From Candidatus Promineifilum breve (GTDB taxonomy: Bacteria; Chloroflexota; Anaerolineae; Promineifilales; Promineifilaceae): a stretch of DNA of 64,000 nucleotides. The first letter of the stretch is position 1, and each line of letters starts with the position of its first letter. This document shows positions 1 to 64,000 of the stretch, one piece after another. Made by a program: the position numbers and the translations under genes. The stretch is taken from NCBI RefSeq assembly GCF_900066015.1, contig NZ_LN890655.1, positions 1,404,726 through 1,468,725 on the forward strand, given 5' to 3'. Below the pieces are notes generated by a model. It had not been told where the DNA came from. It made no database searches and saw nothing but the letters and a program-made list of their open reading frames with translations.

Positions 1-261
1 CACCACACCGCCAACGGCTGCGCCCTGCGGCCGGGCGATCTGTTGGCCTCGGGCACGATCAGCGGCCCCACGCCCGATTCCCGCGGTTCGCTGCTGGAGT
101 TGGCCTGGGGCGGGACGCGGCCGATCGCCCTGCCGACCGGCGAAACGCGCCGCTTCCTGGAGGACGGCGACCGCTTGACCATTGCCGGCCACTGCGGGGC
201 GGGCGACGACCGGATCGACTTTGGCGACGTGACCGGCAGCGTGCAACCGGCCCATGCCTGA
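1..261 (+). CDS. fahA: Fumarylacetoacetase, C-terminal fragment (5' end outside window)
   Basis: Only the last 86 residues are present, read in frame from base 1 to the TGA at 259-261. The fragment opens with [19 protein letters not shown], followed by [12 protein letters not shown] and [14 protein letters not shown]. These match the C-terminal catalytic domain of fumarylacetoacetase, the last enzyme of tyrosine/homogentisate catabolism, which cleaves fumarylacetoacetate to fumarate and acetoacetate. The His-His at the start corresponds to the conserved part of the active-site region near the metal. The stop overlaps the ATG of the next gene by 8 bp, so the two are probably co-transcribed. 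The identification rests on recognised family sequence; truncation is by the window edge only. Confidence 0.9.
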
Positions 262-877
262 GCGAGACCAACGCGCCGGGCGGCACTTGCGCCGGGGGGC
301 AATCGTCCTCGCCGCCCTCGTTGTCCTGGCCGTCGTCCTGATCGCTGCCGGGACGTTCGACCCGCAACCGCTCGGCCCGCTTTGGCGCACCGACCGGCCC
401 GGCCGCCACGAGCTACCGGGCGCGGGCGAGACCTTCATCCCCCAACCGGCCCCCTGGTCGCCGGAAGAAACGCCGCAACGGTTTTCCGTCCGGCTGACGG
501 CGGCCAACGCCGGCGGGGAACCGGATAGCGGTTACGGCTTGGCTTTGGGCAACGGCGCGAACGGGTTGTTCGTCGCCGTTTCGCCGTTGGGGTACGCGGC
601 CGTTTGGGAAGCGCAGCGCGACGGCGCGGCGGAGTATAGCCGCCCCTGGCAGGTATGGCCCCACGTTCGGCCGGGGCAGGAAGCCAACGAACTATGGCTG
701 GACGTTGCCCAAACCCCCCGCGGCGCGGCGATCACGGTGCGCATCAACCGGGAGTTGTTTTGGCAAGGGGAGATCGCCACGTTGCCGGGACAGGTCGGGC
801 TATGGGGGCAAAGCTTCGGCGGCCTCGTCGGCATCGATTTCCAGACGTTGGAATGGTTCGCCGCGCCTGATTCGTAA
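254..877 (+). CDS. Membrane-anchored hypothetical protein, possible concanavalin-like fold
   Basis: A 207-residue protein. A basic N-terminus ([14 protein letters not shown]) precedes one hydrophobic segment at about residues 16-34, followed by an extracytoplasmic domain. The domain alternates short beta-like stretches rich in Trp and Gly ([32 protein letters not shown]). This pattern resembles LamG/DUF1080-type jelly rolls, but I cannot assign a family with confidence. It overlaps the fahA end by 8 bp, which implies translational coupling, although nothing in the sequence links it to tyrosine degradation. Function unknown. Confidence 0.65.
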
Positions 878-916
878 CAAGCCTCTGGCCCGACAACGGG
901 GTCCGGCAACCGACGT

Positions 917-2308
917 CTATTCCTGGAACATAACCGGGATCAGCCGGAATTGCGTCGGCAATTGGAACCAGCTATAGAGCCGGTAATGAAAGTCCTCTGC
1001 CTGGGCGGGATAATCGGCGATAATGTTTTCACCTTCATAGAGAGAATTCGGCTCGACTTGATAGAGCACGTTTTCTTCGGGAACGCCGAAGGCCAGGATG
1101 TACTTCCTGTTGCCTTCCTTGATCGAGCGCAGATGGTATCTCGGGGCCACCCCATAACTGATAGACGTTGGGTTCACCTCGCCGTTCATCTCGGCATAGA
1201 TCGGCCGCTCGGCGATAGCGCCCGGCTCTTCCGTCAGCAAGGGTTTCAGACTGAGGCTATCCAACCCGTCCGGCACGGGCAGGTTAAGCAGGTCGAGCAC
1301 CGTCGGCATCAGGTCGGTGGTCATAACCGGCGTGTCACTCACCCGGCCGGCGGCCACGACGCCGGGATAACGAATGAGAAGGGGCACCCGCAAGACCTCC
1401 TCATAGAGAGAGTTGCCGTGCAACCACTTGCCGTGTTCGCCGAACATTTCGCCATGGTCGGAGGTAACCACCACCAGGGCGTTCTCCAGCAGCCCTTCGG
1501 CCGCCAGGCGATCCATCAACTGTTGAAAATGAATATCCCAGTAAGTGATCTCGCCATCGTAGAGGGCCAGCAAATACTCCACGTCGCGCGGTTCCAGGAC
1601 AAGCTCGCCGGCAATGACTGAGCGTCCGTGGCCGTACAACTCCGGTGTCAAGGAGCCGGTATAGGTAGAATCGTAGAGCGTATCGTAGGGCGCCGGCGGA
1701 TCATACCAGGAATGCGAATCATAATAATACATATACAGAAAGAGGGGTTGGCTCTCGCCCGCGTCCGGGTGCTCGGTGAGCCAGTCGAACGCCATTTGGT
1801 TGAGGTCCTCGGCCCGTTCCGAGCCGTTCAGCCGGTCATAATGATCAAAGCCCTGGTTCAGCCCAAACTTCGGCCAGAGAAAGTAGTTGGTGACAAAGCC
1901 GACGTTTTGGTAGCCGGCATCGTGGAGCAACTCCGCCAGCAGAGTGCGCTCGGCGGGCACGACGCCGGGCGGGCTGGCCCAGTCCTTCACGCCGATATGC
2001 GACGGCATCAGACCGGTCAGCATGGCGGCGTTGGAGGGATACGTCCAGGAAGAGGTGGACGTCGCTTCGGCGAAACGAGCGCCGGAAGCCATAAAGGCGT
2101 CGAGGTTGGGTGAGGTCGGCCGCTCGTAGCCATAGCCCGACAAGTGGTCGGGGCGCAGGGCGTCGACCACGATGAAAATGACGTTCGGCCGGCCGGCCTG
2201 GGCCTGAACCTGTCGGCGGGCCATTACGAGCCCCCCCAGCAGCGCGATGAGTAAAATAATGAAGCCAACGGCTCCCCGTCTCCCCTTAACAATACGCAAA
2301 CTGTTCAT
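917..2308 (-). CDS. Sulfatase-fold (alkaline phosphatase superfamily) protein with Thr at the nucleophile position
   Basis: 463 residues with an N-terminal membrane anchor or signal (about 14-30) and then a sulfatase domain. PNVIFIVVDALRPDHLSGYG supplies the first metal Asp (D49). SSWTYPSNAAMLTG aligns with the sulfatase nucleophile motif C/S-x-P-S-R. SDHGEMFGEHGKWLHG supplies D284/H285. The nucleophile position is Thr89 and the motif Arg is Asn93, so the protein cannot form formylglycine and should not be a classical arylsulfatase. Thr is the nucleophile in phosphoethanolamine and phosphoglycerol transferases of the same superfamily, so phosphodiester chemistry outside the membrane is possible. 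It lies downstream of polA on the same strand (43 bp gap). Substrate unknown. Confidence 0.8.
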   Translation of the reverse strand: MNSLRIVKGRRGAVGFIILLIALLGGLVMARRQVQAQAGRPNVIFIVVDALRPDHLSGYGYERPTSPNLDAFMASGARFAEATSTSSWTYPSNAAMLTGLMPSHIGVKDWASPPGVVPAERTLLAELLHDAGYQNVGFVTNYFLWPKFGLNQGFDHYDRLNGSERAEDLNQMAFDWLTEHPDAGESQPLFLYMYYYDSHSWYDPPAPYDTLYDSTYTGSLTPELYGHGRSVIAGELVLEPRDVEYLLALYDGEITYWDIHFQQLMDRLAAEGLLENALVVVTSDHGEMFGEHGKWLHGNSLYEEVLRVPLLIRYPGVVAAGRVSDTPVMTTDLMPTVLDLLNLPVPDGLDSLSLKPLLTEEPGAIAERPIYAEMNGEVNPTSISYGVAPRYHLRSIKEGNRKYILAFGVPEENVLYQVEPNSLYEGENIIADYPAQAEDFHYRLYSWFQLPTQFRLIPVMFQE

Positions 2309-2351
2309 GTCATTACACTACCAATAATCGATTACAATTCGTCTTACCACC

Positions 2352-5150
2352 CTAACTTTTCAATTCCAGCCAATTGTTGCCCGTCTCGACCTCGACCTTG
2401 AGCGGCACGTCCAGCTCGAAGGCATTGGTCATCACGTCGATGACCAGTTGGCGCACCTCTTCGATCTCTTCCTGGGGCACTTCCAGCAGCAACTCGTCGT
2501 GCACCTGGAGCAGCAGTCGGGCGCGATAGCGGGCCGTTAGCTCGTCGTGCAGCCGGATCATGGCGTACTTGATGATGTCGGCCGCCGTACCCTGGATGGG
2601 GTGGTTGATGGCCTCGCGCTCGGCCCGTTGGGTGGCCTGGCGGTTGGCGTCGCCCATCAACGATTTGAAGACCGGGAAGTAGCGGCGGCGGCCGAAGAGC
2701 GTCTCCACGTAGCCCTTGGTGCGGGCCATGTGCTTCGTTTCCTGCAAATAGCGCTCGACGCCGGGCAGTTGGTCGAAATATTTGACCACGTACTTTTCGG
2801 CCTCGCCCAGCGTCAGACCCGTCTCGCGCGCCAGCCGGAACGCGCCCATGCCGTAGATGAGGCCGAAGTTGATCGTCTTGGCGAAGCGGCGCTGATTCTT
2901 GGTCACGCTCTCCAGCGGGATGCCGTAGATGGCCGCGGCCGTGGCCGTGTGGATGTCCAGGTCATCGCGGAAGGCGCTGACCAGCGTCTCGTCGTGGGTG
3001 ATGTGGGCCAGGATGCGCAACTCCACCTGCGAATAGTCGGCCGACAGGAACAGCCAGCCCGGCTCGGTGACGAAGCCGCGCCGCAACTGCTGGCCGACCT
3101 CGCTACGGATGGGGATGTTCTGCAAGTTGGGGTTGCTGCTCGCCAACCGGCCGGTGACCGCGCCGATCTGGCTGAAGCTGGTGTGCAGGCGGCCGGTGGC
3201 CGGGTTGATCAGCAGCGGCAGGGCGTCGGTGTAGGTGCTCTTGAGCTTGCCCAGCTCGCGGTGCTCCAGGATGGCGGCGATGATACCGGTGCTGTCGCTG
3301 GCCTTCAGCCCTTCCAGCACGTCGGCGGCCGTGGAGTAGTGGCCGCTGGCGATCTTCTTCAGGCCCTCGCGCGGCAGTTGCAGCTTCTTGAACAGGATGT
3401 CGCTCAATTGCTGGGTCGAATTGATGTTGAACGGCTCGCCGGCGATCTCGTAGATGATCTGCTCCAGCCGCAGCAGCGCCGCCGCCAGGTCTTGCGACAT
3501 ATGGCGGAAGAAATCGACGTCGATGCGCACCCCGGCGCGCTCCATCGCGGCGATGACCGGCATGAGGGCCATCTCCAGGTCGTTGAGCTTGGTCAGCCCC
3601 TTCTCTTCCACTTCGCGCTGCAAGAGCGGCAGCAGGCGCAGGGTCATATCGGCGTCGGCCGCGCCATAGGGCGCGGCCGTCTCAATCGGCACCTGGGCGA
3701 ACGTCACCTGCGTCTTGCCGCGGCCGATCAGGTTTTCGATGTCGGTCATCTCCGCCCCCAGCCGGTGGCGGGCCAAATCCTTCAGTCCCTTGTGCTTGGT
3801 CGCCGGGTCGGTCAGCCATTCGGCGATCATCGTATCGAAGCGCACCGGGGCCACATCGATGCCATAGCGCTCCAGGATCATGCAGTCGAACTTGGCGTTG
3901 TGGGCCACCTTGGGAATGGCCGGGTTGGTCAGCGCCGGGCGGATGGCGTCGAGGACGCGGGCGATGGACAGTTGGCCGGGGGCCGGCTCGGCCGACCCGG
4001 CGAACAGATTCATCTGGCCGGAGTCAGCCTGGGCCGCGCCGCTCAGGTGGCCGACGGGCACGTAGTAGGCCGTGGGCGGGGCCACGGCCAGGCAGAAGCC
4101 GACGATGCCGGTCGACATGCGCTCCAGACTATCGGTCTCCAGGTCGAAGCTGATCCACTTGGCGCCGTCCAATGCCTGGCGCATCTCCTCCAGCGCGGCC
4201 TCGTCGCGGACGATGACCACCTGCGTCGGCTGCCAGCCCTGCCCCTCGACCACCGGCTCGGCCACGTCTTCGGCATCCAGCCCGGCCATGAGAGATTTGG
4301 CCAGCGAGCGGAACTCCAGTTCGCGGAAAAGGGCCAGCACCGGCGCGGCGTCGAAGTCGCGCGTCAGGCACTCCTGCAAGTTGATGGTGATGGGCGCGTC
4401 GATGACGATGCGCGCCAGTTGGTAGCTCAGGTCGGCCGCCGGGCGGCCGTCAGCCAGCTTCTGGCGCAGCGCGCCCTTGATGTCGTCGAGGTGGGCGTAG
4501 AGGTTAGCCAGTGTGCCGTATTCGGCCAGCAGCTTGACGGCCGTCTTCTCGCCGATGCCCTTCACGCCGGGGATGTTGTCGCTGATGTCGCCCACCAACG
4601 CCTTGTAATCGACCACCTGATCGGGCCGCACGCCGAGATAGCCGACCACGCCCTCGGCGTCGTAGACCTCGCCCGGCTGCCCCGGCCGCCGCGACGGCAG
4701 CTCGACGCGCGTGTTGTCGTCCACCAGTTGCAGCAGGTCGCGGTCGCCGGTGATGATGTGGACCGGGGCCTGACCGCGCACCTGTCCGGCCACCGTGCCC
4801 AGCACGTCATCGGCCTCGAATCCCTCCAGTTCCAGGATGGGGATATTCAGGGCGCGGACGACCTGCTTGATGCGCTCGATCTGCACGCTCAATTCGTCGG
4901 GCATCTTCTCGCGCGTGCCCTTGTAATCGGCGAACAGGTCATCGCGAAAGGTCGCCCCGGTGTCGAAGCTGACGGCCAGATAGCGCGGCGGTTCGGCGGC
5001 CAGGATGAGATCGAGCAACGTGCGGGTGAAACCGAAGGTGGCGTTGGTCGGCTCGCCGCTCTTGGTCGTGAACGATTCCAGCGGCAGGGCGAAGAACATC
5101 CGGTAGGCCAGCGCGTGGCCGTCGATGAGCACCAGTTTTTCGGCGGTCAT
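2352..5150 (-). CDS. polA: DNA polymerase I with 5'-3' and 3'-5' exonuclease domains
   Basis: 932 residues, full length for PolA. The N-terminal 5'-3' exonuclease (about 1-290) has LEGFEADDVLGT and ITGDRDLLQLV. The 3'-5' exonuclease (about 320-500) keeps its acidic motifs: FDLETD (Exo I), AHNAKFDCMIL (Exo II) and YGAADADMTL (Exo III). Proofreading is therefore predicted to be active. The polymerase domain has motif A DYSQVELRILAHI, motif B RRFAKTINFGLIYG and motif C QVHDELLLEV. It acts in Okazaki fragment maturation and repair synthesis. Upstream on the same strand is a small Roadblock-like gene and downstream the sulfatase-fold gene. A long open frame antisense to this gene is a high-GC shadow. 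Confidence 0.97.
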   Translation of the reverse strand: MTAEKLVLIDGHALAYRMFFALPLESFTTKSGEPTNATFGFTRTLLDLILAAEPPRYLAVSFDTGATFRDDLFADYKGTREKMPDELSVQIERIKQVVRALNIPILELEGFEADDVLGTVAGQVRGQAPVHIITGDRDLLQLVDDNTRVELPSRRPGQPGEVYDAEGVVGYLGVRPDQVVDYKALVGDISDNIPGVKGIGEKTAVKLLAEYGTLANLYAHLDDIKGALRQKLADGRPAADLSYQLARIVIDAPITINLQECLTRDFDAAPVLALFRELEFRSLAKSLMAGLDAEDVAEPVVEGQGWQPTQVVIVRDEAALEEMRQALDGAKWISFDLETDSLERMSTGIVGFCLAVAPPTAYYVPVGHLSGAAQADSGQMNLFAGSAEPAPGQLSIARVLDAIRPALTNPAIPKVAHNAKFDCMILERYGIDVAPVRFDTMIAEWLTDPATKHKGLKDLARHRLGAEMTDIENLIGRGKTQVTFAQVPIETAAPYGAADADMTLRLLPLLQREVEEKGLTKLNDLEMALMPVIAAMERAGVRIDVDFFRHMSQDLAAALLRLEQIIYEIAGEPFNINSTQQLSDILFKKLQLPREGLKKIASGHYSTAADVLEGLKASDSTGIIAAILEHRELGKLKSTYTDALPLLINPATGRLHTSFSQIGAVTGRLASSNPNLQNIPIRSEVGQQLRRGFVTEPGWLFLSADYSQVELRILAHITHDETLVSAFRDDLDIHTATAAAIYGIPLESVTKNQRRFAKTINFGLIYGMGAFRLARETGLTLGEAEKYVVKYFDQLPGVERYLQETKHMARTKGYVETLFGRRRYFPVFKSLMGDANRQATQRAEREAINHPIQGTAADIIKYAMIRLHDELTARYRARLLLQVHDELLLEVPQEEIEEVRQLVIDVMTNAFELDVPLKVEVETGNNWLELKS

Positions 5151-5211
5151 AGGCTTTACTTCTAGGTTCCAGGAGACTTCTTAAGGCTATTGGGCGGATA
5201 CAAGGTGCTTA

Positions 5212-5619
5212 TTATAGCTGTTTCCGGCCGATCCCGGCGACTTCCAGAATACCTAATAACTGGTTACTCAGCTTGCGCAACGGCTCCAGCGGCGCGTCTT
5301 CGGCATCGGCCAGGATGAGCCGGTACGTGTCACGCAGCGGATAGATGAGCAGCAGCAGGGGCTGGGCGGCCAGCGGCAGGCGCAGGAACTGGATGCGCAC
5401 CGTCTGGCCGGCGTCGTGCCAGGCGGCATCGACCTGCCCGGCCACGTCGAGCGCCTCGACCTGCTTGAGCGCGCCGCGATAGGCCAGCAGTTGCGCCCCG
5501 CGCGCGACGAGGATCGTCTGCGCCGCGCCGATGGGCGCGTGGCGCAATAGACCGCGCACAACTTCCGGGTCTACCTCGCCCGTGGATCGCTTGTCCTGAT
5601 TATCGCTCACGTCAGCCAT
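5212..5619 (-). CDS. Small protein, possible Roadblock/LC7-like domain
   Basis: The frame is open from 5694, but I choose the ATG at 5619 (MADVSDNQ...), which gives 135 residues. AGAGGAAG lies just upstream, while the earlier Met has no ribosome-binding site. The core, ILVARGAQLLAYRG through VRIQFLRLPLAAQPLLLL, has the alternating strand/helix pattern of Roadblock/LC7 (longin-like) domains, which in bacteria usually partner small GTPases or receptors. No such partner is nearby, and the assignment is by pattern only. It lies between the nuclease gene and polA, on the same strand as both. Confidence 0.55.
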   Translation of the reverse strand: MADVSDNQDKRSTGEVDPEVVRGLLRHAPIGAAQTILVARGAQLLAYRGALKQVEALDVAGQVDAAWHDAGQTVRIQFLRLPLAAQPLLLLIYPLRDTYRLILADAEDAPLEPLRKLSNQLLGILEVAGIGRKQL

Positions 5620-5688
5620 TCCCACTTCCTCTACCCTGGATGCTACACCGCCCGGCCGGGAACGCGCCATGCAGGAAGCGTAAAAAAT

Positions 5689-5744
5689 GACCACAGACTA
5701 CAGACCACAGACCGCGGACCGTAGACCGTCGAACGTCGAATGCG
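5689..5744. repeat. Degenerate 7-bp tandem array, eight units
   Basis: Eight consecutive heptamers begin with GA(C/A): GACCACA, GACTACA, GACCACA, GACCGCG, GACCGTA, GACCGTC, GAACGTC, GAATGCG. Unit starts fall at 5689, 5696, 5703, 5710, 5717, 5724, 5731 and 5738. The array is intergenic, upstream of the Roadblock-like gene. The drift between units is gradual along the array. It is one of several short-period arrays in this window. Confidence 0.85.
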
Positions 5745-5772
5745 AGAAAGACCACCTGCTACCTACGGCCGC

Positions 5773-7764
5773 TCAGCGGCGCGCCCGCAGGAACAGGATA
5801 CCAATGAAGGCCACGACGGCCAAGCCGCCAAGCCATAGATAAGGCCGCCAGCCCTTCTCCGCGGCCGACGGGCGGTTGAGCGGTAGCGGTTCGGCGGCCG
5901 CCTCGGCCGTCGGCCGCGGGCTGATTACAGACGTTATGGCCGTCGGCGCAGCGGTCGGTTCGATGGTTGGCGCGGCCGTTGGCGCTATGGTCGGTTCGGC
6001 CGTCGGCTCCGCGGTCGGCGGTCTGTCGTCCGTGGTCTCCCCCAGCGCCACCACCACCGCGTCGTGGTCCGACACGCGGAACGGCAGCCGCTCCGGCGAC
6101 GTATCCAGCCGCCAGCCGGCGGGATAGTCGGTGTTGCTGTGCACAACGGCCGCCCAGTCCAACTCGGCGGCCACGGCCGGAGACAGCAACACGGCATCGA
6201 TCTGCTCGCTGAGGCCGCCGAAGTTGTAGGTGTAGCGTTCGGCCGCCGGCAGGCGGTCCAGCGCGCTGCGGAAATGGCCGCCCTGGGCCGGGTCGCTCAG
6301 CAGGGCCAGCGCCGGCGACAGGTCGGTGTCGTTGAAGTCACCCAGGGCGATGAGACGCGCCTGCGGGTCGGCCGCCAACCGCTCGGCGGCCAGTCCGTTG
6401 AGGTAGACCGCCTGCCGGATACGCTCCAACTCGGTCTCCGTCTCGCCGTCGCGCTTGGATTTGAAGTGGTTAACGTAGAGCGTGTACGCCTGGCCGTCAA
6501 TTACGGCTTCGACCTCCAGCGGCGGGCGGCCGAAGAGCGGCTCCTCGCCCGGCGGGCAACTCAGCGACGCATCAGTAACCAAAGTGGGCACGGGCGAGCA
6601 AGTCTGCCGCAAGGCGACGCTGCCGACGGCCACCCGGCGCGGGTCGCTCAGCAGCGCGTTGTCGATGCCGCGGGCGTCGGGCGTTTCCAGATGGCTCACC
6701 TGATAGGCAAAGCCGCACGACTCAGCCAGTTCGGCGGCCAAGCCGTCGAGCAAGGCCGCGTGCTCCACTTCTTGCAGGCCGATGAGCGTCGGGCAATGGA
6801 ATACGGTGGCGATGACGTGGGCCAGCTTGTGTTGGCGGGCGGCGACTTCCTCGGCCATCGGCACGGGTTCGCCCTCCTCGGCCGTATCGCGCACGGTGTC
6901 GAAGTAGTCCTCGGCATTGAGCGAGATGACACCGATCTGCTGGGGGCCGAGCGCGGGTAGATCCGGCGCGGCGGGCATGGCGCTCGCCTCCACGGTCAGT
7001 TGATCGGCGGCGTCGAAGATGATCTTGAACTGGTCGAAGTTATAGGTCAGCGCCCCGGCCAGGCCGGTGATGCGGTCGCCGGTCTTGACCTGGGGGATGT
7101 CGTCGCACGTCCGGTCGCTGGGATAGAGGACAGGCACGACACGGCCGGTGGGGTCATCCTCGGCGCGGCGAATGGTGGGTAGTTCGGCGGCAAATGCCTC
7201 ACCGATGACGGCCAAGCCGCAGCCCTCATGCGTCGGCCCGGCGACGATGACCGCGCCGTCGTAGGCCACGCGCATCCCTTCCAGCGCCTCAAAATAGGCC
7301 GCCGCCTCGCTCACGTCGGGCGGCGGATCCAGCATGACCGGCGGCGGCAGCACTCCGGCCGCGGCCTCAACCGACACGACCAACCCTTTGTCGTCGATCT
7401 CGGTCAGCCCGTAGAACTCGGTCACCTTGCCGCCGACGAGCACCGTCGCGCCGAGGGGGATGTCGTCGCGCGGCTGGCGGCCGAGGAAGACGGCGATGGC
7501 GTCGGAGGTGGCCGAGTCGCCGTCGGATGCGCCGGCCGCGTCCTGCACGAAGAGGGTGTAGTAGACATCACCGCGCGTATTCTGGTCCTCATAGCGGCCG
7601 ACGACCACGCCGCGAAAGTTGACGAAGCGGTTGAGAGTAGGCGAGACGTCGGCCGCGCCCTGGATCGCACCGATGGGCAACAGCGCGGCCTGAGCCAACA
7701 CCCAAGATGGCGCGAAGAACAACGATATCAAGATGGCCATCAGCAATTGAAAGCGCGCGATCAT
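5773..7764 (-). CDS. ExeM/NucH-family surface-anchored extracellular endonuclease
   Basis: 663 residues. A signal peptide (about 1-26) precedes an OB-like domain (about 30-270, with VNFRGVVVGRYED). An endonuclease/exonuclease/phosphatase domain follows (about 275-575). Catalytic-type motifs are seen: ISLNAEDYFDT, LIGLQEVEHA, LYVNHFKSK, LIALGDFNDTD and VSDHDAVVVAL. A Pro/Thr/Ala-rich linker built of PTAEPT/APTIEPT units leads to a C-terminal membrane span (WLGGLAVVAFIGILFLRARR). The architecture matches ExeM/NucH enzymes that degrade extracellular DNA, here held on the outer face of the membrane by the tail. Use in nutrient scavenging or biofilm turnover is inferred. Confidence 0.88.
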   Translation of the reverse strand: MIARFQLLMAILISLFFAPSWVLAQAALLPIGAIQGAADVSPTLNRFVNFRGVVVGRYEDQNTRGDVYYTLFVQDAAGASDGDSATSDAIAVFLGRQPRDDIPLGATVLVGGKVTEFYGLTEIDDKGLVVSVEAAAGVLPPPVMLDPPPDVSEAAAYFEALEGMRVAYDGAVIVAGPTHEGCGLAVIGEAFAAELPTIRRAEDDPTGRVVPVLYPSDRTCDDIPQVKTGDRITGLAGALTYNFDQFKIIFDAADQLTVEASAMPAAPDLPALGPQQIGVISLNAEDYFDTVRDTAEEGEPVPMAEEVAARQHKLAHVIATVFHCPTLIGLQEVEHAALLDGLAAELAESCGFAYQVSHLETPDARGIDNALLSDPRRVAVGSVALRQTCSPVPTLVTDASLSCPPGEEPLFGRPPLEVEAVIDGQAYTLYVNHFKSKRDGETETELERIRQAVYLNGLAAERLAADPQARLIALGDFNDTDLSPALALLSDPAQGGHFRSALDRLPAAERYTYNFGGLSEQIDAVLLSPAVAAELDWAAVVHSNTDYPAGWRLDTSPERLPFRVSDHDAVVVALGETTDDRPPTAEPTAEPTIAPTAAPTIEPTAAPTAITSVISPRPTAEAAAEPLPLNRPSAAEKGWRPYLWLGGLAVVAFIGILFLRARR

Positions 7765-7795
7765 TTTTACTCCCCCTGCATTGTCGCTACACTTT

Positions 7796-7892
7796 GTTCG
7801 TAGTCAGGCGCTTTAGCGCCGTTAACGGGCAAGAGTCCGTCAGGTGACAGGAGCCACTTTGAAGAACGCAACTAAAGTTGCTTACTACGAAC
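7796..7892. repeat. MITE-like 97-bp palindromic element with nested hairpins
   Basis: Outer inverted repeats GTTCGTAGTCAG (7796-7807) and CTTACTACGAAC (7881-7892) match at 11 of 12 positions. Each is followed inward by a small perfect palindrome: GGCGCTTTAGCGCC (7807-7820) and GCAACTAAAGTTGC (7868-7881). The element occupies almost the whole divergent gap between the nuclease gene and the AlkD-like gene. It has no coding capacity. Only one copy is in this window, so its mobility is inference. Confidence 0.7.
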
Positions 7893-7928
7893 AGTGCCGT
7901 TATTTTCGCTCAATGGGAGAATCGGGCA

Positions 7929-8615
7929 ATGACGACAGCTTATGATGAAATCCTGCGCCGCCTGCGCCAACAGGCTGACCCGGCGGCCGTGGCCGGCATG
8001 GCCCACTACGGCATCGTCGGGCAAGAGGTCTTCGGCGTCAAGGTTCCCGTGTTGCGGGCCCTGGCTAAAGAGTTCGGCCGCGACCATGCGTTGGCCGGGC
8101 AACTATGGGCCTATCCCAGCCGCGAGACCCGCGTCCTGGCGACGATGATCGACCATTGGCGCTGGGTCGATGAGGCCCAGATGGAGGCCTGGGTCGTGGA
8201 CATTGACAGTTGGGAGGTATGCGATCAGGCGTGCGGCAACCTGTTCGCCCACACGCCATTCGCCTATGCGAAGGCGATGGAATGGAGCGCCCGGCCGGAT
8301 GAGTTCGTCAAGCGCGCCGGCTTCGTCCTCATGGCCGACCTGGCTCACCGCGACCAGAAGACGACCGACGCGGCGCTGGCGGCCTTCCTGCCGGTCATCG
8401 AACGCGAGGCGGGCGACGGCCGCAACTTCGTCAAAAAGGCGGTCAACTGGGCGCTGCGCGACATCGGCAAGCGCAACCCGGCGCTCAACGCCCAGGCCAT
8501 CGCCACCGCCGAACGCCTCATCGCTCGGCCTGAGCCGCCCGCCCGCTGGAACGGCCGCGACGCGCTGCGCGAGCTGACGAGCAAGAAGGTGCAGGCTATG
8601 TTGCTTAAGCGGTAA
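7929..8615 (+). CDS. AlkD-like DNA alkylation repair protein (HEAT-repeat glycosylase family)
   Basis: 228 residues from the ATG at 7929, preceded by GGGAGA; a further 17 codons are open upstream but lack a ribosome-binding site and lie in the repeat element. The protein is alpha-helical, with the family pattern PVLRALAKEFGRDH, LWAYPSRETRVLATMI, WEVCDQACGNLF, FVKRAGFVLMADLA and GDGRNFVKKAVNWALRDIGK. These match the DNA_alkylation (AlkC/AlkD) HEAT-like family, which excises alkylated bases without base flipping. The catalytic-type Asp and Trp positions appear present (VDIDSWEVCD, NWALRDIG). It is divergent from the nuclease gene. Confidence 0.88.
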   Translation: MTTAYDEILRRLRQQADPAAVAGMAHYGIVGQEVFGVKVPVLRALAKEFGRDHALAGQLWAYPSRETRVLATMIDHWRWVDEAQMEAWVVDIDSWEVCDQACGNLFAHTPFAYAKAMEWSARPDEFVKRAGFVLMADLAHRDQKTTDAALAAFLPVIEREAGDGRNFVKKAVNWALRDIGKRNPALNAQAIATAERLIARPEPPARWNGRDALRELTSKKVQAMLLKR

Positions 8616-8621
8616 ATAATC

Positions 8622-8703
8622 GCAGGGGAGCAGGGGAGCAGGGGAGAAAGGGTGCTCCCCTGCCCCCCTGCCCCCCTGCTCCCCTGCACCCCCGCCCCCC
8701 CCG
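8622..8703. repeat. G-run/C-run hairpin built from an 8-bp word
   Basis: The left arm repeats CAGGGGAG about three times (8622-8646). The right arm repeats CCCCTGC(C/T) about four times (8654-8687) and runs into further C-runs. The two arms are complementary and would form a long G:C stem. It lies between the AlkD-like gene and lon, so it could end the first transcript. A sister copy with the same words is at 36708-36801. Confidence 0.8.
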
Positions 8704-8810
8704 CGCTTTTCTTACACTTCTCATACACACCGCTATCGCAATGTATATCTCAGGTCGTTAAAATCCCACCATCGCATTGTATCGATTGGTAAATGCGGCA
8801 AAGGGAGATT

Positions 8811-11222
<2,412 letters not shown>

Positions 11223-11243
11223 TATACCATTGGAGAGTTGAAT

Positions 11244-11279
11244 AAAAGCGCCGCTGCTGAAAATAGCAGCGGCGCTTTT
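11244..11279 (+). terminator. Intrinsic terminator of lon
   Basis: Perfect 15-bp stem: AAAAGCGCCGCTGCT (11244-11258), loop GAAAAT, AGCAGCGGCGCTTTT (11265-11279), ending in a T-run. It begins 21 bp after the lon stop codon. Confidence 0.9.
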
Positions 11280-11347
11280 GTGTTATTAGAGCATTACTTC
11301 AATCCTACCTGTTCCCTTGAATTACCTCAACTCAATGGGCCGAGTGC

Positions 11348-11356
11348 TGGTATAAT
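11348..11356 (+). promoter_or_regulatory. Extended -10 promoter for the AF2212-like/retropepsin cassette
   Basis: TGGTATAAT is a consensus extended -10 (TGn-TATAAT), 30 bp before the ATG at 11387. No good -35 is present at normal spacing, as is usual for extended -10 promoters. Confidence 0.5.
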
Positions 11357-11386
11357 AGGAGTGTCCACGACTTAACGAGGTGAACG

Positions 11387-11602
11387 ATGCAAGTAACAAC
11401 ATTAGAAGGCATCATCGAAAACGGCGCGATACGATTACGAGATAATATTCGACTCCCAGAAAAGACCAGAGTCTACGTCATCGTTCCTGCGCTCAGTGTT
11501 GAGCCGATGGCGCAAATCTTCAGCCCTCGCCTCGCGCATCCAGAACAGGCCGTTGACTTCGTAAAAGAAGTGGTTGAGATTGACCCAGATGACGCCTTAT
11601 AA
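11387..11602 (+). CDS. Small AF2212-like (DUF104/AbrB-type antitoxin-like) protein
   Basis: 71 residues. The start of the protein (LEGIIENGAIRLRDNIRLPE, then KTRVYVIVP) is the typical short beta-barrel sequence of AF2212/PG0164-like proteins, which resemble AbrB-type antitoxins. GAGGTG precedes the ATG. The 3' end overlaps the next gene, so the pair is translationally coupled. Base composition is lower in GC than the neighbouring lon and LysM genes, suggesting acquisition. Whether it acts as an antitoxin is not shown; the partner is not a known toxin. Confidence 0.7.
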   Translation: MQVTTLEGIIENGAIRLRDNIRLPEKTRVYVIVPALSVEPMAQIFSPRLAHPEQAVDFVKEVVEIDPDDAL

Positions 11603-11972
11603 TAGCGAGCTATTCGATCCGCCTGCGCCTCTGGCCGCCGTCGAAGTCCGAGGTTCAGATCGTGAATCCGCGCTCATTACCATCTCGATGTTGATTGACT
11701 CCGGGGCTGATGTTACCCTCGTTCCAAAATCATGCGTCGACAACCTTGGCATTACGGTTGTGGCGGATCAGACGTATGAATTGATGGGATTCGACGGAAG
11801 TCGAAGTTTTGCGCCGGTTGTGTGGGTTGAAATGATCTTCCTCAAGCGGATTTTCAGGGGTCGATTTCTAATAATAGACCAGGAATGGGGAATATTGGGT
11901 CGCGATGTCTTAAACCACCTTCCAATCGTGTTGGACGGCCCGAAGCTGAGTTGGGGCGAAGCGCCCCGTTGA
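11589..11972 (+). CDS. Retropepsin-like clan AA aspartic protease
   Basis: 127 residues from the ATG at 11589; a TTG at 11574 is also possible. It overlaps the upstream gene by 14 bp. The catalytic motif MLIDSGADVTLVP carries the D-S/T-G of retroviral-type pepsins. WGILGRDVLNHLPIVLDG is the typical second hydrophobic-Gly-Arg-Asp motif. Single-domain retropepsins work as homodimers, each subunit giving one Asp. Pairing with an AF2212-like protein recurs in cyanobacteria and Chloroflexota as far as I recall, but the role is unknown. Low GC like its partner. Confidence 0.75.
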   Translation: MTPYNSELFDPPAPLAAVEVRGSDRESALITISMLIDSGADVTLVPKSCVDNLGITVVADQTYELMGFDGSRSFAPVVWVEMIFLKRIFRGRFLIIDQEWGILGRDVLNHLPIVLDGPKLSWGEAPR

Positions 11973-12021
11973 GAAACACCATCCTCATAGACAGGATAAA
12001 AACGCGACAAATGCGAATTGA

Positions 12022-12053
12022 AAAGCGCCACTACTCTTGAGCAGTGGCGCTTT
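12022..12053. terminator. Bidirectional intrinsic terminator
   Basis: AAAGCGCCACT (12022-12032) pairs with AGTGGCGCTTT (12043-12053), with a short loop that can itself pair CTC/GAG. A-rich and T-rich flanks make it usable in both directions. It lies between the retropepsin gene and the converging LysM gene. Confidence 0.85.
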
Positions 12054-12081
12054 ATTTATCTCTAAACCTAACTAGCCTACC

Positions 12082-13128
12082 CTACAACTTCGGTATCTTC
12101 AACACCTGCCCCGGCCGAATCAAACTCATATTGTCGCCAATGACATCCCGATTCGCTTCATAGATGATGCGAAAGTTGCCCTGGTGGCCGTAGTAGCGCT
12201 GCGAGATGAAGCTCAGATTGTCGCCGGCCACGACGGTGTGCTCGGCGATGAACTGGGTGTACTTGGGCGCGGCGGCAGCTTGCTTCTCGGCCGCGGCTTC
12301 CAGGGCGGCGGCCTCTTCGCGGGCGGCGGCGGCTTCGGCTTCGGCCTTGGCTCTGGCCTCACGTTCGGCCTGGGCTTCGCGGTGGCGGGCCTCGGCTTCC
12401 TGGCGGGCTTTCTCCAGCCGCTCCTTGGCTTCCTCCTCCTTGCGGGCCTCGGCTTTGGCCGCGGCATTTTGGCGCGCCCGCTCCTGACGCGCCTTGGCCT
12501 CTTCCCTGGCTTTGGCCTTCGCCTCGTCATCGTCATCATCGCGCTTGGGCATGGCCGGGGCCGGCTTGGGTTGGGCCGCGGCCGGTTTGGGCGTCGGGGC
12601 CACGGGCTTGGGTTGGGTCGTCGCGCCGGCTGTCGCCGCCGGGCCGGCCGGTTTGGGAGCCGGCTTGGGCGCGGGCTTGGCCTGGCTATAGGCGCTGGGC
12701 CGGAGGGCGGTCTCGACGCGCTTCAACACTGCTTCTTCCTTGTCACTGACCTTATCGCCCAATACGCCCTCGCGCGAGGCTCCGGCCACGCCCCGTCCGG
12801 CGGCGAGCAGGAACGCCCGCAATTCCCGCAGATCATCGTCGCCCAATTTTTGGTCGACGATGGTGGCGATACGGCCGAGGGCCAATTCGGCATCCTCGAC
12901 TGACGCCTTCTCGATCTCCTTGGCCGGATCGCTGTCGTCGGCGGCCATATCCCTCAGCAAGGCGTTGCCGGTCTTATAGGCCTTCATCGCCTCTTCCAGC
13001 GCCTTGGCATCGCGCCGCCGGCCAAAAATAGCCACCCGGTTGTCGGCCGCGTTCAGGATACGATTCACCCAGAAAGGCGCATCCTTGACCATTTCCCATT
13101 CGGCTGCTGTCAGTTTTCCTTTGGACAT
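12082..13128 (-). CDS. LysM-domain protein with long charged coiled coil
   Basis: 348 residues. A helical N-terminal domain (about 1-145) precedes a Pro/Ala/Lys linker (KPAPKPAPKPAGPAAT and similar). A long Ala/Glu/Lys/Arg coiled coil follows (about 195-290). One C-terminal LysM domain (about 298-348) has HTVVAGDNLSFISQRYYG, then IRPGQVLKIPKL. There is no signal peptide, so it is YgaU/contractile-system-like rather than clearly secreted. LysM binds peptidoglycan or serves as a phage/contractile baseplate hub element. An ERxRxR-free, GGAG-like ribosome-binding site (AGGAGAGAACG) precedes the ATG. Function not assigned. The 245 bp upstream hold no other gene. Confidence 0.8.
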   Translation of the reverse strand: MSKGKLTAAEWEMVKDAPFWVNRILNAADNRVAIFGRRRDAKALEEAMKAYKTGNALLRDMAADDSDPAKEIEKASVEDAELALGRIATIVDQKLGDDDLRELRAFLLAAGRGVAGASREGVLGDKVSDKEEAVLKRVETALRPSAYSQAKPAPKPAPKPAGPAATAGATTQPKPVAPTPKPAAAQPKPAPAMPKRDDDDDEAKAKAREEAKARQERARQNAAAKAEARKEEEAKERLEKARQEAEARHREAQAEREARAKAEAEAAAAREEAAALEAAAEKQAAAAPKYTQFIAEHTVVAGDNLSFISQRYYGHQGNFRIIYEANRDVIGDNMSLIRPGQVLKIPKL

Positions 13129-13373
13129 CGTTCTCTCCTTGTGTCTAAGCTTTTTATCCGCCTGACCATCCCGTGTGATTGTGGGTTAGATCAGAGGACA
13201 AAAAGGCATTCTATGGGGTGTTCCACACCTGGAGCATAGCACTCATTGCCTTGCTTGAAATCGGTCAAAAAGCCTATTACACGGCGTTGTTGTGGCGACT
13301 CAGCCGGGATTGGCTACAATTACGAGAGTATTAGCCTGATCGGCTCAAGCAGCTAATGCGAGGAGAGAGCGAG

Positions 13374-13793
13374 ATGGAAATGAACAGCAGCTCCGTCGCC
13401 GGTTCGCCGCAGATCATGATCCTCGACCTGGACGGCGAACTCGACGCCTCGAACTATCTGGACGTCATCGACACCGTACGCCGGCTTTATAAAGAAGGCG
13501 CCCGGCAGCTGGTGCTCGACCTGTCGGACCTGAAATTCCTGTCCAGTTCGGGCCTGGTCTCGCTCCATAGCGCGGCGCTCATCATGCGCGGCGAGGAACC
13601 GCCCAACCCCGAACTGGGCTGGAGCGCCTTCCACTCGATCGCCGCCGACGTGGAACAGGGCTTCGAGACGTGCTGCACGCTGGTCAATCCCCAGGGGCGC
13701 GTGCGCAAGACACTGGAGATGACCGGGTTCAATACCTTCCTGCGAATCTTCGACGATACGGACGCGGCCGTCCGCTCGTTTTCAGCCGCGTAG
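13374..13793 (+). CDS. STAS-domain anti-sigma factor antagonist-like protein
   Basis: 139 residues from the ATG at 13374, chosen because AGGAGAG sits 6 bp upstream; a Met six codons earlier would put that site inside the gene. STAS core: IMILDLDGELDASNYLD, LVLDLSDLKFLSSSGLVSLH. The SSSG loop contains the Ser that is phosphorylated in SpoIIAA/RsbV-type proteins. An insert (EEPPNPELGWSAFHS) follows the phosphorylation helix, which is longer than in RsbV. No RsbW-type kinase or sigma factor is adjacent, so the partner is elsewhere. A possible -10 (TACAAT, 13315-13320) lies upstream. Confidence 0.88.
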   Translation: MEMNSSSVAGSPQIMILDLDGELDASNYLDVIDTVRRLYKEGARQLVLDLSDLKFLSSSGLVSLHSAALIMRGEEPPNPELGWSAFHSIAADVEQGFETCCTLVNPQGRVRKTLEMTGFNTFLRIFDDTDAAVRSFSAA

Positions 13794-13810
13794 ACCGCCG
13801 GCCGCCGGTG

Positions 13811-13897
13811 GACGATGGACGACAGACCACAGACCACGCTCATTGACCGGCCGAGAACGGGTCACTGCCCACTGACCACTAACCACTGTCCACTGGT
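13811..13897. repeat. Two 7-bp-period degenerate arrays
   Basis: GACGATG, GACGACA, GACCACA, GACCACG start at 13811, 13818, 13825 and 13832. After a 24-bp spacer come CACTGCC, CACTGAC, CACTAAC, CACTGTC, CACTGGT at 13863, 13870, 13877, 13884 and 13891. The words resemble those of the array at 5689-5744. Intergenic, between the STAS gene and a converging glycosyltransferase gene. Confidence 0.8.
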
Positions 13898-13988
13898 CTA
13901 CCCATCTGGAGGTGAGCCATGCGGTTTGATGCCCCTCGGCCGAGATACGGCTGGTGCTGCCCCCACTGGCGACGATCATCGGCTGGAA

Positions 13989-15599
13989 TCAGGGATTATC
14001 GAGTGGTGCCACTCGCCAAATAGTACCATCGGCTGTCGTGACGATTTTAGACATTTGGCTTATTGGCAATAGCTCTTCCGGGCGGAACAGATGAGTCTGC
14101 CACTCACCCCAATTAAACCAAACTATAAGCCCTTCACCAGAAGGCCATTCGCCTTTCAACTGGTCTACATCTCTTAATACCTGGGTCGAACCGGCATAGT
14201 AATGGTACGGGATGAATTGTGACTCATGTCGCAGGTGAGCAAATATGACATCGGGATAATTTGAATAAACTACTTGATCGGTAAGCAATGATGGATTGCT
14301 CTTCAGATAATTAAGGGTTTCATTCGTATCCCAAACGGCGGCCGAAAAGCCTTCACCCGTGTTTCGCCAATATTGGACGCTCAATAAGGTGGCTCGAAGA
14401 GGCCACGATAGAAGTAATAGGAGCACGGCGGCGAAGGCCACACTTAGAACCGATTTGCTAAAATGTGATTTGGCCGCCTCAAACACAATTGACGCACTTC
14501 CAAACACAAGCATCATCAAAGGCACGAAGATTGGTATGAGGTAACGGTTGTCTATTTCATTTAGATTGGTAGTCGTTGTCGAATACAGTAAAAACGTTAC
14601 ATAAAAAACGATAAAGAAAAAGGTGGGAAAATAGAGGCGAAATACAGTCTCCTTTGTCCCTTGACCTCTGCGGTATTCAAGCACTACAGCCGCCGCAATG
14701 AGTTGAAATAATAGGACAAAGGCCAATACCACAAACCCATTGTCAGATAAGGATGAGGGCATAAACCAACCGGTGATAACCCTGGCCGTGGCCTCGATAT
14801 TTTGAATGAGCGTAATGGTCGGAGGGTGTCGGGCGCCCATTAAAGATTGGCTCGTTAGCCAATTGCGAATAAAAAATAATGTCAAAGGTAAGGAAGTTAT
14901 CAGCAATAACGAAAGCGCGTGGACAAGTCGAATGTGCCAACGACTCCTTGAGAACACCAGGATCACCAGGACACCGACAGGGATAATTATTACGCCGATA
15001 TACCTTGTGATAGCAGCGAGGGCAGCCGAAATAACAAAAAGACCAAGTGAATAAACATTACCGTGAGTAATGTAGCGATTCAGTGATATGATTGATAAAA
15101 GTATAAGAACGATGAAGAGAGGTTCACTCCATGCCATAAGCCTCGGCTCCACAATGGAATAGGCCCAGGCTGAAATCGCCGCGGCGCCCAAGGCAGGCAT
15201 AGGGGAGATGCGTAATTGGCGCGCTAGTAGGTAGGTTAACAGGACTGTGACAACGGCAAGGACGATATTAAGATAGCGGGCAACTACCAGGACATCAGCG
15301 CTGAGGAGCCACACAAAGAAGGCCAGTATCGATGGATAGAGTGGAGGCCACATCGTAATAGGCGTACCATCTAAACTCTTAATGCCTTCGCCTGTTGCAA
15401 TATTTTGCGCCGCCGCCATATATACCACCGAGTCCTGGCTCAACCCGATGCCATAGATGGCTGTGGTGTTGAACACGATGAAGCCGGCAAAAAAGGCAAG
15501 CGCAACTAATATGACCCAATAAAGGGCCTTTGTCCGTGACGTCATAAGTAAGTTCATTGTGGGAAGCAAATGGATGGCTAAGTTATCGCATTTTAACAA
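13989..15599 (-). CDS. GT39-like polytopic membrane glycosyltransferase
   Basis: Up to 536 residues; the true start may be one of the Mets near residue 15 or 19 (15557 or 15545), and no clear ribosome-binding site decides. About ten to twelve hydrophobic segments follow a luminal-type first loop with QDSVVYMAAAQNIATGEG and PITMWPPLYPSILAFF. This is the arrangement of ArnT/PMT (GT39, GT-C fold) enzymes that use polyprenyl-phosphate sugars. The acidic DE/ED of classical GT39 loop 1 is not obvious (SQDS instead). Base composition is clearly AT-richer than its neighbours, which suggests horizontal transfer. Confidence 0.7.
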   Translation of the reverse strand: MLKCDNLAIHLLPTMNLLMTSRTKALYWVILVALAFFAGFIVFNTTAIYGIGLSQDSVVYMAAAQNIATGEGIKSLDGTPITMWPPLYPSILAFFVWLLSADVLVVARYLNIVLAVVTVLLTYLLARQLRISPMPALGAAAISAWAYSIVEPRLMAWSEPLFIVLILLSIISLNRYITHGNVYSLGLFVISAALAAITRYIGVIIIPVGVLVILVFSRSRWHIRLVHALSLLLITSLPLTLFFIRNWLTSQSLMGARHPPTITLIQNIEATARVITGWFMPSSLSDNGFVVLAFVLLFQLIAAAVVLEYRRGQGTKETVFRLYFPTFFFIVFYVTFLLYSTTTTNLNEIDNRYLIPIFVPLMMLVFGSASIVFEAAKSHFSKSVLSVAFAAVLLLLLSWPLRATLLSVQYWRNTGEGFSAAVWDTNETLNYLKSNPSLLTDQVVYSNYPDVIFAHLRHESQFIPYHYYAGSTQVLRDVDQLKGEWPSGEGLIVWFNWGEWQTHLFRPEELLPISQMSKIVTTADGTIWRVAPLDNP

Positions 15600-15652
15600 A
15601 GGGAACCATGTGTTACAAGGCGGCGCATAGCCCCTTTCCCATGAGGTGAGTG

Positions 15653-16849
15653 ATGACCATTGATACCCCTTCGGCCGAGATGCGGCTACTCTTGCGCACG
15701 CTCGCCGAATTCGTGCGCGAAGAACTGCTGCCGTTGGAGCGGCCCTTTCTCTATCACGACTTCGATACCCTAATGCCCATTCTCGAGGACAAGCGCCGCC
15801 TGGCCCAAAGCCTCGGCCTGTGGCTGCCGCAAATTTCGGCCGAACATGGCGGCATGGGCCTGTCGCTCTATGAGCACGGCCTGGTCAGCGAGGTGCTCGG
15901 CCGCACGCCCCTGGGCCATTATGCGCTCAACTGCCAGGCTCCCGACGCGGGCAACATGGAAGTGCTCATCGAGCACGGCACACCGGAACAGAAGGAGCGC
16001 TTTCTGCTGCCGCTGCTGGCCGGCGAGGTGCGTAGCTGCTTCTCCATGACCGAGCCGGAAAACGCCGGCTCCAACCCCACCCGGCTCAGCACCGCGGCGG
16101 TGAAGGATGGCGACGCCTACGTCATCACCGGCCATAAATGGTTCACCACCGGGGCCGAGGGCGCGGCCTTCGCCATCGTCATGGCCGTCACCGACCCGGC
16201 CGCCGCCCGCCACCAGCGGGCCAGCATGATCATCGTCCCCACCGACACACCCGGCTTCCACATTGTCGAGAATACGTCGGTCATGGGCGAGCGCGGCCGC
16301 GGCTGGGCCAGTCACGCCGAAATCCGCTACGACGACTGCCGCGTGCCCCAGAGCAATCGTCTGGGCGCGGAGGGCATGGGCTTCGTCATCGCCCAGCAGC
16401 GGCTGGGGCCGGGGCGCATCCACCATTGTATGCGCTGGATCGGCATCTGCGAGCGGGCCTTCGACCTGATGTGTCGCCAGGCCGTGCTGCGCGAGGTCGC
16501 GCCGGGGCGGGCGCTGGCCGAGATGGGGCCGGTGCAGAACTGGGTGGCCGAGAGCCGGGCCGAGATCGACGCCGCCCGGCTGCTGGTGCTGCGCGCGGCG
16601 CAACGCATCGACGCCGAGGGGGCCTATGCCGCCCGCGACGACATCGCCCTGATCAAGTTCCACGTGGCCGGCGTGCTGCAAGCCGTGCTCGACCGGGCCA
16701 TCCAGGTGCATGGCGCGCTGGGCATGACCGACGAGACGCCCCTGGCCTTCTGGTATCGCCACGAGCGGGCCGCCCGGATTTACGATGGGCCGGATGAAGT
16801 CCATAAGTGGTCGGTCGCCAAGCGCATTTTGGGCCGTTACGCCTTATGA
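15653..16849 (+). CDS. Acyl-CoA dehydrogenase family protein
   Basis: 398 residues from the ATG at 15653 (GAGGTG upstream; an in-frame GTG directly precedes it). The N-terminal helical domain is followed by the flavin-contact motif CFSMTEPENAGSNP. The middle beta domain contains ITGHKWFTTGAEGAAFAIVM. The C-terminal helical domain contains QVHGALGMTDETPLAFWYRH and IYDGPDEVHKWSVAKRIL. The sequence is most like the ACAD10/11-type long-chain enzymes. FAD-dependent alpha,beta-dehydrogenation of an acyl-CoA, with electrons to ETF, is predicted. The stop overlaps the next ATG (ATGA). The ACAD10-type kinase two genes on supports a shared pathway for unusual acyl chains. Confidence 0.9.
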   Translation: MTIDTPSAEMRLLLRTLAEFVREELLPLERPFLYHDFDTLMPILEDKRRLAQSLGLWLPQISAEHGGMGLSLYEHGLVSEVLGRTPLGHYALNCQAPDAGNMEVLIEHGTPEQKERFLLPLLAGEVRSCFSMTEPENAGSNPTRLSTAAVKDGDAYVITGHKWFTTGAEGAAFAIVMAVTDPAAARHQRASMIIVPTDTPGFHIVENTSVMGERGRGWASHAEIRYDDCRVPQSNRLGAEGMGFVIAQQRLGPGRIHHCMRWIGICERAFDLMCRQAVLREVAPGRALAEMGPVQNWVAESRAEIDAARLLVLRAAQRIDAEGAYAARDDIALIKFHVAGVLQAVLDRAIQVHGALGMTDETPLAFWYRHERAARIYDGPDEVHKWSVAKRILGRYAL

Positions 16850-18873
16850 GTGCAGCAGCAGGCGACGTTCATCTGACTGACCTGAAGGGCAGGGCCTGGC
16901 CGTGGCTAGTGCTCATTGTCCTCGTGGCGGTCTTGATCCGGCTGCCCTATTGGGAAGTCATCCCCGCCTCGTTTGACGAGGTGGAGCAAACGTCCTACGC
17001 CTATCAAATTGCCAAAGGTCAATTCCGGCCGCTCGTCGGCAATGACGCCTATGCCGGGCCGTTTTATTTTTACCTGGTGGCCGGATTGATTCGGCTGGGC
17101 GTCACCAACCCGATGATCGGCCGCGTGGTCATCCTGCTTAGCGGCATCCTGACCGTCCCGGTCACTTATGGCTGGGTTCAGGCAATGGGCAAAAACAAGC
17201 TGGCCGGTCTGCTGGCGGCCTCTTTCGTGGCCCTCAGCCCCGACCTGATTCTGGTCAATAGCCACCTGGGCGGCACGACCATGCTGTTGCCTTTGCTTGC
17301 GACGCTCTTTCTTCTCGGACTCACGCTTGCCGTAGCTCGCGACAGTGCCGGCTGGCTGCTCTTCGCGGGCGTGGCCGCTGGTCTGGCCCTCCAGTCCAAC
17401 CTGGTGGCGGGCTTGGCCATCGCCGGCGGCTTGCTCTGGTTCCTCTGGCAAACAAGGCGCAAGCCACGCCTGGGGAAATGGTGGCCTTTTTGGCCGATTG
17501 TTGGCGGCCTCATCGTCCTGATCGTCTTCAGTCCGGTGATCATCTATAACCTTGCCAATGATCTCGGCTCGCTGGCCGCGCTGGAGGGGAAGTCGTACCT
17601 GTGGGAGGACAACCCGTCCGTCGCCACCACCTTGAATAACGTCCGGCGTCTCTTCCTGCAACTGGGCCGGCAGGGCAGCGGCGTCTTGACCGGCGACGAA
17701 GAGTTCGGCACGCTGGTCGGGTTTCCCTTGTTGTATCTGGCACTGATGGCGAGCGGCCTGGCCTACACCAGCTATCGGGTGTCCACCCTGCCGCTGCTGA
17801 TCATCGCGCCGTTCGCGCTCATCATGCCCATCATCAGCAGTCATTACGGCTTCGCCACGATTGGCCGGTTCACGACGTTGCTCATACCCGTCTGGGCGGC
17901 CGTCATCAGCTTTTTGTTGGTCGCGGCCGTCGGCCGGTTGACCCGCGTCCAGAATCAAAGGCGACAAAAGCTCTATGGCGGCGCACTCCTCGCCTTGTCG
18001 CTCCTGCTGATCATCTATCCCGTCGCCTCTCTGTTCCGCTATTATCGTGCGGTGAACGAGGCCCACAATGACGGCCGCGCCTTGCTGGAGCTATCCCGTT
18101 ATGCCGTCGCCAATAATCGCGGCGAGCCGGTCTTTATCAGCGCGATCGAAGAGCTATTCGACGTGCGCGGCATCCCCTACGTGCCCCACGCCGCCTTCCT
18201 GCTGGGGGATATCTATCACGAATTCCTGACCCCGCCGGAGATCATCGGCCGCTTATTCGAGAATCCCACGCCGGCCTTTTTCCTGCTCAGTGACGCCGAC
18301 GCCGATGCTCTATCGGCAGTGATGCCGCTCGAACGGGTCGCCATTGCCGCGAATGAAGTGGCGGGCCTGCGCAACTATGGCCTCTACCGGCTGGAATCGG
18401 CCGAGGGGCTGCAAAAGCCCGCTTTCGTCCTGGGCGCGGGCGACGTTCCCGGCGGCCTGGCCCCCACGGTGACGATTGGCGAGGGCATCCAATTACTGGG
18501 CTGCGATACGCCGCAACTCGCCGCGTCGGGCGATAGTTTGTCGGTCAACTGTTATTGGCAGGCGCTCCATGACCTGCCGCCGAATCGCTATATCGGCTTT
18601 GTCCATCTAATCGACCCCGCGACCTCGACCTTAATCGCGCAGGACGACCACATCCTCGGACAAGAAAGCTATCCGCTCAACGCCTGGCAGCCGGGCGAAG
18701 TCATCCGGGAAAGTTTCACCGTGGCGATTCCCAACAGCGTGACGGCCGGGGAGTACCGGCTCGTGGTGGGCATCTATACCTGGCCCGATCTAACGCGCCT
18801 GAGCGTGCCGGGCAGCGTGGATAATGTGGTGGCGCTGCCGCCGGTTCAAATCACGCCGGTTCAAGCCCCCTGA
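16846..18873 (+). CDS. GT39-like membrane glycosyltransferase with C-terminal extracytoplasmic domain
   Basis: 675 residues from the ATG at 16846, which overlaps the preceding stop by 4 bp (ATGA). The first span is followed by IPASFDEVEQTSYAYQIAKG, where Asp-Glu in loop 1 is the catalytic-type acidic pair of GT39/ArnT enzymes. About ten more membrane spans follow to about residue 410. A soluble C-terminal part (about 420-675) includes a beta-rich segment, VTIGEGIQLLGCD to LVVGIYTWPDLTRL, like domains found at the end of other Chloroflexota GT39 proteins. Its position between acyl-CoA dehydrogenase and phosphotransferase genes is odd for a lipid-linked sugar transferase. Confidence 0.78.
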   Translation: MSAAAGDVHLTDLKGRAWPWLVLIVLVAVLIRLPYWEVIPASFDEVEQTSYAYQIAKGQFRPLVGNDAYAGPFYFYLVAGLIRLGVTNPMIGRVVILLSGILTVPVTYGWVQAMGKNKLAGLLAASFVALSPDLILVNSHLGGTTMLLPLLATLFLLGLTLAVARDSAGWLLFAGVAAGLALQSNLVAGLAIAGGLLWFLWQTRRKPRLGKWWPFWPIVGGLIVLIVFSPVIIYNLANDLGSLAALEGKSYLWEDNPSVATTLNNVRRLFLQLGRQGSGVLTGDEEFGTLVGFPLLYLALMASGLAYTSYRVSTLPLLIIAPFALIMPIISSHYGFATIGRFTTLLIPVWAAVISFLLVAAVGRLTRVQNQRRQKLYGGALLALSLLLIIYPVASLFRYYRAVNEAHNDGRALLELSRYAVANNRGEPVFISAIEELFDVRGIPYVPHAAFLLGDIYHEFLTPPEIIGRLFENPTPAFFLLSDADADALSAVMPLERVAIAANEVAGLRNYGLYRLESAEGLQKPAFVLGAGDVPGGLAPTVTIGEGIQLLGCDTPQLAASGDSLSVNCYWQALHDLPPNRYIGFVHLIDPATSTLIAQDDHILGQESYPLNAWQPGEVIRESFTVAIPNSVTAGEYRLVVGIYTWPDLTRLSVPGSVDNVVALPPVQITPVQAP

Positions 18874-18902
18874 GCAGTTAGCCAACAATAGGCAGGTGAT
18901 CG

Positions 18903-19964
18903 ATGGCTCTTTCCAGCCCCCAAGACATCATCCCGACCCGACCCGATGAGCGCTTCGATGAAGAGCGCCTGGCCTCGTATCTGGCCGGCCAATTACCGGG
19001 CAGCGACAATCCCCTGACCATCCGCCAGTTCAGCGGCGGCGCGGCCAACCTGACCTACCTGCTCGACTATGGCCCGGCCGAGTACGTCCTGCGCCGGCCG
19101 CCGCTTGGCCCCGTCGCCGCCTCGGCCCACGACATGGGGCGCGAGTATCGCGTGCTGTCGGTGCTCCACCGGGCTTTCCCCTATGCCCCGCGCGCCTTCC
19201 TCTATTGCGACGACGCGGCCATCATCGGCGCGCCGTTCTTCGTGATGGAGCGGCGGCAGGGCGTCGTCGTGCGCCGAACGATGCCGGATGCCTATGCCGA
19301 TGCGCCCGATGCCGCCCGCCGCATGAGCGAGGCCCTCATCGACGCGCTGGTCGCCTTCCATGCCGTGGATTACGAAGCGCTGGGCCTGGGCGATCTGGGG
19401 AAGCCGGAGGGATTTATCGAGCGGCAGATCGAAGGCTGGTATCGTCGCTGGCAGGCGGCCAAGACGGCCGACCTGCCCGACATGGACGCCGTCTACGCCT
19501 GGCTGCGGGCCAACCAGCCGGCCGATAGCCGCGTGTCGCTCGTCCACAACGATTACAAGCTCGACAACGCCATGCTGGCCGCCGATGATCCCGGCCGGGT
19601 GGTGGCGATCTTCGACTGGGACATGTGTACGCTGGGCGACCCGCTGGCCGATTTGGGCGCGCTGCTGACCTACTGGACCGAGCCGGACGACCCGCCCTAT
19701 CTGCAAGCCACGGCCATGATGCCGCTGGGCCAGCCCGGCTTTCTGAGTCGCGCCGAACTGGTGGCCCGCTATGCCGCCCAGAGCGGCCGGGCCGTGGGCG
19801 ACATCGCCTTCTATCACGCCCTCGGCCTCTTCCGGCTGACGGTCATCGTCGCCCAAATCTACATCCGCTACGCCCGCGGCCAGACGCAAGACCCACGCTT
19901 CGCGGCGATGGAGCCTATGATTCCGGCCCTGGCCCGAAGGGCTAATGAACTGACGCGCACTTGA
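18903..19964 (+). CDS. APH/ACAD10-type phosphotransferase
   Basis: 353 residues with the aminoglycoside-phosphotransferase/choline-kinase fold. ANLTYLLDYG is the nucleotide loop and YVLRRPP carries the ATP Lys-equivalent region. LVHNDYKLDNAML is the catalytic loop with the Asp base. AIFDWDMCTLGDPLADLG carries the metal-binding DxD. The sequence closely resembles the kinase half of ACAD10/ACAD11, which phosphorylates 4-hydroxyacyl-CoAs before dehydrogenation. The acyl-CoA dehydrogenase at 15653 would be the partner half, here as a separate protein split from it by a glycosyltransferase gene. Confidence 0.85.
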   Translation: MALSSPQDIIPTRPDERFDEERLASYLAGQLPGSDNPLTIRQFSGGAANLTYLLDYGPAEYVLRRPPLGPVAASAHDMGREYRVLSVLHRAFPYAPRAFLYCDDAAIIGAPFFVMERRQGVVVRRTMPDAYADAPDAARRMSEALIDALVAFHAVDYEALGLGDLGKPEGFIERQIEGWYRRWQAAKTADLPDMDAVYAWLRANQPADSRVSLVHNDYKLDNAMLAADDPGRVVAIFDWDMCTLGDPLADLGALLTYWTEPDDPPYLQATAMMPLGQPGFLSRAELVARYAAQSGRAVGDIAFYHALGLFRLTVIVAQIYIRYARGQTQDPRFAAMEPMIPALARRANELTRT

Positions 19965-19984
19965 TTTATAACGCTTTTTTCCTG

Positions 19985-20032
19985 ACGCAATGCGTTATTC
20001 TCTCTTGAATAATCCTTATTTTCTGCTAAGAT
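19985..20032 (+). promoter_or_regulatory. Promoter and possible operator of nrfHA
   Basis: TTGAAT (20005-20010), 16 bp, then TGC-TAAGAT (extended -10, hexamer 20027-20032). Ten bp upstream of the -35 is a perfect 11-bp palindrome ACGCAATGCGT (19985-19995). A wider dyad ATAACGC/GCGTTAT (19968-19974 and 19992-19998) overlaps it. An upstream-bound activator is plausible. The site does not match FNR or NarL consensus. Confidence 0.55.
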
Positions 20033-20126
20033 AACGGATTATGAGTTCGTTTGTCTGGGGTTGAGCCACCCCTTTTTTACCCCTACCAACCGTAGAGGAC
20101 GATTTACAAAGGAGAGAAAGCAAACT

Positions 20127-20630
20127 ATGGCTAATTCGCCTCCCGCTGGGAAGCAGGGCGTATTCAGTCGTATATCGGCGTTGGCGCCTTTTCGAACCTG
20201 GCTAATGCTGGCGGCGGTCGTCGGCGGAATTGCCGGCCTGGGTCTGTTCACCTTCGTGTATGCCCAGGGCGCATCCTATCTGTCGAATGACCCGGCGTCG
20301 TGTGTCAACTGTCACGTCATGCGCGACCAGTTTGACGCCTGGAATCATGGCAGCCATAAAGCAGTCGCCACCTGTAACGACTGTCATACGCCGCACACTT
20401 CCCTTGTCGCCAAGTACGCCGTTAAGGGTCTGAACGGTTTTCGCCACAGCGCCGCCTTCACGCTCGGCAATTTCCCCCAGGCCATTCAAATCACCTCGCT
20501 CAACCGCAGGGTGGCCCAGAGCAGCTGTCTGCATTGTCACGAAGCCATCACGGCCCAAATGAATCACAGCGCCAGCAATGAACCCACCGATTGTCTGCTG
20601 TGCCACTCCGATGTCGGGCACGCCAATTAA
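20127..20630 (+). CDS. nrfH: Cytochrome c nitrite reductase small subunit (NapC/NirT family)
   Basis: 167 residues from the ATG at 20127, with GGAGAG upstream. One N-terminal membrane anchor (about 24-46) precedes four CxxCH haem sites at Cys59, Cys83, Cys134 and Cys156 (CVNCH, CNDCH, CLHCH, CLLCH). Met65 in CVNCHVM matches the distal/near ligand region of NrfH haem 1. NrfH oxidises menaquinol on the outer face of the membrane and passes electrons to NrfA. The 13-bp gap to nrfA and common promoter make a two-gene operon. Confidence 0.95.
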   Translation: MANSPPAGKQGVFSRISALAPFRTWLMLAAVVGGIAGLGLFTFVYAQGASYLSNDPASCVNCHVMRDQFDAWNHGSHKAVATCNDCHTPHTSLVAKYAVKGLNGFRHSAAFTLGNFPQAIQITSLNRRVAQSSCLHCHEAITAQMNHSASNEPTDCLLCHSDVGHAN

Positions 20631-20643
20631 TAAGAGGAAACCG

Positions 20644-21984
20644 ATGAATACCCAGGAACCCACGAAAAAATCACCCAGTCGCTGGTGGCTGATCGCCGCC
20701 TTTGCCGGCGGTTTGGTCATCATGGGTCTGATCGCCGTCTTGCTGGTCAACATCACCACCCGCAAAGCTGAGGGCGAGCAATACCCGCTGCATATCGTCG
20801 AGATTGCCGATGATGAACTCGATCCGTCGGTCTGGGGCAAGAACTTCCCCCGCCACTACGACTCGTTTATGAAGACGCAGGATTCGACCATCAGCACCCC
20901 CTTTGGCGGCTCTGTGCCTTTCGACCGGCTGGAACGCTTTCCGGCGATGACGCGCATCTGGGCCGGCTACGCCTTCAGCAAGGACCACAACGAGGAGCGC
21001 GGCCACTATTATATGCTGACCGACCAGCTGGAGACGCAACGCATCCAGTTAGTCGAGCAGCCCGGCGCTTGCGCCAACTGCCATTCGGCCGACGCCCCGC
21101 GCCTGATCGCCGAGATGGGCTGGGAAGAGTTCAACCATACGCCCTATAACGAATTGAAAGCCGACCTCCACCAGGGCACGTCCTGCGCCGACTGCCACGA
21201 CCCACAGACGATGGAACTGCGCATCACCCGCCCGGCGTTCATCAATGCCATGACCCAGCGCGGCGTCGATCTGGAAACGGCCACCCGCCAGGAGATGCGC
21301 ACCTACGTCTGTGCCCAGTGCCACGTTGAGTATTACTTTGAGAGCGAGACCAAAGTCCTGACCTTCCCGTGGGAGAAGGGGCTGAACATCGACGACATCG
21401 ATGAGTATTACACCGAGGAAGGCTTCAAGGATTGGGTGCACAAAGAAACGAACGCGCCGATGATCAAGATTCAACATCCCGAATTCGAGATGTTCACCAG
21501 CGGCCTGCACTACAAGTCGGGCGTGGCCTGCGCCGATTGCCACATGCCCTATATGAGCGAAGGCGCGGTCAAGATTTCCGACCATTGGCTACGCAGTCCG
21601 ATGGTCAACATCAACGCCGCCTGCCAGACGTGCCACCGCCAGGACGAGGCCGCCCTGCTGGAGCGTATCAACACCATTCAGGATCGCACCGCCGGCTTGC
21701 TACGCACCACCGAGGACGCGCTCATCGACGCCATCGATGCCATCGTCGCCGCGCAGAACGCCGGCGCGACCGACGAGCAACTGGCCAACGCCCGTCAATT
21801 GCATCGTCGCTCCTCCCTGCGCTGGGACTTCGTCTCCTCGGAGAACAGCACCGGCTTCCATAGCCCGCAGGAGTCGGCGCGCATCCTGGCTGACGCCATC
21901 AACTTCGCCCGGCAGGCGCAACTGGAGGCCGAGCGCCTGGGCGGCACGAGCACAACCGTCTCGACCACCAACGCCGCGCCTTAA
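20644..21984 (+). CDS. nrfA: Pentahaem ammonia-forming nitrite reductase, CxxCH-type NrfA
   Basis: 446 residues. An uncleaved-looking N-terminal anchor (about 14-36) precedes the catalytic body. Five haem sites are seen at Cys143 (CANCH), Cys181 (CADCH), Cys223 (CAQCH), Cys296 (CADCH) and Cys327 (CQTCH). The first, catalytic haem has CxxCH, not the CxxCK of the E. coli enzyme. The calcium-site Lys275-x-Gln277 (MIKIQHPEFE) and the Tyr after haem 3 (CAQCHVEYYF) are kept. It reduces nitrite to ammonium with six electrons from NrfH. A C-terminal Thr/Ser tail ends just before a strong terminator. The family includes other CxxCH members, so the enzyme is likely active. Confidence 0.95.
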   Translation: MNTQEPTKKSPSRWWLIAAFAGGLVIMGLIAVLLVNITTRKAEGEQYPLHIVEIADDELDPSVWGKNFPRHYDSFMKTQDSTISTPFGGSVPFDRLERFPAMTRIWAGYAFSKDHNEERGHYYMLTDQLETQRIQLVEQPGACANCHSADAPRLIAEMGWEEFNHTPYNELKADLHQGTSCADCHDPQTMELRITRPAFINAMTQRGVDLETATRQEMRTYVCAQCHVEYYFESETKVLTFPWEKGLNIDDIDEYYTEEGFKDWVHKETNAPMIKIQHPEFEMFTSGLHYKSGVACADCHMPYMSEGAVKISDHWLRSPMVNINAACQTCHRQDEAALLERINTIQDRTAGLLRTTEDALIDAIDAIVAAQNAGATDEQLANARQLHRRSSLRWDFVSSENSTGFHSPQESARILADAINFARQAQLEAERLGGTSTTVSTTNAAP

Positions 21985-22008
21985 ATTTCAGCCTTTCACC
22001 TCTGTAGC

Positions 22009-22065
22009 AACACCGGCCCGGCTGGGGCGCGCGTTGGTAAATCGCGCCCCAGCCGGGCCGGTGTT
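22009..22065 (+). terminator. Intrinsic terminator of nrfHA
   Basis: Perfect 23-bp stem (22009-22031 with 22043-22065, beginning AACACCGGCC), an 11-nt loop and a weak T tail. It begins 24 bp after the nrfA stop. The stem ends 22 bp before the next gene's ATG. Confidence 0.85.
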
Positions 22066-22087
22066 ATGATTGCCGGCGGAGGTTCGC

Positions 22088-22948
22088 ATGACCGTTACCT
22101 ATCACTCCATCTTTCGCCCCGGCCTTTTCGACGGCCAGACCATCCTTGTCACCGGCGGCGGCACGGGCATCGGCCGCGCCGTGGCCCACGAGTTGGCCGC
22201 GCTGGGCGCCCACGTCGTCCTGGCGGCGCGCACGCTGGAGAATCTAGAGCAAGTCGCCGCCGAGATTCACGCCGCCGGGGGCGCGGCCTCCCATTTCGTC
22301 TGCAACATCCGCGAGGAGGAGCAGGTGGCGGCCCTGTTCGATTTCGTGCTGGCCGAGCGCGGCGCGCTCCATGGCCTGGTCAACAACGCCGGCGGCCAGT
22401 TCGTCAGCCCGGCGGAGATGATCTCGCTCAAGGGCTGGCGGGCGGTGGTGGAGACAAACCTGACCGGCACGTTCCTGATGTGCCGCGAGGCGTTCAACCG
22501 CCACATGAGCGCCCACGGCGGGGTCATCGTCAATATGCTGATCGAGATGTGGCGCGGCTTTCCGGGCATGGCCCACTCGGCCGCGGCGCGGGCGGGCATC
22601 GAGAATCTGACCAAGACGCTGGCCGTGGAGTGGGCGCGAGCCGGGGTGCGCGTCAACGCCGTCGCCCCGGGGCTGATCTCATCCAGCGGGCTGGAGCGCT
22701 ACCCGGAGGCGGTGCGGCCGATGATCGAGCAGAACATCCGCGACATCCCCATGAAGCGCATGGGCACCGAGGCCGAAGTCTCGGCGGCTATCGTCTTCCT
22801 GTTGTCACCGGCGGCGGCGTTTATCAGTGGCGAGTCGATTAAGATTGATGGGGCGGGGTCGTTGTGGAGAAAGACGTGGGAGGTGGGGGAGCACAACCAT
22901 GCGCCGGCAGCGTATGACGGTTTTTCAGAGGACTCGGTTGAATCTTAG
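22088..22948 (+). CDS. PECR-like trans-2-enoyl-CoA / 2,4-dienoyl-CoA reductase (SDR)
   Basis: 286 residues from the ATG at 22088, 5 bp after GGAGG; a TTG six codons earlier is rejected. Rossmann motif TGGGTGIG (residues 22-29) and NNAGG. The usual YxxxK catalytic pair is replaced by Ser164-AAA-Arg168 (HSAAARAGIENLTK), and the catalytic Ser before it is also absent. This same substitution is characteristic of peroxisomal trans-2-enoyl-CoA reductase (HSGAARAG) and mitochondrial/peroxisomal dienoyl-CoA reductases, so it marks the subfamily, not decay. Predicted NADPH-dependent enoyl-CoA reduction, in keeping with the acyl-CoA dehydrogenase and kinase genes upstream. Confidence 0.82.
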   Translation: MTVTYHSIFRPGLFDGQTILVTGGGTGIGRAVAHELAALGAHVVLAARTLENLEQVAAEIHAAGGAASHFVCNIREEEQVAALFDFVLAERGALHGLVNNAGGQFVSPAEMISLKGWRAVVETNLTGTFLMCREAFNRHMSAHGGVIVNMLIEMWRGFPGMAHSAAARAGIENLTKTLAVEWARAGVRVNAVAPGLISSSGLERYPEAVRPMIEQNIRDIPMKRMGTEAEVSAAIVFLLSPAAAFISGESIKIDGAGSLWRKTWEVGEHNHAPAAYDGFSEDSVES

Positions 22949-22991
22949 CCCACAGTGATTTTGTAATATGGATCGGGCAAACGCAGAGAAG

Positions 22992-23228
22992 TTATCTCCA
23001 AGACTCTGGCGAATGGTACGCGAATAAGTCGAGCCCAGCTGGCGTCAACTCTTCGACACTGACGCTGCCTGGCGCATTAGCCAGCTTCAACTTTTCATAC
23101 CTCTCGATGATGCTTTCCAGAGCGAGCGTGTAAAGCTGACTGCGCGAGATTTGCATCTCTTGGGCCACTTCTTCGGCGCGGTTGAAGAGCGCTTCGTCGA
23201 TGTATAGTGTAGTCCTGACCGTTGCCAT
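22992..23228 (-). CDS. Orphan ribbon-helix-helix (CopG-type) protein
   Basis: 78 residues from the ATG at 23228 (MATVRTTLYIDE); nine further upstream codons are open but lack support. TVRTTLYIDEALFNRAEEVA is the beta strand and first helix of an RHH DNA-binding domain, followed by ISRSQLYTLALESIIERYE. Such proteins are usually antitoxins. Only 43 bp separate its stop from the convergent SDR gene, and the gene upstream is a protease-like protein, so no toxin partner is present. It probably regulates itself or has lost its toxin. Confidence 0.72.
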   Translation of the reverse strand: MATVRTTLYIDEALFNRAEEVAQEMQISRSQLYTLALESIIERYEKLKLANAPGSVSVEELTPAGLDLFAYHSPESWR

Positions 23229-23251
23229 TGCTAAAGTATAGCCGGGTTTGT

Positions 23252-24253
23252 TCATGAATAAAATAGCCGAAATTGATTTCCAATTCGCGAGAGAAATACG
23301 GCCCCTAAGTTATCACCACCGCCTTCTCTACTCCGCGCTTCCTCAATCAAACCCTTCAATCGACCAGCAACCCGCCCCTCCGCCGCGCCTATAGCAAAGG
23401 CGATACCCTCCGGGTTCAGCGCCGCCAGACTAGAGCGCCCCACAATTTCACCCGTTCCCCCCCGTCTATCGGTCGCGCGCACCCAATTATTGGCGATGTG
23501 AACACCATTGAAAAACACCCCGCCGCCCGACGCGCCCCGCGCCACAAACGAATCCAGTTCCACGGTGGCCGTACCGTCCATCACGTGTACCGCCGTCAGC
23601 CGCGTCCAGACCACATGGGCCACCGCGCCGTCCCAATCGATCTGGGCCAGTTCCATGCCGGGTTGCAGAGTAACGGCCGCCTCCCCGGCGAATTCGGCCG
23701 AGGCCAAACCGGCGACACCCAACAACCCCGGCCCGCCGTAATCGCCGAAATCGAGTAGCAGCGCTTCGGGAGCGACGACGATTACCGACAAGGAGCCGGG
23801 CCGCACGTCTTTGAGGGCCAGGCGGCCGTCGGCCTTATAGATCGTCAGACTGACCAGGCGGCCATTGCCGAATTCCGCCGGCGTCAGGCCATAGTGGTTG
23901 TGGGTCAAAATGTATCGCCCGGCCATCACCGTTCCATGCCCGGTGAGAAGTTCCTGGCCGTTGCCGTCCGGTGTGCTCGCGATCAACTCCAAACGCACCG
24001 TCGCGGCCAGAATGCGATCGGCCTGCGCCCGGCAAGCGGCGATTATCTCCGGCGTTGGGGCGGCGCACGAGGCGGCCGTTGTCGCCGATGACAGGGTTGC
24101 CCCACCGGCTACAGGCGGATTTCCACTGGCATACACCTCGCGCACCGGTGAAGAAGCTATCAGGTTGAAGGCTACAAGGATCATGATGCCCAGAAAACCG
24201 AGTCTGGCAATCATCCGTCCTATATCTGCCGTGCATTTTGTTTGGTGTGACAT
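23252..24253 (-). CDS. Secreted trypsin-fold serine protease-like protein
   Basis: 333 residues with an N-terminal hydrophobic segment (about 17-33). A double beta-barrel follows: GHGTVMAGRYILTHNHYG (His in the position of the catalytic base), LLLDFGDYGG (candidate Asp) and FVARGASGGGVFFNG (GASGG with the nucleophilic Ser). The order His-Asp-Ser is that of the trypsin/DegP clan. No PDZ domain. Activity is likely but the Asp assignment is tentative. It is divergent from the BTAD regulator at 24461, with about 207 bp between them holding no other gene. Confidence 0.72.
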   Translation of the reverse strand: MSHQTKCTADIGRMIARLGFLGIMILVAFNLIASSPVREVYASGNPPVAGGATLSSATTAASCAAPTPEIIAACRAQADRILAATVRLELIASTPDGNGQELLTGHGTVMAGRYILTHNHYGLTPAEFGNGRLVSLTIYKADGRLALKDVRPGSLSVIVVAPEALLLDFGDYGGPGLLGVAGLASAEFAGEAAVTLQPGMELAQIDWDGAVAHVVWTRLTAVHVMDGTATVELDSFVARGASGGGVFFNGVHIANNWVRATDRRGGTGEIVGRSSLAALNPEGIAFAIGAAEGRVAGRLKGLIEEARSREGGGDNLGAVFLSRIGNQFRLFYS

Positions 24254-24460
24254 GCCGGCAGTCTCGCAGCCGGGCGTGATGAGCCAGTCAGACGGGCGTC
24301 ATTGGCGCCCCTCGTGGCGTCATCGTTCCGTCATCCGGCATAACGCCCGGCGAAGCGCGGGGTAGAATTGTCTTGCCGTTCGTGCTAGAATGTTCCCATC
24401 TCGCCCACTTACGGCGTCGCCGGCAGTCCCCCCTCCGCGGCGCGCCAAGGAAGCGAACGA

Positions 24461-27400
24461 TTGTCAGGTCTTACGTTGTCTCTGCTGGGGCCTTTTACAG
24501 TTACGATCGATGACCAGCCGTTCGACGGCCTTCGCAACCGGCCGGCGCTGGCGCTATTGCTGTACCTGGCTTGCCAACCGGAGCGCCACCGCCGCGAAAG
24601 CCTGATGGCCTTGCTCTGGCCCGACTGGCCGCAGGCTTCCGCCCAGCAAAACCTGCGGCAAAATCTCTACGTTCTGCGCCAGGCGCTCCCCGGCGTAACT
24701 TCCCATCACGGCGGTGATGCCGTGCCCCTCATCCTGTCCGACCGCGAGACGCTGCAACTCAACCCCGACGCGGCGGTGACGGTGGATGCTCGCCGCTTCG
24801 CCGCGTTGCTGGAGCAGCCTCAGCCCACCACAAGTCACCTGGCCGAAGCCATAGCCCTCTATCGGGGTGACTTTCTGGCCGATTTCTACCTGCCGGACAG
24901 CAGTTCTTTTGAAGAGTGGGCCGCGGCCCATCGCGAGGCGTATCGGCGGCTGGCGCTGCAAGCCCTGGAACGTCTCACCGATGATGCGCTGGCGCTGGCC
25001 GATTACCCGGCGGCCGAGCGTTATGCCCGTCACCAACTGGCAATCGACAACCTGCGCGAGAGCGCCCACCGGCAACTCATGTTGGCTCTATCTCATAGTG
25101 GACAGCGCGCCGCGGCTCTGACTCACTATGAGGCGTATACACGCATCGTCAAGGAGGAACTGGGGGTTGAGGCGACCAGCGATATGCGCGCGCTGGCGGA
25201 GCAGATCGCCCTGGGCCAACAAGCGCCCCCTGTCAGGTCGGAGAGCGCCATTCAGGCCCGCCGCCCGCGCCATAACTTGCCGGCCGCCGCCACGGCATTG
25301 ATCGGCCGCGAGCGTGAATTGGAGGCTCTGGATACCTACGTGCGCGATCCGGCCATTCGTCTGGTAACCATTGTGGGGCCGGGCGGCATGGGCAAGACCC
25401 GTCTGGCCCAGGCCGCGGCCGAGGCCGTGCTCCACGACGTCCGGCAACCGCCGCCCTTTCCCGACGGCGTTTTTTTCGTCCCGCTGGCGTCGCTGGCGAC
25501 CGCCGCGCTGTTAATCCCAGCTATCGCCGGGGCCATCAATTTTCGCTTCCATGAGGGCAGTGAGCCGAAGGAGCAGCTACTCGACTATCTGCGCCGCAAG
25601 CAGATGCTTTTACTGCTGGATAACTTTGAGCACCTCATGGACGGGGTGGAACTGGTTGACGAAATCCTCAAGACCGCGCCGGGGGTGAAGCTGCTGATCA
25701 CCTCGCGGCAAAAGCTGCTACGGCAGGCGGAGCAGTTATTTCCCATTGGTGGATTGTCCCTGCCCCCCGACACAGCGGTCCAACCGAACGGGGCAGAAAG
25801 CGATGCCGTCCAACTATTTCTGCAAAGCGCGCGCCGAACTCGCCCCGCCTTTAGCCTGACCGCCGACAACCGGCCCGACGTATTGGCTATCTGCCGTCTG
25901 GTAGAGGGCATGCCCTTGGGCATCATTCTGGCGGCGACGTGGCTGGACACGCTGTCCACGGCCGACATCGTGGCCGAAATGGAGCAAGACCTTGATTTTC
26001 TGGCGGTGGAAGGCGGCGATCTTCCCCAACGGCAACGCAGCATGCGCGCCGCGTTTAATCACTCCTGGCGGCTTCTAGGTGAGCGCGAGCAGGCCGTTTT
26101 CCGGCAGCTATCCGTCTTCCGTGGCGGCTTCACGCGCGAGGCGGCGGCCATCGCCGATGCCTCGGCCCGCGACCTCCAAACCTTGATCAACAAGTCGCTG
26201 CTCATTCGCGAATCGCCCAGCCGCTATATGATGCACGAACTACTGCGCCAGTTTGCGGCCGAGAAGCTGGCCGGTACACAGCGTGAAGAAGAGGCCACAC
26301 GCGATCGCCATAGCGCCTATTTCTGCGACTTTCTGAACGACCACACCCAGGAGTGGCACAGCGCCCAACAATTTGAAACATTGGCGACCGTAACACGGGA
26401 AGCCCACAACGCCCAGGCAGGCTTGCAGTGGGCGCTGGCGCGGGAGCAGTGGCCGCGCCTGCTAAAAGCCATCGATAGCTGGATGGAATATCAGCAGTGG
26501 CAAGCCTATTGGCAGGAAGGGGAGCGCTTCTGCCGGACGATCGTGGACAGGGCCGCCCAGCTTGACCAGGCCAACGGCGTTGTCCCGCCTGACTTGCTAC
26601 GTCTATGGGTCAGGGCCTTGCTCTGGATGGCGACGATCAATGGCTCGGACCGGCGCGCGGCGAATGACAACAGCCAAATGGCCCTGGCGCTTCTGGAACG
26701 ACCGGAATTGGCCGGTCAGGAGAGGCGGCGCGAGGAGGCCATCGCCCGATCCCTCAAAGGTTTCCACGTGCAGATGACGGACTTGAACGAATCGCAACGT
26801 CAGTTCACGCTATCTCTGGAGATTTTTCAGGACCTAGGTGATCGTTGGGGGATCGCTCAAAGTCTCGCCGGGTTGGGAGGTCTGGATTATGTCAATGGTC
26901 GGTTGGATGCGGCGTTAGCACACGCCGAGGCCGCTTACGAAATTCGGCGGGCGATGGGCGATCGGCCCGCGCAAGGCCGATCCCTCAACAATCTGGGGTT
27001 GATCCATAAATGGCTGGGTCATCTGGAATTAGCCGAACGGTTTCATCGCCAAATGGTAACGTTGAAACAGGATATTCACGATTATTCAACTATGGCCGAA
27101 TCCCAAGCCAACCTGGTCCAGACCTTGAGCCATGTCGGCAAATACGATGAAGCCTACCGGTTGGCAATGGAAGCCCTGGAAGGCAGCCGCGCGCGGGGTA
27201 ACAAAACGAACGAAGCCATTATTACCATAGCCGCCGGCAATGCGTTGCTAAATCTCGGACAATATGAACCGGTGTACCGGTTGTTGGACGGAACATTGGC
27301 CGTCGTCAGGGATAAAGGCCAGCGAATATACGAAGGGGTATTGCAGCAGTTATACGGGGCACTGGCCTTGGCCGGTAAATCGTATGTTGAGGCACAAACG

Positions 27401-27859
27401 GCCTATCGTTCATCGTTAGAAATATTTGAGCAAATTGGGCGGATGACGGTTGTCTGGCCGCTGTCCGGCCTGGGTCACGCCGCTTATCGCCAGGGTGACC
27501 GGCCCGAAGCGAGAAAACAGATCATCGCCGCAATGGCCAGCGCCTTGCAGAGCCGGAACTTTTTCATCGTGCGCGCCCTGCCGACCGCGGCCCTGCTGTT
27601 AGCCGACGCCGGCCGGGTGCAGCAAGCCATCACGGCCTGGTCGCTCGCCAAAACCTACCCCCACATCGCCAATTCCCGCTGGTTCGCCGACATTGCCGGG
27701 CGCGAGCTGGATGAATTGGCGGCTTCTGTCTCATCGACCGGGGCGGCCACGGCGGGGCAAACCGGCCGGGAGACGGATCTATGGGCGATGAGCGCGGCGC
27801 TGCTGGTAGAGTTGGAGAAGCTATCCGGTAGAAACTCCACCCCGATAATGCTACAATAG
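24461..27859 (+). CDS. BTAD/SARP-type regulator with NB-ARC and TPR domains (copy 1)
   Basis: 1132 residues from a TTG start (24461) after AAGGAAG. N-terminal OmpR-like winged helix (about 1-100, GLTLSLLGPFTVTID, RESLMALLWPDWP). Bacterial transcriptional activation domain (about 100-250, GDFLADFYLPDSSSFEEW). NB-ARC-type STAND ATPase with Walker A VGPGGMGKTRLAQ (about 303-315), Walker B MLLLLDNFEHLMDG and GLPL-like GMPLGIILAATW. A long TPR array follows to about residue 1090. STAND regulators oligomerise on ligand sensing by the repeats. No ligand is evident. The next gene is a paralogue with the same start context and architecture. Confidence 0.9.
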   Translation: MSGLTLSLLGPFTVTIDDQPFDGLRNRPALALLLYLACQPERHRRESLMALLWPDWPQASAQQNLRQNLYVLRQALPGVTSHHGGDAVPLILSDRETLQLNPDAAVTVDARRFAALLEQPQPTTSHLAEAIALYRGDFLADFYLPDSSSFEEWAAAHREAYRRLALQALERLTDDALALADYPAAERYARHQLAIDNLRESAHRQLMLALSHSGQRAAALTHYEAYTRIVKEELGVEATSDMRALAEQIALGQQAPPVRSESAIQARRPRHNLPAAATALIGRERELEALDTYVRDPAIRLVTIVGPGGMGKTRLAQAAAEAVLHDVRQPPPFPDGVFFVPLASLATAALLIPAIAGAINFRFHEGSEPKEQLLDYLRRKQMLLLLDNFEHLMDGVELVDEILKTAPGVKLLITSRQKLLRQAEQLFPIGGLSLPPDTAVQPNGAESDAVQLFLQSARRTRPAFSLTADNRPDVLAICRLVEGMPLGIILAATWLDTLSTADIVAEMEQDLDFLAVEGGDLPQRQRSMRAAFNHSWRLLGEREQAVFRQLSVFRGGFTREAAAIADASARDLQTLINKSLLIRESPSRYMMHELLRQFAAEKLAGTQREEEATRDRHSAYFCDFLNDHTQEWHSAQQFETLATVTREAHNAQAGLQWALAREQWPRLLKAIDSWMEYQQWQAYWQEGERFCRTIVDRAAQLDQANGVVPPDLLRLWVRALLWMATINGSDRRAANDNSQMALALLERPELAGQERRREEAIARSLKGFHVQMTDLNESQRQFTLSLEIFQDLGDRWGIAQSLAGLGGLDYVNGRLDAALAHAEAAYEIRRAMGDRPAQGRSLNNLGLIHKWLGHLELAERFHRQMVTLKQDIHDYSTMAESQANLVQTLSHVGKYDEAYRLAMEALEGSRARGNKTNEAIITIAAGNALLNLGQYEPVYRLLDGTLAVVRDKGQRIYEGVLQQLYGALALAGKSYVEAQTAYRSSLEIFEQIGRMTVVWPLSGLGHAAYRQGDRPEARKQIIAAMASALQSRNFFIVRALPTAALLLADAGRVQQAITAWSLAKTYPHIANSRWFADIAGRELDELAASVSSTGAATAGQTGRETDLWAMSAALLVELEKLSGRNSTPIMLQ

Positions 27860-27928
27860 AGAGATCGGGTCATTCGGATTTCGCGTCATTGACATTCCTA
27901 TCATCAACCACTTGGTGGGGGACATCGC

Positions 27929-30900
27929 TTGTCAGGCTTAGCACTCTCCCTGCTGGGGCCATTCACCGCCACGATCGACGGTCAATCTTTGGGCGAATTT
28001 CGCACCCGGTCGGCCCAGGCTCTCCTGGTCTATCTAGCCTGTCAACCGGAGCCACAAAGTCGCGAGACGTTGACCGCCCTGCTATGGCCCGAAACCCCCC
28101 AACTCTCAGCCCACCAAAACCTGCGCCAGACGCTCTATTTGTTGCGCCAATGGCTGCCCGATGTTCCCGCGCCCGCCGGCGACCGCCGCCCCCTCATCCT
28201 GGCCGGCCGTAAGTCCATTCAGCTTAATCCCGAATCGCCCATCGTTCTTGACGTGGCCGTTTTCAACGCCCTGATTGACCAACCGCAGCCGTCGCCCCAA
28301 CAACTGGCCGAGGCGATCGCCCTCTACCGGGGCGACTTCCTGGCCAATTTCTACTTGCCGGAGAGCAATCCGTTTGAAGATTGGGTCACCGCGCGGCGCG
28401 CCTATCTGCAACGCCGGGTGCTTACGGCGCTGGACAAACTGACCGCCCACTCGCTCCAGGATGGCGACTACGCCACAGCCGCGACCCTGGCCCGGCGGCA
28501 GGTTACGCTAGACAATCTGCGTGAGAGCGCCCACCGCCAACTGATGCTGGCCCTGGCCGGCAGCGGGCAACGCGCCGAGGCGCTGGCCCAGTTTGAGCAG
28601 TGCGCCCGCCTGTTGCGCGAGGAATTAGGCATCAAGCCCTCGGCCGAAACGCGCGCCCTGGCCGAGCACATTGCCGCCGGAGACGACCAGCCCGCCGCCC
28701 CGGCCCATTTACACGCTCGCGTCCCCTTCGCCCCCCGACCGCGCCACAATCTGCCGCTGCAACTCAGCAGCTTCATCGGCCGCGAGCGCGAGATCGCCGA
28801 AGTCCGGCGGCTTCTGGCCGGCGCGCGCCTGGTGACGCTGACCGGCGCCGGCGGCAGCGGCAAAACCCGCCTGGCGCTGCAAGCCGCCGAGGGGCTGCTG
28901 GGAACTTTCGCCGATGGCGTCTGGTTCATCGAGCTGGCCGCCTTGTCCGAACCGGCGCTGGTGGTGTCGGTCATCGCCGCCACGTTGGGCATCGTGGAAC
29001 AGAAAAATCGACCGCCGGCCGAGGCGTTGCGGGAACACCTGCGCCCGCGCCACACGCTTCTGGTGCTCGACAATTGCGAGCATCTCATTCACGCCGTCGC
29101 CCAATTGGCCGAAACCCTGTTGCATCACTGCCCGTCGTTGCGCATCCTGGCGACAAGCCGCGAGATGCTGGCGATTGCCGGCGAGGTCGTCTGGCTCGTG
29201 CCCACCCTGTCCTTGCCGCAGATAGACCTGCCGCCGCGGGTCGAAGACCTCAGGCAATTCGACGCCGTGCGCCTGTTCCTCGAACGGGCCTCCTCCGCGC
29301 TGCCCTCGTTCGACCTCTCGGAGCGCAACGCCGCGCCCGTTACCCAGCTCTGCCGCCAGCTCGACGGGATGCCATTGGCTATTGAACTGGCCGCGGCGCG
29401 GGTCAAAATGTTGCGGGTCGATCAAATCGTCGCCCGGCTGGATGATCGCTTCGGTTTGCTCGCCGGCGGCAGCCGCACCGCCCTGCCGCGCCATCAGACC
29501 CTGCGAGCCTTGATCGACTGGAGCCATGACTTGCTGTCGCCGGCCGAGCAATGCCTGTTGCGCCGCCTGTCGGTCTTTGCCGGCGGGTTCACCCTGGAAG
29601 CAGCGGCGGCCATCAATGACGAGGCCGACGACCTGGATACCCTGGCGCTGCTGACACAACTGGTCAATAAATCACTGGTCGTCGTCGATCAGTCGTCCGA
29701 TCGGGACGCGCGCTATTTTCTTTTGGAAACGATCGGCCAATACACCTGGGAAAAGCTTCAGGCGGCGGGCGAGAGCGACCACATGCTGGATCGCCACGCC
29801 CGCTACTTCTGTCGCGTACTGGAGGAGGCGCTCCCCCAATACGACTACAACGACCACTGGTATCAGCGCCTGAACTGGATTGAGACGGAATACGATAACT
29901 GGCGCGCCGTCCTGAGCCGGGCCTTCAACGACCACTCCATCGCCCTGGAGTGGGGCGGCCGCGTGGCCGCGCGCATGGGCAGCTATTGGCTGATGCATGG
30001 CCGGCTGAGTGAGGGCCGGCGCTGGCTGGAGGTCGCTCTGGCCGGGGTTGACGCGACGATGACCGCAACCCGCGCGGCCCTGTCGCTGTGGATGGCCTCG
30101 TTGATGATGCGCGAAGGCCACCCGCGGGGGCCAGGGCTGGCGGCCGAAGGGCTGGTCGCCTATCAGGAATTGGGCGATAAAAGCGGAACGGCCTGGGCCT
30201 TGGTCGTCTTGGGTCTGCATAAGGGCAACGATCCCGGCCGGACAATCGCCTATCTGGAGCAGGGCCTCCAATTGGCTACCGAGGCGGGCGCATATTCGAT
30301 CATGTCCGGCGCGCATTATGCCCTGGCGCGGGCGGCGCTGCGGGCGGGTGACTTTGAGCGGGCCACCGACCACGGCGAAAAGGCCCTACAACTGGCGGCA
30401 AAGCAGGACAATCAGATCCGCAAGGTCGATCTGCTGCGGCAATTGGGGGTCATCGCCTCCTGGCAGGGACACTACGACCACGCGGCGGCGCTGTATGACG
30501 AGTCCATGACCCTGGCGCGGGCTTTGCAGGCCAAAGGCTGGGTCGTGGCCCAGATATTGAACTCGCAGGGCGAAAACGCCCGCCGGCGAAGAGAGTATGA
30601 CCGGGCGCTGGCCTACTACCGCGACGCGCTGGCCATCGCTCATGAGATCAGCGACGTTTCGCTCATCCTCGGTGAGCATCTCAACATGGGGCTAGTCCTG
30701 GTGCGGCAGAACGATCTGGATTCGGCCGTTACCTCCTTGCGCGAGAGCCTGGGCATCATCGCCGGTGGCCATCGCATCGATGGCGATTTCATCTGGAACC
30801 TGTGGGGGTTCGCGGTGGCCGCTATGCGGCGCGGCCGGCCGGAACGCGCCGCCTGCCTGTTCGGCGTGGCCGACGGGTTGCGCGACCAGACCGGCCTCTA

Positions 30901-31042
30901 TCTGTCGCCGGTCGATGCCGAGGATTACCGCCAGGACGTGGCCCAGGCGCGGGCAGCGCTGGGCGAAGATGCCTTCGCCGCCGCCTGGGATCAGGGCCGG
31001 CGATTATCGGCCGATGAGGCCATCGCCCTGGCCCTGGAGTAA
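27929..31042 (+). CDS. BTAD/SARP-type regulator with NB-ARC and TPR domains (copy 2)
   Basis: 1037 residues, also from a TTG start; the first 17 residues are nearly the same as in copy 1 (MSGLALSLLGPFTATID). Winged helix, BTAD, then NB-ARC with Walker A TGAGGSGKTRLAL (about 303-315), Walker B TLLVLDNCEHLIHA and GMPLAIELAAARVKML. TPR repeats follow, ending in FGVADGLRDQTGLYLSP, a tail common in LuxR/AfsR-like STAND proteins. There is no C-terminal LuxR helix-turn-helix. It lies 69 bp after copy 1 on the same strand. The repeats diverge more than the DNA-binding part, which suggests duplication followed by a change in the sensed signal. Confidence 0.9.
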   Translation: MSGLALSLLGPFTATIDGQSLGEFRTRSAQALLVYLACQPEPQSRETLTALLWPETPQLSAHQNLRQTLYLLRQWLPDVPAPAGDRRPLILAGRKSIQLNPESPIVLDVAVFNALIDQPQPSPQQLAEAIALYRGDFLANFYLPESNPFEDWVTARRAYLQRRVLTALDKLTAHSLQDGDYATAATLARRQVTLDNLRESAHRQLMLALAGSGQRAEALAQFEQCARLLREELGIKPSAETRALAEHIAAGDDQPAAPAHLHARVPFAPRPRHNLPLQLSSFIGREREIAEVRRLLAGARLVTLTGAGGSGKTRLALQAAEGLLGTFADGVWFIELAALSEPALVVSVIAATLGIVEQKNRPPAEALREHLRPRHTLLVLDNCEHLIHAVAQLAETLLHHCPSLRILATSREMLAIAGEVVWLVPTLSLPQIDLPPRVEDLRQFDAVRLFLERASSALPSFDLSERNAAPVTQLCRQLDGMPLAIELAAARVKMLRVDQIVARLDDRFGLLAGGSRTALPRHQTLRALIDWSHDLLSPAEQCLLRRLSVFAGGFTLEAAAAINDEADDLDTLALLTQLVNKSLVVVDQSSDRDARYFLLETIGQYTWEKLQAAGESDHMLDRHARYFCRVLEEALPQYDYNDHWYQRLNWIETEYDNWRAVLSRAFNDHSIALEWGGRVAARMGSYWLMHGRLSEGRRWLEVALAGVDATMTATRAALSLWMASLMMREGHPRGPGLAAEGLVAYQELGDKSGTAWALVVLGLHKGNDPGRTIAYLEQGLQLATEAGAYSIMSGAHYALARAALRAGDFERATDHGEKALQLAAKQDNQIRKVDLLRQLGVIASWQGHYDHAAALYDESMTLARALQAKGWVVAQILNSQGENARRRREYDRALAYYRDALAIAHEISDVSLILGEHLNMGLVLVRQNDLDSAVTSLRESLGIIAGGHRIDGDFIWNLWGFAVAAMRRGRPERAACLFGVADGLRDQTGLYLSPVDAEDYRQDVAQARAALGEDAFAAAWDQGRRLSADEAIALALE

Positions 31043-31068
31043 GAGGATCAGGCTACGCGCTTGTGTCT

Positions 31069-31896
31069 TCACTCGCCACCCGCTACTTGCCCCTCGCCAC
31101 CCTCCCCCAACCCTTCCGCCCCCTCAATCAACCCCTTCAACCGCTCCGCAAACCGCGCCGCCGGCGCCCCATCCACAATGTCGTGGTCAAACGATAGCGT
31201 GACGCTCAGGTAGTCGCGCGGCTCGATGCGGCCGTCAACGATCCCCGGCTTCGTGGCGATACCGCCCAGTGTGACGTTGAGCGTATAGAGCGGGAGGGGG
31301 ATGCCCCAGCCGCCCCCCTCGCCGAACATGCCCACGGCGGTGACGTTGACCGTGCCGCCGACGCGCTTCAGCCAGGCAGGATTGAGCGGCAGGATGCGAT
31401 AGGCCAGGCCGCGCAGAAAGCCGGGCAGCCGCACGTACCAGCGCATCAGACTCATCGTCTGCTCGCCGTGGCTGCGGTCGGGGTTTTGCTGAACGTGGCG
31501 GATTTCATCGTGCAGTTCGCGCACGCTGCGCCGGTTGACAGCCCGCACCACGTAGGCCAGCGGGAAGCGGCGCTCCTCCAGTTCGATCTCGATGATGGTA
31601 TTCACGTCCACGTCGTCGAACAGCACCAGCCGGCCGCGCCAATCGCGGCAGGCGTGGATCATCTTGTCCTGTTCCACGGCCGCGCCGACGCAATGCAGGA
31701 TAAAGGCCGTGAACGAAAGTGATTCGCCCGTGCGCTCCTTTTCTTCGCGCAGCAGTCGGCGCGCCTCGGTCACGTCGAACTCCACCAGGCCGTGGATCAT
31801 GTGCTTGCGGCTACCGGCGTGCATGGCGTCGAGCACCAGCCGCCGCGAACGGGGGAAGGGCACAACGGTAAATCCTTGCTGTTGTTCATCATTCAT
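31069..31896 (-). CDS. Stand-alone 2-oxoacid dehydrogenase E2-type acyltransferase domain
   Basis: 275 residues from the ATG at 31896. The first open codon, at 31947, lies inside the insertion sequence end and is not native. The catalytic domain of E2/chloramphenicol acetyltransferase type carries the active-site motif SFDHDIVDGAPAARF (HxxxDG). There is no lipoyl or E1/E3-binding domain and no E1/E3 genes nearby, so it is not part of a normal pyruvate dehydrogenase complex. A free-standing CoA-dependent acyltransferase is likely. An IS element ends only 13-16 bp upstream of the start codon, so the original promoter has been displaced. Confidence 0.78.
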   Translation of the reverse strand: MNDEQQQGFTVVPFPRSRRLVLDAMHAGSRKHMIHGLVEFDVTEARRLLREEKERTGESLSFTAFILHCVGAAVEQDKMIHACRDWRGRLVLFDDVDVNTIIEIELEERRFPLAYVVRAVNRRSVRELHDEIRHVQQNPDRSHGEQTMSLMRWYVRLPGFLRGLAYRILPLNPAWLKRVGGTVNVTAVGMFGEGGGWGIPLPLYTLNVTLGGIATKPGIVDGRIEPRDYLSVTLSFDHDIVDGAPAARFAERLKGLIEGAEGLGEGGEGQVAGGE

Positions 31897-31908
31897 GGGC
31901 CAAGTATG

Positions 31909-31948
31909 CCATAGAAACCGAGTTTCTTCTTGTAATACCTTCGCCAAA
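31909..31948 (+). repeat. IS left terminal inverted repeat
   Basis: CC(A)TAGAAACCGAGTTTC, variable hexamer TTCTTG, then TAATACCTTCGCCAAA. It matches the right end except in the middle hexamer and one outer base. The transposase stop codon starts directly after it. Confidence 0.8.
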
Positions 31949-33286
31949 TCACGAAGGGCAAAGGGCAGGTTGAGGGGGATGAATCCTGCCCAACCTGGAA
32001 ATCCGGTCGAAAATTGCTTCCGTAAAAACCGGGTCTGGTTTTTGCGGAAGCAATTTTAGCACTTCGGCCACGTATTTATGGCCGCGATAATGAGCTTTCA
32101 AATCCAGCACGTTGACCGCTGGGTCTTCACGCCGCAGGTCCTGTAACAACACCTGAGAAACGTTGACCATCAGGAAGGACAGATTGATGGCATTGGTCAC
32201 CGGGGTCTTTTTGACGTTCATAAAGTCCTCTAAACCCCAGTATTGTTTGGCGTCGCGGAAATTGAACTCGATTTGAAAACGCAGTTGATAATACTCTAGC
32301 ACCTGCGACCAGTTCAGGGCCAGGTCGCTGGTGAACAACAACACACGGGCCTGCGCGCCGGTGGTCGGCCTTGTTTTGAGCAGGATGACCACATTGAGCG
32401 GCTGGGCGAACGCCTTGTGGCGCAGGGTAGCCTGATAGATGTCGGTATGGACGCCGTCGTCGATGATCGTCTGCTGCCAGCAGCTGGCCGGCAGGTTGTC
32501 ATAGGCGACCTTAGCGCCGTACTTACAACGTTTGTTGTCCCCCTGGTAGGGGAAATACAGGGCGGCATCGTGACGCAATTTGGAAACCAGGTGCAGCCCG
32601 CACTGCCGAACCATTTGCAGGGCATTGTTGTTGCCGAAGTGGCCGTCCAAGACCAGATAGGTCAATTTGAGTCGTTGGTCAACCACCGCCAAAAACTGCT
32701 TGACCATCGTTTGGATGCGGGTCAGTTCGGGCGTTAAGGTCACCTCGGTTTTGATGCTGTTGCGACGCCCCGGCGGGCGGCCGGGGCGGCCCGCGCTACT
32801 TTGGGCGGCGGCTTTCTTGCGCCGCGTCCGCGGCTTGACCTCTCTGTTTACCCCTTCCTGGCTGGGCACTTGTTCGCTCATCACCGGATACGACCGCCGT
32901 TCCCGCGGGTTGACCAACGACAAGGCAAACAGGGCCACGCTGGACACTGGCCGGCCCCATAACGGCGCATAGAAGCGTCCCAAGCCGTGCGTCTCCTTGC
33001 CCGATTTGCTGACGACACATTCATCCCCCACTAACAGGTACTCGTCCCCGGCCTGGTGCAGATGGTCACGGAAGAAGGCCCACATGACTTGTGTCCAGGG
33101 AATGGTGGTCTGGAAAAAACGTTGTACGCTCCGATAGCTGCCCCCTTTATCCGTCCAGCGCGCCATGCCCAACATCGTTACTCGTCCAGTCATGGCTAAC
33201 ATCGCCCCCATGAGTACGCTCATCTGCCGCATGGTCGTTTGGCTAACAATAGGACGCAATGGTTGTAATAGTGCTAGAATATTCAT
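31949..33286 (-). CDS. IS4-family-like DDE transposase
   Basis: 445 residues. N-terminal helical DNA-binding region, then a DDE RNase-H fold: first Asp in LVGDECVVSKSGKETHG, second Asp in LVLDGHFGN. YQLRFQIEFNFRDAK has the exact Y-(2)-R-(3)-E-(6)-K spacing of the IS4 signature, with the third acidic residue. A basic insert (TRRKKAAAQSSAGRPGRPPG) lies between the first two. The frame is intact. The last 30 or so codons run through a 21-bp hairpin (32010-32057), which makes an unusual tail (KLLPQKPDPVFTEAIF). Confidence 0.88.
   Translation of the reverse strand: MNILALLQPLRPIVSQTTMRQMSVLMGAMLAMTGRVTMLGMARWTDKGGSYRSVQRFFQTTIPWTQVMWAFFRDHLHQAGDEYLLVGDECVVSKSGKETHGLGRFYAPLWGRPVSSVALFALSLVNPRERRSYPVMSEQVPSQEGVNREVKPRTRRKKAAAQSSAGRPGRPPGRRNSIKTEVTLTPELTRIQTMVKQFLAVVDQRLKLTYLVLDGHFGNNNALQMVRQCGLHLVSKLRHDAALYFPYQGDNKRCKYGAKVAYDNLPASCWQQTIIDDGVHTDIYQATLRHKAFAQPLNVVILLKTRPTTGAQARVLLFTSDLALNWSQVLEYYQLRFQIEFNFRDAKQYWGLEDFMNVKKTPVTNAINLSFLMVNVSQVLLQDLRREDPAVNVLDLKAHYRGHKYVAEVLKLLPQKPDPVFTEAIFDRISRLGRIHPPQPALCPS
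32010..32057. repeat. 21-bp hairpin inside the transposase 3' end
   Basis: The arm at 32010-32030 (begins AAAATTGCTTCCG) pairs with 32037-32057, with one G:T wobble and a GGGTCT loop. It is translated in frame as part of the transposase. Confidence 0.85.
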
Positions 33287-33368
33287 CGTGGGTGGTTGTG
33301 TCGACGGTTCCTTTTCCTTGGTCGGTAAAGTTGCCTATCTTACACGCCCACCCACTTTTTGCTATTTT

Positions 33369-33408
33369 TTTGGCGAAGGTATTATTCTTGGAAACTCGGT
33401 TTCTACGG
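33369..33408 (-). repeat. IS right terminal inverted repeat
   Basis: Reverse complement of the left end: TTTGGCGAAGGTATTA, variable hexamer TTCTTG on this strand, GAAACTCGGTTTCTA, then CGG. It lies about 80 bp upstream of the transposase start. Confidence 0.8.
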
Positions 33409-33482
33409 TTTCTACCAGCCAATGTGACACAGCAGCAAAAATCGGCTAACGTATGGGAGTAATCCGGATTGCGCGCTAAAAA

Positions 33483-33507
33483 TCTGTGTGATCTGTGTAA
33501 TCTGTGG
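33483..33507. repeat. Three 9-bp iterated TCTGTG words
   Basis: TCTGTG begins at 33483, 33492 and 33501, exactly 9 bp apart, ahead of the ThDP-enzyme gene. The word is the same as that in the array at 54138-54226. Confidence 0.6.
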
Positions 33508-33537
33508 ATTCTTCTTCTCTTTCTCGGAGGAACCAAC

Positions 33538-35175
33538 ATGACATACGCCCACGGCGGCGAACTCGTCGCCCGCTCGCTGGCGGCCCAGGGCGTCAGCACT
33601 ATCTATACCCTCTGCGGCGGCCACGTCGCCCCCATCTACGACGGCTGCCTGAACCACAACATCGCCGTGCTCGACTTCCGCCACGAGCAGGCCGCGGCCC
33701 ACGCCGCCGACGCCCACGCCCGGCTGACGCGCAACGTGGGCGTGGCCCTGGTCACCGCCGGGCCGGGCGTCACCGATGCCGTCACCGGCGTCGCCAACGC
33801 TTACCAGGCGCGCAGCCCGATGATCCTGCTGGGCGGGGCCGCGCCGCTTAAGACCAAGGGCATGGGCGCGCTGCAAGAGATGCCCCAGACGGAGATGTTC
33901 CGCACCTTCACCAAGGCCAGCTTCACCATCGAACGCACCGAGGACATCCCCGAACAACTGGCCGAGGCCTATCGCCACGCCCTGAGCGGCCGCCCCGGGC
34001 CGGTCTTCGTCGAGTTGCCGTTCGACGTGCTGTTCAATGCCGTCGATGCGCCGGAAACCATGCCGGCGCGCGTCGCCATCGCCCCCATCCCGCCGCCGGT
34101 CGCGGCCGTGCAGGCCATGTTCGACCTGCTGCGCGCCGCCGAACGCCCGCTGATCATCGCCGGGACGCAGGTCTACTGGGACGGCGCGGGCCAGGCGTTG
34201 CGCGAATTGACCGACCAGACGGCCATCCCCGTCTTCACCAACGGCGCGGGGCGCGGCGTGCTGCCGATGGATCACCCCCACTGCTTCAAGGCGGCGCGGA
34301 GCAAGGCGCTGCGGGCGGCCGACGTGGTGCTGCTCATCGGCACACCGCTCGATTTCCGCCTGAAGTACGGCCGCGAAGATTGGAACCCGGCCGGCAAGCT
34401 GATCCAGATCGAGAACGACGCCGCCGAGCTGAACCACAACCGGCAAGCCGACGTGGCCGCCGTGGCCGACGCGCGGCTGGTGCTGGAGGCGCTGGCCGAG
34501 GGGCTACAGGGCATCCGCTTCCAGGCATGGCTGGCGCAGGTGGCCGAATGGGAGCGGGCGCGCAACGAGAAGCAACAGGCGTGGGAGCAACTCGACGACG
34601 CGCCGGTCAATCATTTTCGCTTTGCGGCCGAGGTGGAGCGCTTCGTTGACGAGAACACCATCGTCATCGGCGACGGCGGCGACATCGTCAGCGCCTGCGC
34701 CAAGGTGCTGACCATCACCCGGCCGGGGCAATGGCTCGATCCCGGCCCGTTGGGCTGCCTGGGCGTCGGCGCGCCGTTCGCCATCGCCGCCCAGCGCCTG
34801 TTCCCCGACCGCCGTGTGCTCATCCTGAGCGGCGACGGCTCCTTTGGGCTGAACGGCTTCGAGTTCGACACGGCGGTGCGCTTCGGCCTGCCCATCGTCG
34901 CCATCGTCGGCAACGATGCCGGCTGGGGCCAGATTCGCGGGCCGCAGATTCAGATGGTCGGCGCGGAGCGGGCCATCGCCACCTCGCTGGCCCCCACGCG
35001 CTACGACAAGGTGGTCGAGGCGTTGGGCGGCTACGGCGAACTGGTCGAGGAGCCGGGCGGCATTGGGCCGGCGCTGGAGCGGGCTTTTGCCGGCGGCAAG
35101 CCGGCCTGCGTCAACGTGATGCTCGACCCGGCGGGGATGAGTAAGACGGGGGCTAGTTCGCCTTATATCGTCTGA
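33538..35175 (+). CDS. Thiamine diphosphate-dependent enzyme (acetolactate synthase / 2-hydroxyacyl-CoA lyase family)
   Basis: 545 residues from the ATG at 33538, 7 bp after GGAGG. The Pyr domain has LDFRHEQAAAHAADAHARLT with the ThDP-activating Glu. GGAAPLKTKGMGALQEMPQ resembles the ILVBL/HACL-type proteins more than anabolic IlvB. The central domain and PP domain follow, with ThDP motif GDGSFGLNGFEFDTA through VGNDAGWG. No regulatory subunit (IlvN) or branched-chain genes are nearby, which argues against acetolactate synthesis. Carboligation or C-C cleavage of a 2-hydroxyacyl-CoA or 2-oxoacid is likely; the substrate is not decided by sequence. The IS lies just upstream. Confidence 0.85.
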   Translation: MTYAHGGELVARSLAAQGVSTIYTLCGGHVAPIYDGCLNHNIAVLDFRHEQAAAHAADAHARLTRNVGVALVTAGPGVTDAVTGVANAYQARSPMILLGGAAPLKTKGMGALQEMPQTEMFRTFTKASFTIERTEDIPEQLAEAYRHALSGRPGPVFVELPFDVLFNAVDAPETMPARVAIAPIPPPVAAVQAMFDLLRAAERPLIIAGTQVYWDGAGQALRELTDQTAIPVFTNGAGRGVLPMDHPHCFKAARSKALRAADVVLLIGTPLDFRLKYGREDWNPAGKLIQIENDAAELNHNRQADVAAVADARLVLEALAEGLQGIRFQAWLAQVAEWERARNEKQQAWEQLDDAPVNHFRFAAEVERFVDENTIVIGDGGDIVSACAKVLTITRPGQWLDPGPLGCLGVGAPFAIAAQRLFPDRRVLILSGDGSFGLNGFEFDTAVRFGLPIVAIVGNDAGWGQIRGPQIQMVGAERAIATSLAPTRYDKVVEALGGYGELVEEPGGIGPALERAFAGGKPACVNVMLDPAGMSKTGASSPYIV

Positions 35176-35215
35176 CGGAACAAAATCAACGCAAACAATG
35201 GTATCATAGGATAAT

Positions 35216-35482
35216 ATGCCTGAAATCTCGCGGTTCTACGGGATCATTGTAAGAGTGTTCTATGAGACCACTCGCCATCAACTGCCCCATTTTCACGCGG
35301 CCTATGGTGATCATCTAGCCAGCTTTACAATCGATCCCCCGGCGTTGTTAGCCGGCAGTATGCCCAGAAAGCAGTTACATCTGATCCTGGCTTGGGCCGA
35401 ACTCCATCAGGATGATCTCCTGGCAAATTGGGAACGAGCGCGCGATCAACTGCCGCTACACAAGATTCCCGGCTTGCCGTAG
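35216..35482 (+). CDS. DUF4160 protein
   Basis: 88 residues with the DUF4160 pattern: MPEISRFYGIIVRVFYE, HQLPHFHAAYGD (conserved His-Phe-His), and LILAWAELHQDDLLANW. The family is small and of unknown function. It usually sits beside DUF2442, as here, 9 bp upstream of it. The pair has features of a toxin-antitoxin module, but no activity is established that I know of. An extended -10-like TGGTATCAT lies just upstream at 35199-35207. Confidence 0.85.
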   Translation: MPEISRFYGIIVRVFYETTRHQLPHFHAAYGDHLASFTIDPPALLAGSMPRKQLHLILAWAELHQDDLLANWERARDQLPLHKIPGLP

Positions 35483-35491
35483 GATAAAATA

Positions 35492-35806
35492 ATGAGCACG
35501 CAACCCCAAGACTTTCCCATTTTGCATCGAGTTGTATCGTTTACTCTAGTCGATGAATACGTCATACAAGTTATGTTTGATGACGATACTGAACGATCCG
35601 TGGACTTCGAACCCATTCTGTATGGGCCGGTCTTTGGCCCGCTGCGTGACCCGGCTCGATTTAAGGAAGTAGAACTCGACCCCGACTTTGGCGCGCTGGT
35701 GTGGCCCAACGGGGCCGATATCGAACCGATGGTGCTATACGATTGGCCTGCCTATGTGAGTGACATCATTAGGCGGCGACAAAACAATCCCCAACCCACT
35801 GCCTAA
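35492..35806 (+). CDS. DUF2442 protein
   Basis: 104 residues matching DUF2442: VVSFTLVDEYVIQVMFDDDT, VDFEPILYGPVFGPLRD and ALVWPNGADIEP. This is a small beta-rich domain, sometimes described as similar to an N-terminal NADH dehydrogenase-linked fold. It forms a two-gene unit with the DUF4160 gene. The possible functional link (regulator plus effector) is inferred from the recurrent pairing. Confidence 0.85.
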   Translation: MSTQPQDFPILHRVVSFTLVDEYVIQVMFDDDTERSVDFEPILYGPVFGPLRDPARFKEVELDPDFGALVWPNGADIEPMVLYDWPAYVSDIIRRRQNNPQPTA

Positions 35807-35901
35807 ATACGTCCGTTTGAAGCTGTGGATATTGAATCCGTTCTTTCCGTTCTTTATCCGTAGCCAATCTCTTACTCTTCATCCCAACCCAGGGGAGTCG
35901 C

Positions 35902-36702
35902 ATGGATTTCAAGGATAACGTTGTGATCTTAACCGGCGCGTCAACCGGCATCGGCGAGGCCATGGCCCACCAACTGGCCGGGCAGGGCGCATGGCTGGCG
36001 CTGGCTGCCCGCAGCGCTCAAAAGCTGGAGGCCGTGGCCGCCGAATGCCGGGCGCGCGGCGGCCGAACGCTGGTCGTGCCCACCGACGTAACCGATGAGG
36101 CGGAGTGCCGCGAACTGGTGGAGCGCACCGTGGCCGAGTTCGGCCGCGTCGATACGCTCATCAATAACGCCGGCCTCAGTATGTGGATGAAGCTGGAAGA
36201 CGTGGCAGACCTCGGCTCGCTGGAGTACATCATGCGCGTCAACTTCTTCGGCAGCATGTACTGCACCTACTACGCCCTGCCCCATCTGAAGCGGTCGCGC
36301 GGCCGCATCGTCGCCGTCGCCAGCGTGGCCGCCCGCACCGGCATCCCCACCCGCACCGGCTATGCCGCCAGCAAGCACGCCCTGGTCGGCTTCATGGAAT
36401 CGCTGCGCATCGAGGTCGAGGACGACGGCGTCAGTGTGACCATTGCCTTCCCCGATTTCGTCGGCTCCGGGATGCACACCCGCTCGCTGGGGGCCGACGG
36501 CCAGCCGCTGGGCCACAACCCGCTCCAGGTGGACAAGATTATGACCAGCGATGAGTGCGCCCGGCTCATTCTGGCCGGCGTGGCCGCCCGTCAACGGCAG
36601 ATCGTCATGTCCAACCGTGCCCGCTTCGGCCAATGGCTGAAACTCATCGCCCCCGGTCGCGTGGATGGGATTGCGAAGAAAGCGATTGAGAAGGGACGGT
36701 GA
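35902..36702 (+). CDS. Short-chain dehydrogenase/reductase
   Basis: 266 residues. Rossmann motif LTGASTGIGEAMAH (10-23), NNAG, a Ser in VAVASVAARTG and an intact YAASK (Tyr-x-x-x-Lys) active site. A basic C-terminus (IAPGRVDGIAKKAIEKGR) follows, like the DltE/YqjQ-type SDRs with C-terminal helices near membranes. NAD(P)-dependent oxidoreduction of an unknown alcohol or ketone. CAGGGGAGTCGC just before the ATG supplies the ribosome-binding site. It stands alone, followed by a strong hairpin repeat. Confidence 0.88.
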   Translation: MDFKDNVVILTGASTGIGEAMAHQLAGQGAWLALAARSAQKLEAVAAECRARGGRTLVVPTDVTDEAECRELVERTVAEFGRVDTLINNAGLSMWMKLEDVADLGSLEYIMRVNFFGSMYCTYYALPHLKRSRGRIVAVASVAARTGIPTRTGYAASKHALVGFMESLRIEVEDDGVSVTIAFPDFVGSGMHTRSLGADGQPLGHNPLQVDKIMTSDECARLILAGVAARQRQIVMSNRARFGQWLKLIAPGRVDGIAKKAIEKGR

Positions 36703-36707
36703 GAAGA

Positions 36708-36801
36708 GGCAGGGGAGCAGGGGAGAAAGGGAGCAGGGGAGCGCCGCCGTCTCGGCGGCTCTTCTTCACCCCTGCACCCCTGCCCCCCTGCACCCCTGCT
36801 C
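36708..36801. repeat. G-run/C-run hairpin built from an 8-bp word (second copy)
   Basis: Left arm GCAGGGGA repeated (36708-36742). An inner perfect hairpin GCCGCCG/CGGCGGC (36743-36749, 36753-36759) follows. The right arm of CACCCCTG repeats ends at 36801. Same word as at 8622-8703. It separates the convergent SDR and YceI genes and may end both transcripts. Confidence 0.8.
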
Positions 36802-36803
36802 AA

Positions 36804-37610
36804 CTAAGACGCATTGGCCGTAAAGTCAATATACAACTCGACCTCTTCCTCCACGTTCGCCACGTTGGGCACGCTGGGAATATTCAGGCCGAAGTCGGCG
36901 CGGTTGACGATAGAGGTCGCCGTGCCGGTGATCGTCGTCTCGGAATCGGCCGTGGCCTCGACGGCAAACGTCGCCGGCATGGTGATGTCGCGGATGGTCA
37001 GATCGCCCACCAGATTGAAGCTGATCGTCTCGCCCACGGTGGCGCTGGCCGGCAGTCCTTCGATGCCCGTCGGCGTGAAGGTGATGAACTCAAACGATCC
37101 CGTCTCCAGGATTTCGTTCTGGATGGCCCGGTTGCGGAAGTTATTGTCCGTCGCCAGGGCGCGGGCGTTGATCTGGATGATGCCCACCTGCGTCTGGCTC
37201 AGATCGGCCAGATTGAGCGATAGCTGCCCGGCCACCTGGTCGGTGGAGCCGACGACGGTCGTGCGCGTACCGCGCAAGTCCTCGTCGAGTTGGAAGCGCA
37301 CCTGCGAGGCGGCCGAGTCGATGGTGAACACGGTCGCGGTGCCGGCCGGCGCGGCCACTTCGGCCGTCGCTTCGGGCGCGGCGGTCGCCTCGGCCGGGGC
37401 TTCGGTCGGCGCGGCTTCGGCTGCCGGCTCGGTCGCGACGACCACCTCGGTCGCCTCGGTGACTGCCGTAGCCACTACGCCGGCCGCCTGTGTCGCCAGA
37501 GGGATCGCTTCAATCGTCCCGCTGGCCGCTTCCGGTTCCTGCAACACGCCGCAGGCCGCCAGGGCCAGGGCCAGCAATAACACGATCATCAAACTAATTT
37601 GTCTCTTCAT
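36804..37610 (-). CDS. YceI-family lipoprotein
   Basis: 268 residues from the ATG at 37610, with GAGGAG 5 bp upstream; the open codons before it are rejected. The lipobox LALAAC puts the lipidated Cys at residue 20. An Ala/Glu/Thr-rich linker (about 40-90) precedes a YceI lipocalin-like barrel (about 93-268) with FTIDSAASQVRFQLDE and IRDITMPATFAVEA. YceI domains bind isoprenoid quinone-type lipids in known structures. Here it is tethered to the outer face of the membrane. Ligand unknown. Confidence 0.9.
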   Translation of the reverse strand: MKRQISLMIVLLLALALAACGVLQEPEAASGTIEAIPLATQAAGVVATAVTEATEVVVATEPAAEAAPTEAPAEATAAPEATAEVAAPAGTATVFTIDSAASQVRFQLDEDLRGTRTTVVGSTDQVAGQLSLNLADLSQTQVGIIQINARALATDNNFRNRAIQNEILETGSFEFITFTPTGIEGLPASATVGETISFNLVGDLTIRDITMPATFAVEATADSETTITGTATSIVNRADFGLNIPSVPNVANVEEEVELYIDFTANAS

Positions 37611-37723
37611 ACAACTCCTCATTCTTGGTTGGGGCCGTTTGGCCCGCGTTAAGTGCGTGACTATGCCATCGCAACATGAGTTGCGGCTGAATCACGCCTG
37701 CTAACTGGATTAAGATTCGCCCG

Positions 37724-39148
<1,425 letters not shown>

Positions 39149-39153
39149 GAGCT

Positions 39154-39858
39154 TTAGACAACCGGCGTCGGGTCGGCCGCCAGCCGGTAGCCGATGCCAT
39201 AGACGGTGACGACGTAGCGCGGGTTGCGCGGGTCGGGTTCGATTTTGGTGCGCAGATTGCGAATGTGGACGTCGATGGTGCGCTCATAGCCTTCGTAGGC
39301 GTCGCCTTGCAGCTTATCCAGCAGCTCCAGCCGCGAAAACACCCGCCCCGGCGAGGACAGCAGGGTCGCCAGCAGGTCGAATTCCGAGGGGGTCAGGTCG
39401 GCCGCCGTCGCGCCGACCATCACCGTGCGGCTGCTGCGGTCGAGGGCCAGGTCACCGGCGCGCAACACGGCCGCCGGCGCGGCGCCCGTGTTCTTGTCCA
39501 GGCGGCGCAACACGGCGCGGATGCGGGCCGTCAATTCGCGCATACTGAACGGCTTGGTCAGGTAATCGTCGGCGCCCAGTTCCAGCCCCAGCACTTTGTC
39601 GCTCTCTTCCACCTTGGCCGTCAGGACGATGATGGGCGCGTCACCCTCGCGGGCATAGGCGTTGATGAAGTCGTAGCCGCTCAGTTCGGGCATCATCAGA
39701 TCGAGGATGATCAGGTCGGGGCGCTCCTGGCGGGCCACAAAGAGGGCCTCGCGGCCGTTGGCCGCCGTCACCACGCGGAACCCCTCTTGCGTCAGATAGG
39801 CTTTCACCATCGTCCGCAAGCTCTCCATGTCATCAACTACCAAAATCGTCTTGCTCAT
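39154..39858 (-). CDS. OmpR/PhoB-family response regulator
   Basis: 234 residues. Receiver domain: acidic pair in ILVVDDMES, phosphoacceptor Asp53 (IILDLMMPELSG), Lys in IVLTAKVEES. C-terminal winged helix (about 140-230): LTPSEFDLLATLLSSPGRVFSR and YERTIDVHIRNLRTKI. It is first in the operon with the histidine kinase. The secreted DUF2680-like gene just upstream on the same strand is a likely target. Confidence 0.95.
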   Translation of the reverse strand: MSKTILVVDDMESLRTMVKAYLTQEGFRVVTAANGREALFVARQERPDLIILDLMMPELSGYDFINAYAREGDAPIIVLTAKVEESDKVLGLELGADDYLTKPFSMRELTARIRAVLRRLDKNTGAAPAAVLRAGDLALDRSSRTVMVGATAADLTPSEFDLLATLLSSPGRVFSRLELLDKLQGDAYEGYERTIDVHIRNLRTKIEPDPRNPRYVVTVYGIGYRLAADPTPVV

Positions 39859-39939
39859 CGTTCGGCCATCACCTGATTTAGGGAATGGGAGCGCAGACCA
39901 TCTGCGCTCCCTTCATAAAACTTCTCTGCGCTCAACGCA

Positions 39940-40683
39940 TCAGGCGTCGAGACCGGTATCCGTGGTGTCGGGCGTGGTGGTGTCGGGGGTCGTAGAATCG
40001 GGCAGCGCGAAGCCGTCGGAGCCACGGCCATGATGACCGCCGCGTCCGCGTCCGCCGCCGCCGTGCAACCCGCCATGCCCAAACAAGCCAAAGCTGTCGC
40101 CGGCCAGGATCGCGTCGGCCTGCGCCTGGGTAATCACGCCATCGGCGACGGCCTGTTGCACGGCCGCTTCATACGCCGCCTGGGCGTTTGCCATTAAGGT
40201 AGCCGAATCGATGCCTTGCGCGGTCATCAGATCGGCCAGTGACTGTCCGCCGGCCAAAGCCGCTTCCAGTTCGTCAACCGTCAGGCCGAGAGCCTCGGCC
40301 AGGATGGCATTCTTGTCGATGGCGCTCTTGAGCGCTCGCCGCGCCAGAATGTCATCCGCCTGTTCCTGAGTCAATTGGCCCGCGGTCACCGCGTCGGCCA
40401 ATGCCGCGCCGTAGGCTCGTTCCTGGGCGTCGGCCAGTTCATCGACGGTGATGCCCAGCGCCTCGGCCAGATAGCTTAGCCAATCGCTGTCGCCATCCGA
40501 ACGGCCCAAGCCGCCCCAATGGCCGAACCCGCGCAGGCTGGGCGCCGCGGTGGCGTCCTCCTGGGCCGGCGTCGTCGCTTCGGGCGTCGCATCCTGGGCC
40601 AGGGCGATGCTGCCGATGAGGGCCAACAACAAAACCAGTACACTACCCATTAGTAGGAGCGACCATTTTCTTTGTTTATCCAT
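39940..40683 (-). CDS. Secreted DUF2680-like repeat protein with Gly/His-rich tail
   Basis: 247 residues from the ATG at 40683, 8 bp after AGGAG. A signal peptide (about 8-30, ends near IALAQD) precedes three related helical units. Each has the form LAEALGITVDEL...TQEQADDIL (about 70-200). The units resemble the helix-hairpin of DUF2680-type proteins. The tail is Gly/His-rich (GHGGLHGGGG, GRGGHHGRG) and ends in Thr/Asp/Pro repeats. The tail could bind metal ions. Its place next to a two-component system recalls CpxP/Spy-type envelope sensors, but there is no sequence homology to those. Confidence 0.72.
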   Translation of the reverse strand: MDKQRKWSLLLMGSVLVLLLALIGSIALAQDATPEATTPAQEDATAAPSLRGFGHWGGLGRSDGDSDWLSYLAEALGITVDELADAQERAYGAALADAVTAGQLTQEQADDILARRALKSAIDKNAILAEALGLTVDELEAALAGGQSLADLMTAQGIDSATLMANAQAAYEAAVQQAVADGVITQAQADAILAGDSFGLFGHGGLHGGGGRGRGGHHGRGSDGFALPDSTTPDTTTPDTTDTGLDA

Positions 40684-40829
40684 TAACGATTCTCCTGCTA
40701 GTTCCGGGCGCAAGTGTTGGGTGTCAGGCCGTGCGCTCGGTGTTCCGGCCGTAACTATCCATAGCTTACCGGCCAACTGTTCAGAAGTTGTTAAGAAGAG
40801 TTAGGAGAATTGTTAAACGGCGCGGCCTG

Positions 40830-43085
40830 CTAGAAGTAGTCGGCGGGCGGTGAGTCCTTCTGGCTCAGGAACCACGCCTGGCTGCTAAAGAGCGGGCCAT
40901 CGCCGTCGAGCAGGTAGCGGCGCGGGATGTAGCGGCCGTCGCTTTGCAGAATGTGGCTCTTGGCCGTGTCGCGCAGAGAGACGGCCAGCACGTTCTCCAT
41001 GATGTGGCTTTGCATGGCCGGGTCCTCGATGGGGAACAGCACCTCGACCCGCCGGTCCAGATTGCGCGGCATGATGTCGGCGCTGCCCATGTAGAGGGAC
41101 GGGCTGCCGTCGTTATGGAAGTAGTAGATGCGCGAATGCTCCAGGAAGCGGCCGACGATACTCATCACCTGGATGTTATCGCTGATGCCCTTGATGCCCG
41201 GCCGCAGACCGCAGACGCCGCGAATGATCAGATCGATCTTCACGCCCGCCTGCGACGCCTTGTAGAGGTTGCGGATGAACTCGCCGTCGACCAGCGAGTT
41301 GCACTTGATGATGATGCGCCCGTTCGGCCCCAGCTCCGTCTCGCGGCGGATGAACTCCAGCAGGCGCGGCCGGATGCTGACCGGGGCCACCAGGAACTTG
41401 CGAAACGATTCCTGGCGCGAATAGCCGGTCAGGAAGTTGAACAGATCGCTGGCGTCGTCGGCCAGCGTCTCGTCGTGGCTCATAAAGCCGAAATCGGTGT
41501 AGAGCCGGGCCGTGGTGCTGTTGTAGTTGCCGCTGGAGAGATGGACGTAGCGGCGGATGCCTTCGCGCTCGCGGCGCACGATGAGCGTCACCTTGCAATG
41601 GGTCTTCAGGCCAATCAATCCATAGGCCACGTGGACGCCCACGCTTTCCAGTTCCTGCGCCCAATGGATGTTGGTCTCCTCGTCGAAGCGGGCCTTTAGT
41701 TCGACCACGGCCGCCACCTGCTTGTTGTTGAGCCGCGCCTTCTTGAGCGCCTCCACCACCGGCGGGTTGCCGCCCACGCGGTAGAGCGTCGTCTTGATCG
41801 CCAGCACGTCGGGGTCGTCGGCGGCCACCTCCAGCAGGTTGACGACCGGCGCGAAACTATCATAGGGGTGATGCAGCAGAATATCGCGCTGGCGCAGGAC
41901 GCTGAAAATGCTGCCGCGCACATTCTGCAACGGCGGCGGCGTGCTGGGCGTGAAGGGACGATCCTTCAGGTCGGGTCGATCCAGCCGGTGCAGCTCCCAC
42001 AAGCTGCTGAGACCCAGCGGGCCGTTGGTAGTGTAGACGTCGTAGGAATCGACTTCCAGATTGGAGATGAGGATGTTGCGCACCTCGGTGGGCATACTTT
42101 CGTCGATCTCCAGGCGCACGACCGTGCCGAAATGGCGCTGGCGCAGGTTGTCTTCCATCATCAGCAGCAGATCGTCGGCCTCCTCCTCCTGCAACTCCAT
42201 GTCGCTGTTGCGCGTCACCCGGAAGGGATAGGCGGCCACGATCTCCATGCCCGAAAAGAGACGATCCAGATTGGCGGCGATGATCTCCTCCGACCAGACG
42301 AACTTCTGCACCGCGGGCGTGGAAAGCTGGTCGGGGTCGAAGCGCTTCAGCGGCACCAGCCGGGGCAGGGGCGGCGGAACCTTGACGCGGGCGAAATGCA
42401 GTTCGCCGGTTTTGGGGTTGCGCACCTGGACGGCCAGGTTGAGACTGAGGTTGGAGATATGGGGAAACGGCCGGCTGGGGTCAGAGGCAAACGGCGTCAG
42501 CACCGGGAAGATCTCGCGCTCGAAATAGAGGCGCAGCTTGTTGCGTTGCGACTTGGTCAGCTCCTCGTAGCGCAGGACGTGGATGTTGGTTTCCGCCAGC
42601 TTGGGATAGAGTTGCTCGCGCCAGATGACGTTCGACTCGGCGAAGAGTTGGGTCAACGTGCGATGGATATTCGCCAGTTGTTCGCGCGGCAGCAAGCCGT
42701 CGGGCGAGGTCGTGGTCAGGCCCAACTTGAACTGCTGCTTCAGCCCGGAGACGCGCACCATGAAAAATTCATCCATATTGCTATGGAAGATCGCCAGAAA
42801 CTTGACCAGTTCCAGCAGCGGGTGCTCGGCCTGCGTCTCGTGCAACACGCGGCGATTGAACTCGATATTGCTGAGTTCGCGGTTGATGTAGAGGCTGGGG
42901 TCGCGCAGATCCATCACCGGCGCGGGCGGCGCGGCGGTCTGCTTCGCGCCCGGCTTTGTACCCGGCTTCTCGGCCGGCTTATCGCCCGGCTTCGTGACTG
43001 GTTTCTCGGCCGGCTTCTCGCCCGGCTTCTCAGCCGCCGACTTACGTTTTTCCTGTACCGGATTGGAAGTCACACCGTCCGCCAT
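40830..43085 (-). CDS. ppk1: Polyphosphate kinase 1
   Basis: 751 residues. A low-complexity N-terminus of repeated Lys-Pro-Gly-(E/D/T)-Lys units (about 10-50) precedes the usual PPK1 start, YINRELSNIEFNRRVLHEA-like (LYINRELSNIEFNRRVL). N and H domains follow, and then two phospholipase D-like domains. The first carries the phosphorylated His in RYVHLSSGNYNSTTARLY. The second has SRIYYFHNDGSPSLYMGSAD and PRNLDRRVEVLFP. It reversibly makes polyphosphate from ATP. GGAGGAG precedes the ATG. The Lys-rich extension is not part of the family fold and may bind polyphosphate, as PASK-type Lys tracts do; that is inference. Confidence 0.95.
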   Translation of the reverse strand: MADGVTSNPVQEKRKSAAEKPGEKPAEKPVTKPGDKPAEKPGTKPGAKQTAAPPAPVMDLRDPSLYINRELSNIEFNRRVLHETQAEHPLLELVKFLAIFHSNMDEFFMVRVSGLKQQFKLGLTTTSPDGLLPREQLANIHRTLTQLFAESNVIWREQLYPKLAETNIHVLRYEELTKSQRNKLRLYFEREIFPVLTPFASDPSRPFPHISNLSLNLAVQVRNPKTGELHFARVKVPPPLPRLVPLKRFDPDQLSTPAVQKFVWSEEIIAANLDRLFSGMEIVAAYPFRVTRNSDMELQEEEADDLLLMMEDNLRQRHFGTVVRLEIDESMPTEVRNILISNLEVDSYDVYTTNGPLGLSSLWELHRLDRPDLKDRPFTPSTPPPLQNVRGSIFSVLRQRDILLHHPYDSFAPVVNLLEVAADDPDVLAIKTTLYRVGGNPPVVEALKKARLNNKQVAAVVELKARFDEETNIHWAQELESVGVHVAYGLIGLKTHCKVTLIVRREREGIRRYVHLSSGNYNSTTARLYTDFGFMSHDETLADDASDLFNFLTGYSRQESFRKFLVAPVSIRPRLLEFIRRETELGPNGRIIIKCNSLVDGEFIRNLYKASQAGVKIDLIIRGVCGLRPGIKGISDNIQVMSIVGRFLEHSRIYYFHNDGSPSLYMGSADIMPRNLDRRVEVLFPIEDPAMQSHIMENVLAVSLRDTAKSHILQSDGRYIPRRYLLDGDGPLFSSQAWFLSQKDSPPADYF

Positions 43086-43136
43086 AGCTCCTCCAACGTT
43101 AGCCTCGCCGCTTAAAGTGCGCTACTCTTCGACCAA

Positions 43137-44924
43137 ATGAGTAAAATCCTATTATACATAATTCTCATTGCGATGGGAACCGCCGGTTGCACAGCCACCC
43201 CCACCCAACCTTCCCCCCTCCCCACCATTGACCTGGCCGTTCCGCCGCCCACGCCGCCGATCGCCTCGCCGTCCGGGGCGATCAACCCGCCGCTAAGCGG
43301 CCTGCAACCCACGCCGACGTTGGCCGCGCTGACCGACGGTTCCCTGCCCACGGCGGCCACCGGCGGGACGAACCCGCAACCGCCGCCGACCGCGACCACC
43401 GCCCCGGCCGTGATTGACCCCGCCGCCGCGGCGAACGCCCAATACACGCTGTCGGCCGCGCCGGGCGTGCCGGCCGATCTTGTCGCCGCCGCCCAGGCCG
43501 TGGCCGCCGCCAATCCTGATCTTTTCGCCTGGGTCGAGGGCGACCCGGCGGCCGACGTGCGCCTGACGGTCAACGACGGCGCGCCGCTGGCCCATTGGCT
43601 CTACGTCGTCGCCGCCCCCTTTGCCACCGTGGCCGACGACACCACCTGGCCGGCCGTCACCGCCGGCTGGGCCTCCGGCGCGTCCGAACTGGGCCGGCTC
43701 ATGGTTGACCCAACCACCGATGCCGCCCTGAGCGCCGTCTGGGGGCCGTCGGGCGGCGCAGAGATCGTGAGCGATGTCCTCATCGCCGACGACTTCATCG
43801 GCGCGGTCTGGGCTGCCCGGCCGGCATGGATCATCGTGCCCTTTGAGCAATTGCGGCCGGAATGGAAGGTGATTCGCCTCGACGGCCGCTCGCCCCTGAC
43901 CCACGACTTCAGCGGCGACGGCTACCCGCTGGCCCTGCCCATGACCGTGACCGGCAACGCAGCGGCGGTCGAGGAATTCCTGGCCCATTGGGCCGGCCCG
44001 GCCACCAACCGCGACCCGGCCAAACTGACCCGCGTCGCCATGAGCGGCGTCACGGCCCTGGTGCGGGCCACGGCGGCCGAGATGGAAGAAAACGGCATCC
44101 TCTGGCCGGGCGAGGAGGTCGGCCCGGTGTTGCAAGCGGCCGACATCGCCCACGTCAGCAACGAAGTGTCGTTCGCCGCCGATTGCCCCTTCCCCGATCC
44201 CTTTGGCGGCACGACCTTTTGCTCGCGCGACCCGTATTTCGAGCTACTGACCCATCTGGGCATCGACGTGATCGAACTGACCGGCAACCATCTGAACGAC
44301 TACGGCCGCGACCCGCTGTCGCGCTCGCTGGATATGTATGCCGCGGCGGGGATGCAGTGGTTCGGCGGCGGGCGCGACCTGGCCGACGCCGGGCGGGCGG
44401 CCGTGTTCGAGCACAACGGCAACCGCATCGCCTTTGTGGGCTGCAACCCCGTCGGCCCGCCCAACGATTGGGCCTTGGCCGACGCCGCCGGCTCCCGCCC
44501 CTGTGGCGACGACCTGACGGCCCAGATCGCCCAACTGCGGGCCGAGGGCTATACCGTCCTGGCGACGCTGCAATACATCGAGCATTACCTCTACAACGCC
44601 CCGCCCGACCAGCAGGCGGCCTTCTCGGCGCTGGCCGCGGCCGGGGCCAATGCCGTCTCCGGCAGCCAGGCCCACCACGCCCAGGGCTTCGCCTTCGAGA
44701 ACGGCGCGTTTATCCACTACGGGCCGGGCAATCTCTTCTTCGACCAGATGGACATGATGGGCACGCGCCAGACGTTCGTCGATACTTACGTGGTCTACGA
44801 CAACCGGCTCATCGGCGTGGAGCTATGGACGGGGCTGATCGAGAGTTGGGCCAGGCCCCGCCTGATGACGCCCGAAGAGCGCGCCGACCTGTTGCAGACC
44901 GTCTTTCAGGCCAGTGGCTGGTAG
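43137..44924 (+). CDS. CapA-family lipoprotein (metallophosphatase fold)
   Basis: 595 residues. The signal peptide has lipobox GTAGC (Cys18). A Pro/Thr-rich linker (to about 90) follows, then a periplasmic-binding-like region. A CapA/PgsA-type domain extends from about 300 to 590: VSNEVSFAADCPF, GIDVIELTGNHLNDYGR, NRIAFVGCNP, GSQAHHAQGFAFENGAFIHY and GPGNLFFDQ. CapA proteins belong to the calcineurin-like phosphoesterase fold and take part in poly-gamma-glutamate handling or related wall chemistry. No capBC genes are nearby. It is divergent from ppk1 with a 51-bp gap. Confidence 0.87.
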   Translation: MSKILLYIILIAMGTAGCTATPTQPSPLPTIDLAVPPPTPPIASPSGAINPPLSGLQPTPTLAALTDGSLPTAATGGTNPQPPPTATTAPAVIDPAAAANAQYTLSAAPGVPADLVAAAQAVAAANPDLFAWVEGDPAADVRLTVNDGAPLAHWLYVVAAPFATVADDTTWPAVTAGWASGASELGRLMVDPTTDAALSAVWGPSGGAEIVSDVLIADDFIGAVWAARPAWIIVPFEQLRPEWKVIRLDGRSPLTHDFSGDGYPLALPMTVTGNAAAVEEFLAHWAGPATNRDPAKLTRVAMSGVTALVRATAAEMEENGILWPGEEVGPVLQAADIAHVSNEVSFAADCPFPDPFGGTTFCSRDPYFELLTHLGIDVIELTGNHLNDYGRDPLSRSLDMYAAAGMQWFGGGRDLADAGRAAVFEHNGNRIAFVGCNPVGPPNDWALADAAGSRPCGDDLTAQIAQLRAEGYTVLATLQYIEHYLYNAPPDQQAAFSALAAAGANAVSGSQAHHAQGFAFENGAFIHYGPGNLFFDQMDMMGTRQTFVDTYVVYDNRLIGVELWTGLIESWARPRLMTPEERADLLQTVFQASGW

Positions 44925-44938
44925 ACCTCTGAGGTCTA
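44922..44938. repeat. Palindrome TAGACCTCTGAGGTCTA
   Basis: Perfect 17-bp palindrome that supplies the stop codon of the CapA gene. The GACCTCTGAGGT core returns in the hairpin at 61053-61087. Confidence 0.7.
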
Positions 44939-44945
44939 AACGCGG

Positions 44946-44973
44946 TTGCGCGCCGCCGAATTTATGCTAAAAT
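44946..44973 (+). promoter_or_regulatory. Promoter of tRNA-Lys
   Basis: TTGCGC (44946-44951), 16 bp, then TGC-TAAAAT (-10 at 44968-44973, extended). Predicted transcript start lies about 43 bp before the tRNA. Confidence 0.5.
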
Positions 44974-45022
44974 CAGCCTTCGTTACGGGCAGATTTCACA
45001 TCCCCATAGCCGTAGTTTCTTA

Positions 45023-45095
45023 GCCTCCTTAGCTCAACTGGCAGAGCAAGCGACTCTTAATCGTTAGGTTGTGCGTTCGAGCCGCACAGGAGGCA
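45023..45095 (+). tRNA. tRNA-Lys (anticodon CTT)
   Basis: 73 nt, full cloverleaf: acceptor GCCTCCT/AGGAGGC with discriminator A, D arm GCTC/GAGC, anticodon stem AGCGA/TCGTT with loop CTCTTAA (anticodon CTT), T arm GTGCG/CGCAC with TTCGAGC. The 3' CCA is not encoded. It is a single tRNA gene with its own promoter and terminator. Confidence 0.95.
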
Positions 45096-45107
45096 TTGGT
45101 GTGAATC

Positions 45108-45138
45108 AGACCTGACAGGCAACTGTCAGGTCTTTTTA
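45108..45138 (+). terminator. Intrinsic terminator after tRNA-Lys
   Basis: AGACCTGACAG (45108-45118), loop GCAA, CTGTCAGGTCT (45123-45133), then TTTTATT. The 3' arm overlaps the end of the convergent cyclase gene. Confidence 0.9.
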
Positions 45139-48100
45139 TTCTCCAGCAGCGCGGCCTCATCGTGCCGCCCCTGTTCCCGCAGCACCCTCACCAGCAGGCG
45201 ATAGGCGTGGGGTAGCTCGCGCCAGCGGCCGAGCAGCCGCGCGTCTTCGGCGGTGGCGATCACCTGGCGCAGCGTGGCCTCGGCCGCCGGGTAGTGCTCC
45301 TGGGCCAGCAGCGCCTCGCCCATCGCCAGCCGGCAGCGCAGGCGCAAATAGCGGCTGCCGGTGGCCTCGGCCAGCGCCGCGGCCTCTTCCAGGTAGTCGC
45401 CGGCGGCGGCATTTTCCCCCAGACGACAGGCGGCCAGCCCCAGCCGGCGCAGCGTCTCGGCCGCGGCCTGTTGGTCGCCCTCGGCCCGTTGCCCGGCCAG
45501 CGCCTGCTGGAGTAACGCGCGGGCCTCGGCGGCGTGGCCCAGTTCCAGCGCCAACCAACCCCGGTGGGCCAGCACGTAGGCGGCATCGGCCGGGCGATGG
45601 CGCTCGGCCGGCGTATCGCTCAACGCCGCCAGTTCGGCCAAAGCCGCCCGCCCTTCTTCATCGTCATCGCCGGCCGGGGCATGAAGCGCCAGCAGCGCCA
45701 GACCGTAGGCCGTCTCGCGCGGCGCGTCCAGCGCCCGGCCGCGCTCCACGGCGGCGTGGGCGGCGCGGACGGCGGCGCGGGCATCCCCCCGCAGACCGGC
45801 CGCCTCGCTCTGCAAGAGCAGCGCCCGCACCACTTCCAGTTCGGCCCCGCCCAGGCGGGCCAACTCCTCGGCGCGGACCGCCACCGCCGCCGCCTGGATG
45901 CCGTCGTCCAGTTCCAACAGCACGGCCGCCTGAGCGTTTTCGGCGCGCGCCTGGGCCAACAGGTTACCATCACGTTGCGCGCTGTCGTGCATGGCCCGAT
46001 AGGTGTCCAGCGCCTCGACCAGCCGCCCTTCCTGCCACAGGGCGCGCCCCAGCCGGTTCAGCACCGCCAGGCGGGTATCGAGGTGTTGCGGTTGATCCTT
46101 CAGCAACTCCAGCACCTTGCGGTAATAGCCGATGGCCGGGCCGATCTTGAATTGTTCGGCGGCGCGGCCGGCGGCGATCTCGTAGTGGTGGGCGGCGTCG
46201 GCGGCGCGACCGGCGGCCTCGTAATGCTGGGCGATGGGCGCGGCGTATTCGGCCGCCCGGTCGGCGCTCTGGGTTTCCAGCCAGCGCGCCGCCTGCAAGT
46301 GGTAGATCAGCCGGTCGCGCAACAGGACGCTCTCGTAGGCCACCTCGCGCAAGACGGCGTGTTTGAACAGGTACGCCGGGCCGCCGGGCAGCGCGGTCGC
46401 CGACGCGCGATAGATCATATCGCGCCGCGCCAGTGCCTCGAGGGCGGCGGCCACCTGCGCCTCGGCCAGCGGGAAACGGGCTACGGCGTTCATCTGTTGC
46501 ACCGCCTCGGCCCAGAAATCATCGCCGATGACCGCCGCCTGCTGCAACGTGACGCGTTCGATTTCGGGCAGCCGGTCGAGCCGGGCCTGGAGCACGCCGG
46601 TCAGCGTGGCCGGCACGCGCAGGCGGGTCAGTTCGCGCGGCCGCACGTGCCACGCCTCGTCGGTGGGAATGATGACCCCGTCCTCGATGAGCACCCGCAC
46701 CAGTTCCTCGACGTAGAACGGGTTGCCCGCCGCCGATTGAACGATCAGGTCCGACAGGGCCGGCGGTATCTGCGGCAGCTTGCGCAGGATGGTGAGCACC
46801 AATTCGCGGCTGTCGGCCTCGCTCAGCGGCGACAGCGGCAGGGTCTCGGCCGCGCCGGCCGCCGCCCCCGGCCAGGCGCGGCGCTCGAACAGCATCGGCC
46901 GCGTCAGACAGATGATCAACAAGGGGGCCTCTGCCGTCAGCGCCGCCAGCCGTTGCAACAGATCCAACGAATCCTCATCGGCCCAATGGATGTCCTCCAC
47001 AAAGAAGACGGTCGCCGCCGAACGCCGGCTGACGGCCTGGAAATAATCCAGCAGGGTGGTGACGGCCCGCTCGCGGTGGGTGCTGTCCTCCGGCCCGGCC
47101 CAGTCGCGCAGCGGTGCGGCGGGCAGGCTCAGGCCGGTCAGTCGGCCGATCGCCAGCGCCCGGTCGCGCAAGCCGGCGCTACGGGTGACGCGCCGCGAGG
47201 GCGGCAGATTCGCGGCCAGACCGGCGACGATACGCTCCTGAATCGTTGCCGCGCGGTCGTTCTCGGCGATGCCGAAATGGCGGATGAGCATATCGCGCAC
47301 CAGACCATAGGGCACCTGGGTCAACCGCTGCTCGGCCCGCCCCTGAAACAGCGTCGGCTTCAGCGGAAACTCGTCGAGGCGGCGGTGGAATTCGCGCAAC
47401 AGGCGCGATTTGCCCACGCCCGCGTCGCCCACGATGGTGATCAGCCGGCCGCGCCCCGTCTGCGCCGTCTCTTCCAGCGCGGCCCGCAGTGCGGCCATCT
47501 CCGGCTGGCGGCCGATCATCGGCACGACGACGCCCTCGACCCCCTCGCTGCCGGTGAAGAACAGGCGCGGCTGGGGGCCGACGACGCGATAGACAATGAC
47601 CGGCGTCTGCCGCCCCTTCACCACCACTTCGCCAAGCGGGGCAACGAGGAAGGAGTGGCGCACCAGCCGGTAGGTATCCTGCGAGATGTAGATGCCCGCC
47701 TCGCCCGTGGCGTCCTTCAGCCGGCTGGCGACGTTGACCGCGTCGCCGATGACCGTCTGGTCGGCGTCGGAACCCACGCGCCCCAGCGAGACCTGGCCGG
47801 TGTTGATGCCCACCCGGATGATCGGCCGCCCCGCCCGGTCGCCGTCACCGAACCGCTCCGGGTCGAGCTCCACCAGTTCGTCAATCGCCTCGCGCAGGGC
47901 CAGCCCGCATTGCACCGCCCGCTCGGGATCGTTCTCGCGGGCCAGCGGCGCGCCGAAGATGCCCATGACGACATCGCCCATGTGTTTATCGACGATGCCG
48001 CCGTGGCTATAGATGATCTCGTCCAGACGCCGCCAAAGCAGATCGATCTGGCGCAATTTTTCCGTGTTGGGGGCCGTGCTCAGCCGGGTCAGGCCGTCGA

Positions 48101-48299
48101 TGGCGGCGAAGAGGATGGTCACCTGCTTGCGCTGCTCGCTCGGCTCGGCCGCCGCCGGGGGCGCGCCGAGCGGCAGGGGGGCCGTGCGCGCTCTCTCGCG
48201 CAAGACGGCCAGTGTCGTCGCCACGACCGTCTCGCCCAAACGGGCGCGTTCGGCCGATAGGACGGCGATCGCTTCCTGGAGTTGCGTGCGGTCGAGCAT
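45126..48299 (-). CDS. Class III cyclase homology domain - AAA ATPase - TPR protein (metal Asp lost)
   Basis: 1057 residues. Class III nucleotidyl cyclase domain (about 58-215). AAA/STAND ATPase (about 250-600; Walker A VGDAGVGKSRLLREF, Walker B-like TVFFVEDIHWADED). TPR-like helical repeats follow to the end. In the cyclase domain the usual FADIxGFT is FAAIDGLT, so the first metal-binding Asp is Ala66. The second metal Asp (D109, KHMGDVVMGIFG) is present. The half-site residues are present: Lys105 (purine), Thr182 (purine, class IIIb type), Asn189 and Arg193 (transition state; IGDAVNVASRL). As a homodimer it should be impaired. The upstream gene has the opposite set, so a heterodimer is proposed. 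The gap between the two genes is 9 bp. Confidence 0.9.
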   Translation of the reverse strand: MLDRTQLQEAIAVLSAERARLGETVVATTLAVLRERARTAPLPLGAPPAAAEPSEQRKQVTILFAAIDGLTRLSTAPNTEKLRQIDLLWRRLDEIIYSHGGIVDKHMGDVVMGIFGAPLARENDPERAVQCGLALREAIDELVELDPERFGDGDRAGRPIIRVGINTGQVSLGRVGSDADQTVIGDAVNVASRLKDATGEAGIYISQDTYRLVRHSFLVAPLGEVVVKGRQTPVIVYRVVGPQPRLFFTGSEGVEGVVVPMIGRQPEMAALRAALEETAQTGRGRLITIVGDAGVGKSRLLREFHRRLDEFPLKPTLFQGRAEQRLTQVPYGLVRDMLIRHFGIAENDRAATIQERIVAGLAANLPPSRRVTRSAGLRDRALAIGRLTGLSLPAAPLRDWAGPEDSTHRERAVTTLLDYFQAVSRRSAATVFFVEDIHWADEDSLDLLQRLAALTAEAPLLIICLTRPMLFERRAWPGAAAGAAETLPLSPLSEADSRELVLTILRKLPQIPPALSDLIVQSAAGNPFYVEELVRVLIEDGVIIPTDEAWHVRPRELTRLRVPATLTGVLQARLDRLPEIERVTLQQAAVIGDDFWAEAVQQMNAVARFPLAEAQVAAALEALARRDMIYRASATALPGGPAYLFKHAVLREVAYESVLLRDRLIYHLQAARWLETQSADRAAEYAAPIAQHYEAAGRAADAAHHYEIAAGRAAEQFKIGPAIGYYRKVLELLKDQPQHLDTRLAVLNRLGRALWQEGRLVEALDTYRAMHDSAQRDGNLLAQARAENAQAAVLLELDDGIQAAAVAVRAEELARLGGAELEVVRALLLQSEAAGLRGDARAAVRAAHAAVERGRALDAPRETAYGLALLALHAPAGDDDEEGRAALAELAALSDTPAERHRPADAAYVLAHRGWLALELGHAAEARALLQQALAGQRAEGDQQAAAETLRRLGLAACRLGENAAAGDYLEEAAALAEATGSRYLRLRCRLAMGEALLAQEHYPAAEATLRQVIATAEDARLLGRWRELPHAYRLLVRVLREQGRHDEAALLENKKT

Positions 48300-48308
48300 G
48301 ATCGGCCC

Positions 48309-50519
48309 CTAGACGACCACTGCCGGCGCGTCGCTGTGGCCGCGGCCGGCGGCGGCCTGGGCCTGGTCGCCGGCGGCGGCGAAATGGCCGGCGATCATGG
48401 CGTCGATGGAGATCCAGGCACTGAAGCGCGCGCTGTGGCGGTTGGCAATGAGCCAGCGCGCCGCGCCGAGATGCAAGGCGCGACGCTGACCGGCCGTCAA
48501 CCCGGCATAGGCCACCTCGCGCACCGAATCGCGCCGGAATGCGTAAGCCTGCGACGCCGGAAAGTTGTAGACGTCATCGGCGGCCAGATATTCCTTCGCT
48601 TCCAGACTGAGCAAGGCCGCTTCCAGTTGCGCGGCGTCCAGGCCGATGGCCGGCTCCATCTCCAACAAGGCGATGTCCCAACACAGCGGCCGAAAGACCG
48701 ACGCCGCCTGCAACACCCGGCGCTCCGCTTCCGGCAATTCGGCCAGGCGGGCGGCGATGAGCGCGGCCAGCCCGGCCGGCAGATGGCTCTCCTCGACGCG
48801 GGCCATATCGATCCGCCAGCGGTCGCCAACGGTGATGACGCCCCGGTCGATGAGCCACTGGATGAACGTTTCGATGTAGAGCGGGTTGCCGCCCGACTCG
48901 ACCACCACCAGGTCGAGCAGTCGCATCGACGGCGCGCCCAGCGGCTGCAAGATTTCCGTCGCCATGAGCCGGCTATCGACGGCCGACAGAGGCTCCAGGT
49001 CCAGCCGCTCCATCGGCGCGAACATATCTAACTCCTTGCCCAACCAGGGCAGCGTGATTTCGGGGTCGGTCGCCGGGGCCACCGTCGCCAGGCCCAGGAT
49101 GAGCAGCGGCCCGGCCTCGCCCGCCTCCACCAGGCGCTCCACCAAGGCCAAAGACTGCGCGTCGGCGCGGTTTAGCCCCTCCAATATGGCGATGGCCGGG
49201 CCGGCGGCGGTGGTCGCCTGGAGCAGCGGGGTGAAGACGGCCAGCGCCTCCTCCACCGGGACGGCGGCGGCCGTTTTCACGTCGAGCAGCTTTTCCAGCA
49301 AGTCGATCGCCCGTGCCGATAGGTCGAGGTCACGGCCGGGCCGGCCATCGCCTCCGGCCGTTTCGGGGTCGGCCAGGCCGTGGCGCAATTTCCAGGCGAT
49401 GAGGTTGGCGCTGTGTTGCGGGCGAATGGCGAAGCGCCGCAATAGCAAATCGCGCACCAGGGCGTAGGGGAAATCGCGGGCCGAACCCAGCGTGCCGGCG
49501 CGCAGCACGGTCGAAACGCCCACCATGCGGGCGCGGTTCTCGAATTCGTAGGCCAGGCGGGATTTGCCGGCCCCCGGCGGGCCGATGATGGTCACCAGTT
49601 GCGGGGTGCGGCTGTCGGCCGCCGTTTGCAGTGCCCCTTCCAGCCGGCTGATCAGACCGGTGCGGCCCACGCGCCGCGTCATCTGCCCGGCCACCGTGCC
49701 CGGCGTGTAGCCCGTGGCCGGCGGCCGTTCGCCCGCCACCAGCCAGCCGTTGTCCACCCCCGACGGCAAGGTCGCCGTGTCGGGCAACGACGCATAGACG
49801 AAGGGCGTGGCCGCCATCTCGCGCACGACCTCCGACGTCAGGACGCTGCCGGCGGGCGCGGCCTTCTCCAGCCGGCGGGCCACGGCGATGGCGTCGCCCA
49901 CGGCCGCCGGTCGGCCGCCCTGCGGCGCGGCGGCCCCCGGCGGGCGGGCAAAGTAGACCGGGCCGCTATGGATGCCGATGCGCATCCGCGGCCCCGGCCA
50001 GTCGGCGGCCCAGGCCCCCTCGCGCGAATCATCGGCCGCGCCTCGCACCCGCTCGTTGAACAGGGCCAACTCCTGCTGCATCGCCAGCGCGGCATGGAGC
50101 GCGCGCGCCGCGTCCCCCTGTCGCGGATGGACGAGGCCGAACAGGGCCATGAGGCTGTCGCCGGCGTGTTGGTCGATCTCCCCGCCCCAGGCGCGGATCA
50201 CGGCGTCCAGTTCGCGCCACATGGCATTGATGGCGTCGCGCAGGCGCTCGGCGTCCATCCGCTCCGAGAACGTGGTGAAGCCGGAGAGATCGGCCACCAG
50301 CACGGTCAATTGCCGCCGCTTGTGGTCGCCCGGCTCGGCCGCCGTCTGGGCCAACGCCTCGCGGAGGGCGCGCAAGGCGATATCGATGGCCCTGTTCAGG
50401 TTACGTTCGTTGCCGGTGGCCGCCCGCTGCGCTTCCATCGCGGCGATGGCCTCGACCAGCGCCGGGCGGCTAATGTTTGCCTCGTCCACACGGTTTATTA
50501 TATAAATAGCCCGGCCCAC
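48309..50519 (-). CDS. Class III cyclase homology domain - AAA ATPase protein (purine and transition-state residues lost)
   Basis: 736 residues counted from a GTG at 50519. A better start may be the GTG at 50489, because a TATAAT box lies between them. Cyclase domain (about 68-235) with both metal Asp residues: D77 (VADLSGFT) and D121 (HAGDSLMALFG). The partner-site residues are gone: Gln117 for the purine Lys, Ala205 for the purine Thr/Asp, Ala212 for the catalytic Asn; only Arg216 remains (VGDAIAVARRL). ATPase domain has Walker A IGPPGAGKSRLAYEF. There is no long TPR array. It is first in a two-gene operon with the complementary cyclase protein, and divergent from smc. Confidence 0.88.
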   Translation of the reverse strand: MGRAIYIINRVDEANISRPALVEAIAAMEAQRAATGNERNLNRAIDIALRALREALAQTAAEPGDHKRRQLTVLVADLSGFTTFSERMDAERLRDAINAMWRELDAVIRAWGGEIDQHAGDSLMALFGLVHPRQGDAARALHAALAMQQELALFNERVRGAADDSREGAWAADWPGPRMRIGIHSGPVYFARPPGAAAPQGGRPAAVGDAIAVARRLEKAAPAGSVLTSEVVREMAATPFVYASLPDTATLPSGVDNGWLVAGERPPATGYTPGTVAGQMTRRVGRTGLISRLEGALQTAADSRTPQLVTIIGPPGAGKSRLAYEFENRARMVGVSTVLRAGTLGSARDFPYALVRDLLLRRFAIRPQHSANLIAWKLRHGLADPETAGGDGRPGRDLDLSARAIDLLEKLLDVKTAAAVPVEEALAVFTPLLQATTAAGPAIAILEGLNRADAQSLALVERLVEAGEAGPLLILGLATVAPATDPEITLPWLGKELDMFAPMERLDLEPLSAVDSRLMATEILQPLGAPSMRLLDLVVVESGGNPLYIETFIQWLIDRGVITVGDRWRIDMARVEESHLPAGLAALIAARLAELPEAERRVLQAASVFRPLCWDIALLEMEPAIGLDAAQLEAALLSLEAKEYLAADDVYNFPASQAYAFRRDSVREVAYAGLTAGQRRALHLGAARWLIANRHSARFSAWISIDAMIAGHFAAAGDQAQAAAGRGHSDAPAVVV

Positions 50520-50526
50520 ACGCGAA
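50477..50526. promoter_or_regulatory. Divergent promoter region of smc and the cyclase operon
   Basis: Plus strand: TTGCCT (50477-50482), 18 bp, TATAAA (50501-50506), for smc. Minus strand: TATAAT at 50502-50497 with the GTG at 50489 seven bases further on, which would give a leaderless cyclase mRNA. This AT-rich block lies inside the nominal first codons of the cyclase gene. Confidence 0.45.
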
Positions 50527-50562
50527 CCCGCGCCAACCCGCGAGCCGTGTCCCTCTTAAACG

Positions 50563-53500
50563 ATGAAACTAAGAAAACTCACCCTCCAGGGGTACAAGAC
50601 GTTCGCCGCCAAGACGGAGTTCGTCTTCGATAGCGGCATCACGGCCATCGTCGGCCCGAACGGCAGCGGCAAGAGCAATATCGCCGACGCGTTGCGCTGG
50701 GTGCTGGGCGAGCAGAGCTATGGCACGCTGCGCGCCCGGCGCTCGGCCGACATGATCTTCGCCGGCAGCCCACAGCGCGCCCGCGCCGGCATGGCCCAGG
50801 CGACCATCACCCTCGATAACAGTGACGGCTGGCTGCCCATCGACTTCAGCGAAGTCGAGATCGCCCGCCGCTCCTTCCGCTCCGGCGAAAACGAATATCT
50901 CATCAACGGCCGGCAGGTGCGGCTGAAGGACGTGGCCGAGCTGCTGGCGACCAGCGGGCTGGCCGAGCGCACCTATACCATCATCGGCCAGGGTCTGGTC
51001 GATCAGGCCCTCTCGTTGCGCTCCGACGAACGGCGGGCGCTGTTCGAGGAAGCGGCCGGCATCACCCACTACAAGACCCGCCGCGCCGAAACGTTGCGCC
51101 GGCTGGAAGAGACGCAGCGCAACTTGCAGCGCGTCCACGACATCCTGGAAGAGTTGCGCCCGCGGGTCACGTCGCTCAAGCGGCAGGCCACCCGCACCCG
51201 CAACTACGAGCAAATCTCCACCGACCTGCACGAACTGTTGCGCGTCTGGTACGGTTACAAATGGGAACAGGCCAAGATCGACCTGCGGGCCGCGCGGCGA
51301 GCGGCGGGAGCGGCCGATAGCGCCTGGGCCGCCGCCCGCGAGAAGCTGCTGGCCCACCAGGGGCGCATCGACGACACCCAACGCCGTCTGGCCGAGGCCC
51401 AGCAGCGGGCGGCCGAACTCCAGACCGGCCGCGACCGGCTGCGCCAGGAGTTGGAGACCGCCCGCCGCACCCAGGCCGTGCAGCGCGAACGCCGCGCCGC
51501 CTACCAGCGCCAGATGGCCGAAGCGGAAGGCGAGCTGGCCCCATTGGAGGAAACGTCGGTCGCGGCGCGGGCGGCGGTCGAGGCGGCCATGACCGACCTG
51601 CTGGCCGCCCAGGCCGACTACCAGACCCGCCAGGCCCAACTCCAGGAGTTCGCCGTCGCCTATGAGGAGCGGCGACTGGAGATCGTCGCCCGGCAGAGCG
51701 AAGTGGCCCGTGTGGAGGCCGAACGCGGCCAGGCCCAGACCGCGTTGGCCCAGGCCCAGGGGCAACTGGCCCAGTTGCGCCTGCGGCGGGACGAATTGAG
51801 CGGCGAGACGACCCCGGCCGGGGATGAAGCGCCGGACGAAGCGACAATTGCCGCGCGGCAAGAGGCCGTCGCCGCCGCCCAGACCGAATCCACCCGGCTG
51901 CTGGCCGCCCGCGACGACCAGAGCCGCGCCCGTGGCGCGGAACTGGCCCGCCTGAAGGAACTGCGCCGCACGGCCCGCGACGCCGAAGGGCAACTCAACC
52001 GCCTGCGCGGCGAATTGGCCCGCCAGGAAGAGCGGCTGGCCCAGATCGACCGCCAGGCCCAGAGCGCCATCCGGCTGGCCCCAGAGCGCGTCGCCGGGCG
52101 GCTGGCCGCGCTGCTGCGCATTCCCGACGCCCACCGCCCGGCCATCGTCGCCGCGCTGGGCGAGCGGCTGGCGACGTGGCTGGTGACCGACAGTGACGGC
52201 TTATGGCGCGCCGTGGCCGAGGCCCGCGCCGCCGGCCCCGCCGCCCGGCTGCTGCTGGCCGCTCTCGATAGCGCTCCGGCGGCGATGAACCGGCCCACCG
52301 TGGCCGCCGATCCGGGCGTCATCGGCTGGGCCGACGACCACGTGGCCGCCGCCGATCCGGCCGCCCACGTCGTCGCCCGGCTACTGGGGGCAACCCTGCT
52401 GGTCGCCGACGCCGCCACCGCCTACCGCCTGGCCGCCGGCTGGCCGCCCGGCTGGGCCGCCGTCGCCCCCGACGGCCTGATCGTCCACGGCGGCGGGCTG
52501 GTCGAAGTAGGCGCGGCGGCCGGCGAAGACGTGTTGGCCCGCGAGACACGCCGCCGGACCGAGGCCGCCCGGCTGGCCGAGGCGCGCGCCGCCCTGGCCC
52601 AGCGCGAGACCGAGACCGAGCAGCGCCAGGCAGCCATCGACGCGCTGCAAAGCCAACTCGACGACGACGCCGACCGCGAACGCGAATGGGGCCGGCAGTT
52701 GGAAACGGCCAACCGCCAACTCAACGAGGCGCGGCGGCTACTGGAGCAAACCGTCCGCCAGCGCGATTTCGCCGCCCGGCGCGACGCCGAGCGCGCCACC
52801 GCCCGGTCGCAGATCGCCGCGCGCACGGCCCAGGCCGAGGCCACCATCGCCGCCCAAACCGAGCGCCTGACGCGCCTGGACGCCGACGGCAGCACGGCCC
52901 GCGCCCGCCTGGCGACCCTGCCCGTGGCCGAAGCGCAACAGCAGCAGCAAGGGCTGAGCCAGGCCCTGGCCGCGGCGCAGACGATTCTGGCCGGGCGGCA
53001 GGCGGTGGTCGATAGCCGCCGGGCCACGCTGAACCAGAGCGAGACGCAACTCGGCCGTCTGCGGCGGCGGCTGGAAGGGTTGCGCGAACAACTCGACGGT
53101 CTGGCCGGCGACGGGGACGAGGCCGCCACCCTGGCGCTGGAAGGCCAGTTGGCCGAAATCGAGACCGCGCTCACGCCCATCCTCAGCGAGATGGACACCG
53201 ACCGGGGGCTGTTGACCCGCCTCCAGGTCGATTCGCCCGCCCGGCAGCGGCAGGCCCACGACCTGGAGACCCAATTGACCCAGGCGCGCATCCGCCAGAC
53301 GCAGCACGAGAACCAAATCGAGGGCTTGCAGGAGCGCATCCGCACCGACCTGGGGCTGGTGGCCCTCAGCTACGACGCCGAGCAGACCGGCGCGCCGCCG
53401 CTGCCCATGCGCGAGGTGGTCGAGGAGTTGCCGGCCGTGGCCGAACTGCCGCCCGACATCGAGGAGAACATCCACCACTTCCGCGGCCAATTGCAACGCA

Positions 53501-54111
53501 TGGGGCCGATCAATCCCGACGCGCCCGAAGAGCTGGCGACGACCGAGGAACGGCTCGATTTCCTGTCGCGCCAGGTGGTCGATCTGGCCGAGACCGACGC
53601 CCAATTGCGCGGCGTCATCGCCGAACTGGATGAGCTGACGTCCAAGGCGTTCGCCAGGACGGTCGAACAGGTCAACGGCATCTTCGACGACACCTTCCGC
53701 CAGCTGTTCGGCGGCGGGTCGGGGCGACTGACGATGACCGACCCCGACGACCCGACGAGCAGCGGCGTGGAGATCATCGCCCGGCTGCCCAACCGGCGCG
53801 AGCAGGGGTTGGCCTTGCTGTCGGGCGGCGAGCGCTCATTGACGGCCGCGGCGCTCATCTTCTCGCTGCTCAAGGTGGCCCCGCCCCCCTTCTGCGTGCT
53901 CGATGAGGTGGACGCCGCCCTCGACGAGGCCAACGTCAACCGCTTCCGCGACGTATTGCGCGAATTAGGGCAGCGCACGCAATTCATCCTCATCACCCAC
54001 AATCGCGGCACCGTCCAGGCGGCGCAGACGCTCTACGGCGTCAGTATGCAGCCCGATAGCTCCAGTCAGGTTATCTCGATCAAGCCTGAGGAGTATCTGC
54101 ATCGGACGTGA
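50563..54111 (+). CDS. smc: Chromosome segregation protein SMC
   Basis: 1182 residues, normal for bacterial SMC. Walker [20 protein letters not shown] (about 32-50). Q-loop and DA-box region to about 165. Two long coiled coils (about 170-500 and 660-1000), rich in Arg, Gln and Ala. Hinge domain (about 510-650, [18 protein letters not shown]). Signature [20 protein letters not shown] and Walker [17 protein letters not shown] near the C-terminus. As a dimer it binds DNA and organises chromosome arms with ScpA and ScpB, which are not in this window. It is transcribed alone from a promoter shared with the cyclase operon. Confidence 0.97.
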
Positions 54112-54137
54112 CAGTCCGGAACGCGGTCGAAGAGTTA

Positions 54138-54226
54138 CACAGAGCACGCAGAGGAGTCACAGAGATTCACAGAGAAAGGACATGATTTCTCTCGGTGTTC
54201 TCTGTGACTCATCCGTGATCTCTGTG
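54138..54226. repeat. 10-bp iterated words forming a long hairpin
   Basis: Left arm: CACAGAG, GCAGAG, CACAGAG, CACAGAG beginning at 54138, 54148, 54158 and 54168, exactly 10 bp apart. Right arm: CTCGGTG, CTCTGTG, ATCCGTG, CTCTGTG at 54191, 54200, 54211 and 54220. The arms pair around an inner AT-rich loop. This sits in the 335-bp gap between smc and tpiA; I see nothing else definable in the remainder (about 54231-54446). Confidence 0.85.
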
Positions 54227-54446
54227 ATCGTTTTAAACCCTGACCCAATAGAGCGCAAGATTGCCGCCACGCCCACCCTCCCATATAATCCCATTTGAGA
54301 ACCGGGCGGATTGACAAACGAACCGGGCGCAATCCACGCCACGGGCCGCTGCGCGCCGCCCACGCCAACTAAATCACCCGTCCGATCCGCGCGTCGTGGC
54401 GATGCGCCGGGCCGGCCGGATGCAGCCAACACTTGACGGAGACATC

Positions 54447-55202
54447 ATGCGTACCCCCTTTATTGCCGGAAACTGGAAGATGAACAAATCGCCCGACGCG
54501 GCGGTAGCTTTTGTGCGGGAGATCGCCCCGCTCCTGGACGCCATCGACGGCATCGACAGCGCCGTCTGCCCGCCCTATCTGGCGATCCCCGCCGTGGCCG
54601 CGGCCGTGGCCGGCACGAAAGTCGGCGTCGGCGCCCAGAATATGTACTTTGAGACCAGCGGGGCCTACACCGGCGAAATCTCGCCCACCATGCTGCAAGG
54701 GCTGTGCCGCTACGTCATCCTGGGCCACTCCGAGCGCCGCGCCCTCTTCGGCGAGACGGACGAAGGCGTGAACAAGAAAATCCTGGCCGCGCTGGCCCAC
54801 AACCTGACGCCCATCGTCTGCGTCGGCGAGAGCCTGACCCAGAACGAGGCCGGCGAAACGCAATCTTTCGTCAGCGGTCAGGTGCGCGCGGCCTTCGCCG
54901 GGCTAAGCGATTGGCAGGCGGCCGTTTGCGTCGTCGCCTATGAGCCGATCTGGGCCATCGGCACCGGCCGCTCGGCCAGCGCCCAGCAGGCCGGCGACAT
55001 CATCCGCACCAGCGTCCGCGACGTGCTGACCGACCTCTTCGGCTCCGACACGGCCCAGGCCATCCGCATCCAGTATGGCGGCAGCGTCACCGAGGGCAAC
55101 ATCGCCGACTACATGAGCCAGCCCGACATCGACGGCGCGCTGGTGGGCGGCGCGTCGCTCAAGCCGACGTTCGTCGATCTGGTGCGCTCGGCCGTCATCT
55201 AG
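54447..55202 (+). CDS. tpiA: Triosephosphate isomerase
   Basis: 251 residues from the ATG at 54447 (FIAGNWKMNK start; upstream codons are rejected because the family begins here). Substrate Lys11, electrophile His94 (ILGHSERR) and catalytic Glu166 (VAYEPIWAIGTG) are all present, as is the phosphate loop GGSV near the end. It interconverts dihydroxyacetone phosphate and glyceraldehyde 3-phosphate. No other glycolytic genes are adjacent. The next gene begins 3 bp after its stop, so it heads an unusual operon with a membrane protease-like and a cNMP-binding gene. Confidence 0.97.
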   Translation: MRTPFIAGNWKMNKSPDAAVAFVREIAPLLDAIDGIDSAVCPPYLAIPAVAAAVAGTKVGVGAQNMYFETSGAYTGEISPTMLQGLCRYVILGHSERRALFGETDEGVNKKILAALAHNLTPIVCVGESLTQNEAGETQSFVSGQVRAAFAGLSDWQAAVCVVAYEPIWAIGTGRSASAQQAGDIIRTSVRDVLTDLFGSDTAQAIRIQYGGSVTEGNIADYMSQPDIDGALVGGASLKPTFVDLVRSAVI

Positions 55203-55205
55203 CCT

Positions 55206-56006
55206 ATGAATGATCCTTTGATGCCCTTCCTCTGGGCGGCCGTCAGTCTGATCATCCTGCTGTTCATGCAGCGCTGGATCCACGCCCACCTGCATGGCGT
55301 CAGCCTGTTGCTGGTCGGCCGCCCGGAGGCAGCCATCATCGTCTATGCCGTCGTCCTGTTTCCCGGCGTATTGCTCCACGAGGTCAGCCATTGGCTGACG
55401 GCCAACCTGCTGGGCGTGCGCACCGGCGGCATGTCGCTGTTGCCGCGCCGCAACCCCGACGGCACGCTGCAACTGGGCTACGTGGAGTATTATAAAACCC
55501 GCGCCTTCGACCCCATCCGCGAGAGCCTGATCGGCGCGGCCCCGCTGCTGGCCGGCACGGCGGTCATCCTGCTCATCGCTCGCCACGTCTTCGGCGTCAC
55601 CGATCTGGCTGCGGCCATCGTCAGCGCCGACGTCAACGTGCTGGCCGACGCCGTGACGCAACTGCTGGCGACGCCCAACGTCCTGGTGTGGATCTACTTA
55701 ATCTTCGCCGTCAGCAACGCCATGCTGCCCAGCCGGTCGGATCGCCACGCCTGGCCGGCGTTCTTCGTCATCATGTTCATCTTCACCCTGGCCGTGGCCT
55801 TTCTGGCGCGGGGCACGACCCTGTTCGATAACCTGGCCCGGCCGGTGGCCGTCCTTTTCGGCTATCTGGGCACGGCATTTTCCATCGCCATCGCCATCGA
55901 CCTGATCTGTATGGGCGTCATCGCTCCGCTGGAGTGGCTACTGGGCCGGTTGCGCGGCGCGAGTGTGGTCTATGGCCGCCCGCCCGGCGAAGAGACGGCC
56001 GCCTGA
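55206..56006 (+). CDS. Putative M50-like (site-2 protease-like) membrane metalloprotease
   Basis: 266 residues with about six hydrophobic segments. The second ends in GVLLHEVSHWLTANLLG, where H58-E-V-S-H62 is a zinc-binding HExxH inside a membrane segment. A later segment has AVSNAMLPSRSDRHAW, which resembles the N-x(3)-P-x(3)-D second motif of M50 proteases. GGMSLLPRRNPDG after the HExxH is like the re-entrant loop region. The family assignment is by motif only. It lies 3 bp from tpiA and 23 bp before a cNMP-binding gene. Regulated intramembrane proteolysis is possible; no substrate is evident. Confidence 0.7.
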   Translation: MNDPLMPFLWAAVSLIILLFMQRWIHAHLHGVSLLLVGRPEAAIIVYAVVLFPGVLLHEVSHWLTANLLGVRTGGMSLLPRRNPDGTLQLGYVEYYKTRAFDPIRESLIGAAPLLAGTAVILLIARHVFGVTDLAAAIVSADVNVLADAVTQLLATPNVLVWIYLIFAVSNAMLPSRSDRHAWPAFFVIMFIFTLAVAFLARGTTLFDNLARPVAVLFGYLGTAFSIAIAIDLICMGVIAPLEWLLGRLRGASVVYGRPPGEETAA

Positions 56007-56029
56007 TCAGAGGGAGAAGGGAACACCCC

Positions 56030-56542
56030 ATGCAGCCCAGCACGCGCACCATCCTGGCGACCACCGAAATATTCGACAACTTCAACGATGCCCAGTTGAC
56101 GCTGGTGGCCGCGCTGTGTACCCCGGTGACCTACAACCAGGGGCACGTGCTGCTGACGGAGAACGACCAGTCGGACGAGATGTACATCATCGGCCGGGGC
56201 GGGGTCGAGGTGCTGGTCAATCCCGGCGCGGTAGGCGCGGCCAACGCACCGGGCGGTGTGGCCCCCGTCGTCCTGACCGAGTTGCGCCAGGGGCAGGTCG
56301 TGGGCGAAGTGGCCCTCGTCGATCAGGGGGTGCGCTCGGCCACCATTCGCGTCAGCCGGGACGAGACGTTGCTCCTGCGCCTGCGGCGCGATCAGCTCAT
56401 GCGCCTGTGCGAGACCTACCCGGTGCTGGGCTACAAACTGATGCGCAATCTGGCCTCCGAGTTGGCGACGAAGATTCGCAATACGGATTGGCTGGTGCGG
56501 CAATATCAGTTGCGATTGCAATCCGAAGCGGATAACGGGTAA
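56030..56542 (+). CDS. Single-domain cyclic nucleotide-binding protein
   Basis: 170 residues from the ATG at 56030 (GAGGGAGAAGGG upstream). One CNB/CAP_ED domain: IFDNFNDAQLTLVAALC (N-helices) and GHVLLTENDQSDEMYIIGRG. The phosphate-binding cassette GQVVGEVALVDQGVRSAT keeps Glu93 and Arg102, which bind the ribose 2'-OH and phosphate of cNMP. There is no helix-turn-helix, kinase or channel domain, so it must act through a partner. An insert (NPGAVGAANAPGGVAP) lengthens the beta4-beta5 loop. The cyclase operon is about 5.5 kb away, a possible source of ligand. Confidence 0.9.
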   Translation: MQPSTRTILATTEIFDNFNDAQLTLVAALCTPVTYNQGHVLLTENDQSDEMYIIGRGGVEVLVNPGAVGAANAPGGVAPVVLTELRQGQVVGEVALVDQGVRSATIRVSRDETLLLRLRRDQLMRLCETYPVLGYKLMRNLASELATKIRNTDWLVRQYQLRLQSEADNG

Positions 56543-56558
56543 GAGGATAAGAATGGCT

Positions 56559-56621
56559 ACGGATTGAACGGATGGTAACGGACAGTGACGGATTCGCATC
56601 CGTATTTTCCGTTCCATCCGT
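56559..56621. repeat. 9-10-bp iterated ACGG words forming a hairpin
   Basis: ACGG(A) begins at 56559, 56568, 56578 and 56588. The complement CCGT begins at 56600, 56609 and 56618. Arms pair as ACGGAT/ATCCGT words. Intergenic, between the cNMP-binding gene and the GT4 gene. Confidence 0.8.
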
Positions 56622-56647
56622 AGCTAATTCTTCACGCGGGAGGGTAC

Positions 56648-57913
56648 ATGCGTATCGGGATGGTGTCGGCCACCTACGATGCGGCCGTCATCAATGGGGC
56701 CGTGCGAATGGTGACGCTCTACAAGACGTACCTGGAGGAGCTGGGGCACGAGGTCACCATCTTCACCCTCGGCGAGGCCAGCGAGACGGACGAGGCCACG
56801 CGGGTCATTCGCTCGCCCGGCCTGCGCCTGGGGCACTATGGCTACTACCTGGGCATGAGCTACACCCGCGAGGCGCAGGCACTGCTGGCCGGGATGGACA
56901 TCGTCCATTGCCACCACCTGCTGATGAGCGTGGAGATGGCCCACCGCTACGCCCGCTGCCCCATCATCTACACCAATCACACCCGCTACGATCTCTATAC
57001 TGGGGCCTACACGCCCTTGCCGCAACCGGCGGCCGACGCCATCATGCGCCAGGTGTGGCCCGAATTCACCGATCTGGCCGACGTCGTGATCGCCCCGTCG
57101 GAAGGCATGCGCCAGGTGATGGTCGATTTCGGCGTGCGCGCCCGCACCGTCATCATCGAGAACGGCATCGACCTGGAGCCGTTTCTCCATCCCCGCCAAC
57201 CACGCACCAAAGCCGATTTTGGACTGCCCGAAACGGCGCGGCTGCTGCTCTACGTCGGCCGCCTGGCCGCCGAAAAGGACGTGGTCGCCCTCATCCGGCA
57301 GTTCGTGGTGGCCCGCGGGCTGTTGCCAGAGTTGCAGCTGGCCCTCATCGGCCAGGGGCCACAGGAAGCCGAGCTAAAGCGGCTAGTGGCGGAGCAACAA
57401 CTCGGCGACTGCGTCCATTTTCGCGGCGTCGTGGCCTATGACGAGGTGGGCGATTGGCTGGCCGCGGCCGATGCCTTCGTCACCGCCTCCACCAGCGAAG
57501 TCCACCCCCTGACGGTCATCGAGGCCATGGCCGCCGGCAAACCAATCGCCGCCGTCCGTTCGCCGGGCATCGCCGACACGGTTGAATCCGGCGTCACCGG
57601 CTATCTGGCCGACACGCCCGACGGGCTGGACGCGGCCATCGTGGCCCTGCTGGCCGACCCGGCCCGCGCGCGGGCCATGGGCGAGGCCGCGCGCGCCGTC
57701 AGCCTGCGCTTCGACATTCGCCGCACCGTCGCCCGCACGGTGGAACTCTATGAAGAACTGCTGGCCGAGCGCCCCGATCTGAGCCGCGACCAGGAACACG
57801 GCCGTTGGTCGCGCCGCACGGAAAAGTGGGGCGCGCTGCTCGATCAGTTGGCCGACATCATTCGCCCGGCCGACGAAGCCGACGCGGCCCGCGACCGGCC
57901 AGGGACGCGATGA
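56648..57913 (+). CDS. GT4-family glycosyltransferase
   Basis: 421 residues, GT-B fold. N-terminal acceptor domain (MRIGMVSATYDAAVINGAVR, IYTNHTRYDLYTG). Donor-binding domain from about residue 195 (LLLYVGRLAAEKDVVAL, HFRGVVAYDEVGDWLAAAD). The retaining E-x7-E motif is in TSEVHPLTVIEAMAAGKP. The sequence is like diacylglycerol 1,2-glucosyltransferases and PimB/MgtA-type enzymes. Its operon partner two genes on is an MGDG/UgtP-like glycosyltransferase, which supports a role in glycolipid synthesis. Its stop overlaps the yraN ATG. Confidence 0.9.
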   Translation: MRIGMVSATYDAAVINGAVRMVTLYKTYLEELGHEVTIFTLGEASETDEATRVIRSPGLRLGHYGYYLGMSYTREAQALLAGMDIVHCHHLLMSVEMAHRYARCPIIYTNHTRYDLYTGAYTPLPQPAADAIMRQVWPEFTDLADVVIAPSEGMRQVMVDFGVRARTVIIENGIDLEPFLHPRQPRTKADFGLPETARLLLYVGRLAAEKDVVALIRQFVVARGLLPELQLALIGQGPQEAELKRLVAEQQLGDCVHFRGVVAYDEVGDWLAAADAFVTASTSEVHPLTVIEAMAAGKPIAAVRSPGIADTVESGVTGYLADTPDGLDAAIVALLADPARARAMGEAARAVSLRFDIRRTVARTVELYEELLAERPDLSRDQEHGRWSRRTEKWGALLDQLADIIRPADEADAARDRPGTR

Positions 57914-58293
57914 GCGAGCCGGGCACGGATCAGCGCCGCGGCCTCGGCCGCTGGGGCGAAAATCAGGCCGCCGACCATCTAACGGCCGCCGGCTACAGCC
58001 TCGTGGCTCGCAACTGGCGCTGTCGCGGCGGCGAGATCGACCTGATCTTCCGCGACGGCGAGACGGTCGTTTTCGTAGAGGTGAAAACACGACGCGGCCG
58101 GGCCTATGGCGCGCCGGAAGAGGCCCTGACACCCCACAAGGCGCAGAAGTTGCTCGACCTGGGGCAGCAGTACGTGGCTGCCCACGATCTGGACGGCGTG
58201 GCCTGGCGCATCGATCTGGTGGCCGTCGAATTGGACGAACGCGGCCGGCTGCTGCGCTGCGACCACATCCCCAATGCCGTCTGGGGCTGGTGA
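57910..58293 (+). CDS. yraN: YraN/UPF0102 family endonuclease-like protein
   Basis: 127 residues from the ATG at 57910, in an ATGA overlap with the GT4 stop. RRGLGRWGENQAADHL, ARNWRCRGGEIDLIFRDG and VVFVEVKTRRG are the UPF0102 hallmarks. E-x-D and E-V-K form the PD-(D/E)xK-like nuclease core. The cellular role is not established. It is often near rnhB and DprA; here it is embedded in a glycosyltransferase operon. Confidence 0.92.
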   Translation: MSEPGTDQRRGLGRWGENQAADHLTAAGYSLVARNWRCRGGEIDLIFRDGETVVFVEVKTRRGRAYGAPEEALTPHKAQKLLDLGQQYVAAHDLDGVAWRIDLVAVELDERGRLLRCDHIPNAVWGW

Positions 58294-58311
58294 GGGCGCG
58301 CGAGGCGACGC

Positions 58312-59487
58312 ATGACCAACGCGAGCGGGCAAAACATCCTCATCCTGACCAACGACGCCGGCATGGGCCACCGGCAGGCGGCGCAGGCGACCGTGGCCGC
58401 GCTCGAACGACGCGCCGGCGATTCGCTGCGGCCGGTGCTGGTGAACCCGCTGGAGGAGCCGGGCGCGCCGCCGACGTTGCGCAATCTGCAATCCGACTTC
58501 AACCGTCTGGTGCAGCGCGCCCCGGCCCTCTACTCGTTGGGCCACGAGGTCGGCAACGGCTATCTGCCGACGCGCCTCATGGAACGGCTGGAGACGCGCC
58601 TGCTGGGCGAGACGATCGACCGCATCCTGCGCAGCGCCCGCCCGGCCATCGTCGTCGCCACTCATCCCACCTACATCTATTTGCTGGTCGATTACCGCAA
58701 GCGGCAGCGCCAGCCGTGGTCGCTGGCCGTGCTGGTCACCGATCTGGCCCGCCTGCAACGCCTGTGGTTCCGCAAGGAGGTCGATCTCTACCTGGTGCCG
58801 ACCGATGAGGCTGCCGCGCTGGCCGTCCGGCGCGGCATCCGGCCGGAACGCGTCCACGTCACCGGCATCCCCGTGGATTTGCGGCTGGCCGAGGCTGCCC
58901 CCTTGCGCCCACAATTACGCGCCCAATACGGCTGGGACGCGGCGCTGCCATTGATTTTGGCCGTGGGCAGCCGTCGCGTGGTCGATTTTATGAGCGTCCT
59001 GCAAGCCCTCAACGAGGCTCGCCTGCCCATCCAACTGGCCGTGGTGACCGGCGACGACGAGGAGCTATTGCGCGAGGTGGGGGCCATCGACTGGCAAATC
59101 CCCACTCACCTATACGGCTACGTCGATGATTTGCCGCTGCGGCTGCGCGCCGCCGATGCCGTCATCACCAAGGCCGGCGGCCTGACCGTGGCCGAGTCCC
59201 TGGCCGCCGGGACGCCGCTGTTCATCATCCAGTCCACGCCCATGCATGAGCAGGGCAACGCCGCCTACGTCGTGGCCGGCGGCGCGGGCCTGCGCGCCGA
59301 GAATCCGGCCGATCTGGCCGACGCCCTGCGCGGCGCTCTGGCCAACGATTGCCGCCTGCTGACGGCCATGGCCGACAATGCCCGGCGGCTGGGCCGGCCG
59401 CGCGCCGCCTATGACGTGGCCGAACAGTTGTGGACGTTGGGGCAGCGGGCAGCCACTGATCCGCAACCGGTGACGGCCGACCGATGA
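58312..59487 (+). CDS. MGDG synthase / UgtP-like GT28 glycosyltransferase
   Basis: 391 residues. N-terminal MGDG_synth domain: ILILTNDAGMGHRQAAQAT, DRILRSARPAIVVATHPTY, LAVLVTDLARLQRLWF, YLVPTDEAAALAVRRGI and VTGIPVDLRL. C-terminal donor domain with AVITKAGGLTVAESLAAGTP, the GT28 nucleotide-sugar signature. It transfers a sugar from a UDP donor to diacylglycerol at the membrane. With the GT4 gene it could build di- or multi-glycosyl glycerolipids. Its stop overlaps miaA by 4 bp. Confidence 0.9.
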   Translation: MTNASGQNILILTNDAGMGHRQAAQATVAALERRAGDSLRPVLVNPLEEPGAPPTLRNLQSDFNRLVQRAPALYSLGHEVGNGYLPTRLMERLETRLLGETIDRILRSARPAIVVATHPTYIYLLVDYRKRQRQPWSLAVLVTDLARLQRLWFRKEVDLYLVPTDEAAALAVRRGIRPERVHVTGIPVDLRLAEAAPLRPQLRAQYGWDAALPLILAVGSRRVVDFMSVLQALNEARLPIQLAVVTGDDEELLREVGAIDWQIPTHLYGYVDDLPLRLRAADAVITKAGGLTVAESLAAGTPLFIIQSTPMHEQGNAAYVVAGGAGLRAENPADLADALRGALANDCRLLTAMADNARRLGRPRAAYDVAEQLWTLGQRAATDPQPVTADR

Positions 59488-60395
59488 GCGCCAACCGCCG
59501 GCCGCTGCTGGTTCTCGTCGGCCCCACGGCCGTGGGCAAGACGGCGCTGTCGTTGCGTCTGGCCCGGCAGTTCAGCGGCGAGATCGTCTCGGCCGATTCG
59601 CGCCTGTTCTATCGCGGCCTCGACGTGGGCACGGCCAAGCCGACGGCCGCCGAACGGGCCGCCGCGCCCCATCACCTCATCGATCTGTGCCAGCCGGACG
59701 AAACGCTGAGCCTGGGCCAATACCAGCGGTTGGCCTACCGGGCCATCGACGACTGCCACGCCCGCGCCCGGCTGCCCATCCTGGTCGGCGGCACGGGGCA
59801 GTACGTGTGGGCCGTGGTCGAGGGCTGGGGTATCCCCGAAGTGGCTCCGCAAGCGGCGCTGCGGGCGGCGCTGGAGCAACTGGGCGAGGCGGAAGCGGCG
59901 CGTTGGCTGGCCGCGCTCGATCCGGCCGCCGCCGCGCGCATCGATCCGCGCAATGTGCGCCGCGTCGTCCGCGCCCTGGAAGTGACACTGACCACCGGCC
60001 GGCGCATGTCGGACTTGCAGCGCAAGACGCCGCCACCCTATGAACCGCTGATCGTCGGCCTGGGGCGCGATCGTCGTTCCCTCTATGAGCGCATCGACGC
60101 CCGCGTGGACGGGATGATGGCCGCCGGATTGCTCAACGAGGTGAGCCGGCTGCGCGACGCGGGCTACGACCGCCGCCTGCCGTCGCTGAGCGGCCTGGGC
60201 TATCGCCAACTGTGGGCCTATCTGGCGGGCGAGATGACGTTGGATGCGGCCGTGGAACGCATCAAGTTCGAGACCCACCGCTTCGCCCGGCAGCAGGCGA
60301 CGTGGTTCCGCGCTGACGACCCGCGCATCGCCTGGTTCGATCTGGAAACAATGGACGAAGAGGAGATCATCGCCTTTGTCGAAAGATGGCTATGA
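59484..60395 (+). CDS. miaA: tRNA dimethylallyltransferase
   Basis: 303 residues; ATG in an ATGA overlap. P-loop LVGPTAVGKTALSLRLA. Substrate motifs VSADSRLFYRGLDVGTAKP (with the catalytic Asp) and LVGGTGQYVWAVVEGW. Later LPSLSGLGYRQLWAYLAGE and KFETHRFARQQATWFR. It adds dimethylallyl to A37 of tRNAs that read U-starting codons. Last gene of the GT4-yraN-GT28-miaA operon. Confidence 0.95.
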   Translation: MSANRRPLLVLVGPTAVGKTALSLRLARQFSGEIVSADSRLFYRGLDVGTAKPTAAERAAAPHHLIDLCQPDETLSLGQYQRLAYRAIDDCHARARLPILVGGTGQYVWAVVEGWGIPEVAPQAALRAALEQLGEAEAARWLAALDPAAAARIDPRNVRRVVRALEVTLTTGRRMSDLQRKTPPPYEPLIVGLGRDRRSLYERIDARVDGMMAAGLLNEVSRLRDAGYDRRLPSLSGLGYRQLWAYLAGEMTLDAAVERIKFETHRFARQQATWFRADDPRIAWFDLETMDEEEIIAFVERWL

Positions 60396-60474
60396 AGGCC
60401 AAGAAATGATGGCTCTATAGCAACGCAACTAACCCTCTTCGGCTAAAACGGGGAGATTAAGTAAAATACATCTT

Positions 60475-61053
60475 ATGAGAACAGCTAAGGATCAAGAGGA
60501 TACGCTGACAATCAGTTTTAAAGCTGAACTATTTAAAATCAATTCATGGACCATTCTCAGACTACCTGAAGATGCCTCAGCCAAGCTTCCATCAAGAGGA
60601 ATGACCATGGTTTCGGGGACTATGAACGGCGTCCCTTTTAATACCTTGCTCGAACCAGATGGAAGGTATGCACCGGGGCAACAATCGAGTCACTGGTTTA
60701 GACCTGACAACAAGCTGCTTGATGATGCCGGCGCCACGGCCGGGGACAGTGTAGAAGTTTCGATGAAACCGACCAAAGAGTGGATAGAGCCGGAAGTTCC
60801 TGAAGACTTAAAAAAAGCGCTGTCTACTTCCCCAAAAGCTGAGGCTTTATGGGAAGATATTACGCCACTTGCTCGTTGGGATTGGATTCGTTGGATACGG
60901 GCTGTCAAAACACCGGAGACCCGTCAAAAACATATAGACGTTGCGCTCGATAAACTCAACAAAGGCATGAGAAGGCCGTGTTGCTTTAACCGTAATTTAT
61001 GTTCTGAACCTGCTGTATCGAAAAATTGGGCGCTCCTCGACCCGACACAATAA
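60475..61053 (+). CDS. DUF1905/YdeI-like (OmpD-associated) protein
   Basis: 192 residues. DUF1905 barrel at about 8-105 (SWTILRLPEDASAKLPSRG, GDSVEVSMKP). Then the YdeI/OmpD-associated helical domain (EVPEDLKKALSTSPKAEALW, RWIRAVKTPETRQKHIDVAL), which ends with a Cys-containing tail (RPCCFNRNLC). The family is linked by annotation to bacteriocin protection, with weak experimental support. It is AT-richer than the flanking miaA and nucleotidyltransferase genes, so probably acquired. A hairpin directly follows. Confidence 0.82.
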   Translation: MRTAKDQEDTLTISFKAELFKINSWTILRLPEDASAKLPSRGMTMVSGTMNGVPFNTLLEPDGRYAPGQQSSHWFRPDNKLLDDAGATAGDSVEVSMKPTKEWIEPEVPEDLKKALSTSPKAEALWEDITPLARWDWIRWIRAVKTPETRQKHIDVALDKLNKGMRRPCCFNRNLCSEPAVSKNWALLDPTQ

Positions 61054-61087
61054 GACCTCTGAGGTTTGCGGCAAACCTCAGAGGTCT
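61053..61087. terminator. Hairpin with GACCTCTGAGGT core
   Basis: AGACCTCTGAGGTTTGC (61053-61069), one-base loop, GCAAACCTCAGAGGTCT (61071-61087): a perfect 17-bp inverted repeat just after the YdeI-like gene stop. There is no T-run, so it may act as a repeat or stabiliser rather than a true terminator. It lies between convergent genes. Confidence 0.65.
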
Positions 61088-61104
61088 GGCAGGTTGATTT
61101 CTTC

Positions 61105-61884
61105 TTACCGCGTGAGCCGCTCAACCAGCCGGCGTATCTCCGACTCGAAGGCGGTGTTGATGGGGAACATGAGGTTCTGGCGGCGAATGACCGCCGCGCG
61201 GGCGGCCAGGTAGGCTTCCAGCAATTCGCCCATGCCCCGCGCCGTGGCCGCCAGGTCGCGATCATACGTGGCCCGCACCAGACCACGGCGGGCCGGCTCT
61301 TCGGGCGGCAGCGCCTCCAACAGCGGCGGCAGCGTGAAATAGAGCAGCTTCAGATAGGTGGCGAACGGCTTATCGGCGTCGCCCCGCTTCAGCAGGCGCA
61401 GCGTATCCCAGAACATGACCCAGAAACGATTGTCGAGGGCCGTCAGTTCGTCGGGGCTGATGTAAGGTTGGGCCGGGGCCAACCGGGCCGAGGCCGCCTG
61501 ATGCCGCTCGGCCCACTTGTCGCTGTCCTTCAGGATGCGAATCTCGCGATACAGGGGATCGGGCGACAGGCCGTCGCGCGTGGCGAAGAGGTAGTCGGCC
61601 TTCGTGCCGTTACTGTAGAGGGCCACGTGGAGATGGGGCCGCACGTGGTCGGCGTCGAAGGAGCGGACGGCCACGTAGGGCATGACCGCCTTGACGAACT
61701 CGTGCCGCCTGGCCCAGGCCGCGTCGCGCTCGGCTGCCCCGGCAAAGAGTAGGGCGATGTCCACGTCGGAGTAGGCATCCTCGGCCCGGCGGCCGAACGA
61801 GCCATAGAGAAAGCAGACCAGCACGCCCGGCTCGGCCAGGGTGTGGCGTTGTAGGCGGCCGACGAATCGTTCTTGCTCGAACAT
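61105..61884 (-). CDS. Nucleotidyltransferase-domain protein
   Basis: 259 residues. N-terminal minimal nucleotidyltransferase: LYGSFGRRAEDAYSDVDIAL has the Gly-Ser and DxD-type metal ligands. A helical C-terminal region (about 120-255; YISPDELTALDNRFWVMFW, RRGLVRATYDRDLAATARGM) is like that of aminoglycoside/lincosamide nucleotidyltransferases. It might modify an antibiotic, a tRNA or a protein; no partner HEPN gene is adjacent. Substrate not predictable. Confidence 0.8.
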   Translation of the reverse strand: MFEQERFVGRLQRHTLAEPGVLVCFLYGSFGRRAEDAYSDVDIALLFAGAAERDAAWARRHEFVKAVMPYVAVRSFDADHVRPHLHVALYSNGTKADYLFATRDGLSPDPLYREIRILKDSDKWAERHQAASARLAPAQPYISPDELTALDNRFWVMFWDTLRLLKRGDADKPFATYLKLLYFTLPPLLEALPPEEPARRGLVRATYDRDLAATARGMGELLEAYLAARAAVIRRQNLMFPINTAFESEIRRLVERLTR

Positions 61885-61893
61885 AGTTTGAGT

Positions 61894-61929
61894 TAGAAAC
61901 CGGGTTTCTCGGAAGAAACGCGGCTTCTA
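61894..61929. repeat. AGAAACC-G-GGTTTCT palindromic repeat
   Basis: Perfect palindrome AGAAACCGGGTTTCT (61895-61909) followed by the related AGAAACGCGGCTTCT (61914-61928). The first word is almost the same as the outer 15 bp of the IS ends at 31912 and 33391. Confidence 0.65.
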
Positions 61930-61951
61930 GGCAATGGAAATGGTACGCCAA

Positions 61952-62578
61952 TCAGGGCAGGAAGCAACCCAGGGCGCGCATGATCAGCACCGCCGACAGC
62001 CCCAGGGTGATACCGGCCAGCACTTGCGGCGGCGTGTGGCGCTTCAGATAGAGGCGAATCCAGGCGATGAGGATGAGCAGCGGCAGCAGGACGAGGCCGA
62101 CGACCCAGCCGAAGATGAGCGCCGCGATGAGCCAGGTGGCGGCGGCGGCCGTGGCGTGGATGCTGATGAGCCAGCGAGTGTTGATCAGACCCAACATGCC
62201 CAACGTGATGACGCTGAGGATAGCCAGACAGCGCAACAACTCCGGCCCATCGAAGAAGCGCAGAATCACGAAAGCCACTGCCCCGGAAATGACCGCCGTC
62301 AGATAGGGGATGTGGCGCTCGTTGGTGGCGCTCATGTGCAGATCGGTGACGCGGCCGGTGCGCATCAGATAGGCGACGACCAGCATCGGCGTCAGGGCGA
62401 TGAGGGCACTATAGAGCGCGCCCCAGGCCAACCCCGGCCAGAACGGCCGCGCGTGGACGCCCAACGCCAGCCCGGTGAGCGCGAACATGATCGGCGGGCT
62501 GATGACGTTGGACAGCAGGCGGGCCACCCCCACCATGCCAACGCGGTCGGCTTTATGGGTATCGCGTGGTACGGTCAT
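61952..62578 (-). CDS. PAP2-like membrane phosphatase family protein
   Basis: 208 residues, five to six membrane spans. PAP2-superfamily layout: a polar stretch in place of motif 1 (HMSATNERHIPYL), LISIHATAAAA where PSGH is expected, and LYLKRHTPPQVLAGITLG as motif 3 (R/H...H...G). Motif 2 reads S-I-H rather than P-S-G-H, a known variant in some lipid phosphatases. It may dephosphorylate a lipid or polyprenyl phosphate. It is 123 bp downstream of ahcY on the same strand, separated by a hairpin array. Confidence 0.68.
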   Translation of the reverse strand: MTVPRDTHKADRVGMVGVARLLSNVISPPIMFALTGLALGVHARPFWPGLAWGALYSALIALTPMLVVAYLMRTGRVTDLHMSATNERHIPYLTAVISGAVAFVILRFFDGPELLRCLAILSVITLGMLGLINTRWLISIHATAAAATWLIAALIFGWVVGLVLLPLLILIAWIRLYLKRHTPPQVLAGITLGLSAVLIMRALGCFLP

Positions 62579-62596
62579 TGACGGACGGGGGGAAAT

Positions 62597-62692
62597 AATT
62601 AACCACGGATTGACACGGATGTCACGGATTTTACGGATAGAAAATTTCTCTATCCGTTAAATCCGTTAAATCCGTCCAATCCGTGGTTAATT
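62597..62692. repeat. 44-bp-arm hairpin of iterated CACGGAT words
   Basis: Left arm 62597-62640 begins AATTAACCACGGATTG and carries CACGGAT words at 9-10-bp spacing. Right arm 62650-62692 is its near-complement with ATCCGT words. Loop of nine bases. It sits between ahcY and the PAP2-like gene. Confidence 0.88.
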
Positions 62693-62701
62693 ATTATCTG
62701 A

Positions 62702-64000
<1,299 letters not shown>

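Follow-up and report, generated by a model that had tools for sequence, protein, structure and literature searches.

Two adjacent genes in Chloroflexota predicted to encode the halves of a split class III cyclase

In class III cyclases, the catalytic site is assembled from the metal-binding Asp residues of one subunit and the Lys, Thr (or Asp), Asn and Arg residues of the other, and an active site split between two class III halves is textbook knowledge in animals. In mammalian transmembrane adenylyl cyclases (tmACs), the metal Asps come from the C1 half and the Lys, Asp/Thr, Asn and Arg from C2. Soluble adenylyl cyclase (sAC, ADCY10) likewise combines an asymmetric C1-C2 pair with one active site, and its allosteric bicarbonate site is built from a Lys and an Arg of C1. 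Two-gene heterodimers are represented by soluble guanylyl cyclase and the chytrid rhodopsin-cyclases (PMC8815786); in the latter, missing catalytic residues in RGC1/2 do not explain heterodimerization of RGC1/2 with NeoR (PMC8815786). For bacteria, a 2022 review described class III adenylyl cyclases as homodimers only and stated that fused dimers were unknown. Bacterial relatives of sAC that contain a P-loop domain have already been described (Kobayashi 2004, as cited in PMC6660944 and PMC11006738), and Roelofs 2002, as cited in other papers, is a further primary paper on bacterial sAC. In the open-access literature, we found two-gene class III heterodimers from eukaryotes and no bacterial case, although one may have been described elsewhere.

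Here, we describe two neighboring cyclase genes within a 64,000-nucleotide stretch of the Candidatus Promineifilum breve genome (the window, to whose positions all coordinates refer unless a locus is named). Reading of the window confirmed both open reading frames, which, with all of the features described within them, lie on the minus strand. The upstream gene, B (48309–50519), starts with GTG and encodes 736 amino acids, with a class III cyclase domain at residues 68–247 (49779–50318; PF00211 E 1.4e-12 and column mapping) followed by an AAA_16 ATPase domain (49098–49670). This second part of B matches the STAND ATPase 6mfv in our structural model. The downstream gene, A (45126–48299), encodes 1057 amino acids and has the same domain order, a cyclase domain at residues 57–239 (47583–48131; PF00211 E 1.2e-18 and column mapping) and an AAA_16 domain (46911–47516), with additional TPRs that include a TPR_12 match near the C terminus (45246–45461). 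As the scores of A (67.8 bits) and B (48.0 bits) against PF00211 (Guanylate_cyc) exceed the curated cut-off of 21.9, both are members of the superfamily. A 9-bp spacer (48300–48308) separates the TAG stop codon of B from the ATG start codon of A, and the two genes share one reading frame across it.

We considered two known systems to which the locus might belong and rejected both. A scored 228.5 bits against the TOMM system kinase/cyclase fusion model (TIGR03903), for which the cut-off is 705.75, and there is no kinase domain; B did not match. For the Pycsar anti-phage system, there were only weak PycC matches (best 4.6e-14), and the flanking genes are smc and one for a PGA_cap protein, with no effector gene.

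We used a common profile to map six catalytic positions (first Asp, Lys, second Asp, Thr, Asn and Arg, listed below in this sequence), and the catalytic columns coincide when the A and B domains are aligned with one another. At these positions, A has A66, K105, D109, T182, N189 and R193, and B has D77, Q117, D121, A205, A212 and R216. In the solved cyclase CyaB (3r5g), the first Asp, Lys/second Asp, Thr, Asn and Arg align with A66, K105/D109, T182, N189 and R193. An earlier note on this DNA had named five of these residues in A and all six in B, and every one was correct, those of A by both the profile and the CyaB register and those of B by the profile; D109, the second metal Asp of A, is retained in the window and was missing from that note. 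Neither chain contains the full set, since A lacks the first Asp and B lacks Lys, Thr and Asn, and thus neither qualifies as a cyclase of the homodimeric type.

To follow these residues across the order, profiles of B and A were searched against 56 of its genomes, preceded by 59 relatives, and the loci were then read. In A-type proteins, the purine-binding Lys105 (47985–47987) and Thr182 (47754–47756), which form a class IIIb-type Lys/Thr pair, the catalytic Asn189 (47733–47735) and the transition-state Arg193 (47721–47723) are each present in 30 of 30. The position of the first metal Asp, occupied by Ala66 in the window (48102–48104), is never Asp in these 30 proteins, with six different replacements: N (12), K (7), A (5), R (3), T (2) and H (1). 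The second Asp is kept in 24 and is E, N, S or T in the other 6. For B-type proteins the pattern is reversed, as both metal ligands, Asp77 (50289–50291) and Asp121 (50157–50159), are kept in all 28, and the catalytic Asn, replaced by Ala212 in the window (49884–49886), is found in none. The Lys position of B is K or Q, with Q common to the window's genus and some other genera; the Thr-to-Ala change occurs in only two B proteins, T205A of the window and that of genome G033; and the Arg is kept in only six. The universal losses are therefore the first Asp in A and the Asn alone in B. Mean pairwise identity of the cyclase domains within the A and B alignments is only 52–56%, and K105, T182, N189 and R193 in the first and D77 and D121 in the second are invariant columns. 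Both residue sets are thus conserved in orthologues, a check for which the earlier note had asked, and the random decay of retained residues that would have spoken against its proposal was not seen. One protein, L242 (DKDLVQ), resembles the first of the two cyclase domains in fused sAC-like proteins and was excluded from the B-type set, which would otherwise number 29.

How general are these losses? We compared A and B with 94 other related cyclase domains from the same order, from other Chloroflexota and from records labeled Acidobacteriota, Gemmatimonadetes, Fermentibacteraceae and others. All six residues are kept in 79 of the 94, and the losses therefore belong to the A/B pair and not to the cyclase family at large. 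The first Asp, absent from every A-type protein, is present in 93 of these relatives, and the Asn, absent from every B-type protein, in 89. We had considered chance as the cause of the complementary pattern, and the counts in A, B and the 94 relatives rule it out. By sequence, a complete residue set is left only when A and B are combined.

The two genes also come and go together. Both genes, or fragments of both, are present in 31 genomes, and no genome has only one of them, which bears out the expectation of co-occurrence; among the genomes of the order that were searched, no orthologue that shares these losses was found to stand alone. When 396 genomes of the class were searched, the matches read outside the A/B family were all solo-type relatives. 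In four genera (g1, g9, g16 and g18), both genes are missing from at least one genome that is 94% or more complete and are present in a sister genome. The genes are adjacent in 27 of the 31 genomes, where they overlap by a few bases or are separated by at most ~210 bp (start codons are uncertain), gaps that are consistent with a single operon. Two further pairs are broken by contig ends (G010 and G068). In the remaining two (G022 and G033), the genes lie apart, with B still beside smc, as it is in most loci. Genome G014 retains the smc-B-A locus (L108:3874–9061, minus strand), but the cyclase domain of B has been deleted in frame, leaving the leader followed by the ATPase. The catalytic set of its A protein is Q Q R T A Q, with all but one residue replaced, and Pfam no longer recognizes the domain. 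In G014, therefore, both halves decayed together.

Taken with the conserved complementary residues, the pairing and the joint decay support the earlier note's proposal that the two proteins share one working site, here a predicted one. We consider it likely that A and B form a split, obligately heterodimeric class III cyclase with one working site and a dead mirror site, neither protein being active alone. In the enzyme that we infer, from its dimerization and activity to its substrate and its gating by the ATPase and TPR regions, A and B would pair head to tail, as do mammalian C1 and C2. Both metal ions at the working site would be held by D77 and D121 of B, the adenine would be recognized by K105 and T182 of A, and A would also supply the catalytic N189 and the transition-state R193. 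The mirror site, where A66 and D109 of A would meet Q117, A205, A212 and R216 of B, would be dead, and neither homodimer would hold a complete site. Since the Lys/Thr purine pair of class IIIb cyclases predicts ATP as the substrate, and A has this pair in 30 of 30 proteins, the enzyme probably uses ATP.

In such an enzyme, B would take the part of C1 and A that of C2, and the metal-donor half comes first, as in the tmACs. Unlike the tmACs, the pair is encoded by two bacterial genes, has Lys/Thr rather than Lys/Asp and often retains the second Asp in A; instead of 12 membrane helices, it has STAND-like ATPase and TPR regions, and we found no membrane domain. The resemblance to sAC extends to the P-loop ATPase that follows the cyclase and to the repeat region, but sAC is a single chain, whereas A and B each contain one cyclase half and an ATPase of their own. 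Bicarbonate sensing through the dead site of B, as in sAC, is not favored, since position 117, which corresponds to the C1 Lys of the sAC bicarbonate site, is Gln in B of the window's genus and the Arg is lost in most B proteins. The predicted use of two genes for one obligate heterodimer is shared with soluble guanylyl cyclase alpha/beta and chytrid RGC/NeoR, which differ in being eukaryotic, GTP-specific and coupled to other sensors. The homodimeric bacterial class IIIb enzymes CyaB, the closest solved sequence to A, and CyaC (1wc0) are of the same domain family, and solo cyclase-AAA-TPR proteins share the cyclase-AAA architecture. These proteins retain the full set of six and would be expected to act as two-site homodimers, whereas the set is incomplete in A and in B.

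The shared reading frame allowed us to fold B and A as one linked chain, the B-TAG-A read-through (residues 60–736 of B and 1–250 of A), using an alignment with 36 further rows from which A row L089, misaligned onto B, had been removed. The model has a mean pLDDT of 84.8 and a pTM of 0.80. Its two cyclase domains superpose jointly on C1-C2 of AC9 (Z 37.2, 3.1 Å, 356 residues, model residues 3–922), and it also superposes on C1-C2 of AC5 and AC8 and on human sAC (Z 30.7, 392 residues). Within AC5 and sAC, the best profile matches are of B to C1 and of A to C2. The model thus agrees with the heterodimer that had been proposed, in that the A-B pair can adopt a C1/C2-type dimer. Since B and A were joined during folding and the training data of AlphaFold2 include tmAC and sAC structures, this speaks for compatibility and not for a preference over A:A or B:B.

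The model also superposes on 6yii (Z 29.1, 367 residues), a P. aeruginosa protein that has two class III-like domains in a single chain and is cyclase-like and ATP-binding according to its title. Together with the incompleteness of each domain on its own, this match suggests another reading, in which A and B are non-catalytic, nucleotide-binding pseudocyclases that form a signaling or scaffold module for the ATPase and TPR parts. However, a dead site would not be expected to hold exactly one complete complementary set constant across 30 A and 28 B proteins while the other positions of the two sets drift, and in G014, where the set is broken, the remaining residues have decayed. We therefore regard such a module as improbable. 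It is also conceivable, if at least as improbable, that A and B each pair with intact solo cyclases (DKDTNR type) and tune them, since the domains are homologous and the same genomes also encode six-residue solo relatives. The strict joint presence and absence, the operon-like adjacency and the joint decay instead mark A and B as partners of each other, and for pairing with an intact cyclase a complementary set would be unnecessary. On adjacency, G022 and G033 provide a counterpoint that weighs against an A/B heterodimer, since their genes are not adjacent. It is very improbable that A is itself the enzyme, a homodimer that binds one metal through D109, with B as a regulatory pseudocyclase. 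A has five of the six residues in the window's genome, D109 included, but 6 of 30 A proteins have another residue in place of the second Asp while both Asps of B are invariant, and the class III enzymes that have been studied are strongly inactivated when the first Asp is lost. As the second Asp is kept in the other 24, a weak one-metal activity of A is conceivable, a point against the obligate heterodimer.

The window's genome also encodes fused proteins of the sAC type. Two genes, L278:1609–5676 and L279:1729–5688 (both minus strand), specify two cyclase domains, an ATPase and TPRs in one chain, the C1-C2-ATPase-repeat order of sAC, from which A and B depart in being two genes with one cyclase domain each. 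With relatives L280–L299, they form a set in which we counted residues on 20 proteins. Both Asps are present in the first domain and the Asn and Arg in the second domain of all 20, and the second domain has lost its first Asp in 18. Along the entire tandem, the profile of this set aligns with human sAC (E 1e-64), a much stronger match than to any bacterial cyclase of solved structure, and a model of the fused protein superposes on sAC with Z 36.5. Since the residues are divided as in A and B, fused and split asymmetric cyclases coexist in the same genomes, and in both the half that donates the metal Asps comes first. As predicted from their sequences, the L278–L299 tandems contradict the statement on fused bacterial dimers in the 2022 review.

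When did A and B arise? We built a tree on the ATPase region alone, a part of the proteins without any of the catalytic residues. B proteins form one group (SH-aLRT 90), as do 25 of the 26 A proteins (SH-aLRT 100). In a quick tree, the A protein of G033 fell among solo cyclases, which would have implied an independent loss. We dropped this possibility, as the AU run favored a single A clade: holding all 26 A proteins together improved the lnL by 13.6 (AU p 0.75). With one A group and one B group, each gene has a single origin, followed by long joint retention, and the 31 genomes are therefore not independent.

Outside the A and B clades, four Anaerolineae/Anaerolineales-type genomes contain tandem cyclase-AAA pairs (L192:2815–9111, L207:2841–9138, L217:2777–9120 and L229:2791–9117, all plus strand) in which the downstream gene has all six residues and the upstream gene lacks only the second Asp, replaced by H, A or S. 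These pairs possibly represent an early, half-way stage of the same division of labor. Two other arrangements were noted: at L240:2484–7952 (plus strand), a cyclase pair with losses has DKNTNR adjoining DKDTNR, and at L221:5950–13485, DKDTNH faces DKDTTL on the opposite strand.

If the A/B pair is what we propose, a conserved two-gene heterodimer, together with the fused sAC-like tandems, would place C1/C2-type asymmetry in bacteria too, and Chloroflexota would hold at least two separate forms of it, one split and one fused. With half-way tandem pairs still visible, these bacteria might provide a model for the evolution of the C1/C2 asymmetry of animals, and the step from a symmetric homodimer to an asymmetric enzyme would become directly testable in natural intermediates.

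Since each subunit has its own STAND-like AAA ATPase and A also has TPRs, cyclase output probably depends on both sensor halves. More tentatively, and as a guess from the architecture that may well be wrong, cAMP would be made only when both STAND-ATPase sensors are switched on and paired, so that two proteins would form an AND-type cAMP switch. A candidate reader of such a signal is available in the genome, which has 12 matches to the cNMP-binding domain PF00027. Within the window, a small protein with this cyclic-nucleotide-binding domain is encoded at 55934–56542 (plus strand), ~5.4 kb from B.

Finally, the genome (5.03 Mb in 3 contigs) has 13 cyclase-domain matches. On its contig C2, a solo-type cyclase-AAA gene (DKD / TNR) extends over two overlapping frames (L103:3881–7275, minus strand), possibly as the result of a frameshift, a pseudogene or a sequencing error.
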